Assembly (NCBI RefSeq): GCF_029889805.1
Contig: NZ_JARANT010000017.1
Location: forward strand, 1 to 38,089
Length of the DNA stretch: 38,089 nt
Reading direction: 5' to 3'
Source: Halorubrum sp. Boch-26
Lineage (GTDB): Archaea > Halobacteriota > Halobacteria > Halobacteriales > Haloferacaceae
The notes under the pieces were generated by a model that saw only the letters and a list, made by a program, of their open reading frames with translations, was not told the DNA's origin and searched no databases. The translations under genes were made by a program, and so were the position numbers. Positions 1 to 38,089 of this stretch are shown here, in pieces (positions within the stretch are counted from its first letter, which is position 1; each line of letters starts with the position of its first letter).

Positions 1-200
1 GACTCCCTGCTGGCAAAAACAACAGGTGGGAGTCACCAACGCCGAGGATAGGAGTACCGGCGGTTTGGCACCGCCAGTCAGCCACCGACCACGATGACAG
101 GGTTAGACGGGTTCCCGCAAAGTGGCGGAGTCATGGTTGTGAACCTGAAACTCCCACCGCTCGGGATTCCTCCGCGTTCACGCGGAGGAGGATGTCAATA
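1..200 (+). mobile_element. IS200/IS605 (IS1341-type) element, 3' end remnant
   Basis: This looks like the last ~200 bp of a TnpB-encoding element whose body lies left of the window. One frame begins LPAGKNNR, resembling the SPAGKNNR segment found near the C-terminus of many haloarchaeal TnpB proteins. About 160 bp later comes a perfect GC hairpin followed by GATGTCAA, which is how right ends of these elements usually look. The ~50-codon distance from this segment to the hairpin fits an intact TnpB tail, but the exact reading frame and stop are unclear, so the gene may be frameshifted. The identification rests on remembered family features, not on a search. Confidence 0.5.
168..189 (+). repeat. 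Terminal hairpin of the IS1341-type element
   Basis: Perfect inverted repeat: arms TCCTCCGCG and CGCGGAGGA around the loop TTCA, followed by GGATGTCAA. In the IS200/IS605 family such subterminal hairpins are recognised by the TnpA transposase and also form the 3' end of the TnpB-associated RNA. No TnpA gene is in this window. Confidence 0.6.
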
Positions 201-350
201 ACGGTTGGCTCGTCGCTCGTAATTATTTAAATACCGTCCTGGCGCGGACGAACCGTCACTGGCACATCTATCACGGTCGTCGCCGACTCCCCCCGCCTGC
301 CGATACGGATTCCGACGGCGTCGAAGCCACCGTGTTCGAGACGGCGCGAT

Positions 351-1118
351 CTACTCCCGAACGAGCAGTTCGATCTCGTGGCCGTCCTGGTCCTTCGTGA
401 ACGCGTAGTCGTGGTCGCAGGAGGCGGGGTCGCGGTAGTCCGGCGCCTCGCGGGTCATCAGCGCGTCCCACGCCTCGTCGAGGTCGTCGACGCGGACGCA
501 GAGGTGGCCCCAGCCGTCGCCCATCGTGTACTCGCGGCCGTCGTAGTTGTAGGTGAGCTCCAGTTTCATCGCCTCCTCCGGGGCGTCCTCGGGGGCCATG
601 AAGTAGTTCGCGAAGGTGTCCGCCTCCCACCGCCCGGGCTTCTCGGTGTACTCGAACTTGCGGGTCCAGTAGCCGAGCGCCTCGTCCGCATCCTCGACGC
701 GGATCATCGTGTGATCGATGCTCCACTTCTCGCCGTAGTCGCGCTTGACGATCTCGATCTCGTGGCCGTCGGGGTCCTTCACGAACGCGTAGCGGTTGCC
801 GCAGGATTCGGGGTCGCGGTAATCCTCGACGCCCTCCGCCATCAGCTGGTCGTACGACTCCTGGAGCGCGTCCTCGGGGACGCGCACGGCGATGTGACCC
901 CACGCGTCGCCGATCTCGTAAGTGTGGTCGCCGTGGTTGTACGTGAGCTCCAAGAGCGCGCCGTCCTCGTGAACGCTCTCGGGACCGAGGTAGACGTTGG
1001 TGAACGTGTCGGCCTCCCAGCGGCCCTTCTCCTCGTAGTTCAGGTGTGCCTGGTACCAGTCGAGGCTCTCCTCTAAGTCCTCGACGCGGATCATCACGTG
1101 GTCGAAGGTTCCGTCCAT
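351..1118 (-). CDS. Two-domain glyoxalase/VOC superfamily protein
   Basis: A 255-residue protein made of two tandem vicinal-oxygen-chelate domains (about 1-125 and 133-255) that share the motifs HxMIRVED, LELTYN, WGHxxVRV and DGHEIE. Each half keeps a His/Glu/His/Glu set (H7, E57, H75, E122; H136, E187, H205, E250). The first set sits nearly exactly where E. coli glyoxalase I has its metal ligands. The likely role is a cytoplasmic metal-dependent glyoxalase or related lyase/dioxygenase; the true substrate is not evident, since haloarchaea use gamma-glutamylcysteine rather than glutathione. The ATG at 1118 was chosen because a TATA-like CTTTTGAG lies about 28 bp upstream (near 1141-1149). The open frame continues further upstream without such support. 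Confidence 0.88.
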   Translation of the reverse strand: MDGTFDHVMIRVEDLEESLDWYQAHLNYEEKGRWEADTFTNVYLGPESVHEDGALLELTYNHGDHTYEIGDAWGHIAVRVPEDALQESYDQLMAEGVEDYRDPESCGNRYAFVKDPDGHEIEIVKRDYGEKWSIDHTMIRVEDADEALGYWTRKFEYTEKPGRWEADTFANYFMAPEDAPEEAMKLELTYNYDGREYTMGDGWGHLCVRVDDLDEAWDALMTREAPDYRDPASCDHDYAFTKDQDGHEIELLVRE

Positions 1119-1311
1119 GTGAGACACATCGGCCGCTCGCCTCAAAAGCGTACTGAAGGGATCGCGGGCGACTGAACCGACCCTTCCGCCGCGAAATAAA
1201 ACGAACCGGATCGGCATTTTATTTAGTTTTTCTGGAATGAATAGATATGCCCGGCCGTGGAAGTGCGTGTTGGCGGGCGTGGCCGGTCGGCGGCGGCGTC
1301 GGCCTCGAATC

Positions 1312-2379
1312 ATGGAAGACACGAGAGATCCGCCGTCGGAGTTCTCCGAGGGCACCGACTCGTTGAACCGCACTGAACCATCCGCGGCCGCGACATCGTC
1401 GACCGCGTCTCCGACCCCGACCCGTGCGGGCGCCGACGGCCGCCGGATCGCCGCCGCCTTCGCGCGGGGGTCGCCGTTCACCGCGTTCGTCGCGGCCGTC
1501 GAGGCGCTTATCGCGACCGTCCTGTTGGGCGTCCACTTGACGGCCGCTCCGGCGGTCGTCGCGCTCGTCACCTTCGCGGTGTACACCGTCGATCACGTCG
1601 CCGACGCGGACGCGGACATCGCGTCCACCCCGGACCGAGCGCTGCTCGCCCGGCGCTACGGAGATCTGCTCATGGTTGCCGCCGCGCTCGCCTACGGGGT
1701 GGCGGTCGCGCTCGCGGTGGCGGGCGGGCCGTTCGCGCTCGCGCTCACTCTGCTTCCCGGCGCGTTCTGGGTCGCGTACGCCTCCGATTGGCTGCCGGAT
1801 CTCGGTCGCGCTGTCGGTGTGGCCCTCGCGAGCGTCGCTTCCGACGACCCGATCGCCGACCGAGTCGGCACAGGAGTCACCGACGGCGGACGCAGCCGCC
1901 TTCCGCGCCTGAAGGACGTGCTCGTCGTCAACTCCGTCGTCGTCGCGACCGGATGGGCGGCCGCGCTCACGTTCCTCCCGATCGCGTTCGCCGGGGCGGC
2001 GCCGGGACCGGTCGTCGCCGTCGTCTTCGCGTACTTCTTCCTGCGATCGTTCGTCGACGCCGAGCTCCCGAACGTCCGGGACGTGGACGCGGACGCGGCG
2101 GTCGGCGTCGCGACGCTTCCCGTCGTGCTCGGTGTCGCTCGGACCCGAAAAGTGCTGTACTGCGTCGACCTGCTCGCGGTGGGCGCCGTGACGGCCGCGG
2201 CCGTCGCCGGCGTGCTCGCGTGGCCGCTCGTCGGGGCGCTCGGTCTCGGCATCGCCGCGTCGGTGTGTATCACCGCGCTCGCCGGCCGGATCGACGACGC
2301 GTCGGTCCTCGGCGTCGCGCCGGACTGTAGCTACCTCGTCGTCGGCGTCGCTATCGCGGGGCTGTCTCTGGTCGGCTGA
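1312..2379 (+). CDS. UbiA-type prenyltransferase family protein
   Basis: A 355-residue polytopic membrane protein. After a ~45-residue hydrophilic N-terminus it has about eight hydrophobic helices. Two Asp-rich loops typical of UbiA prenyltransferases are visible: VDHVADADAD (about residues 93-102) and NVRDVDADAAVG (about 254-265). In this family these loops bind Mg-prenyl diphosphate. The protein is likely to transfer an isoprenoid chain to a lipid or quinone precursor; which acceptor cannot be read from sequence, and the first motif is unusual in lacking the leading Asn. The start was taken as ATG 1312; an in-frame ATG at 1237 would add an Arg-rich stretch. A TATA-like TTTATTTAG lies near 1217-1225, giving a short leader for the 1312 start. 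It is divergent from the VOC gene. Confidence 0.75.
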   Translation: MEDTRDPPSEFSEGTDSLNRTEPSAAATSSTASPTPTRAGADGRRIAAAFARGSPFTAFVAAVEALIATVLLGVHLTAAPAVVALVTFAVYTVDHVADADADIASTPDRALLARRYGDLLMVAAALAYGVAVALAVAGGPFALALTLLPGAFWVAYASDWLPDLGRAVGVALASVASDDPIADRVGTGVTDGGRSRLPRLKDVLVVNSVVVATGWAAALTFLPIAFAGAAPGPVVAVVFAYFFLRSFVDAELPNVRDVDADAAVGVATLPVVLGVARTRKVLYCVDLLAVGAVTAAAVAGVLAWPLVGALGLGIAASVCITALAGRIDDASVLGVAPDCSYLVVGVAIAGLSLVG

Positions 2380-2465
2380 CCCACCCCCCGCGCGGATCTT
2401 GGGTCAGACGGTAATGTCTGATCGGCGTAACAAATGGTTTATGTCTCCTTCGTCTGGAATAAACT

Positions 2466-4205
2466 GTGATCGGTCTGACCCCGCTCTCAGTCGCGCTGCT
2501 CGCCGCGGTCGTGACCGGCACGTCCGCGGCGATCCTCGCGTGGCGAGAGCGGCCGGAGGCGGGCGCGGCGTGGCTCGCGCTGCTGCTCGCCGGGCAGGTC
2601 TGGTGGACGACGTTCCTCGTTTTCGAGCTGGAGGCGTCGACGCTCGCGGCGAAGGCGCTCTGGTACGACGTCCAGTGGGTCGGGGTGGTGTTGGTTCCGG
2701 TGGGGTGGCTGTTGTTCGCGCTGGAGTACACGGGCCGGGACCGGTACGTGCGGCCGAGCGTCGTGGCGGCGGCCTGCGTCGCGCCCGCGATAACCGTTTT
2801 CGTCGTCGCCACGGGCGATCCGAGCGGACTCGTCGTCGCCGAGCGGGAGGTCGCCGACACCGCGGTCGGGTCGTTCCTCCGCGTCGACCCGGGTCCGTGG
2901 TACTACGTCATCGCCGGCTACACCTACCTGCTCGGGCTGATCGGGTCGATCCCGATCCTCCGGCTCGTCCGCGACGACGCCCGTCCGTTCCGAGGGCAGA
3001 GCGCGGCGCTGATCGTGGGTACGGCGGTGCCGTGGATCAGTAGCATCGTCTACCTCACCGGAGCCATCCCGGTGCCCGGGCTCGACCCCACGCCGCTCGC
3101 GTTCGCCGTCTCCGGGGTCGCGTACCTCCTCGCGCTCTCTCGGTTCCGGCTGCTCACGCTCACGCCCGCGCCGCGCCGGCGGGCGCGCCAACTCGTCTTC
3201 GAGCAGCTCCACGACCCCGTCTTCGTCGTCGGTACCGAGGGCCACGTGCTCGACCTGAACCGGTGTGCCGCCGACGTGTTCGAGATCGATCGCCGGACGG
3301 CGGTCGGCGAAGCGGCGAACGCGGTCGTGCCCCGCTACGACGCGCTCGACGACGAACGCGGCGACGTCGGCCCGCTTTCGATCGTGGGACGGAACGGCCG
3401 CCGCCCCTACGAGGCCAGAGTGCGACGCGTGACCGACGACCACGGTCGAGCGGTCGGCCGGCTCGTCGTCTTCCACGACGTGGGCGAGTACCTCGGCCAG
3501 CAGCAGCGGCTGAACGTGCTCAACAGGGTGTTCCGCCACGACGTCCGGACCGAGACGAACCTGGTCCACGGATACGCCGACCGGCTGATGACGAACCCGA
3601 ACGACGAGCGAGCGCTGTCGGTCGTCAAGGAGAGCGCCTCGCGCATCCTCGATCTCAGCGAGCGGACCCGGACCGCCAGCGAGCTGTTCGACCCGGTCTC
3701 GGAGCCGGAGCCGCCGGTCCCGCTGTCCGGGATAGTCGACGAGGCAGTCGCGGACCTGCGGACGGAGTTCCCCGACGCGCGGGTGTCGATCGACGGCGAC
3801 GTGCCGGACGTGAACGTGCCGGCGACCCTCCGCGCCGTCGCGGCGAACCTCTGTTCGAACGCGGTCGAACACAACGACGCGGACGCGCCGTCCGTGTGGA
3901 TCGAGGCGACCATCGAGAACGGATGGGTCGAACTCGCCGTCGCCGACGACGGGCCGGGGATCGATCCGGCGGAGTACAAGGTCCTAGCGAACGGCACCGA
4001 GACGCCGCTGGAGCACGGCAGCGGCATCGGCCTGTGGATCGTGAAGTGGGGGATCGATCAGGTCGGCGGGAGCGTCTCCTTCGCGGAGCGGGAGCCCCGC
4101 GGGACGGTCGTTACCGTCTCCGTTCCCACGGGCGACGCGGCTCCGGTCGACGGGGCGCCCCCGGAGCACGCCGAGACGAGCGCGTCCGCGGGTGCGGGTC
4201 GGTAG
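2466..4205 (+). CDS. 7TM-PAS sensor histidine kinase
   Basis: A 579-residue membrane sensor kinase. Residues 1-230 hold about seven transmembrane helices (His_kinase_N 7TM type), about 240-345 a PAS-like domain (DPVFVVGTEGHVLDLN start), then the dimerisation helix FRHDVRTE with the phospho-acceptor candidate H358. A HATPase domain follows, with N-box NLCSNAVEHN (461-470), G1 DDGPG (494-498) and G2 GSGIG (518-522). It probably autophosphorylates on H358 and signals to a response regulator, but none is encoded nearby, so it is an orphan kinase. The signal is unknown. Start is GTG 2466, chosen because TTTATG at 2438-2443 is placed for leaderless transcription. The gene ends 30 bp before the next one. 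Confidence 0.9.
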   Translation: MIGLTPLSVALLAAVVTGTSAAILAWRERPEAGAAWLALLLAGQVWWTTFLVFELEASTLAAKALWYDVQWVGVVLVPVGWLLFALEYTGRDRYVRPSVVAAACVAPAITVFVVATGDPSGLVVAEREVADTAVGSFLRVDPGPWYYVIAGYTYLLGLIGSIPILRLVRDDARPFRGQSAALIVGTAVPWISSIVYLTGAIPVPGLDPTPLAFAVSGVAYLLALSRFRLLTLTPAPRRRARQLVFEQLHDPVFVVGTEGHVLDLNRCAADVFEIDRRTAVGEAANAVVPRYDALDDERGDVGPLSIVGRNGRRPYEARVRRVTDDHGRAVGRLVVFHDVGEYLGQQQRLNVLNRVFRHDVRTETNLVHGYADRLMTNPNDERALSVVKESASRILDLSERTRTASELFDPVSEPEPPVPLSGIVDEAVADLRTEFPDARVSIDGDVPDVNVPATLRAVAANLCSNAVEHNDADAPSVWIEATIENGWVELAVADDGPGIDPAEYKVLANGTETPLEHGSGIGLWIVKWGIDQVGGSVSFAEREPRGTVVTVSVPTGDAAPVDGAPPEHAETSASAGAGR

Positions 4206-4235
4206 TCACTAGTTGGCCCCGGCCGACCGGCCGGT

Positions 4236-4667
4236 ATGGACGCCACCTATCTCCCCTACGCGCTTCTCGCGATGGGGGCGTACGCGCTCGTCTCGCCGCT
4301 GATGCGGGTCGCGACCACGGGACCGGACGCGGTCCCGAGCGACGTCGCCGTCGTCGTCTCCAACACCCTGCTCATCTGTATGGCCGTCGGCGTGCTCGCG
4401 TACACCGGTCAGGGGTTCGCCGTCCACCTCGGGTCGCCGAAGATCCTCCACGTGCTCGCCGCCGGCGTGTTCCTCGGGATCGGCATCCTCGCGCTGTACC
4501 GCTCGCTCGCGCTGGGGCCGGTGAGCGTCGTGACGCCCATCTTCGCGATGTTCCTCGTTTTCTCGTCGGTGATCGGCTTTCTCTTTTTAGGCGAGTCGTT
4601 CACGGCCCGCAAGGCGCTCGGGATCGTCCTCGCCGCCGCGTCGGTGTACCTCGTGTCTGGGGCCTGA
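4236..4667 (+). CDS. Half-size EamA/DMT-family transporter
   Basis: A 143-residue, very hydrophobic protein with about five transmembrane helices and a single EamA repeat; full-length drug/metabolite transporters carry two repeats in ~300 residues. The segment LALGPVSVVTPIFAMF and the following LGESFTARKALGIVL are typical of the second half of an EamA unit. Single-repeat members normally act as dimers (EmrE-like topology). The substrate is unknown. It starts 30 bp after the histidine kinase, with no clear TATA box in between, so the two may be co-transcribed. Confidence 0.8.
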   Translation: MDATYLPYALLAMGAYALVSPLMRVATTGPDAVPSDVAVVVSNTLLICMAVGVLAYTGQGFAVHLGSPKILHVLAAGVFLGIGILALYRSLALGPVSVVTPIFAMFLVFSSVIGFLFLGESFTARKALGIVLAAASVYLVSGA

Positions 4668-4768
4668 GGTGAGTTCACCCCGATGTAGCGTTTCCGTCCT
4701 CCGATCCGGAAACGCCCGCCGCGTGACGAAATCCCTTTAGCGCCGACCGGGAAAGGGTCGTACCCGCA

Positions 4769-6271
4769 GTGGTCCGTCTCCCCAACCCCTTCCGTACGCT
4801 CATCCTTTACATCGGTTTCGCCCTCGCGAGGGCGGGACTGATCGACCGCCACCGCGTGGTCCGGACGACGGACCTGGCGTGGCCGCGGATCGTCACGGGG
4901 ATCGCTCGGATGTCGAAGAACGCCGTCGACGTGGCGCTCGTCGGCGTCGCCGTCGGCACAAGCGCGGTCGCCGGCGTCGGGTTCGCGGGCCCGTACTGGG
5001 GGCTCGCCTTCGCGATCGGCGGGGGCGTCGCCGGCGGCACCATCGCGCTGGTCTCCCAGCGGTACGGCGCGGAGGCGTACGCCGAGCTCGGCGACGCCGT
5101 GCGCGCGAGCGTCCTCCTCGTCGTGATCGTCACGATCCCGGTGTCGGCCGCGTTCTGGACGTTCTCACCCGCTCTCATCGGCGTGTTAAGCAGCAACGAG
5201 CGCGCGATCGCCCTCGGGGCGGCGTACCTCCGCGTCGTCGGGCTCGGCGTCCCCTTCGCCGCGCTCAACCTCGTCGGGAGCCGCGTCTTGGTCGGCTGCG
5301 ACGACGCGTACACCGCGATGCAGGCCCGGGCGGGCGGCGCGCTCGCGAACATCGCGCTCAGCGCCCTGTTCATCTTCGGACTCGGGCTGGGCGTCGAGGG
5401 CGCCGCCTACGGCACCGTCCTCTCGAACGTCGTCGTTACGGCCGCGTTCGCCGGTGGGCTCGTTCGAGGACGGCTCCCCGGCCTCGGCGAGTTCCCGATC
5501 AGTATCGACCCGTTCGGCTCCTATCTCAACCCCGACATGCTCCGCGACCTCGTCGAGATCGGTCTCCCGGTGGGGGCGCGCAACCTCGTGTGGACGGTCG
5601 CGGAGTTCCCGATGCTCGCCATCCTCGACGTGTTCGGGGAGAACACCGTCGCCGCGTTCGTCATCGCCCGGCGCATCTGGGGGCTCATGAACACGCCCGG
5701 CTGGGGGTTCGGACTCGCCTCCTCCAGTCTGGTCGGGCAGGAACTCGGCGGCGAGGACCCCGGCGAGGCGGAGGCGTACGCCCGCGACATCATCCGATTC
5801 TCCGTGGCGACGTACGTCGTCTCCGCCGCGCTGATCGCGGTCTTCGCGACCGACATCGTGGTGCTGTTCGCGGAGAGCCCGCAGAGCCCGGAGGTCCCCA
5901 TCGCGGTGAACCTCGTGTACGCCGCCTGCGTCGCCGTCGTGTTCCAAGGCGTCTCGGGCGGGGCGGCGGGACCGCTCGACGCGGCCGGCGACACGAAAAT
6001 TCCCTTCGCGAGCCAGTTCCTCGGGATGTTCTGCGTCTCGATCCCGCTCGCGTACGTCGGCGCCAACGACGCGACGCCCGCGCTCGACGTGCCCCTGACC
6101 GGGCTCACGGTCCCGGAGGTCGCGCTCCCCGCGATCGGGTTGTGGGGCCTGTACATGGCGTTCCTTGCGGAGACGACGATCCCAGCCGCGATCAACTACT
6201 GGCGGTTCCGCTCCGGGAAGTGGAAGGGGATAAGCGAGGCGTACCGCCCGGATGCGCCCGCGGACGATTGA
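4769..6271 (+). CDS. MATE family efflux transporter
   Basis: A 500-residue inner-membrane exporter with about twelve helices in two MATE repeats (about 45-235 and 265-470). Segments such as GVGFAGPYWGLAFAIGGG, LVSQRYGA and the second-repeat LVGQELGG fit the family, which exports cationic drugs or metabolites by Na+ or H+ antiport. Substrate and coupling ion cannot be told. The start is a GTG at 4769, picked because CCCTTTAGCG at 4733-4742 is spaced as a TATA box for a leaderless transcript. An ATG is available only well inside the protein. The stop codon lies inside the first copy of a 24-bp tandem repeat. Confidence 0.88.
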   Translation: MVRLPNPFRTLILYIGFALARAGLIDRHRVVRTTDLAWPRIVTGIARMSKNAVDVALVGVAVGTSAVAGVGFAGPYWGLAFAIGGGVAGGTIALVSQRYGAEAYAELGDAVRASVLLVVIVTIPVSAAFWTFSPALIGVLSSNERAIALGAAYLRVVGLGVPFAALNLVGSRVLVGCDDAYTAMQARAGGALANIALSALFIFGLGLGVEGAAYGTVLSNVVVTAAFAGGLVRGRLPGLGEFPISIDPFGSYLNPDMLRDLVEIGLPVGARNLVWTVAEFPMLAILDVFGENTVAAFVIARRIWGLMNTPGWGFGLASSSLVGQELGGEDPGEAEAYARDIIRFSVATYVVSAALIAVFATDIVVLFAESPQSPEVPIAVNLVYAACVAVVFQGVSGGAAGPLDAAGDTKIPFASQFLGMFCVSIPLAYVGANDATPALDVPLTGLTVPEVALPAIGLWGLYMAFLAETTIPAAINYWRFRSGKWKGISEAYRPDAPADD

Positions 6272-6301
6272 GCGGAGGCGCCCGCGGACCATTAAGCGGA
6301 G
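6254..6301 (+). repeat. 24-bp tandem duplication over the MATE stop codon
   Basis: Two adjacent 24-bp copies (6254-6277 and 6278-6301) differ at two positions, and a third partial copy begins after them. The first contains the TGA of the MATE gene and the second an in-phase TAA, so this is a recent-looking duplication at the gene end. Confidence 0.75.
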
Positions 6302-6411
6302 GCGCTGCGGGCGCGCCGCGCTCGACGGCGCTGCGTCCGACGGCAACGGCGCCGCGCCCCCCAACGACCGAAAGCGTCAGCGTTTATGGCTCGCTCCGCG
6401 TTCTCACGACA

Positions 6412-7422
6412 ATGAGCGTTCCCTGCGTCGCGGTCGAGCGCGAGCGCGGCGAGGCGGTCCGCGAGCGGCTCGCCGAGGCCGACGCCCTCGACGGCGACCA
6501 CGAGATCGCGGTCGACTGCGACGCGATCTACATCCCCGTCGTCGATCCCGAGGCGGTTCCCGCCGACCTCGACGCGAATATCGTCGAGCGCGAGGCCGCC
6601 GAGCGCGATCGCCCGCAGACCCCCGCCGAGATCCTCGGGTACGAGCCCTCGCTGGAGCGGCTCGGCGACATCGTCATCGTCGACGAGGACGACGACGAGC
6701 GGGCCCGCGAGATCGCCGACGCGGTGATGGCCTCCGACGTGCCCTGCGAGACCGTGCTCAACCGCGCGTCGCCGATCGAAGGAGAGCTGCGCGTCCGACA
6801 GTGGGACGTGTTGGCCGGCGACGACACCGAGACCGTCCACCGCGAGTACGGCCACGAGTTCCGCTTAGACGTCGCCGAGGTGTACTTCTCGCCGCGGCTC
6901 GCCACCGAGCGCCACCGCGTGATCGAGCAGGTCGATCCGGAGGAGACCGCCATCGACATGTTCGCCGGCGTGGGCCCGTACGCGGTCCCGATGGCGACCC
7001 GCGGCGCCGACGTCGTCGCCTGCGATCTCAACGAGCGCGCCGTCGCGTACCTCCGCGAGAACGCGGCCCGGAACGGGGTCGCCGACCGCGTGACTCCGGT
7101 CGCGGGCGACGTTCGGGACCTCGTCGGTGGCACGGACGGAGACGATATCGACTACGCCGACACGGCCGACCGCCTCGTGATGAACCTCCCGCACTCCGCC
7201 GACGAGTTCCTCGACACGGCGGTCGCGCTGGCCGGCGACGACTGCGCGGTCCACTACTACGACATCCAGCACGAGGACGACTCGTTCGGCCCCGGGACGC
7301 GGGCGATCCGCGAGGCCGCCGGCGACGAGTACGAGGTCGCCGTCGAGACCGAACGCGTCGTCAGGTCGTACGCGCCCCACGAGTACAACGTCTGTCTCGA
7401 CGTCAGGCTGACGCGGGTCTAG
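6412..7422 (+). CDS. trm5: tRNA (guanine-37-N1)-methyltransferase Trm5
   Basis: A 336-residue class I methyltransferase. The N-terminal ~150 residues resemble the D1/D2 domains of archaeal Trm5. They are followed by EVYFSPRLATER (156-167), which carries the conserved Arg, the SAM-binding FAGVGPYAVPMA (184-195), the acidic VACDLNERA and the NLPHSA motif (258-263), which replaces the NPPY of other methyltransferases. Trm5 makes m1G37 next to the anticodon, preventing +1 frameshifting, and in archaea is also the first step towards wyosine. The enzyme is cytoplasmic. ATG 6412 is supported by TTTATG at 6384-6389. It stands as a single gene between the MATE gene and a small unknown one. Confidence 0.93.
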   Translation: MSVPCVAVERERGEAVRERLAEADALDGDHEIAVDCDAIYIPVVDPEAVPADLDANIVEREAAERDRPQTPAEILGYEPSLERLGDIVIVDEDDDERAREIADAVMASDVPCETVLNRASPIEGELRVRQWDVLAGDDTETVHREYGHEFRLDVAEVYFSPRLATERHRVIEQVDPEETAIDMFAGVGPYAVPMATRGADVVACDLNERAVAYLRENAARNGVADRVTPVAGDVRDLVGGTDGDDIDYADTADRLVMNLPHSADEFLDTAVALAGDDCAVHYYDIQHEDDSFGPGTRAIREAAGDEYEVAVETERVVRSYAPHEYNVCLDVRLTRV

Positions 7423-7561
7423 GCGTCGTCCCGTCGCTGCGTAACTCGGTGCGAGCGGCGGCCCCATTCTCGCGGATCGGTCACTCCGAGCCGCCGCCGC
7501 CGCCCGTGACTTCGCCGGTGTGACAGATTTATGCTACTGTGGTTCGTGGTATCTATTGTCT

Positions 7562-7783
7562 ATGAGTGATACAGTCGATCCGGAAGAGCAAATTGACGAG
7601 ACGACGACGTGGCCCGACCTCGCTATCGGGCTCTACGACCGACTGACCGGCCGGAACGCGGAGATCGTGTACGAGTTCGAGGAGATGAACGTCGACGTTC
7701 CGAGCGGCACCGGCGACGACGCCGAGCACGCCAACTGGCGGCTCGATGGCACCGTTCGGGTCACGACCCGTGAACGGGACTGA
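7562..7783 (+). CDS. Small acidic protein of unknown function
   Basis: A 73-residue soluble, acidic protein; I do not recognise the family. It has a central TWPDLAIGLYDRLTGRNAEI segment likely to be helical, and a C-terminal half that could be a small beta sheet (WRLDGTVRVTTRE). ATG 7562 follows a TATA-like TTTATG at 7528-7533 with a leader of a few bases. It overlaps the following gene, which suggests translational coupling and a shared job, but nothing indicates which. Confidence 0.7.
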   Translation: MSDTVDPEEQIDETTTWPDLAIGLYDRLTGRNAEIVYEFEEMNVDVPSGTGDDAEHANWRLDGTVRVTTRERD

Positions 7784-8159
7784 CGCGAGGGCGCCGCTCT
7801 CGGTCGTCACGGAGGACCTGACGCTCACCGTCGACGGCGTCGACCTCGACGTCCGCTCGACGGGCGACCGCCTGTTCGTCGAGGTAGCGACCGTCCGCGA
7901 CGCGCTCCGCGTCGCTCGGCGCCTCCCCGGAGACAGTGACGCCCGTGGCCCGGCCGCGCTGTTGACCGCGACGGACCTCACCACAGAGGTACGCGTCCGT
8001 GGCCGGACGGTCGCGATCGTCGGCGCCGCTGCGCGACCGGGAGTCCTCTCCCGCGAGCTCGGCGTCGCGCCGGCGGAGGTGCGGATCGCGGGTGCCCTCG
8101 GGGCCGGGATGAGCGGCCTCTCGGCGGCCGCGAGCGCGCCGCGTCGGCTCTTCAACTGA
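7770..8159 (+). CDS. Hypothetical protein coupled to the preceding small gene
   Basis: A 129-residue protein with no recognisable catalytic motif. Beta-rich segments (LTLTVDGVDLDVRSTGDRLFV, TTEVRVRGRTVAIVG) alternate with Ala/Arg-rich helices. The GTG at 7770 overlaps the upstream stop by 14 bp; an ATG at 7746 in the same frame would overlap by 38 bp and is the alternative start. Tight overlap with the 73-residue gene suggests a two-gene operon. Function unknown. Confidence 0.65.
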   Translation: MNGTDARAPLSVVTEDLTLTVDGVDLDVRSTGDRLFVEVATVRDALRVARRLPGDSDARGPAALLTATDLTTEVRVRGRTVAIVGAAARPGVLSRELGVAPAEVRIAGALGAGMSGLSAAASAPRRLFN

Positions 8160-8774
8160 GGCTCTCACCGCGTCGAGTCGCTCGGTGGGCGCCGCTCGTC
8201 GAACGACTTTCCCGTCGGCGATCGCCGACGGGATCGGATGTACGGATCGACAGCGCAGCCGCCGTCCCACCCGGGAACGAGCGGGTCGGGACGGCGCGGC
8301 CCGTCACATGACAAAAGTCCGCGGCCGCCGGACCGTCGAGACCAGAGGCGATTTCGCGCTTGGCACGTCGGAGACGTGGGTCACACGGCGGCCGTAGTGG
8401 ATCGCTGATAGTGGTGACCGCCACGTCGGGTCGCCGTGGGGGGTGCGACCGACGGGACTACCGGCGCCCGGTACGGGCTTCGACCGGGCACGCACCGTCG
8501 AGGGAGTTGATCCCCGCCATCGCGGCGCGCGATCGGTGCGATCACACTCTAATTGAGGTACAGACACGTATTTATGCCTTTTCCTTATATACTTGGGATT
8601 GTTCTCGATAGAACATCTGGATCAACGTGTTTTGTCCGGTATTTTGAAATGAATCTCGGCGGGGATATCTGCCGCACGCGATCACCCAATTTCGGGGGAC
8701 GGCCGCTCCGTCACCCCCGGTGCCGTCGTCGTTTCGGAACCCTTATTTTGCCGTTCGGGAATTGTTAGACGCGC
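8160..8774. other. Gene-free stretch with an orphan promoter-like site
   Basis: No convincing protein gene is seen in these 615 bp; the open frames have poor composition and no supported starts. The part from about 8548 to 8680 is much richer in A+T than its surroundings. It holds two TATA-like boxes (TATTTATG near 8568-8575 and CTTATATA at 8585-8592), followed by the inverted repeat TGTTCT-CGAT-AGAACA at 8600-8615. The last ~35 bp form the tRNA promoter. Confidence 0.5.
8742..8749 (+). promoter_or_regulatory. TATA box of tRNA-Thr
   Basis: CTTATTTT centred about 29 bp before the 5' end of the tRNA, the usual archaeal TBP position. Confidence 0.7.
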
Positions 8775-8847
8775 GCCGGAGTAGCTCAGCTGGCAGAGCG
8801 ATTCCTTCGTAAGGAATAGGTCGAGGGTTCAAATCCCTCCTCCGGCT
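8775..8847 (+). tRNA. tRNA-Thr (anticodon CGT)
   Basis: A 73-nt cloverleaf folds completely. The acceptor arms are GCCGGAG and CTCCGGC with discriminator T, and the D arm is GCTC/GAGC. The anticodon stem ATTCC/GGAAT encloses the loop TTCGTAA (anticodon CGT, reads ACG), and the T arm is GAGGG/CCCTC around TTCAAAT. There is no intron and no encoded CCA. A T discriminator agrees with archaeal threonine tRNAs. No repeated copy of its 3' end was seen in the window, so it does not mark an integrated element here. Confidence 0.97.
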
Positions 8848-9015
8848 CTTCTGCTGTAGCGAGCTTTCACCTAGCGAAGGGATTTCTATCGGTACAGCTA
8901 CTGGAACAGGGGGTGGTTTGACGCAAGTGACGTAGTGATATCTCCCGGTGCGACAAGCATCAGAGGCACACGAACCGGTAGCGGAGGCGGATACCGCGTC
9001 GTGATTACGATTGAG

Positions 9016-9219
9016 CTACACCCGCCGTTCGGTGATCCGCGCCACCACGACGCCGGCGGCAACGAGCATGAGGCCGATGAGGCCGTTCAACGCGAGCCCG
9101 AGCGATTCGCCGGCGGCCGCGTTCACGGCCCCGAGATACAGGAAGAACGCGGCGACTGCAGCGTGGAGGGCGAAGACGCCCGTCGGCGCGTTCGCCCCGA
9201 AGTCGAAGCCGAACTCCAT
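9016..9219 (-). CDS. Small two-helix membrane protein
   Basis: A 67-residue protein with two hydrophobic helices (about 14-34 and 42-61) and a short charged C-terminus (ITERRV). No family is recognised with confidence; small membrane proteins of this type are common and mostly uncharacterised in haloarchaea. ATG 9219 is supported by a TATA-like CTTTTTC on the minus strand at about 9243-9249. Confidence 0.72.
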   Translation of the reverse strand: MEFGFDFGANAPTGVFALHAAVAAFFLYLGAVNAAAGESLGLALNGLIGLMLVAAGVVVARITERRV

Positions 9220-9428
9220 ACCGACCGTACGTCGATTTCGGTGAAAAAGGACCGGGTTCTAGCCCTCCTACCGGCCGTCCGCGAAGGGCGCACGGCCGTA
9301 TATCGGCGCCCTCACGCACGCGTTGGTCTCGAATCCGATCGTTCGTCCACCCCATCGCCGGAACGATCTCATATTCTATAAAGAATAATAGGGGCGTATC
9401 TATGTTAATCGATGCCATATGAATCTAT

Positions 9429-9560
9429 ATGCGACCGAAAACCGAAAGCGACGGACGTGAACTGTACGAATGTTTCGAATGCGGGGCCCGCACGGAGTCC
9501 GGCGGCACGTGCGAGTGCGGCGGCGCGCTCCGGCACCTCGGCCGGTCTCGGGACCTGTGA
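9429..9560 (+). CDS. 43-residue rubrerythrin-like zinc-ribbon protein
   Basis: A very small gene, easily missed by length cut-offs. The protein opens MRPKTESDGRELYECFECGAR and continues to TCECGGALRHLG, so it has CxxC (C15, C18) and CxC (C28, C30) pairs that can hold one zinc. The pattern of a YECFxCGART motif plus a second Cys pair matches the short haloarchaeal proteins annotated as rubrerythrin-like or DUF7129; that assignment is from memory. TATAAA near 9376 lies about 50 bp upstream, so the transcript would have a short leader. Role unknown; such ribbons usually bind nucleic acid or protein partners. Confidence 0.8.
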   Translation: MRPKTESDGRELYECFECGARTESGGTCECGGALRHLGRSRDL

Positions 9561-9592
9561 CATCGGTCGAGTGCGAGTGACCGTCGCGGTCG

Positions 9593-10879
9593 TCACTTGT
9601 CGTCGGGTTTCCCCCCTCTCCCGTCAGTGTCGCCGTCTTCGCCGTGAGCATCGCCCTCTGCCGCCGAGTCGTACTCGGGCAGCGAGAGCACGTTCTCCCG
9701 ACCGAGCCGGAACCCGTCGAGGTCGCCCTCGTCACGGATCCCGGTCACGACCTGACTCGTCTTGGCGGCGGTCCAGTCGAGCTCCTCGGCCACCCGCTTC
9801 TGTTTCATCCGGCCGCCGTTGGCCTCGACGAGCCTGAGCACCTGCTCCTCGTTGCTCAACAGGTCATCGTCGACGGGCGGCGTCGCTCCGTTAGCGTCCT
9901 CGTCCGCGTCGGTCCCCGATCCGCCCTCGTCGGTCCCCGATCCACCCTCGTCGGTCCTCGATCCGCCCTCGTCGGTCCCCGATCCGCCCTCGTCTATCAC
10001 CGACTCCTCGCCGGTCGCGGCGGCTGCACTCGCTTCGGCCGCTCCCGCGGCAGTCGTGCCGTCGGTCGCGTCTTCGCTCTCGACGGCTGCCTCGGCCCCC
10101 GTCGTGTCGGCGGCGTCCGCCACCGGCGCCGTGTCCGCTGTCGATGTACCCCACGGCCGACGGCGGTAGCCGACCACGGCGAGGACGGCCGCGAGCAGCC
10201 CGAGTCCGACGAGCAGGAACGGTCCGGCGGCGCGTCCCTCGGGTTCGATCGTCACACGCGGCTCGCCCTCGGTGAAGTCCACCGGTCCCACCCAGACGAC
10301 GGCGCCCTCACGGGTCTCCGTCGGCGACGGGGAGACCTCGCCGAGCCGGTAGCCGTCGCTCCACGAGACGATGAGCGACGAGGTCTCATCGAGGAACAGC
10401 GCGTCGACCGCGTCGCCGACGCGGAGCCGGTCGTCCTCGACGGCCGCGAAGTTGCGCCACTCGAACCGGTACGTCAGGACGCCGTACGACTGCGGGAGCT
10501 CGCGCCGCTCGGCGGTCACGGTGACGTTCGAGACGTTCATCTCGCGGCCCGTCGCGTCCCCGGCCGCGTCGGCCGTCGCGCGCATCCGCTCGTCGAACCG
10601 CTCCGTGTACGCGTCAGGGTCCGACTCCACGTCCGCTTGGAGCTCTTCGAAGGCCTGGTTCTCGTCCTCGCTCGCGAGGCGAACCCGGTACTGGGTTTCC
10701 CAGACCGCGTCGCCGTCGGGTTCGACCGTGACTTCGATCAGGATGTCGTCCGGAGCGACGTCCATCTGGTCGAAGCCGCCCCCCGGGAGGCCGGCGCCGC
10801 TCTGTGCGGCCCCGATCGACGCGACGCCGGTGCCGGCGACGATCGCGGCAACGACGAGAAGGACCACCGTTCGCTGCAC
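9593..10879 (-). CDS. Membrane-anchored winged-helix regulator with extracellular domain
   Basis: A 428-residue type I membrane protein. A signal peptide (VVLLVVAAIVAGTGVASIGAAQ) leads into an extracytoplasmic beta-rich domain of ~190 residues. One transmembrane helix follows (PFLLVGLGLLAAVLAVVGY), then RRRP, an Ala/Glu/Thr-rich linker with four DEGGSGT-type repeats, and a C-terminal winged-helix domain (LLSNEEQVLRLVEANGGRMKQ onward). The order fits haloarchaeal DUF7345-DUF7343-like proteins, which are thought to sense outside and bind DNA inside; the ligand and targets are unknown. The start is placed at GTG 10879 because TTTATC at 10903-10909 lies 27 bp upstream; an upstream ATG at 10918 would put 13 extra residues before the signal peptide and lies upstream of this box. 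Confidence 0.85.
   Translation of the reverse strand: MQRTVVLLVVAAIVAGTGVASIGAAQSGAGLPGGGFDQMDVAPDDILIEVTVEPDGDAVWETQYRVRLASEDENQAFEELQADVESDPDAYTERFDERMRATADAAGDATGREMNVSNVTVTAERRELPQSYGVLTYRFEWRNFAAVEDDRLRVGDAVDALFLDETSSLIVSWSDGYRLGEVSPSPTETREGAVVWVGPVDFTEGEPRVTIEPEGRAAGPFLLVGLGLLAAVLAVVGYRRRPWGTSTADTAPVADAADTTGAEAAVESEDATDGTTAAGAAEASAAAATGEESVIDEGGSGTDEGGSRTDEGGSGTDEGGSGTDADEDANGATPPVDDDLLSNEEQVLRLVEANGGRMKQKRVAEELDWTAAKTSQVVTGIRDEGDLDGFRLGRENVLSLPEYDSAAEGDAHGEDGDTDGRGGKPDDK
9911..9994 (-). repeat. Four 21-bp in-frame tandem repeats
   Basis: Four contiguous 21-bp units (9911-9931, 9932-9952, 9953-9973, 9974-9994), differing by at most one or two bases, encode TDEGGSG/TDEGGSR heptads in the cytoplasmic linker of the membrane regulator. 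Unit length is a multiple of three, so copy-number change would keep the frame. Confidence 0.9.
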
Positions 10880-10902
10880 GGGTAGGTAGTCACGTGGCTC
10901 AG

Positions 10903-10909
10903 ATAAATC
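10903..10909 (-). promoter_or_regulatory. TATA box that fixes the regulator start
   Basis: TTTATC(T) on the minus strand, centred 27 bp before GTG 10879. It lies inside the longer open frame, which argues against the upstream ATG at 10918. Confidence 0.65.
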
Positions 10910-11021
10910 GCTTCCCATCTCACAAGGGAGGTCGGGCCGTGCCCGGGCTGCCGGCCGTCCCTGCGAGACCTCCGCTCCGGCCGATCGCGGTCATCCTGCG
11001 GCGCGGCCGGAGCGACCTGCC

Positions 11022-12200
11022 TCATTCATCGACGCTGCCGACCGCTCGCTGGACGAGATTGACGCTGTCCGTCAACGGGTCGACGAGACGCTGTGCGACG
11101 GTGTCGACTGTGTTCGCGGCGTTGGCGCCGCGGTCGGTCCCGCTGCCCTGGTCACTCCCGCTGCCGCGGTCGGTCCCGCTTCCCTGGTCGCTGTTGTCGG
11201 CTCCGCTTCCCTGGTCACTCCCGCTGCCGCGGTCGGTCCCGCTTCCCTGGTCGCTGTTGTCGGCTCCGCTGCCGCGGTCGCTGTTGTCGGCTCCGCTGCC
11301 GCGGTCGCTGTTGTCGGCTCCGCTTCCCCGCTCGCTCTCGTTCGTGGGGTTCCTGCCGTCGTTTCTCGGATTTCCGACCGCACCTGTCGGGCCGCCGCTC
11401 GCGTTCGTCCTGTTGGCGTTGGCGTCCGTCACGTTGCCTCGGTCCGGCGGACCGTCGCCCGCACCCGGGCGGTCTTCGGGTCTCGATCCGTTACCGACGC
11501 CCGTGGCGTCTCCCGCTCCCTGCCCGTTACCGGTGCTCGGCCCGTCTCCGGGCCCCGCGTTCTCCGGCGGGCCGCGTCGGTCGGAGGCCAGCGGGCCGCC
11601 CACGTCGTTGCCGGCGACGTCGCGACCGATGGCCACGACCGCCGGGCCGCTCGCGTCACCTGCCCGCCGGCGAACTTCCCCGAGTCGCTCCTCGCTCAGG
11701 CCCCGATCGGCTCTGACCGCTTCCGGGAGTTCCCCGGCGACGCCGGCGCTCCGATTCGCCTCGCGTTTCACCGTCTCGGCCCGGGCGCTCGTCTCCGCCA
11801 TCCGCGCGGCGAACGCGCCCGGGCTCAGCTCGCCGGCCGCGCGGCGCTCGCGGAGCTCCGACTGTCGCCGCTCGATCTCGGCCAGCCGCTCTTCCGTCCG
11901 GTTCAGTCGCTCGGCGACGAGGTCGGCCCGCTCCTCGGGAGTCTCCGTCCGGTTGAGACCGACCTCGAACGCGCGCGACTCGACCTCGCCGGAGATCTCG
12001 GCCCGCTGGACGCCGAGCACACCGGAGAGGCGCTCACCGGGGCTGATGTCGGTCCCGTTCGTTTCGCCGTTCTCGCCCGTCTCGTTCGTCGCCACTGGGT
12101 CGTCCTGCGCGACGACCGTCCCGACCGGTCCGGCCGGGGCGATCCCGGCGACGCCGATCAGCGTGACCGCGACGATGACGAGCGCGATCCCTCGGTTCAT
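11022..12200 (-). CDS. Secreted coiled-coil and repeat protein (DUF7096-like)
   Basis: A 392-residue exported protein. The Sec signal peptide (MNRGIALVIVAVTLIGVAGIAPAG) is followed by several NxT/NxS sequons and a charged helical region (about 80-145; ERLNRTEERLAEIERRQSEL) likely to form a coiled coil. A Gly/Pro/Asn/Asp-rich low-complexity region comes next, with tandem GSGADNSD/GSGTDRGSD repeats, and then a short amphipathic C-terminus (VDTVAQRLVDPLTDSVNLV). No enzyme motif is visible; a surface or extracellular structural role is likely. ATG 12200 is chosen because a strong TATA box (12224-12233) sits 28 bp upstream; the in-frame ATG at 12215 is too close to it. It is followed on the same strand by the membrane regulator, 143 bp away, which has its own promoter. 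Confidence 0.8.
   Translation of the reverse strand: MNRGIALVIVAVTLIGVAGIAPAGPVGTVVAQDDPVATNETGENGETNGTDISPGERLSGVLGVQRAEISGEVESRAFEVGLNRTETPEERADLVAERLNRTEERLAEIERRQSELRERRAAGELSPGAFAARMAETSARAETVKREANRSAGVAGELPEAVRADRGLSEERLGEVRRRAGDASGPAVVAIGRDVAGNDVGGPLASDRRGPPENAGPGDGPSTGNGQGAGDATGVGNGSRPEDRPGAGDGPPDRGNVTDANANRTNASGGPTGAVGNPRNDGRNPTNESERGSGADNSDRGSGADNSDRGSGADNSDQGSGTDRGSGSDQGSGADNSDQGSGTDRGSGSDQGSGTDRGANAANTVDTVAQRLVDPLTDSVNLVQRAVGSVDE
11146..11324 (-). repeat. 63-bp and 27-bp in-frame tandem repeats
   Basis: Two 63-bp units (11146-11208, 11209-11271) identical apart from the last base, followed by two identical 27-bp units (11271-11297, 11298-11324) that are a sub-part of the same sequence. 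They encode the GSGADNSD/GSGTDRGSGSD repeats of the secreted protein. Near-identity at the DNA level shows recent expansion. Confidence 0.9.
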
Positions 12201-12223
12201 TACCTGAGGGTACACGGCGTATG

Positions 12224-12233
12224 CTTATATAAA
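12224..12233 (-). promoter_or_regulatory. TATA box of the secreted repeat protein
   Basis: TTTATATAAG on the minus strand, centred 28 bp upstream of ATG 12200; one of the strongest TATA matches in the window, predicting a leaderless transcript. Confidence 0.75.
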
Positions 12234-12326
12234 CTGATCTTCGTTAAGCCGGATCAACGCGAATTAAACGCATGACCGCGGCGAGGCGGCGCTGAACGGG
12301 TCGATGTCGTCGCTGTCGACTCCGAC

Positions 12327-13802
12327 TCAGTACGACTTGGCGAAGTAGGCGGTCCGCTCGGCGTCCTCGCCGCAGATCGCGCACGTCTCCTCGCCGTCGC
12401 CGTCGACGAGGGGGTCCTCGTCCTCGAACGGGACCATCACGATCTCGGCGGCCATCGGCTCCTTGATCGGTTCCTCGCAGTCCTCGTCCCCGCACCACGG
12501 CGTCTTCACGTAGCCGCCGTGCTGGCCGAGCGTCCCGAGGATCTCGGCGCGGTCTCCGGCCTCGCGGACCTCGCCGTCGAGCGTCTCCTCGGCGGCCGCG
12601 TACAGCTTCGCGTAGATCTCGTCGAGGTGGTCGCGGACGGCATCGGTGACGTCGTCGCGGTCCTCGACGACGCTCTCCCCGTCGGGACGGTGGACGAGGG
12701 TGAGCTCGTCGTCTTCGACTTCGTGAGGCCCGATCTCGATCCGGAGCGGGATCCCGTTGAGCTCGTGTTCGTTGAACTTGAACCCGGGGTTGCGCTCGTC
12801 GCGGTCGTCGAGCTCGACGCGGACGCCCGCCTCGTCGAGGTCGTCGGCGACGCCCTCGGCGTACGCCAGCACGTCGTCTTTGGTGTCCTCCTGCCAGATC
12901 GGGACGACGACGACCTGCTCGGGAGCGACGCCGGGCGGGAGCACGAGCCCCTGCTCGTCGGAGTGGGTCATGATCAGCGCGCCGAGCGCGCGCCACGAGA
13001 GCCCCCACGAGGTGGTGTGGGCGATGCGGTCCTCCTCGTCCTCGTCGGAGAACGTGATGTCGAACGCCTCCGCGAACGACTGCCCGAGGTGGTGGGAGGT
13101 GCCGGCCTGCACCGACTTCCCGTCGGGCATCAGCGCCTCGACGGTCGTCGTCGTGTCCGCGCCGGGGAACGTGTCGTGGTCGGGCTTTTGGCCCTTCAAC
13201 ACGGGCATCGCCAGCAGGTCCTCGTAGACGGACTCGTACTGGTCGAGCCGGGTCATGGTCTCGTCCCACGCGTCCTCGCTCGTCGCGTGCGCGGTGTGGC
13301 CCTCCTGCCAGAGGAACTCCTTCGTGCGGAAGAACGGCTTCGTCTCGGTCGCCTCCCACCGCACGACGGAGCACCACTGGTTCACGCGCAGCGGGAGATC
13401 GCGGTGGCTCCGCACCCACTGGCTGATGTACGGCGTGATGATCGACTCGGAGGTGGGCCGGACCGCGAGCCGCTCTTCGAGCTCCTTCGTACCCGCCTCG
13501 GTCACCCACGCGACCTCGGGGTCGAACCCCTCGACGATCTCCTTTTCGCGTTCGAGGTACGACTCGGGGATGAACAGCGGGAAGTACGCGTTCTGGACGC
13601 CGGTGTCTTTGAACTTCGCGTCGAGGAAGCCCTGCAGGCGCTCCCAGACGGCGTACGCGCGCGGCCGGGTGACGATGAACCCGCTCATCCCCTCGGGGCC
13701 GTAGTCGGCCAGCCCGGCCTTCTGTACGACCTCGGCGTACCACTCGCCGGTGTTGTGTGACTTGGACTCGGTGATCCCGAGCTCCTGGTCGTCGTCGCTC
13801 AT
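12327..13802 (-). CDS. proS: Prolyl-tRNA synthetase, archaeal type
   Basis: A 491-residue class II aminoacyl-tRNA synthetase that charges tRNA-Pro. The core has the RPTSES segment (115-120), motif 2 from VVRWEATETKPFFRTKEFLW (146-165) and the AGTSHHLGQSFA segment that binds proline and ATP. An HGTP anticodon-binding domain follows from about 285. The C-terminal domain carries two Cys pairs (CGDEDC and CAIC), a zinc site typical of archaeal/eukaryotic-type ProS, and ends in the conserved Tyr (FAKSY). There is no bacterial-type INS editing domain. ATG 13802 is preceded by TTTTAAG at 13829-13835 in leaderless position. It is divergent from the Nudix gene. Confidence 0.97.
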   Translation of the reverse strand: MSDDDQELGITESKSHNTGEWYAEVVQKAGLADYGPEGMSGFIVTRPRAYAVWERLQGFLDAKFKDTGVQNAYFPLFIPESYLEREKEIVEGFDPEVAWVTEAGTKELEERLAVRPTSESIITPYISQWVRSHRDLPLRVNQWCSVVRWEATETKPFFRTKEFLWQEGHTAHATSEDAWDETMTRLDQYESVYEDLLAMPVLKGQKPDHDTFPGADTTTTVEALMPDGKSVQAGTSHHLGQSFAEAFDITFSDEDEEDRIAHTTSWGLSWRALGALIMTHSDEQGLVLPPGVAPEQVVVVPIWQEDTKDDVLAYAEGVADDLDEAGVRVELDDRDERNPGFKFNEHELNGIPLRIEIGPHEVEDDELTLVHRPDGESVVEDRDDVTDAVRDHLDEIYAKLYAAAEETLDGEVREAGDRAEILGTLGQHGGYVKTPWCGDEDCEEPIKEPMAAEIVMVPFEDEDPLVDGDGEETCAICGEDAERTAYFAKSY

Positions 13803-13978
13803 TGTCGTGTGAAGGGTCGGTCGCGGGCTTAAAACGTCCGAAGCCGTGCGAGTCGTTCGGACGCCGTCGCCCGGATCCGACGCCGGGCGCGACCCTCCCT
13901 GACCGGCCCCGTTCGGCCTCGTTTCAGATCGCCGGAACGCGAGGAAACGTTAACCCCCTCCGAGCACCTACGGCCGAC

Positions 13979-14581
13979 ATGGACCTGACGGGGCTGCGCC
14001 GGTACACGCCCGAGGCGGTCACTCGGGCCCGCCGCGAGGCCGCCGTGCTGGCTCCCGTCATCGAGCGGGACGGCGACGCCCACCTGCTTTTCACCAAGCG
14101 CGCCGCCCACCTCGGTGAACACCCCGGTCAGATGAGCTTCCCCGGCGGCGGCCGCGAGCCGATCGACCGGACCCTGACCGACACCGCGCTCCGCGAGGCC
14201 GACGAGGAGGTGGGGATGCGCCCCCGGGAGGTCGACGTGATCGGGCGGCTCGACGACACGCGGACCTCCTCCGCGTACCGGATCCGGCCGTTCGTCGGCG
14301 TCGCGCCCGACCGCGAGTACGTCCCCGACGAGTCGGAGGTCGCCGAGGTCGCGGTGCTTCCCGTGGCCGAGCTGACCGACCCCGCGAACTACGAGTCCGA
14401 GCGCCGCCTCGGTCACCCGGAGTACGGCGACCATCGAATCCACTTCTTCCACGTCGACGGCTACACCGTTTGGGGCGTGACGGGCCGGATGGTCGTACAG
14501 CTGCTGGAGCGGACCTCCGACTGGCGCGCGCCCGAGGAGGTCGACCGGGTGGTCGGAGCGGACGCGGAACTCCCCATTTAG
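13979..14581 (+). CDS. Nudix hydrolase, CoA pyrophosphatase (NudL-like)
   Basis: A 200-residue Nudix protein. LLFTKRAAHLGEHPGQMSFPGG (residues 36-57) is the NuCoA/UPF0035 signature of coenzyme A pyrophosphatases, followed by the Nudix helix LREADEEVG. As in NudL, the Nudix box departs from the strict consensus in its first half. The enzyme should cleave CoA or its derivatives into 3',5'-ADP and 4'-phosphopantetheine, removing oxidised CoA. ATG 13979 is supported by CGTTAACC near 13948-13955. The gene is monocistronic and faces the DUF371 gene. Confidence 0.88.
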   Translation: MDLTGLRRYTPEAVTRARREAAVLAPVIERDGDAHLLFTKRAAHLGEHPGQMSFPGGGREPIDRTLTDTALREADEEVGMRPREVDVIGRLDDTRTSSAYRIRPFVGVAPDREYVPDESEVAEVAVLPVAELTDPANYESERRLGHPEYGDHRIHFFHVDGYTVWGVTGRMVVQLLERTSDWRAPEEVDRVVGADAELPI

Positions 14582-14644
14582 ACGGGTGTCGGCGCGGTGA
14601 CCGCTTCCGAAGCGCTAGGCGATCGCGTATAACTGGTTGAATGC

Positions 14645-14720
14645 GATCGACGGTGAACGCCTCCAAAGCCACAGCCGCTTACTTATAAATCGCTGGTACT
14701 GGATCGACGGTGATCGCCTC
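14645..14720. repeat. 19-bp direct repeat around a short AT-rich element
   Basis: Copies at 14645-14663 and 14702-14720 match at 18 of 19 positions. The 38 bp between them hold CCAAAGCC-ACAGCCGC and ACTTATAAAT. The second copy runs into the stop codon of the DUF371 gene. The CTCCAAAGCC core recurs near 37648 in the window, also next to a TTTATAAA sequence. Confidence 0.7.
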
Positions 14721-15225
14721 ACTCGGCGGGGTCCACTTCCAATCGCAGCGCCATCGGCGCCCCGTCCGCGAGGGCGTCGACGAGGTCGCGGTCGAGGTCC
14801 GCGGCCGCGCCGTCGCCGTCGACGAAGATCGTGCGCTCGTCCTCGGTGTAGTCGCTCGTTCGGCCGACCATCGATCGGTCGTCGAGGAGCGCGAGGTCTG
14901 GGTCGCCGCGGCCGACGATTTCGTCGACGTGCGCGGGATCGTCGACGCCGACCGCGTCATCATTCGGCTCGCCGACCGCGAAGGTCGCCGTGATCGTCGC
15001 GTCCGCGTCCCGGCACGTCTCACGGAACTCGGCGGAGAAGTCGCGCGGCCCCCGGTCGGCCTCGACGCCGACGATGCAGTCGCCGGCGGGCGTCAGCCAG
15101 TCGTCGGTCGTGAGCTCGACGGTGCTCGCGTGCTCGGCGGTGACGTGCTCGTGGCCGGTCGCGCGGACGACCTCGACGAAGGGATCGGCGGGGGAAGCGT
15201 CTGCGTCGCCCTCGAAGTCGCTCAT
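14719..15225 (-). CDS. DUF371 domain protein
   Basis: A 168-residue acidic protein of the archaeal DUF371 family. VRATGHEHVTAEHASTVELT followed by LTPAGDCIVGVEADRGP (about residues 20-60) is the family's signature block. These proteins are widespread in archaea; no function has been established that I know of, though conserved His, Asp and Cys residues (GHE, GDC) look active-site-like. The gene starts 41 bp after the amidohydrolase and is probably the last gene of a YchF-amidohydrolase-DUF371 run on this strand. Confidence 0.85.
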   Translation of the reverse strand: MSDFEGDADASPADPFVEVVRATGHEHVTAEHASTVELTTDDWLTPAGDCIVGVEADRGPRDFSAEFRETCRDADATITATFAVGEPNDDAVGVDDPAHVDEIVGRGDPDLALLDDRSMVGRTSDYTEDERTIFVDGDGAAADLDRDLVDALADGAPMALRLEVDPAE

Positions 15226-15265
15226 ATGCGACGGCTCCGCGGCGGCGGAACAAGTGGCCGTCGCT

Positions 15266-16096
15266 TCAGATGTCCGCGCCCTCGGCGAGCGCAGGGATCA
15301 GTCGGGCGGGGTTCTTCGCCAGCACGCGGCGCATCAGGTCCTCGGAGACGTCGAGCGTGAGCACCTCCATCACGCCGACGTTCGGGTGGACGTCGGGAGC
15401 GCCGGAGCCGAAGAGGACGCGATCGGGGTGCTCTAAGACGCCCCGTTCGAGCACCTCTCGGTAGCGCACGGCGGTGGTGTCGACGTAGAGTCGGTCGTAC
15501 TCGTCGAGCAGGTCGAGCGTTTCGTTCATCAGGTCGGCGTCGAGGGGGTATCCGCCGAAGCTCGCGAGGACGATCGGGAGGTCGTAATCGAGCAGCTCGC
15601 GCTCCACCGACTCGGGCGGGAACTCCCTGCCGGCGTGGACGATGAGGGGGAGGTCGGCCGACTCCAGCCGCTCCAGCACGTCCTCGTTCGGCAGCCCATC
15701 GGCGTGCGGGACGAGCGTGAACCCGTGGAAGCGGTCGTCGTAGGAGTACTGCTCGACGTCGTCCGGCCGGGCGTGGTGGTCGTCGCGCTCGGCGCGTAGG
15801 TTCCGCACCGCGGCGATCGGGCCGTCCCCCGAATCGCGCGGGCCGTTGAGTCGGGCGAACGCGACGAACGGGCGGTCGATCGAGAGCCGCGCGACCGCGT
15901 TGTTCGCCCGGAGGTAGCTCCGGCCGGGTGGTCGTCGGCCGGGGCTCGCGACCGCGCGCACGACGCCCGCTTGAAGCATCTCGCGCTCCAGCCGCTCGGG
16001 GGAGATATCCCGCCCGTGCGTGGCGACCGAAGACTCGTCGGGGTCGAGCGTCGCGCGGGTGTCGACGATCCGGAAGTCGTGTTCCAGCCCGAGCAT
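15266..16096 (-). CDS. Amidohydrolase-family metal-dependent hydrolase
   Basis: A 276-residue TIM-barrel-like protein of the amidohydrolase_2/TatD-like group. Recognisable segments are LPLIVHAGREFPPESVE (the His strand, about 150-166), the YDLPIVLASFGGYPLDAD strand, the LYVDTTA strand and RVLFGSGAPDVHPNVG (the C-terminal Asp strand), then VLAKNPARLI, a common ending. The N-terminal HxH metal motif is not obvious (VDTRATLD appears instead), so metal content and activity are uncertain. Substrate unknown. It lies 92 bp downstream of the YchF-like gene. Confidence 0.75.
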   Translation of the reverse strand: MLGLEHDFRIVDTRATLDPDESSVATHGRDISPERLEREMLQAGVVRAVASPGRRPPGRSYLRANNAVARLSIDRPFVAFARLNGPRDSGDGPIAAVRNLRAERDDHHARPDDVEQYSYDDRFHGFTLVPHADGLPNEDVLERLESADLPLIVHAGREFPPESVERELLDYDLPIVLASFGGYPLDADLMNETLDLLDEYDRLYVDTTAVRYREVLERGVLEHPDRVLFGSGAPDVHPNVGVMEVLTLDVSEDLMRRVLAKNPARLIPALAEGADI

Positions 16097-16188
16097 CTAC
16101 CGGCCCCTCTCGGGGGAACCGCATGTGCCTGTCGGTCTCACGCTCGCCGTCGAGCGGGCGTCGAGACCGGTTACGCTCTGGCCCGCGC

Positions 16189-17376
16189 TCACGGCCCGGC
16201 GGTCGAGACGATCTTCACCACGTCGCCCTCGGTCAGTTCGTGACCCTCGCCGATCCGGCGCGAGGAGCGCGCGTCGACCGCGTGGAGGTACCCCTCGCCG
16301 ATGTCGGTGTGGACCGCGTACGCCAGCTCCGGCGGCGTCGCTCCCGACGGGAGCAGAAAGGCGTCCGGGAGGACGTTCCCAGTGCCGTCGGTCCACTTCG
16401 ATGCGTCCTGCACCGGGTAGACGGTGATCCGATCGAGCAGGTCGTAGACGGCGGCGTTCAGCGCGGTCTGGACTCCGGTTCCGCCGTGTTCGCCCATCAC
16501 GCCGCGGATCGCGTCGAGACCCTTCCGCTGGCCGTCCGAGACCTCGCCGACGATCTCGAAGTCGTCGTCGCCGGGGTCGTAGTCGACGACGCCGGCCTCA
16601 GCCGCCCGGCGCAGGGCGAGCTCGCCGTCGGCCGTCGCCGGGATCACGGGCTTGTCCGTTCCCTCGCGAATTCGGTCGAGCGCGCCGTCGGGCGCGGCGT
16701 CGACCTTGTTGGCGACGACGACGATCGGCTTCGTGCGGCGCCGGATGGCCCGCGCGAGCGCCTCGCGGTCGTCGTCGCTCCACGCCTTCGGGTCGTCGGG
16801 ATACTCCAGCCCGCGGAGGACCGCCGTCACGTCGTACTCGGTCGCGCCGAACCCGGTTAGCAGGTCCGTGACCGACTCCTCCAAGTCGAAGTCGGGCGAG
16901 CGCGACTTGCGCTCGACGCCCTCCCAGTTACCCTCGACGATCCCCGCGAGCCACAGGTCCATCTCCTCCTCGACGAAGTCCACGTCGTCGAGCGGGTCGT
17001 GCGAGCCGACCTCGACCGGCTCGCCCTCGGCGTTCGTCGCCCCCGAGGCGTCGACGACGTTACAGACGACGTCCGCGTTCGTCAGCTCGTCAAGGAACTG
17101 GTTACCGAGGCCCTTCCCCTCGTGTGCGCCCGGCACGAGCCCGGCTACGTCGAGGAGCTCGACGGGGACGTACCGCTTCCCGCCGCGACAGTTCTCCGAC
17201 CCGCACCGCTCCTCGCGGTCGAGACAGGGGCACTCGGTGCGGACGTGCGTGACCCCTCGGTTCGCGTCGATCGTCGTGAACGGGTAGTTCGCGACGTCGA
17301 CGTCGGCCATCGTCGCGGCCGTGTAGAACGTGGACTTCCCGGCGTTCGGCTTCCCCGCCAACGCGACCGTGATCAT
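16189..17376 (-). CDS. YchF/Obg-family GTPase with TGS domain
   Basis: A 395-residue translation-factor-class P-loop NTPase. G1 is GKPNAGKS (8-15), G3 DVAGLVPGAHEGKGLG (76-91) and G4 VVVANKVD. The C-terminal TGS domain ends HELTEGDVVKI. Bacterial and eukaryotic YchF/Ola1 have NxxE at G4 and prefer ATP; here NKVD is kept, which suggests GTP. An insertion between G2 and G3 carries C49, C51, C58 and C63, a likely zinc site; I recall this for archaeal members. The role is probably ribosome-associated. ATG 17376 is supported by TTTTCG near 17398-17404. Confidence 0.9.
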   Translation of the reverse strand: MITVALAGKPNAGKSTFYTAATMADVDVANYPFTTIDANRGVTHVRTECPCLDREERCGSENCRGGKRYVPVELLDVAGLVPGAHEGKGLGNQFLDELTNADVVCNVVDASGATNAEGEPVEVGSHDPLDDVDFVEEEMDLWLAGIVEGNWEGVERKSRSPDFDLEESVTDLLTGFGATEYDVTAVLRGLEYPDDPKAWSDDDREALARAIRRRTKPIVVVANKVDAAPDGALDRIREGTDKPVIPATADGELALRRAAEAGVVDYDPGDDDFEIVGEVSDGQRKGLDAIRGVMGEHGGTGVQTALNAAVYDLLDRITVYPVQDASKWTDGTGNVLPDAFLLPSGATPPELAYAVHTDIGEGYLHAVDARSSRRIGEGHELTEGDVVKIVSTAGP

Positions 17377-17429
17377 AGTCGAGGATCGCGGCGGGACGAA
17401 AAGCGCCTTTCGGTCGCCGCTGGACTCCG

Positions 17430-18020
17430 CTACGGGAACTCGACGAGGGCGTCGTCGACGCCCCGAAGGCTCTCCGCGAGCCGCGAGTCGGATGGCACCG
17501 CTCCGAGGAACTCGGCGGAACCGAACTCGGCGCCGCCGTTGACCGAGACCATCCCCAAGTCCGCCGGGTCGCCGTCGAGTCCGATCAGGAACGCGACGGT
17601 CCGAACGGCGGGGACATCGTCGACGCGAGCCGCGACGTCGACGGAGCCGTACAGCGACCGGTGCGTGGCCACGTGGTGGACGCAGGTCGGCGTGGGCGCG
17701 AACAGCAGCAGGTAGCGCGCACCCGGCTCGGTGCGGCCCAGCTTCGGTCGGATCGCGTGGCGCTCGTCGGCGTGGAAGTACCGCTCCATGCGGCGGTACT
17801 GTCGCAGGACCTCGTTCGCGCCGGTCGCGCGGCGCACGGCGGCGTCGGCCTTCAGTTCGATCACGTGGTCGACGCGCTCGGGGGTCCGCAACCGGACGTA
17901 CGCGTCGACGACCCCGCGCCGCCCCTCCGCGTCGTACGGCTCTTCCAGCCGGATCTCCGGATCGTCGTGGACGGCCGCGTAGTGGTCGACGACGCGCGCC
18001 GCCAGCTCGTCCTCCCGCAT
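17430..18020 (-). CDS. PD-(D/E)XK nuclease-like protein of unknown function
   Basis: A 196-residue protein not matching a family I can name. Its N-terminal half has the arrangement of a PD-(D/E)XK nuclease core. VVDAYVRL gives D39, HVIELKAD gives E55-L-K57, and the following helix ANEVLRQYRRMERYF has Q74 and Y75, as in the helix after the active-site strand of many such nucleases. The rest (ARYLLLFAPTP, VRTVAFLIGLDG) alternates strands and helices. It could be a DNA repair/recombination nuclease or an inactive relative. ATG 18020 follows TTTATTCG at about 18046-18053. Convergent neighbours are absent; it is a single gene. Confidence 0.7.
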   Translation of the reverse strand: MREDELAARVVDHYAAVHDDPEIRLEEPYDAEGRRGVVDAYVRLRTPERVDHVIELKADAAVRRATGANEVLRQYRRMERYFHADERHAIRPKLGRTEPGARYLLLFAPTPTCVHHVATHRSLYGSVDVAARVDDVPAVRTVAFLIGLDGDPADLGMVSVNGGAEFGSAEFLGAVPSDSRLAESLRGVDDALVEFP

Positions 18021-18168
18021 ACGTTCGGTTCAGGGGGCCGCCGGCGAATAAATCCGCCGACGGCGCGGTCGCGAGCGATCGCCAGAGGGCCTACTTAACC
18101 CCTGCGGCCGTTCCGATGATTCGGTGTGTATCAAGAGGTTTGTAAGGCTCGAAGGCGTATCTGAACTG

Positions 18169-18702
18169 ATGTCTGAAAAGCTGAGTAGACGGCGGTACGT
18201 CGTCGGAACCGGATCCGCGCTCGCCCTCGGAACGATCGCCGGCTGTTCCGGCGGCGGAGGGGACGGGTCAGACGGTTCCGGTGGCTCGGATGGCTCTGAC
18301 GGCGGCTCGGACGGCGCGGGAGAAGCCCTCGACGACGTCCCGAGCGAAATCGACGAGTACCTCGCGGACGCCCGTATGTACGACGGCACTATCGCCGACT
18401 ACACCGGACAGGACGAGGTCACGGTTTCTGTCGGAGCTGGCGACGTCGGCTTCGCGTTCGATCCCGCGGCGATCCGGATCGACTCCAGTACGACCGTCGT
18501 CTGGGAGTGGACCGGCGAGGGCGGCGCCCACAACGTCGCCTCCGTAGAGGGGTCGGAGTCCGACTTCAACAGCGGCGACGCGGTCGGCGAAGAGGGAGAG
18601 ACCTTCGAACAGTCGTTCGACAACACCGGCATCCAGCTCTACCAGTGTACGCCCCACCAAGCGAACGGGATGCTCGGCGCCATCGAAGTCGTCGAGAGCT
18701 AA
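18169..18702 (+). CDS. Halocyanin (type 1 copper lipoprotein)
   Basis: A 177-residue exported blue copper protein. The N-terminus is a Tat lipoprotein signal: SRRRYVVGTG, a hydrophobic stretch, then IAGC with the lipid-bearing C26. A Gly/Ser/Asp linker of ~25 residues follows, and then a plastocyanin-like domain with all four copper ligands: H121 (GGAHNV), C160, H163 and M168 (YQCTPHQANGM). It should sit on the outer face of the membrane and carry single electrons, possibly to the cytochrome oxidase encoded 4-7 kb away; that link is inferred. ATG 18169 was chosen over upstream starts because TTTGTAAG at 18139-18146 is placed correctly. Confidence 0.93.
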   Translation: MSEKLSRRRYVVGTGSALALGTIAGCSGGGGDGSDGSGGSDGSDGGSDGAGEALDDVPSEIDEYLADARMYDGTIADYTGQDEVTVSVGAGDVGFAFDPAAIRIDSSTTVVWEWTGEGGAHNVASVEGSESDFNSGDAVGEEGETFEQSFDNTGIQLYQCTPHQANGMLGAIEVVES

Positions 18703-18790
18703 CGCCGGTCCGCGCTCTCCGCGGGTTTCGCTTTTCGGATGCGTCGGTGCCCATGCGGGTAGCGGAAGCGCCGAGAGACCGAGACTCCGT

Positions 18791-19309
18791 TCAGGGCAGG
18801 AACGACCACCGCACGTCGACGATGCGGTCGTGCTCGCTCGTCACGGTCGGCCGCGCGAGGTGGTCGTTCGCGTTGACGCCGGCGTTCGCCAGCCGGATCA
18901 GGGCGTCTTCCAGCGACCGATCGGAGCGCTCGACCGACGCGTCGCGCTCGTACGGGGCGTCGATCGGCTCTTCGGGCGCGTTCGCGATGTTTACCTCGCC
19001 CGCGAGATCGGCGCCGATGGCGCGCGGCGGCTGGTGAAACCGCCAGTCGCCGACCGCGAGGAACAGCCAGACGTCGCCGTCGATGGCGTGGTACTCCCCG
19101 GTAACGTGTGCGTCCTCGTGAGCGACGATCCGCGACAGAACCGCCGTTTTCGTTCGGTAGAGGGCGTCCTTGCGTGCGGAGCGGACGTTGCTCTCGGTGA
19201 CGTCGCCGCGGTCGTAGGCGGCGGTCGCCTCGTCGGCGAACTGCTTTGCGACCTTGTTGACGACGTACAGCGATTCGAGCAGGTCGTCGGTCGGTTCGAG
19301 CGGGTCCAC
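18791..19309 (-). CDS. Conserved hypothetical soluble protein
   Basis: A 172-residue protein I do not recognise. The N-terminal half is helical (ESLYVVNKVAKQFADEATAAY, ARKDALYRTKTAVLSRI) and the middle appears beta-rich (GEYHAIDGDVWLFLAVGDWRFH). Three His and a DAH motif are present but no known active site. The start is weakly supported: it would be GTG 19309, with no TATA box at the expected distance. It converges on the halocyanin gene and is divergent from the oxidase subunit IV gene. Confidence 0.65.
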   Translation of the reverse strand: MDPLEPTDDLLESLYVVNKVAKQFADEATAAYDRGDVTESNVRSARKDALYRTKTAVLSRIVAHEDAHVTGEYHAIDGDVWLFLAVGDWRFHQPPRAIGADLAGEVNIANAPEEPIDAPYERDASVERSDRSLEDALIRLANAGVNANDHLARPTVTSEHDRIVDVRWSFLP

Positions 19310-19475
19310 GTTGGTGCCTCGGGGTTGGAGTCGAGGACAGATCCGCGCGTCGAAGGCATAGGCGTTTCGGGGTCCCGCGGGCCGCGCTCGGGGACCTCAC
19401 GGACTGCGAACTCGCGCCGGAACGGGGGTCGGATGGTTAATTCTTTAAGCACACGGACGAAGGAGTGGGCAAGCA

Positions 19476-19751
19476 ATGTCGGACGATTCGCTCAAACTGT
19501 ACACAGCGATATACGTCGCGCTCCTGGTCGCCGCGACGCTGAACTTCGTTCTCTTCGAGGCCACGTTCCTCGACTTCACGTACGCCCAAGCGCTCGGCGG
19601 GACGCTGGTGATCGCGACGGTCAAGACGCTGCTCATCGTCGCCTACTTCCAGCACCTCCGGTGGGAGAACCGCTCGCTGACCTACGTGATGGCGCTCGCG
19701 CTCGCGCTCACCATGCTGTTGATGGCCGCGGCGACGTACTCCATCTCCTAA
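19476..19751 (+). CDS. Heme-copper oxidase subunit IV
   Basis: A 91-residue membrane protein with three transmembrane helices. The pattern KLYTAIYVALLVAATLNF, then VIATVKTLLIVAYFQHLRWE, then a last helix, is that of prokaryotic cytochrome c oxidase subunit IV (COX4_pro/CyoD). In this family the K-x(n)-F-F/M-H element in helix 2 is conserved. It stabilises the CuB site and assembly of the oxidase encoded downstream on the opposite strand. ATG 19476 follows TCTTTAAGC (19443-19451), a good TATA box for a leaderless message. Confidence 0.88.
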   Translation: MSDDSLKLYTAIYVALLVAATLNFVLFEATFLDFTYAQALGGTLVIATVKTLLIVAYFQHLRWENRSLTYVMALALALTMLLMAAATYSIS

Positions 19752-19869
19752 CGCCGCCGGCTCGCGGTTCTCTCCTCTTCCCCTCTTTCTCCCCGACATC
19801 CGATCGGTCGCCCCGGCAGTTCTGACACGTTCGGGCGTGTTTTTTGTACTCGTGTGCGAACGGTAGTGT

Positions 19870-20619
19870 ATGCAACTCCGTGACGCTACCGCAGCCGACG
19901 TCGACGCGATCCGAGAAGTCGCCCGCGAGTCGCTGCTCGCCTCCTACGGCCACGCGGTCGACGAGGCGCTGTTGGCCGAGGCGGTCGACGAGTGGTACGA
20001 CCCCGACGACCTCGTCGCGGACATCGACGACGAACGGACCGTGTGTCCGGTCGCCGTCGTCGACGACGACGTGGTCGGATTCGCCGAGAGCTACGTGGTC
20101 GGACGCCGCGAGCGGGTCGGCGAGATCGATTGGGTCCACGTCCACCCCGACCACCGCGAGTCCGGGATCGGTTCCGGCCTCCTCGAACGCGTCGAAGCGG
20201 AGCTTCGAGACGCGGACGTCGACCGTCTCGAGGCACGCGTTCTCGTCGCCAACGAGGCCGGCACCACGTTTTACGAGCGCGAGGGGTACGAGCTCGTCGG
20301 CGAGCGCTCCGTGGAGATCGGCGAGGAGACGTTCGACGAGCGAGAGTACCGCAAACAGGTCAGTCGACTGACCGGTATCTCCGAGGGCGTCGTCGAGACG
20401 GCCGCCGGAGACACCGTCTACGTCGCCTTCGACGAGAACGAGCGGGGTTCGCTCGGCCCCTTCTACGTCGCGTACGCCGACCCCGACCGTGAGCAGCGGT
20501 ACGGCTACTTCTGCGGAAACTGCGAGGGGACCGACATCGCCATCGACACGATGGACCGCATGGAGTGCGCCGACTGCGGGAACCGCCGGAAACCGTCGCG
20601 CTGGGACGCCGCCTACTGA
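19870..20619 (+). CDS. GNAT acetyltransferase fused to a zinc-ribbon domain (DUF5816-like)
   Basis: A 249-residue two-domain protein. Residues 1-~165 are a GNAT N-acetyltransferase with the acetyl-CoA loop VHPDHRESGIGSGLLERV and the ANEAGTTFYEREGYELVGE ending. Residues ~170-249 form a second domain with two Cys pairs (FCGNC and CADC) that should bind zinc. This C-terminal part looks like the haloarchaeal DUF5816 domain, from memory. The acetyl acceptor is unknown; a ribbon could direct the enzyme to a protein or nucleic-acid partner. ATG 19870 is preceded by TTTTTTGTAC at about 19839-19848. Confidence 0.87.
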   Translation: MQLRDATAADVDAIREVARESLLASYGHAVDEALLAEAVDEWYDPDDLVADIDDERTVCPVAVVDDDVVGFAESYVVGRRERVGEIDWVHVHPDHRESGIGSGLLERVEAELRDADVDRLEARVLVANEAGTTFYEREGYELVGERSVEIGEETFDEREYRKQVSRLTGISEGVVETAAGDTVYVAFDENERGSLGPFYVAYADPDREQRYGYFCGNCEGTDIAIDTMDRMECADCGNRRKPSRWDAAY

Positions 20620-20665
20620 ACTCCGCCCGGCGATCGACCGATCGGCCCGCGGCGACTCCGCCGAC

Positions 20666-21658
20666 CTACAGCGTCTCTTTCACGCCTAACACGCGCTCTT
20701 CGGCCTCGCGCCCGGGGTCCCACTCGCTCCCGTCGCGCTCGGCCTCCCGGTGTTCGGCGACGGTCCGCGCCATCGCCTCGTCGACGGGCGTCGACTCCCA
20801 GCCGAGACCGGCGAGCGCGCACGTGTCGAGCAGGTGCGGGTACTCGCGGTAGAGCGCGAAGTCGTCCGGTTCGAGCCCGCCGGCCGCGAGGGCGTCGGCG
20901 CTCGCGGGCACGACCTCGCAATCGGTGCCGGCGACCTCGGCGATCGTCGCCACCGTCTCCTCGAGGGTGAGCGCTCGTCGATCGCCGACGTTGTACGCCG
21001 CCCCGGGGTCGCCGCGCTCGGCGACGACCCGGAGCGCGCTCGCGACGTCCTCGACGTACGCCCGATGCCAGAGGTTCTGCCCGTCCCCGGGAACGACGAC
21101 GCGGTCGTACGAGAGCACCCGGTCGATCCAGTAGTCGAGTCGCTCCGTGTAGTCGTACGGACCGTAAACGATACACGGCCGGACCGCAGTCGCGTTGACT
21201 CCCTCCTCGGCGGCCTCGAACACGGTCCGGTCGCCCTCGGCCTTCCGGTTGCCGTACGTCTCCATGCTCTCGTCGGTCGCCTGTTCGGGCGTACACGGCT
21301 GCAGCGGCGTCTCGCCCTCTCGTTTGGGGATCTCCTCGTCGGCGTAGCTGGACCCCGAAGAGACGTACACGTACCCCTCCACGTCGGCGAACACGTCGAC
21401 CGCGGTCTCCACGTCGCCGGGGTGGTAGGCGACGCAGTCGATCACGATGTCGGGCTCCGCGGAGAGCTTCGCCGTTCGGAGGGCGCGCTCGTTCGTCCGG
21501 TCGCCCTCGACGTGCGTCACGCGGTCGTCGTCGGCGAACGGGTTCTCGCGGGTCCCGCGGTTTAACATCGCTACCTCGTACCCGTTCGCGAGCAGGTCGG
21601 AGACGGTGTGCCGGCCGATGAACCGCGTGCCGCCGATAACGAGCGCCGTGTCGGTCAT
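20666..21658 (-). CDS. NAD(P)-dependent epimerase/dehydratase (extended SDR)
   Basis: A 330-residue extended short-chain dehydrogenase/reductase. The Rossmann motif is GGTRFIG (residues 8-14 region), followed by SSGSSY and the catalytic YGNRK (YxxxK), with CIVYGPYDYTERLDYW and the C-terminal WESTPVDEAM segment. Such proteins act on nucleotide sugars or related metabolites; the substrate cannot be told. It resembles plant chloroplast-stem-loop-binding-like SDRs in its GGTRFIG start. ATG 21658 rather than an upstream in-frame start is supported by CTTTTGAG at 21682-21689. Confidence 0.88.
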   Translation of the reverse strand: MTDTALVIGGTRFIGRHTVSDLLANGYEVAMLNRGTRENPFADDDRVTHVEGDRTNERALRTAKLSAEPDIVIDCVAYHPGDVETAVDVFADVEGYVYVSSGSSYADEEIPKREGETPLQPCTPEQATDESMETYGNRKAEGDRTVFEAAEEGVNATAVRPCIVYGPYDYTERLDYWIDRVLSYDRVVVPGDGQNLWHRAYVEDVASALRVVAERGDPGAAYNVGDRRALTLEETVATIAEVAGTDCEVVPASADALAAGGLEPDDFALYREYPHLLDTCALAGLGWESTPVDEAMARTVAEHREAERDGSEWDPGREAEERVLGVKETL

Positions 21659-21743
21659 ACCGATCCTCGGGCCAGCGCCCTCAAAAGCGTGACCGAAGCG
21701 GACCGGGGCAGGCGAACCGGCGGGCGGATCGGACATCCACCCC

Positions 21744-21884
21744 TCAGTCGTCGGCGCGCGGCCCGTCGGCTCGCCACCGCCTGTAGAGTAGGTACGCGAT
21801 CCCGAGCCCGAGGACCCACGTTCCGACCCCGAACATCGCGTAGCCGATCCCGATGAGAAAGTCGCCGGTCGGGATACCGAGCAT
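21744..21884 (-). CDS. 46-residue single-pass membrane protein
   Basis: A short gene below usual length limits. The protein has one hydrophobic helix (FGVGTWVLGLGIAYLLY) preceded by MLGIPTGDFLIGIGYAM and followed by an Arg-rich then acidic tail (RRWRADGPRADD), so the C-terminus should be cytoplasmic. Support for its being real: codon usage like its neighbours, a strong TATA box TTTATCAG on the minus strand at 21907-21914 exactly 26 bp before the ATG, and a clean stop. Function unknown. Confidence 0.75.
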   Translation of the reverse strand: MLGIPTGDFLIGIGYAMFGVGTWVLGLGIAYLLYRRWRADGPRADD

Positions 21885-21963
21885 ACCGTTACTCAGCGTC
21901 TCGGCCTGATAAACGCTCCGAGCGAGGAGCAGTTACACGGTTCCGGGGTCCGTACCTCGCGCC

Positions 21964-22485
21964 ATGACAGACCGCAGTCGCCGTCGACCGTGGCTCGCCG
22001 TCCTGTTGGCGCTCGTCGTCTCCGGGCTCGGACACGCCTACCTCCGCCGCTGGGCGCGCGCGTTCGGCTGGTACGTCGCGGTGACCGCGACGCTCGTTCT
22101 CGTCGTTCCCGACGCGGCGGTGGACCGACTCGTCGCCGGCGACCCGCCGCCGGTCGCCGATATCGCCCCGGCCGTGCTCGTCGTCGCCGCCAGCGTGATC
22201 GACGCGTACGTCCTCGCGCTCCGCAACAACCGCGCGTACGAACGCGACCAGCGGCCGAACACGGGAGCGCTCTCGGGCCGAGCGAACTCGGAAACGGCGC
22301 CGGAGCGGGCGGATCCGGGAGCGTCAACGGAACAGACGGACACCGGGACGCTGACCGATCGGTCCGACCGGTCGACGGTCGACGACGGGGGCGACGCTGA
22401 GGCGGTGTCGTGTCCGCACTGCGGCCGCGCGACCGACCCGGCGTTCAACTTCTGTCAGTGGTGCGCCGAGCCGGTCGACGAGTGA
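21964..22485 (+). CDS. Membrane protein with C-terminal zinc ribbon
   Basis: A 173-residue protein. Two or three hydrophobic helices (about 11-25, 35-52, 68-86; the first two with the VSGLGHAYLRRWARAFGWY pattern seen in many haloarchaeal small membrane proteins) are followed by a low-complexity Ser/Thr/Asp/Glu linker. A zinc ribbon with two CxxC pairs (SCPHCGRATDPAFNFCQWC) then leads to a short tail. Proteins of this layout are annotated as zinc-ribbon membrane proteins (DUF7575-like); the role is unknown. Confidence 0.8.
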   Translation: MTDRSRRRPWLAVLLALVVSGLGHAYLRRWARAFGWYVAVTATLVLVVPDAAVDRLVAGDPPPVADIAPAVLVVAASVIDAYVLALRNNRAYERDQRPNTGALSGRANSETAPERADPGASTEQTDTGTLTDRSDRSTVDDGGDAEAVSCPHCGRATDPAFNFCQWCAEPVDE

Positions 22486-22572
22486 AGTCGGCACGAGCGA
22501 CGCGCGGGCTACCCTGACGCGGCCGACCGAAAAAGAATCCGACAAAAACGGAACGCGACGGCGAACGCCGCC

Positions 22573-25071
22573 TCAGAAGAGGTAGAACAGCGGGAAGATG
22601 AACACCCAGACGATGTCGACGAAGTGCCAGTAGAGGCCGAAGTACTCCACCGGCCGCTCGTCGTCCAGGTAGTGGCCTTGGTAGGCCCGGACGAACAGGT
22701 AGGAGGCGATCAGGACGCCGATGACGACGTGGAGCCCGTGGAGCCCCGTGGTGACGTAGTAGATCGACGCCTGAATCGGGTCCCCGTGGGCGTTCGAGCC
22801 GATCATCACGCCGCGGTCGAACACCTCGTGATGCCACTCCCACATCTTGATTCCGAGGAACGTGAACGAGAGCAGAATCGTCGCCCCCAGCGAGGCCAAC
22901 AGCCCCTGCCGGCTGTTCCGGTGGGCGGCGACGAGCGCTAAGATCACGGTGAACGAGGAGGTGATCAGCACGAACGTGTTGATGAGGCCGGGGAGCGACT
23001 CCGTCAGCGGCTCCCACGTCATCCACCCGGCGTTGTACCGGACGAAGATGGCCGCCGAGAGGAACGCGCCGAAGACGATCACGTCGGACGCTAGGAAGAA
23101 CCACATTCCCAGCTTCACCTTCTCGACGCCGTTGAACGGCCACCGCTCGGCGAACTCGCTCGGCGGCGCGTAGAAGTCCTCTAACCCCCACTTCACGCCG
23201 CTCGCGATCAGCCCGACGAGTCCGACGACGATGAACACCGGGTACACCGCGTTCGAGATTTCGACGCTCGTCGACGCGAGCGTCTCGCCGACGATGAACG
23301 TGACCGAGTCGGAGAATCCCGAGAGCCCGAACAGGAAGAACCCGGTCATCAGCGAGAGGGCGAACGGCCAGATGCTCGCGTGGCTCGGGTGTTTGTCCCA
23401 GTACGGGTACTCCTTGATGTGGTCGGAGTGACTGTTCCCGCCGTCGGTCGCGGCGTTGCCGTCGCCGTCGGCCTTCACCGCCGGACCGCCGTCGGGCACG
23501 TAATCTTTCACGAACTCGAGCTTGCCGGACGCGTACGAGGGGCGGTTCGGCCAGTTCTCGAGGGGCGGCGGCGAGGAGACGGCCCACTCAGCGGTCCGCG
23601 AGTAGTCCCACGGGTTGTCGCCGGCGGGCTCGCCGGCGACGTAGGACTTCGCGAAGTTGTAGAACATGATGAAGAAGGAGAACCCGAGGATGAACGCCCC
23701 GATCGTTCCGATCTGGTGGAACGTCTGGAACTGGGGGTTGTACTCGAAGACGCGGCGGGGAGTCTCCCAGCCGAGGAACATGGAGAAGTACACCATGTTG
23801 AAGCTGACGAAGAAGATCACGAAGTGGAGCTTCCCCAGCAGCTCGTCGTACATCTTCCCGGTCACTTTCGGGAACCAGTAGTACGCGCCGCCGAACAGCG
23901 CCGTCGCGCCCCCGAACATGACGTAGTGGAAGTGCGCGACCACCCAGTAGGTGCCACGGAACTCGTAGTCGAGGACGATGGCGCCGAGGAACACCCCCGT
24001 GATACCGCCGAGGATGAACAACAGCAGCGCGCCGAACGCGAAGAGGAACGGCGTCGTGAACTGGATCCGCCCCTTAATCAGCGTGTAGATCAGCGAGAAC
24101 ACGACCAGATCGAAGGGGAGCGAGATTCCGATGGTGGTCGCCATCATCAGTGTCTTGATCTCCAGGTTGATCGTCGTGAGGAACATGTGGTGCATCCACA
24201 CGAGGAACGACTGGACGGAGATGAGACAGATGGAGATGATCACCCATTTCCGACCGACGAGGCGGCGCCCGGAGAACGTCTGGAACAGCTCCAGCATGAC
24301 CCCCAACGCCGGGAAGAAGACGATGTACACCTCCGGGTGGCCGAAGAACCAGAACAGGTGCCCCCACAGGAGGGAGCCGCCCTCGGTCGCGGAGAAGTAC
24401 ACCGAGCCGAGCACGCGGTCGGAGGCGAGGATGAGCCCGACGGCGAGCAGCGCGGCGAACGCGAACAGCATCATCCACACGGTCGCGAGGATCCCCCAGG
24501 TGAACATCGGCATGTCCATGATCCCCATCCCCTCGGCCCGGGAGTGGTGGATCGACGTGAGGAAGTTCACCGTCGACGCCGTGATACCGATGGTGAACAT
24601 CGCGAGCGCGAGGACCGCCCCCGTCGACCCGATACTCGGCGTGTACATCGGGATGTTGAGCGGGGCGTACATCGTCCAGCCCGCGCTCAGCGTGCCGCCC
24701 TGGAAGAAGCTAATCCCCAGCAGCACGCCGGAGAACAGGTACATCCAGTACGAGAGCGCGTTCAGCCGCGGGAACGCTAGGTCGTCGGCGCCGATCTGGA
24801 GCGGGACGAAGTAGTTCGCGAATCCGAACCCGAACGGCGAGAGGAACCAGAACACCATTATCAGCCCGTGGGCCGTGACCGCCTCGTTGTACGCGAGCCC
24901 GGACAGCACCTGGTTGGCCGGGTCCCAGAGCTGGACGCGGATCAGCAGCGCGAGCACGCCGCCGAACAGCAGGAAGAACAGCGCGGTGATCGTGTAGAGG
25001 ATGCCGATGTCCTTGTGGTTGGTCGTGACGAGCCAGCGCTTGACGGACGTCGTCGGCGGGAGTTCGCTCAT
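22573..25071 (-). CDS. coxAC: Cytochrome c oxidase subunit I/III fusion
   Basis: An 832-residue membrane protein: subunit I about residues 1-515, a hydrophilic linker to about 565, and subunit III to the end. Subunit I has the heme ligands H68, H380 and H382, and the CuB ligands H245 (GHPEVY, with E247 and the cross-link Tyr Y249), H294 and H295. The D-pathway entrance D97 and N104 ([12 protein letters not shown]) are also present. The enzyme reduces O2 to water at the membrane and pumps protons. Ungapped alignment from the HH pair shows that the K-pathway Lys and Thr positions are V323 and F320. The start ATG overlaps the coxB stop by 4 bp (ATGA), so the two are translationally coupled. Confidence 0.95.
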
Positions 25072-25829
25072 GCGGGGACACCTCCGACGGCGGCGGCGTC
25101 GATGCTCGCGCTGGAGGAGCTACCGCCCGTGTCCTCGTACCACTCCTCCCACTCGTCCTGCGGGAGGACCGTGATCTGGCCCTTCATCGCCGAGTGCCCC
25201 GAGCCGCACAGCTCGAAGCACTCGACCCTGAACGTCGCCTCGCCGCCCTGCGCCTCGACCTCTTCGGAACTCACGGAGAACCAGTTGGTGTTGGTCTCTC
25301 CGGGGATAGCGTCGGATTTTATCCGTAGCTCCGACGAGCCGAAGTTGTGCCACACGTCGCGTGAGGTCACCGCGATGTCTATCCGCTGATCGGCCGGCAC
25401 GATCATCTCGCCCGTCGTGGTGTGGCCGTTCGGATACTCGTACTCCCAGCCGAACTGGTACCCTTCGACGAGGATCTCGATGTCTCCCTCCCCACTCGTG
25501 TCGGGGCCCTCCTCGACGTAGAGGAGGATCCCGTACGCGTACACGACGAGACTGATGACGACGATCGCGCTCAACCCGAACGAGAGGAAGAGCTTCTTCG
25601 CTTTCGGACCGCCCTGTCCCGTCGGAAGCTCGCCGACCACCGGCGCGTCGAAGTCCGCTTTCGGTTCGCCCCCGTCGTCGCGGTACTTGTACACGTTCCA
25701 CAGCGTGTACGCGACGACGATTGTACCGACGAGCGTACCGAGCGCGAGGAAGACGAAGAAGATCTCGTCGAAGACCTCCGCCTGCGCGCGCCAGTCGCTC
25801 CCCTGTTGCAGGATAATTGGATCTATCAT
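25068..25829 (-). CDS. coxB: Cytochrome c oxidase subunit II
   Basis: A 253-residue protein with two N-terminal transmembrane helices (about 21-43 and 82-104) and an extracellular CuA domain. All CuA ligands are visible: H161, C204, E206 (backbone), C208, H212 and M215 ([14 protein letters not shown]). GYQFGW provides W128, the usual electron-entry Trp region. It accepts electrons from a soluble or lipid-anchored carrier, here plausibly halocyanin. ATG 25829 (MIDPIILQQ) fits the family better than the upstream start at 25871. First gene of the coxB-coxAC operon; the 254-bp divergent region upstream holds its promoter, but I see no strong TATA box at the ideal distance. Confidence 0.95.
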
Positions 25830-26083
25830 GTTCGTCTGTCTGCTCTTGTGTCCCCCTTGGCGATGGCACACTTAGCTCTTGTGTAGCGCGACCAGAAGGG
25901 CTGTAACGACCCCCCGGGCGAGACACCTCCACGACGCCGACAACGCCAGACCGGTACCGACCGACCCGCCCCGAAGCGGCTGTCTGTGGGGAGGCGGTCC
26001 GGACGCGTCTCCGGTACTGGTCCGAACGTGTATACGAAGGCTATTTGTACACGCGAACGGACCGCCTAATAACGAAACCCACC

Positions 26084-26539
26084 ATGGTCTCACTCACGCT
26101 CCTGAGCACGGCACTAATGGGGCTGCTTGCCGCAGCCACGTTCCTCGCCGTCGCGAGGATCGGCGCGCAGCGAACGGCGCCCGGGACGGACGGATCGCCC
26201 GACAGATACGCCGCGATCGTCGGCGCGCTTCGGGATTTCATTCAGAAGCCGGTCGTCTGGGCCGTCGCGTTCGTCGCCATCGCGGTCGGCGTCGGCGGCG
26301 TCGCCCTGCTCGCAGTCGGCGACTTCGGGCTCCCCGAGGGGCTCTCCGGGAGCCTCCTCGGCGTCGCCTACGCCGCGGTCGGACTACTGGTGACCGGATT
26401 CGTCTTCCTCGGTGCGTACTTCGGCACCCGAAACCGCGGACTCGGCAACGCGCACGGCGTCGCTGCCGGGTCGTTCGCCGCCGGACTCGTCTTCCTCGTC
26501 CTCATCGCGGTCCAGCTCCTCGTGGGCGTCGTCGGCTGA
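26084..26539 (+). CDS. Four-helix membrane protein divergent from coxB
   Basis: A 151-residue protein with about four transmembrane helices (about 4-25, 58-80, 92-113, 126-149) and a basic cytoplasmic-type loop between helices 1 and 2. No catalytic motif is seen. Haloarchaeal genomes often keep a small membrane protein of this kind beside the cox genes, annotated as a cox cluster protein; I recall this but cannot verify that it is the same family. A role in oxidase assembly or heme/copper supply is a guess. ATG 26084 is taken over GTG 26045 because the extra residues are hydrophilic and non-conserved-looking. Confidence 0.75.
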   Translation: MVSLTLLSTALMGLLAAATFLAVARIGAQRTAPGTDGSPDRYAAIVGALRDFIQKPVVWAVAFVAIAVGVGGVALLAVGDFGLPEGLSGSLLGVAYAAVGLLVTGFVFLGAYFGTRNRGLGNAHGVAAGSFAAGLVFLVLIAVQLLVGVVG

Positions 26540-26719
26540 GGTCGGTTCCGTCTGCTCTTCTCCTTCGTGCGTTCGCTCCGGATCCGCCGAGCCACCGGAT
26601 CACGTCGGTAGAGGCCGACGGCGTATCGTTCTCGCGTCGCTCGTCAGTGCGGTATTCGATCGCTCGGCGCGACAACGGACCGCACTCGGCGGATCGGTGT
26701 TACGGTGAGGCCAGCGGCG

Positions 26720-26920
26720 CTACGCGACCGCGACGCCGTTCCGCGCGAGAAAGTCGCTCGCGGCCTTGATCTCAACGGGACTGCCGATGATCCGGTAGTA
26801 GCCGTCGTCTTCGACGACCGTTACGGTGAACCGCTCCCGGAACCGCTCTCTGAGGCCGTCGAGGGCGTGACACGGGAGGACGATTTGAGTGCTGTCACGG
26901 AGGCTCGACGGGTCGGGCAT
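26720..26920 (-). CDS. Small alpha/beta protein, unknown function
   Basis: A 66-residue protein: MPDPSSLRDSTQIVLP, then a helix (LDGLRERFRERF), two strands (TVTVVEDDGYYRIIG) and a final helix (PVEIKAASDFLARNGVAVA). The whole is a compact beta-alpha-beta-beta-alpha shape. Not recognised. ATG 26920 is the third-choice start in a longer open frame but has a TATA-like GGTTATATCC at about 26947-26957 upstream, whereas the longer N-terminus is Arg/Pro-rich and looks non-coding. Divergent from the Drg gene. Confidence 0.72.
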   Translation of the reverse strand: MPDPSSLRDSTQIVLPCHALDGLRERFRERFTVTVVEDDGYYRIIGSPVEIKAASDFLARNGVAVA

Positions 26921-27081
26921 ACGTCGTGCGTGTCTACTTTGCGTCACGGATATAACCGTGTCGAAGCGTCGACACGATGGCGGCGCGTTCGCAGGGGCTG
27001 TGGCGGCGACCGGTCCGCGGCGGGGTCGTCCGGCGGGTCGAAGGAACACCTTTAACGAGACGAACGGCCGACTGTACGCCA

Positions 27082-28191
27082 ATGGGACTGGAAGCAGAGA
27101 TCGAGGACCTCCGCGAGGAGATCGCCGACACGCCCTACAACAAGGCCACGGAGGCCCACATCGGGCGCCTGAAGGCGAAGCTCGCGGAAAAAAAGGAGAA
27201 GCTGGAGAACCAGTCCTCCGCCGGCGGCGGCCACGGCTACGCGGTCGAGAAGCACGGCGACGCCACGGTCGCGCTCGTCGGGTTCCCGAGCGTGGGCAAG
27301 TCCACTCTCATCAACGCCCTCACCAACGCCGACAGCGAGGTCGGCTCCTACGAGTTCACCACGCTCGATGTCAACCCCGGCATGCTGAAGTACCGCGGCG
27401 CGAACATCCAGATCCTCGACGTACCGGGACTGATCGAGGGCGCCGCGGGCGGTCGCGGGGGCGGGAAGGAGGTGCTCTCGGTCGTCCGGACCGCCGACCT
27501 CGTCGTGTTCATGCTCTCCGTGTTCGAGATCGAGCAGTACGACCGCCTCCGCGAGGAGCTGTACGCGACCAACATCCGGCTCGACACGGATCCCCCCAAC
27601 ATCAACATCCGAAAGACCCACAAGGACGGGATCGGAGTGACGATGAGCGACGACGTGAGCCTCAACGAAGGGACCGTCAAGCAGGTGCTCCGTGAGTACG
27701 GCTACGTCAACGCAAAGGTGACGATCCCCCACGACCTCACGATCGACGAGCTCGTCGACGCCGTGATGGACAACCGCGAGTACCTCCCGTCGATGGTCAC
27801 GGTGAACAAGGCCGACCTCATCGACAAGAGCTACCTCCCGACGGTCAAAGCGGAGCTCCGTGAGCGCGACCTCGACCCCGACGACGTGCTCTTCATCTCC
27901 GCGGAGAAGGAACTCGGGCTCGACGGGCTCAAAGACCGGCTCTGGGAGGAGCTCGGTCTCATCCGGATCTACATGGACAAGCCCGGCCGCGGCGTCGATT
28001 ACGAGGAGCCGCTGATACTGTTCGAGGGCGACACGGTCGGCGACGCCTGCGAGAAGATCGGCGGGGAGTTCGACGAGCGGTTCAAGTTCGCGCGCGTCTC
28101 CGGTCAGAGCGCGAAACACGACGACCAGCAGGTCGGCAAGGGTCACGAGCTGGCGGACGAGGACGTGCTCCGGATCGTCGCGCGGAAGTGA
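27082..28191 (+). CDS. drg: Drg-family GTPase
   Basis: A 369-residue Obg/DRG GTPase. It has a helical N-terminus (EAEIEDLREEIADTPYNKAT, typical of DRG), G1 GFPSVGKS (67-74), the DRG-specific S-T-x-E-F-type switch YEFTTLDVNPG and G3 DVPGLIEGAAGGRGGGKEVL. A basic S5D2L-type insertion (NINIRKTHKDGIGVT), G4 NKAD and a C-terminal TGS domain (VGKGHELADEDVLRIV) follow. DRG proteins are the archaeal/eukaryotic branch linked to translating ribosomes. ATG 27082 is supported by CCTTTAACG at 27051-27059. It converges on the acyl-CoA dehydrogenase gene, with stops 9 bp apart. Confidence 0.95.
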   Translation: MGLEAEIEDLREEIADTPYNKATEAHIGRLKAKLAEKKEKLENQSSAGGGHGYAVEKHGDATVALVGFPSVGKSTLINALTNADSEVGSYEFTTLDVNPGMLKYRGANIQILDVPGLIEGAAGGRGGGKEVLSVVRTADLVVFMLSVFEIEQYDRLREELYATNIRLDTDPPNINIRKTHKDGIGVTMSDDVSLNEGTVKQVLREYGYVNAKVTIPHDLTIDELVDAVMDNREYLPSMVTVNKADLIDKSYLPTVKAELRERDLDPDDVLFISAEKELGLDGLKDRLWEELGLIRIYMDKPGRGVDYEEPLILFEGDTVGDACEKIGGEFDERFKFARVSGQSAKHDDQQVGKGHELADEDVLRIVARK

Positions 28192-28200
28192 GTTTACGGG

Positions 28201-29349
28201 TTAGAGCCCCAGCTCGCGCCCGAGCACAACGTGTTGGATCTCGCTCGTTCCCTCGCCGATCTCCATCAGCTTCGCGTCGCGGTAGAACCGCTGGGGCGCG
28301 AAGTCGGTGGTGTACCCGTAACCGCCGAGCGTCTGCACCGCCTCCTCGGCGACCTCCCGGGCCGCCTCGCTGGCGTCGAGCTTCGCCAACGCCGATTCTT
28401 GAGTCACCGACTCGCCGGCGTCGTACGTCGTCGCGGCCTTGTGCGTGAGCAGGCGCGCGCGCTCCGTCTGCCGGTGCATGTGGACCACCTTGTCGCGGAT
28501 CGCGTCGAACGTCGCGATCGGCTTCCCGAACTGCTCGCGCTCGCCGGCGTACTCCTTGGCGGCCTCGTAGGCGCCCTGCGCGAGCCCGACCGACAGCGCC
28601 GCGATGGAGATCCGCCCGCCGTCGAGCGTCTTCATCGTCTGCGTCCACCCGTCGCCCTCCTCCCCGAGCAGCCGGTCCTCCGGGATCCGGACGTCGTCCA
28701 ACTGGATCTCGCAGGTCGGCGAGGAGTTGAGTCCCATCTTGTCCCAGACGGTCGTGACCTCGAACCCGTCGTCGTTCTCCGGGTCGACGATGAACGTCGA
28801 GATGCCGTCGTACCCCGCGCCGGGATCGGTGACGGCCTTCACCAGCACGCTGTTGGCGACGTTCGCGTTCGTGATGAACTGCTTCGTCCCGTTCAACACG
28901 TACTCGCCCGCGTCGGGGTCGTGCTCGGCGGTCGTGTCCATGTCCGAGGCGTCTGAGCCGCTGCCGGGCTCTGTGAGCGCCCACGCGCCGATCCCGCCGC
29001 CCTCGGCGAGCGGGCGAAGCCACTGTTCCTTCTGTTCGGGCGTCCCGAACAGCTCGATCGGCTTCGCGCCGAGCGAGGTGTGGGCGGCGTACGACAGGCC
29101 GATCCCGCCGGAGACGCGGCCCAGCTCCTCGGTGACGAGGGCGTACATGAGCTGGTCCCCGCCGAGCCCGCCGTACTCCTCGCTCACCGGGACACCCATC
29201 ACGTCGAGGTCGTTCAGGTCGGCAAACACCTCGTCGGGAAACCGGTGTTCGTCCTCGATCTCCTGGGCGATCGGTCGGATCTCCGACTCGCAAAAGTCCC
29301 GGACGGTGTCACGTATCATCCGGTGTTCGGCGGGTAGCTCGAAGTCCAT
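28201..29349 (-). CDS. Acyl-CoA dehydrogenase
   Basis: A 382-residue FAD-dependent acyl-CoA dehydrogenase of normal length and domain order. The N-terminal helices open MDFELPAEHRMIRDTVRDF, the middle beta domain has WALTEPGSGSDAS (signature 1) and FITNANVAN, and the C-terminal helical domain has REQFGKPIATFDAIRDKV and QTLGGYGYTTDFAPQRFYRDAK (signature 2). The catalytic base Glu lies in GEGTSEIQ near the C-terminus. It oxidises acyl-CoA to trans-2-enoyl-CoA, in fatty-acid or branched-chain amino-acid breakdown. ATG 29349 follows TTTATGTC at about 29371-29378, in leaderless position. No ETF or thiolase gene is nearby. Confidence 0.95.
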   Translation of the reverse strand: MDFELPAEHRMIRDTVRDFCESEIRPIAQEIEDEHRFPDEVFADLNDLDVMGVPVSEEYGGLGGDQLMYALVTEELGRVSGGIGLSYAAHTSLGAKPIELFGTPEQKEQWLRPLAEGGGIGAWALTEPGSGSDASDMDTTAEHDPDAGEYVLNGTKQFITNANVANSVLVKAVTDPGAGYDGISTFIVDPENDDGFEVTTVWDKMGLNSSPTCEIQLDDVRIPEDRLLGEEGDGWTQTMKTLDGGRISIAALSVGLAQGAYEAAKEYAGEREQFGKPIATFDAIRDKVVHMHRQTERARLLTHKAATTYDAGESVTQESALAKLDASEAAREVAEEAVQTLGGYGYTTDFAPQRFYRDAKLMEIGEGTSEIQHVVLGRELGL

Positions 29350-29499
29350 GGGCAAGAATTGCGACCGCTCGACATAAACGATGCGAACGTCCGTGATCGA
29401 TCCGGAGGATCCCCTCTCCGTCCTCATTCCCACGCGCCTCCCGCCCCGGAGCGCCGGGCGAGGACGCATTTAAACGTCGTCGCCGCGTTCGATTCCGAC

Positions 29500-30297
29500 A
29501 TGGAGCTCCGCCGGCTCGTGCGCGGTCGCGTGGACTGGCCCGACATCGAGCGGGTCGTCCGAGAGCTGGCGGACCGGTACGACCGCGAGGAGATGCGGGT
29601 GCGCTTCCTCGACGCCGACAACTGGCTGTCGACGCCGATGGTCCTCGACGACGACCTGTTCGTGAAGGTGATCACCCGACAGAACACGCTCGTCCACACG
29701 CTGTTCACCACCGGGCGAAATCTCGGCGCCGTCTCCGCCGGCACGGAGGGCTTCTTCGAGCGCTACGAGACCCCCTACGAGATGGCCCTGCACGAGCTGG
29801 AGGCGACCCGGAAGGTCCGCGAACTCGGCGTCAACGCCCCGGAGCCCGTCGAGGCGTTGGAAGTCGACGACCTCGGCGTCGTCGTCCTGGAGTACCTCCC
29901 CGAGTTCCGGGCGCTCGACGAGCTCGACCGGGCGGCCGTCGGGGAGCTGGCGCCGCCGCTGTTCGAGACCCTCCGGACGATTCACGACGCCGGGCTCGCC
30001 CACGGCGACCTCCGGGCGGAGAACGTCCTCGTGCGCGACGGCGACCTGTACGTCATCGACGCGACGAGCGTGAGCGAGGCGGGCCGCGAGTCGGCGCGGT
30101 CGTACGACCTCGCGAGCGCGCTCGCCGCGTTGGAGCCCCTCATCGGCGCGCCGGGCGCGATCGACGCCGCGTTGGAGAGCTACTCGACCGACGAACTGCT
30201 CGCGGCCCGGCGGTTCATCGACTTCGTCGCGATCCGCCCGGACCACGACTTCGAGGCCGCGGAGCTGAAAGGGGAGTTGGAGAAACGGACCACCTAG
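29500..30297 (+). CDS. RIO/Bud32-like protein kinase
   Basis: A 265-residue kinase-fold protein. Visible are LFVKVITR (Lys candidate), the hinge VVVLEYLPE, the catalytic loop HGDLRAENVL (HxDxxxxN) and VIDATS in place of DFG, which keeps the metal-binding Asp. The first ~85 residues form an extension not found in Bud32. RIO-type kinases act in ribosome maturation, and Bud32 in tRNA t6A synthesis; this protein is closer to the lone RIO-like proteins seen in haloarchaea and its substrate is unknown. ATG 29500 is supported by GCATTTAAACG at 29466-29476. Confidence 0.82.
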   Translation: MELRRLVRGRVDWPDIERVVRELADRYDREEMRVRFLDADNWLSTPMVLDDDLFVKVITRQNTLVHTLFTTGRNLGAVSAGTEGFFERYETPYEMALHELEATRKVRELGVNAPEPVEALEVDDLGVVVLEYLPEFRALDELDRAAVGELAPPLFETLRTIHDAGLAHGDLRAENVLVRDGDLYVIDATSVSEAGRESARSYDLASALAALEPLIGAPGAIDAALESYSTDELLAARRFIDFVAIRPDHDFEAAELKGELEKRTT

Positions 30298-30306
30298 GAC
30301 GAGGTT

Positions 30307-31239
30307 TCACCCGGTCGGGTCGGCTGACTCGTCCGGCGGGTCCGCTCGCTCGGCGCTGACGACCCAGATCCCGGCCGCCATCAGCGCGCCGCCGCCGAGG
30401 AAGCCCGGACCGAGCGACTCCCCGAGCAGCGCCGCGCCGAGCGCCGCTCCGACGGCGGGCTGCGCGAAAAAGAACGCGGCGACGGTCCCCGCTGGGACGT
30501 ACTCCAACCCCTTATATCAGAGATACCAGGCCGCCGCCGTCGACGCGGTCCCGAGGTACAGCACGGCACCCACCGACTCGACGGTCAACGGGAGTTCGGC
30601 CGGCGAACGCCCGAGGTACCACAGCTCGCCGGCAGCGAGGGAGCCCAACATCGGGACGCTCGCCAGCGCCGAGTAGGTCGCCGCCCGGAGCGCCCCGTGC
30701 CGCCTGACCGCGCGGAGGCCCCAGACGGTGTAGGCGGCCCACGCCGCGCTTCCGACGAGCAGCAGCGTCACGCCGAGCAGGTTCCCGGCGGCGATCGACG
30801 CGAGATCGTACTGGCCCGCGAGGACGACCGCGGTGCCGACGGCGGCGACGGCCATGCCAGCGGCTTTCGTCGCGGTGACGCGCTCGCCGAGCACGAGCGC
30901 GCCCAGCGCGACGGTGAACACCGGCGTCAACACGGTCAGGAGCGACCCCTGGCTGGCGTTCGTCAGCTCGGTGCCGACGAACTGGGTGGCGACCGTCAGA
31001 GTCACCCACCCGCCGAGCCCCGCGAACGTCGCCCACTCTCCCCGCGTCGGCGCGGTCATGCCGCGGCCGGCGACGGCGAGCCAGAGCGCTCCGGCGCCCA
31101 GCGCGACTCGGAGAAAGCCGAGCGTCACCGGCGGGATCAGCGCAAATCCCCACTTGCTGACGACGTACATCCCGCCCCACAGCGCCGCGGCTGCGAGCGG
31201 GGCGAGGGCGAAGGCGTAGCGTTCGAGGCCTGCTGACAT
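30307..31239 (-). pseudogene. EamA/DMT transporter interrupted by one in-frame TGA
   Basis: The frame encodes a full two-repeat EamA transporter of ~310 codons with about ten transmembrane helices (start MSAGLERYAFALAPLAAAA; end near WVVSAERADPPDES). Codon 241 (30517-30519) is TGA, in the run A-W-Y-L-stop-Y-K-G-L-E-Y-V-P, where the EamA family usually has W in AxxWYxxL-type segments. A single base (T instead of C at plus-strand 30517) would restore Trp. There is no frameshift and the downstream 70 codons remain open with normal composition, so the change is recent or a sequencing error. As it stands the last two helices would be lost. A TTG at 30507 could start the remainder, but that seems unlikely to be used. 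Confidence 0.85.
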
Positions 31240-31332
31240 GACGTGGGTCGAGCGGCTTCGGTGCGGTCGGTTCGCCGGCGGTCGGCGAGGCGGATCGGCG
31301 CGGCACCGACACGTGCCGAGCTCGCGGGAGGT

Positions 31333-32085
31333 TCAGCCGCCCAGGTACAGCTGCGAGACCTCCTCGTCGTTCAGCAGCTCCTCCGGGGTCCCCTCGAACC
31401 GGACGGTCCCTTGATCGAGGACGTAGCCCCGGTCGGAGATGCCGAGCCCCTTCGTCACGTTCTGCTCGACCATGAGGATCGCCGTGTCCATATCGTTGAC
31501 CTCCTGGACGTCCTCGAACACGTCGTCGGCGGTGTTCGGCGCGAGCCCCGCGGAGGGCTCGTCGATGAGGAGCACGTCGGGCTCCATCACCAGGGCCCGG
31601 GCGAACGCGAGCACCTGCCGCTGGCCGCCCGAAAGCGTCCGCGCCTTCGCGGTGCGCTTCCGATCGATGATCGGGAACCGGTCGTACAGCGTCTCGATCA
31701 CCTCTTCGAGGCCGTCGTCGCGCGCGACGCCGCCCATCCGGAGGTTCTCGTCGATCGTCAGCGAGCCGAACACGTTGTCGGTCTGTGGGACGTAGCCGAT
31801 CCCATCGCGGACGATCTCCTCGGGAGCCATCCCGCCGATGTCGCGGCCGTGGTACCGGACGGTCCCCGTCCACGGGGTCAACATCCCGAACGCCGTCTTG
31901 AGCACCGTCGACTTCCCCGCCCCGTTCGGGCCGACGAGACAGACGATCTCGCCCGGATCGAGCCGGATCGAGCAGTCGTCGAGCACCTGCACCTCGCCGT
32001 ACCCGCTGTCGACGCCCGACAGCGAGAGCACGGGATCGGTTCCGCCGTGAGGCCCGTCCGGAGCCCCGGTGGTGTCGTCGCTCAT
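31333..32085 (-). CDS. livF: Branched-chain amino-acid ABC transporter ATPase LivF
   Basis: A 250-residue ABC ATPase. Walker A is GPNGAGKS, the Q-loop VPQTDNVFGSLT, the signature LSGGQRQ, Walker B VLLIDEPSAGLAP, and the switch His position is Q in MVEQN, as in LivF proteins. It is the last gene of the transporter operon and its ATG overlaps the livG stop by 4 bp. It pairs with LivG to power uptake through LivH-LivM. The 15-residue hydrophilic N-terminus is usual for haloarchaeal members. Exact substrate is not evident. Confidence 0.93.
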   Translation of the reverse strand: MSDDTTGAPDGPHGGTDPVLSLSGVDSGYGEVQVLDDCSIRLDPGEIVCLVGPNGAGKSTVLKTAFGMLTPWTGTVRYHGRDIGGMAPEEIVRDGIGYVPQTDNVFGSLTIDENLRMGGVARDDGLEEVIETLYDRFPIIDRKRTAKARTLSGGQRQVLAFARALVMEPDVLLIDEPSAGLAPNTADDVFEDVQEVNDMDTAILMVEQNVTKGLGISDRGYVLDQGTVRFEGTPEELLNDEEVSQLYLGG

Positions 32086-32870
32086 GTGCCGCCTCCGAGG
32101 TACGCGTCGATGACGCGGTCGTCGCTGCGGACCCCCTCCGGCGTCCCCTCGGTCAGGACGTGTCCCTGATCGAGGACGACGATCGGGTCCGCCAAGTCCA
32201 TCACGAACTCCATGTCGTGCTCGATGAGCAGGAAGGTCGTCCCCTGCTCGTTGAGCCGCCGGATCTGCGACTTCAGCTTCTTCGCGAGCGTCGGGTTCAC
32301 CCCCGCGACCGGCTCGTCGAGCAGGAGGACCTCCGGCTCGGCGAGCATCGCTCGCGCGAGTTCGACGAGCTTCATCTGGCCGCCGGAGATATCTGTCGCG
32401 GGCTGGGCGGCGAGGTGGTCGATCTCGAACTCCTCGAGGATCCGCTCCGCGTCGGCGAGGTTCGCCGACTCGCTCTCGCCGACCGTTCCGGGCGAGGCGA
32501 ACAGCCTGAGGAACGACTCGCCGGGCTGTTTCCGCGGGCCGACCAGCATCGCCTCGCGGACCGTCATCCCCTCCAGCTTGCGCGGGGTCTGGAACGTCCG
32601 GATGAGCCCGTGGTCGGCGACCTGATACGGCTCCATGCCGGTCACGTCGGTCCCGTTCACTTCCACGGTCCCGCCGTCCGGCTCGTAGAAGCCGGAGATG
32701 AGGTTGAACAGCGTTGATTTCCCGGCGCCGTTCGGGCCGATCAGTCCGGTGATCGTGCCGCGCTCGACCGCGAACGTCGCGTGGTCGGTCGCCGCGAGCC
32801 CGCCGAACGACTTCTGGAGGTCGTCGACGCGCAGGACGGCGTCGTCCGTGGGGAGGGCGCCCTCACTCAT
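32082..32870 (-). CDS. livG: Branched-chain amino-acid ABC transporter ATPase LivG
   Basis: A 262-residue ABC ATPase with Walker A GPNGAGKST, the TRTFQTPRKLEGMTV-type Q-loop segment (LIRTFQTPR, hallmark of LivG), signature ISGGQMK, Walker B VLLLDEPVAGVNP and the switch His in IEHDMEFVM. ATG 32870 overlaps the livM stop by 8 bp; a GTG three codons upstream is a possible alternative. The C-terminal VIDAYLGG is typical of LivG. Confidence 0.94.
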   Translation of the reverse strand: MSEGALPTDDAVLRVDDLQKSFGGLAATDHATFAVERGTITGLIGPNGAGKSTLFNLISGFYEPDGGTVEVNGTDVTGMEPYQVADHGLIRTFQTPRKLEGMTVREAMLVGPRKQPGESFLRLFASPGTVGESESANLADAERILEEFEIDHLAAQPATDISGGQMKLVELARAMLAEPEVLLLDEPVAGVNPTLAKKLKSQIRRLNEQGTTFLLIEHDMEFVMDLADPIVVLDQGHVLTEGTPEGVRSDDRVIDAYLGGGT

Positions 32871-34044
32871 CGCCACCACCTCCCTTCTGCTCGCGGACGC
32901 CGCTGTCGGGCGTCTCCGGCGTCCCGCGTCCGTCGACCGCGCTCGGCCAGATCAGTTCGCGCTGCGGCGGCAGGATCCCCTGCGGCCGGTAGCGCATGAC
33001 GGCGACGATCACGACCCCGATCAGCAGTAGCCGCAGCGGCGCGGGGTCGATCGGGAGCGCCACGTCGTTCAAGAAGCGGGTCCCCTCGCGGATCGTGACG
33101 ATCACGATACCGCCGAACAGCGCGCCGCGGTTGGAGCCGCTACCGCCGAGAATCACCGCGACCCACGCGTAGAACGTCGTGATCGGGTCCAAGTCGCCGG
33201 GCCCGACGTAGAGATTCAGGTGTGTGTAGAACACGCCGGCCAGCGCCATTATCAGGCTACCGAGGACGAACGACTGCATCTTGAACGAGTACGTGTTCTT
33301 CCCGAGCGCTCGCGCGAGGTCCTCGTCGGAGCGGATCGTGCGAAGCACGCGGCCCCACGGAGACCGGTGCGCGCGTCGGAGGACGTAGTACACCGTCCCC
33401 GCGAACGCGAGCACCAACAGCACGTTCAGCGAGGCGCGCCAGAACGCCGTCTCGAGGATCACCGGTGACCCCGGGATCACCTCCAAGCGGAGTCCGGGCA
33501 TGGTTTCCGGGAACGTCGAGAGCACCGGCCAGCCCGAGAAGAACCCCGGGATGCCGCGGACCCCCGCGCTGCCGTTGGTCAGCCACCGCTCGTTGAGCAC
33601 GATCAGCCGCATGACCTCCGCGAGGCCGAGCGACGCGATCGCGAGGTAGTCGGCCCGGAGCCGAAGCGTCGGGATCCCGATCAGCAGCGCCAGCACGAGT
33701 GCGACGACGAGCGCGACGACGAGTCCGACGAGCGGGTTGAACCCGCCCGCGATCGGTGAGCCGCTCGCGGTCATCAGCGCGGAGCCGTACGCGCCGATCC
33801 CGAAGAACGCGGCGACGCTGAAGTTGATCAGGCCGGTGAACCCCCACTGGGCGTTCAGCCCGAACGACAGCAGCGCGTACATCCCCGCCAGTCCGACGAG
33901 GAACAGGAAGTAGGTCGGCCCGAGCGCGCCCGTGAGCAGCGCGGCGAGCAGGAACAGCAGGAACGCGACGCTGACGCCGAGCACCCACCCTTCCGGGCGG
34001 GTCAGCTCCGCGATCGCCCCCTTCGGATCGGTGAGCGCGCTCAT
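32863..34044 (-). CDS. livM: Branched-chain amino-acid ABC transporter permease LivM
   Basis: A 393-residue permease with about nine to ten transmembrane helices. Family markers are NAQWGFTGLINFSVAAFFGIGAY (LivM signature GxxSLGHAAF-like region), LRLRADYLAIASLGLAEVMRL and the coupling-helix segment SDEDLARALGKNTYSFKM. An extra charged C-terminal tail (about 350-393) follows the last helix. ATG 34044 overlaps the livH stop by 4 bp, so the open frame's upstream extension is not used. Confidence 0.93.
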   Translation of the reverse strand: MSALTDPKGAIAELTRPEGWVLGVSVAFLLFLLAALLTGALGPTYFLFLVGLAGMYALLSFGLNAQWGFTGLINFSVAAFFGIGAYGSALMTASGSPIAGGFNPLVGLVVALVVALVLALLIGIPTLRLRADYLAIASLGLAEVMRLIVLNERWLTNGSAGVRGIPGFFSGWPVLSTFPETMPGLRLEVIPGSPVILETAFWRASLNVLLVLAFAGTVYYVLRRAHRSPWGRVLRTIRSDEDLARALGKNTYSFKMQSFVLGSLIMALAGVFYTHLNLYVGPGDLDPITTFYAWVAVILGGSGSNRGALFGGIVIVTIREGTRFLNDVALPIDPAPLRLLLIGVVIVAVMRYRPQGILPPQRELIWPSAVDGRGTPETPDSGVREQKGGGGDE

Positions 34045-35000
34045 GTGGCCGCCTCCCCGGCGATACCGTTCGGCCGGACGAGCAGCACCGCGACCATGAT
34101 CACGAACGCGATGGCGTTCGCGTACTCGATGCTTATCAGACTCTCCAACGCCGCCGCGAGCCACCCCGGCCAGATCGGGAGCGCTTCGACGACGGTGGAG
34201 AAGAACGGCGTTAGCTGGTTTATCATGCCGATGAGGAAGCCGCCCGCCATCGCGCCGTAGACGGAGCCGATCCCGCCGAGGATCACCGCGGCGAAGATGA
34301 CTAGGAGGAGGTTAAAGCCCATCCGCGGCGCGAGTTGGTTGAACAGCCCGAGGAACACGCCGCCCGCCCCGGCGAGGCCGGCGCCGATGACCCACGTCCA
34401 GAGCTTGACTCGCTTCGTTCGGATCCCGCTGACCCGCGCGAGGTCGGGGTTGTCGGCCATCGCGCGCATCTTCCGGCCGAGGTCGGTGTACTGGAGCAGC
34501 ACGTGGAGCCCGACGACGAGCACCACCGCCGAGCCGACGATCGCGACGTCGTGGAGCGTCACCCGGACGCCGTACGGCACCAGCGACTCGATCGGTCGCT
34601 GCGCCTGGATATCGAACCGCGTGAAGTCAGATCCGAACCGGATCTGGATCAGCGCGCGGTAGATGAACGCGATCCCGATCGACGTGATCAGCAGGCCGAT
34701 CGAGTCGATGTCGAGCGGCTCGTAGATCAGCTTCTCGGTGGCGACCGCCACCACCGCGGCGGCGCCGATCCCGACGACGAGCGCGAGGAAGAATCCGAAC
34801 GGGAGTCCCAGGACCGCCCCCCCGAGCCCGCCGACGGCGCCGAACGTCACGAGCGCCGCGTACGCGCCGATCGTCATCGTGTCGCCGTGGGCGAAGTTAG
34901 CGAAGTCCGCGATGCTGTAGACGAGCGACAGCCCGATGCTCCCGAGGACGATGATGCTGCTGAAGACCAGGCCGTTAGCCAGGTATCCGAGGACGGTCAT
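34041..35000 (-). CDS. livH: Branched-chain amino-acid ABC transporter permease LivH
   Basis: A 319-residue permease with about eight to nine helices. GLSLVYSIADFANFAHGDTMTIGAYAA is the LivH signature, followed by LLITSIGIAFIYRAL and the coupling segment MRAMADNPDLARVSGI with FAAVILGGIGSVYGAMAGG. It forms the membrane channel with LivM. It starts 10 bp after the binding-protein stop and ends overlapping livM. Confidence 0.94.
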   Translation of the reverse strand: MTVLGYLANGLVFSSIIVLGSIGLSLVYSIADFANFAHGDTMTIGAYAALVTFGAVGGLGGAVLGLPFGFFLALVVGIGAAAVVAVATEKLIYEPLDIDSIGLLITSIGIAFIYRALIQIRFGSDFTRFDIQAQRPIESLVPYGVRVTLHDVAIVGSAVVLVVGLHVLLQYTDLGRKMRAMADNPDLARVSGIRTKRVKLWTWVIGAGLAGAGGVFLGLFNQLAPRMGFNLLLVIFAAVILGGIGSVYGAMAGGFLIGMINQLTPFFSTVVEALPIWPGWLAAALESLISIEYANAIAFVIMVAVLLVRPNGIAGEAAT

Positions 35001-35009
35001 CGATCGGGA

Positions 35010-36338
<1,329 letters not shown>

Positions 36339-36353
<15 letters not shown>

Positions 36354-36490
36354 ATATGACCTGGTATCTCCGTGGATATCGGGGTATCTTAACCCCGGCC
36401 CGTCCATGGTCGGGGCGGCCGTACATGTTCTCCTCCGCCGCCGCGACATCTGGTCGTGACACTTGATTGAGGTATTTGAATGGGGTATTT
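36339..36490. promoter_or_regulatory. Five GGTAT(C/T)T copies in a divergent promoter region
   Basis: GGTATCT occurs at 36339-36345, 36363-36369 and 36383-36389, and GGTATTT at 36471-36477 and 36484-36490, all in the same orientation. The first three surround the likely transcription start of the transporter operon; the others lie 85-105 bp before the proline dehydrogenase start. Spacings of 24, 20 and 13 bp are not exact helical multiples. They could be binding sites for a shared regulator; this is inference. Confidence 0.45.
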
Positions 36491-36542
36491 CAGTGAGACA
36501 TTTATTCAGTCGTTAAACCCGCACAACAATTGGTCGGGTGGC

Positions 36543-36550
36543 CATATATA
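36543..36550 (+). promoter_or_regulatory. TATA box of proline dehydrogenase
   Basis: CATATATA centred 28 bp upstream of ATG 36575, predicting a leaderless transcript and fixing the start. Confidence 0.75.
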
Positions 36551-36574
36551 CCGATACGGATCCGCGATGTGTGT

Positions 36575-37441
36575 ATGATACCGCCTATCGCGAGCAACTT
36601 TGTCGCCGGGGAGACCCCGGAAGCGGCGCTCGCCCACGTCGAGGCGCTCAACGACCGCGGCGTGGCCGGCATCCTGAACCTGCTCGGCGAGCACTACGAG
36701 GAGCGAGCGCCGGCCGACGCCGACGCCGACGCGTACGTCGACCTCGTCGGGGCGATCGCGGATCGCGACGTCGACGCCTGCGTCTCAGTGAAGTCGAGCC
36801 AGATCGGCCTCGACATCGGCGACGACGTCTTCGAGGAGAACCTCGCGCGCATCGTCGAGGCGGCTAACGCCCCGGCGGCGACCGGCCCGGACGGGACGGG
36901 CACGTTCGTCTGGATCGACATGGAGGACCACGAGACCACCGACGTGACGCTCGACGCGTTCGAGCGACACGCGGTCGCGACGGACGGCAACGTCGGCGTC
37001 TGCGTGCAGGCGAACCTGAAGCGGACTCGAGACGATCTCGAGCGGCTCGCGGACCTCCCAGGGAAGGTCCGGCTGGTCAAGGGCGCGTACGACGAGCCCG
37101 CCGAGCTCTCGTACAAGGAGAAGGCCCGCGTCGACGAGTCGTACCGCGACTGCCTCGCGTACATGTTCGAGGCGTTCGAGGGCGGGATCGCGGTCGGGAG
37201 CCACGACCCCGCGATGATCGAGCACGCGAAGGAGCTGTACGCCGAGCACGGGACCCCCTACGAGGTGCAGATGCTGACGGGCGTCCGCGAGTCGGCGCAG
37301 TTCGAGCTCGCGGCCGAAGACGACGTGGAAGTCTACCAGTACATCCCGTACGGCTCCAAGTGGTTCTCCTACTTCTACCGGCGGATCCGGGAGCGCAAGT
37401 CGAACGCGCTGTTCGCGCTGCGGGCGGTCGTGGGGAACTGA
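36575..37441 (+). CDS. Proline dehydrogenase
   Basis: A 288-residue monofunctional FAD-dependent proline dehydrogenase, which oxidises L-proline to pyrroline-5-carboxylate and passes electrons to the quinone pool at the membrane. Barrel strands are recognisable: PIASNFVAGE, VDACVSVKSSQIGLDI, TFVWIDMEDHETTD, NVGVCVQANLKRTRDDL, KVRLVKGAYDEP and GIAVGSHDPAMIEHA. The substrate-binding C-terminal motif YFYRRIRERKSN keeps the paired Arg. Length is normal for single-function archaeal/Gram-positive enzymes. ATG 36575 is set by the TATA box at 36543. No P5C dehydrogenase gene is in the window. Divergent from the amino-acid ABC transporter. Confidence 0.93.
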   Translation: MIPPIASNFVAGETPEAALAHVEALNDRGVAGILNLLGEHYEERAPADADADAYVDLVGAIADRDVDACVSVKSSQIGLDIGDDVFEENLARIVEAANAPAATGPDGTGTFVWIDMEDHETTDVTLDAFERHAVATDGNVGVCVQANLKRTRDDLERLADLPGKVRLVKGAYDEPAELSYKEKARVDESYRDCLAYMFEAFEGGIAVGSHDPAMIEHAKELYAEHGTPYEVQMLTGVRESAQFELAAEDDVEVYQYIPYGSKWFSYFYRRIRERKSNALFALRAVVGN

Positions 37442-37610
37442 TCGGTTTCGGCCGGGGATCGTCGTGTGGACGCCGTCGGACTCTTACCTTTCAGCGAGAC
37501 TCACTTCGCCGACGGTTGGTCACGCAAAACGACGCGTGATCGATCGCGGGAGTGAGTGTCTCAGTGTGCCGGAGCGGTTATTGTATGTGAACGAGCGGCG
37601 CGCCGTCGGC

Positions 37611-37797
37611 TGTTTATAAATGACCGACGGCTCAGCGGCGGACAACTCCAAAGCCCCACACCGCTCTGCGCAGCACCTCACACCTCCCCAACCTCGCGGT
37701 TCGCGCTCTCCGAGCGCTCACCGCGTCCCTCGCGGACTCCTCGCGGTCGCCGGCGGCGACCGCTCGGAGGCGCGCCACCGCCTCATCTGTTTATAAA
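37611..37797. repeat. 187-bp segment bounded by TGTTTATAAA repeats
   Basis: TGTTTATAAA occurs at 37611-37620 and again at 37788-37797 in direct orientation; its TTTATAAA core is palindromic. Inside is a C-rich stretch with GACAACTCCAAAGCCCCAC near 37641-37659, related to the CTCCAAAGCC-AC element at 14661. No reading frame of protein quality is seen. It may be a copy of a dispersed intergenic repeat or a small non-autonomous element. Confidence 0.5.
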
Positions 37798-37811
37798 ACG
37801 CAAGAAGAATA

Positions 37812-37831
37812 CCCGCGGCTTTAGGCGCGGG
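37812..37831 (-). mobile_element. Terminal hairpin of a second IS1341-type element
   Basis: Arms CCCGCG and CGCGGG enclose GCTTTAGG; read on the minus strand it is TTCATCCCGCGCC-TAAAGC-CGCGGG-TATTCTT. GC hairpins in this ATCCCGCG...CGCGGG(A/T)TTCTT context are typical of right ends of haloarchaeal TnpB elements. The element's body would lie to the right, reading leftward. Confidence 0.55.
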
Positions 37832-38089
37832 ATGAATCCGACAACGCCGACACGTTCCACCGTCGATGGCACAGCCTGAGTTTCCCAATCCTCCCTTTTA
37901 ATTATCAATCGCTTCAACAGGGAAGTAAGGTCAGGTCGGAACGGAGCGGATTCCGAACGACCTTCGGAGGCGGTCTACCCGCCACTCAATGAGACAGTAT
38001 CCGAAACACCGACACGGTGAACGCGAATCCTCGAAGGGTTCGTCGTTGTGCCCGTCGGTCGAGCAAGCCGAGGATAACTTCGAGTCCAG
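37832..38089 (-). pseudogene. Decayed TnpB C-terminus (partial)
   Basis: On the minus strand from the window edge, one frame reads ACSTDGHNDEPFEDSRSP-CRCFGYCL. This resembles the CSxCGH...CxxCGY zinc finger near the TnpB C-terminus, with one Cys replaced by Asp. The finger lies ~150 bp from the terminal hairpin, the expected distance. The frame then meets a TGA (IRSVPT-stop), and another frame gives VERVGVVGFIPRLKPR over the hairpin, so the tail is frameshifted. The gene enters from outside the window. TnpB is the RNA-guided nuclease of IS200/IS605 elements; this copy looks inactive. The match is by eye and modest. Confidence 0.4.

Follow-up and report, generated by a model that had tools for sequence, protein, structure and literature searches.

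Which function can be ascribed to a hypothetical protein that is encoded at a fixed place in nearly every Halorubrum genome and that none of the sequence libraries searched names? The question arose in a 38,089-nucleotide stretch of DNA from Halorubrum sp. Boch-26, hereafter the window, where the first-pass annotation had described an unassigned gene product with a PD-(D/E)XK-like core and had considered both a housekeeping nucleic-acid role and a degenerate nuclease. We hold it very probable that the window protein is an active nuclease of some kind. Our more specific reading, for which residue conservation and a predicted structure argue and to which we assign a probability of about 0.6, is that of a catalytically intact, metal-dependent PD-(D/E)XK DNA nuclease acting on replication or recombination intermediates.

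The open reading frame lies on the minus strand exactly where it had been annotated, begins with ATG, and comprises 196 codons and a stop codon. The gene and its immediate surroundings are as follows.

17430..18020, minus strand: gene for the 196-residue protein of predicted PD-(D/E)XK fold (stop codon at 17430-17432)
18047..18052, minus strand: TTTATT, which may be an archaeal TATA element and precedes the ATG by 26 bases
18124-18702, plus strand: halocyanin gene (TIGR03102, E 2e-45), upstream of the nuclease gene and divergent to it
16189-17376, minus strand: YchF-type GTPase gene, 53 bases downstream of the nuclease gene and on the same strand

The placement of the TTTATT element suggests that the gene may have its own promoter and a leaderless transcript. 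The first-pass annotation had found no mobile or defence genes beside it, and this agrees with our scans, in which Pfam and NCBIfam recognized no mobile or defence family among the five neighbours in the window, two of the five matching no family above the cut-off. The halocyanin gene adjoins the nuclease gene in all 76 Halorubrum-type loci examined (L001-L030, L036-L043, and L049-L086; some genomes are counted twice) and was not found near it in loci of other types. On the far side of the halocyanin gene, a 172-residue protein encoded at 18791-19309 (minus strand) is conserved in many Halorubrum loci and has no Pfam or NCBIfam match above the cut-off. A small open reading frame at 19476-19751 (plus strand), whose match to caa3 oxidase subunit IV stays below the cut-off, likewise belongs to a gene order repeated in many Halorubrum loci.

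AlphaFold2 modelled the window protein from 49 sequences with a pLDDT of 93.5 and a pTM of 0.90. The model consists of a helix (residues 3-17), three strands (22-31, 34-44, and 50-57), a second helix (68-81), and a further strand (101-107), followed by helices and three more strands. This is the core order of the PD-(D/E)XK superfamily as an excerpt of PMC1913061 describes it, and the alpha-beta-beta-beta-alpha-beta arrangement that the annotated fold implies is present in the predicted model. Within this core, D39 lies in the second strand, E55 and K57 close the third, and Q74 belongs to the helix that follows, which are the places of motifs II, III, and IV, respectively. A second model, of a distant relative from locus L109 (pLDDT 82.6), has the same core order; since the window protein is among the 14 rows of its alignment, the two models are not fully independent.

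The best structural matches of the window model are restriction-like folds, as the first-pass annotation had anticipated. In VIA-align, where a Z score under about 8 may reflect merely a common arrangement, XisH ranked at the top (2inb, Z 10.6 with 124 residues aligned at 3.0 A; 2okf, Z 10.5), followed by AF1548 (1y88, Z 9.1), NucS (2vld, 8.8), Cdn1 (8z4i, 8.4), EndoMS (5gke, 8.4), an entry titled Upx (9wuf, 8.3), and Card1 (6wxw, 8.3). The model of the L109 relative matched XisH (Z 9.7 and 9.4), NucS (8.4), and AF1548 (8.2), and the first five matches are common to both models in slightly changed order. Among the lower matches, the YqgP domain and acetyl-CoA carboxylase (Z 5.5-5.8) for the window model, and an ASFV RNA-polymerase chain (6.7) and acetyl-CoA carboxylase (up to 6.4) for the L109 relative, are not nucleases to our knowledge. 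Foldseek gave no match to the window model at E 0.001, the best being AF1548 (E 0.012, probability 0.99), Bax1 and NucS (0.97 each), and TnsA (0.35), and a search of viral models likewise yielded none with an E of 0.001 or lower.

Conservation was assessed on 170 open reading frame hits from 170 loci, reduced to 95 rows that differ over residues 20-130 and include the window protein. The candidate active-site residues and further conserved positions of the predicted core, with the number of rows out of 95 that keep them, are listed below; all are on the minus strand.

18012..18014, minus strand: E3, start of the first core helix, candidate acidic residue of motif I (93/95)
17943..17945, minus strand: E26, first core strand (94/95)
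17904..17906, minus strand: D39, second core strand (34-44), motif II (94/95)
17856..17858, minus strand: E55, third core strand (50-57), motif III (95/95)
17850..17852, minus strand: K57, third core strand (50-57), lysine of motif III (94/95)
17814..17822, minus strand: G67-A68-N69, family-specific loop leading up to and into the second core helix (95, 93, and 95 of 95)
17799..17801, minus strand: Q74, second core helix (68-81), motif IV (95/95)

The residues that had been singled out earlier, D39, E55-L56-K57, and Q74-Y75, are all found at these positions in the protein, and the conservation of D39, E55, and K57 in homologues supports their assignment. While Q74 is invariant, Y75 did not hold up as a strict residue, since the position is occupied by Y in 74 rows, F in 20, and V in one. 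Residues Y29, G36, F82, H116, and Y124, which the first-pass annotation had not mentioned any more than E3, E26, and G67-A68-N69, are each kept in 94 of the 95 rows. The place of motif I could be taken by E3, which opens the helix at 3-17, or by E26 in the first strand, and either could be a metal ligand. D39, E55, K57, and Q74 are present together in the window copy and in 93 of the 95 rows, so that a degenerate nuclease, as had been considered, is disfavoured for this copy. Even among the 15 rows whose identity to the window protein is below 45% across residues 1-130, 14 retain all four.

Two rows depart from this set of four residues. The sole row without D39 is a fragment in a metagenome-assembled genome of Haloferacaceae (L113:4932-5339), a shortened and apparently decaying copy. 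The sole row without K57 is a second copy in one genome (L152:5908-7017), where E-M-T replaces E-x-K and K replaces E3, and the other copy in that genome matches strongly (E 5.5e-92); judged by its residues, the L152 copy is a natural candidate for an inactive paralogue.

The bare motif is weak evidence, because D-x(8..24)-(D/E)xK, with spacings of our own choice, arose in 24% of shuffles of the window protein, and the same motif with a Q 10-25 residues later arose in 2.0%. Its significance comes from conservation across the 95 family sequences: the chance that four arbitrary residues would all fall within the 20 columns in which 93 or more of the 95 rows agree is 8e-5 when the kinship of the rows is ignored. 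Moreover, 42 core-clade sequences, compared by a Nei-Gojobori script in pairs with dS of 0.1-1 (758 of 861 pairs), gave a median dN/dS of 0.26 (range 0.05-0.62), indicating purifying selection.

The sequence libraries searched offered no name for the family. The window protein had no Pfam, NCBIfam, or PDB sequence match and a single PHROGs match at E 0.21. When 19 family members were scanned against Pfam, NAT_N was matched by three (best E 0.0058), VRR_NUC by one, and three other families at E 0.16 or above; a scan of nine members returned AAA_assoc_2, VRR_NUC, and ProRS-C_2, each in one of the nine. These matches were weak and scattered. We treated those to NAT_N as chance and took the hits of PDB profile searches as chance as well (two in one search, E 0.37 and 1.6, and one in another, E 0.19). 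VRR_NUC reached E 0.066 in one member and was not matched by the window protein. PADLOC applied to nine members returned one weak match, to BrxC (E 0.015). We found no paper on the window protein in the open-access literature searched, including through three accession or locus names of Haloferax orthologues.

Profile-profile comparison, by which the first-pass annotation had proposed to check the fold, was performed locally with hhalign against alignments of NucS, Hjc, and Mrr (11, 13, and 11 rows), with three other haloarchaeal families as negatives. The outcome was weakly positive with NucS and at background with the other two. The distant clade aligned to NucS at E 0.006 and the pooled family at E 0.015, the latter alignment placing G36, D39, and E55-x-K57 in register with the NucS motif; the core clade alone gave E 0.10, which is at the background level, as were the matches of the family to Hjc or Mrr (E 0.08-0.55). 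Against the three negative families, our three profiles scored E 0.09-0.9 (best 0.09). The probabilities were 0.6-6% with NucS and below 1% with Hjc and Mrr. Between known relatives, NucS-Mrr reached 0.013, Hjc-Mrr 0.004, and NucS-Hjc 0.19, so the comparison is insensitive, because NucS and Hjc score at background against each other. Kinship with NucS thus has slight evidence on the side of sequence and better evidence on the side of the predicted structure.

Comparing the window protein with its nearest known systems, the XisH family (PF08814; 2inb, 2okf) is the best structural match of both models and shares the small single-domain size. However, identity in the structural alignments is 10-11% for the window protein and the distant relative, and the window protein has no PF08814 match at E up to 10, a search in which the HMMER filters drop most weak matches. 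A profile comparison with XisH was abandoned, as none was found in 294 phylum genomes or in one Trichormus plasmid and the controls were silent both times. NucS/EndoMS (PF01939; 2vld, 5gke) has a similar fold and carries the G-x-x-D ... E-x-K motif in register with the family. Nevertheless, its match is confined to the C-terminal part (residues 126-233 of the 2vld chain), whereas the core of the window protein starts at residue 2-3 without an N-terminal domain, and PF01939 is not matched at E up to 10. AF1548, an archaeal protein of unknown function and the best Foldseek hit, is 7% identical in the VIA alignment. Hjc (PF01870) is an archaeal Holliday-junction resolvase of the same superfamily with motifs I-IV, as an excerpt of PMC1913061 states; the family aligns to it near background (E 0.08-0.2), and the window protein has no PF01870 match at E up to 10. 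The idea that the window protein is NucS or Hjc under another name was rejected, because the same genome has separate genes for NucS (55.4 bits) and Hjc (114 bits). Cdn1, Card1, and Can2 contain a nuclease domain of similar fold (Z 6.7-8.4), but the match is confined to the C-terminal part of those larger chains, whereas the window protein is a single small domain. In one relative, the family domain forms the C-terminal part of a 385-residue open reading frame with an N-terminal part of about 180 residues (L114:4398-5552). The superfamily is well known; the haloarchaeal family is new and unnamed in the libraries searched.

The gene was found in 55 of 116 relatives searched, and in 51 of 52 Halorubrum genomes, the window's own included; in one of the 51 it is just a fragment where a contig ends. 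Scans of one genome per species yielded 66 loci, distributed over Halorubrum, Haloferax, Halobellus, Halogeometricum, Haloparvum, Halospeciosus, a few metagenome-assembled genomes, and a distant set comprising Natronosalvus, Saliphagus, Natribaculum, Halorientalis, and a second copy in Halorubrum salinum. A tree of 58 rows places the core clade apart from this distant set, with long branches and modest basal support. In six Haloferax records (megaplasmids) and in Halobellus limi, the copy is plasmid-borne, on records of 285-505 kb, four of the seven having been inspected. Across the order, 67 of 392 genomes match, a patchy distribution outside Halorubrum. A phylum-wide sample of 392 genomes searched with a 9-row profile gave 18 genomes, all within the window's order, and no member outside the haloarchaea; 50,697 phage records gave no match with either clade. 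The housekeeping role considered in the first-pass annotation is therefore upheld in part: near-universal presence in Halorubrum speaks for it, whereas the patchy occurrence elsewhere and the presence of some distant relatives in viral contigs and integrase-bearing elements speak against it.

These mobile relatives take several forms. The copy at L115 belongs to a viral contig of 33.5 kb that also encodes a terminase (PHROG E 1.5e-29), a portal protein (4.5e-61), and a primase-like protein (5e-62), and the copy at L172 belongs to a 56 kb viral contig in which an ERCC4-type nuclease gene lies 71 bases upstream on the same strand. At L109, a tyrosine integrase is nearby together with a phage-type primase-like protein 49% identical to that of L115; L035 has an integrase nearby, and L034 has a weakly primase-like protein. 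Halorubrum salinum (L035/L111) carries its second, distant copy near the integrase gene and the genus-typical copy as well. On the megaplasmid of L045, the gene stands between transposase genes and near a Cdc6 gene and a PLD protein, and at L110 it stands between two open reading frames resembling the IS6-type transposase beside L045. The distant clade is only partly mobile, because several copies have what look like ordinary chromosomal genes around them, surE for example (L112/L147/L148, L150, L151, L153, and L154).

We compared neighbours across 21 loci (20 of other types and L069) with heuristic gene calling, reporting families present in at least three loci. Such families are confined to Haloferax or to a Halobellus-like group, and the one open reading frame that bridges two Haloferax loci and one Halobellus locus does not adjoin the nuclease gene. 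No adjacent gene common to several genera, which would point to a pathway, was found in this comparison, and the idea of an operon partner was dropped. At L153 and L154, which come from two genomes of a single genus, the nuclease copy has a divergent HerA-like ATPase gene beside it; this arrangement, not seen elsewhere, is suggestive in that it recalls HerA-NurA.

A mechanism can be proposed by placing the conserved residues in the predicted core. D39 and E55, probably with E3 or E26, would hold Mg2+ (or Mn2+), and K57 would position the attacking water. Q74, together with the conserved TGAN loop, may give the active site its shape and keep the nucleic acid in place, and each active site would thus cut one phosphodiester bond. 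The substrate would be branched, flapped, or broken DNA arising from replication or recombination. We infer the DNA substrate, and with it a role in replication, recombination, or repair, from the nearest folds and from the neighbours of the viral relatives. The copy in the window's lineage would be the chromosomal, settled counterpart of a nuclease that haloarchaeal viruses and integrated plasmids carry. Only tentatively do we extend this to a history in which early Haloferacaceae acquired a recombination nuclease from a virus or plasmid and a single genus fixed it, so that it might now serve there as an extra structure-specific nuclease beside NucS and Hjc, with the TGAN loop setting its substrate.

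Other readings of an active enzyme have to be weighed against this one. Defence effectors are found among the structural matches, namely Cdn1, Card1, Can2, NucC, and Hachiman for the window model and Cap4 and Avs3 for the L109 relative, and the plasmid relative at L045 adjoins a PLD-family protein with an RE_NgoFVII match, all of which would suit a stand-alone nuclease that cuts the DNA or RNA of invading mobile elements. However, the five window neighbours scanned include no defence family recognized by Pfam or NCBIfam, PADLOC on nine family members returned nothing beyond the single BrxC match, and the gene is near-universal at a fixed place in Halorubrum, whereas most defence genes are not near-universal at a fixed place in a genus; we regard a defence role as unlikely. 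An active nuclease that processes or degrades RNA instead of DNA seems a little less likely still. Restriction-like folds include RNA cutters and no conserved feature in the 95 rows proves a DNA substrate, yet genes for a primase or an ERCC4 nuclease stand close to some of the viral and integrated relatives, and NucS/EndoMS, among the nearest matches, is a DNA repair endonuclease according to its entry titles and the abstract of PMC8228993.

The remaining readings deny catalysis or the fold itself. A restriction-like protein that has lost catalysis and serves in DNA binding or as a structural component would have precedent, since dead members exist in the PD-(D/E)XK superfamily, and the L152 copy lacking both K57 and E3 shows that such a loss may have occurred within the family. 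The window copy and 93 of the 95 rows nevertheless retain the full set of four residues, and the median dN/dS of 0.26 also argues against it, making a dead protein improbable here. Least credible, and in our judgement highly improbable, is the reading that the fold is unrelated and the motif resembles that of the superfamily by chance: while 2% of shuffles yield the motif with its Q and the Pfam, NCBIfam, and PDB sequence searches gave no hit, the predicted topology, the structural matches of two models, and the conservation of exactly these residues all speak against coincidence. The preferred reading remains a metal-dependent DNA nuclease of the PD-(D/E)XK superfamily.

Overall, the finding is sound, useful for annotation, and of a familiar kind. 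A hypothetical protein carried by almost every Halorubrum genome becomes an enzyme that can be tested, and a sequence family is delineated for which no clear model emerged from scans with Pfam, NCBIfam, PHROGs, and PADLOC; should the protein be merely one more nuclease, the value would lie in annotation. Haloarchaea are models for archaeal repair and recombination, and one more conserved nuclease, with relatives in viruses, could account for redundancy among the known resolvases, or the family could mark an arms race between viruses and their hosts.
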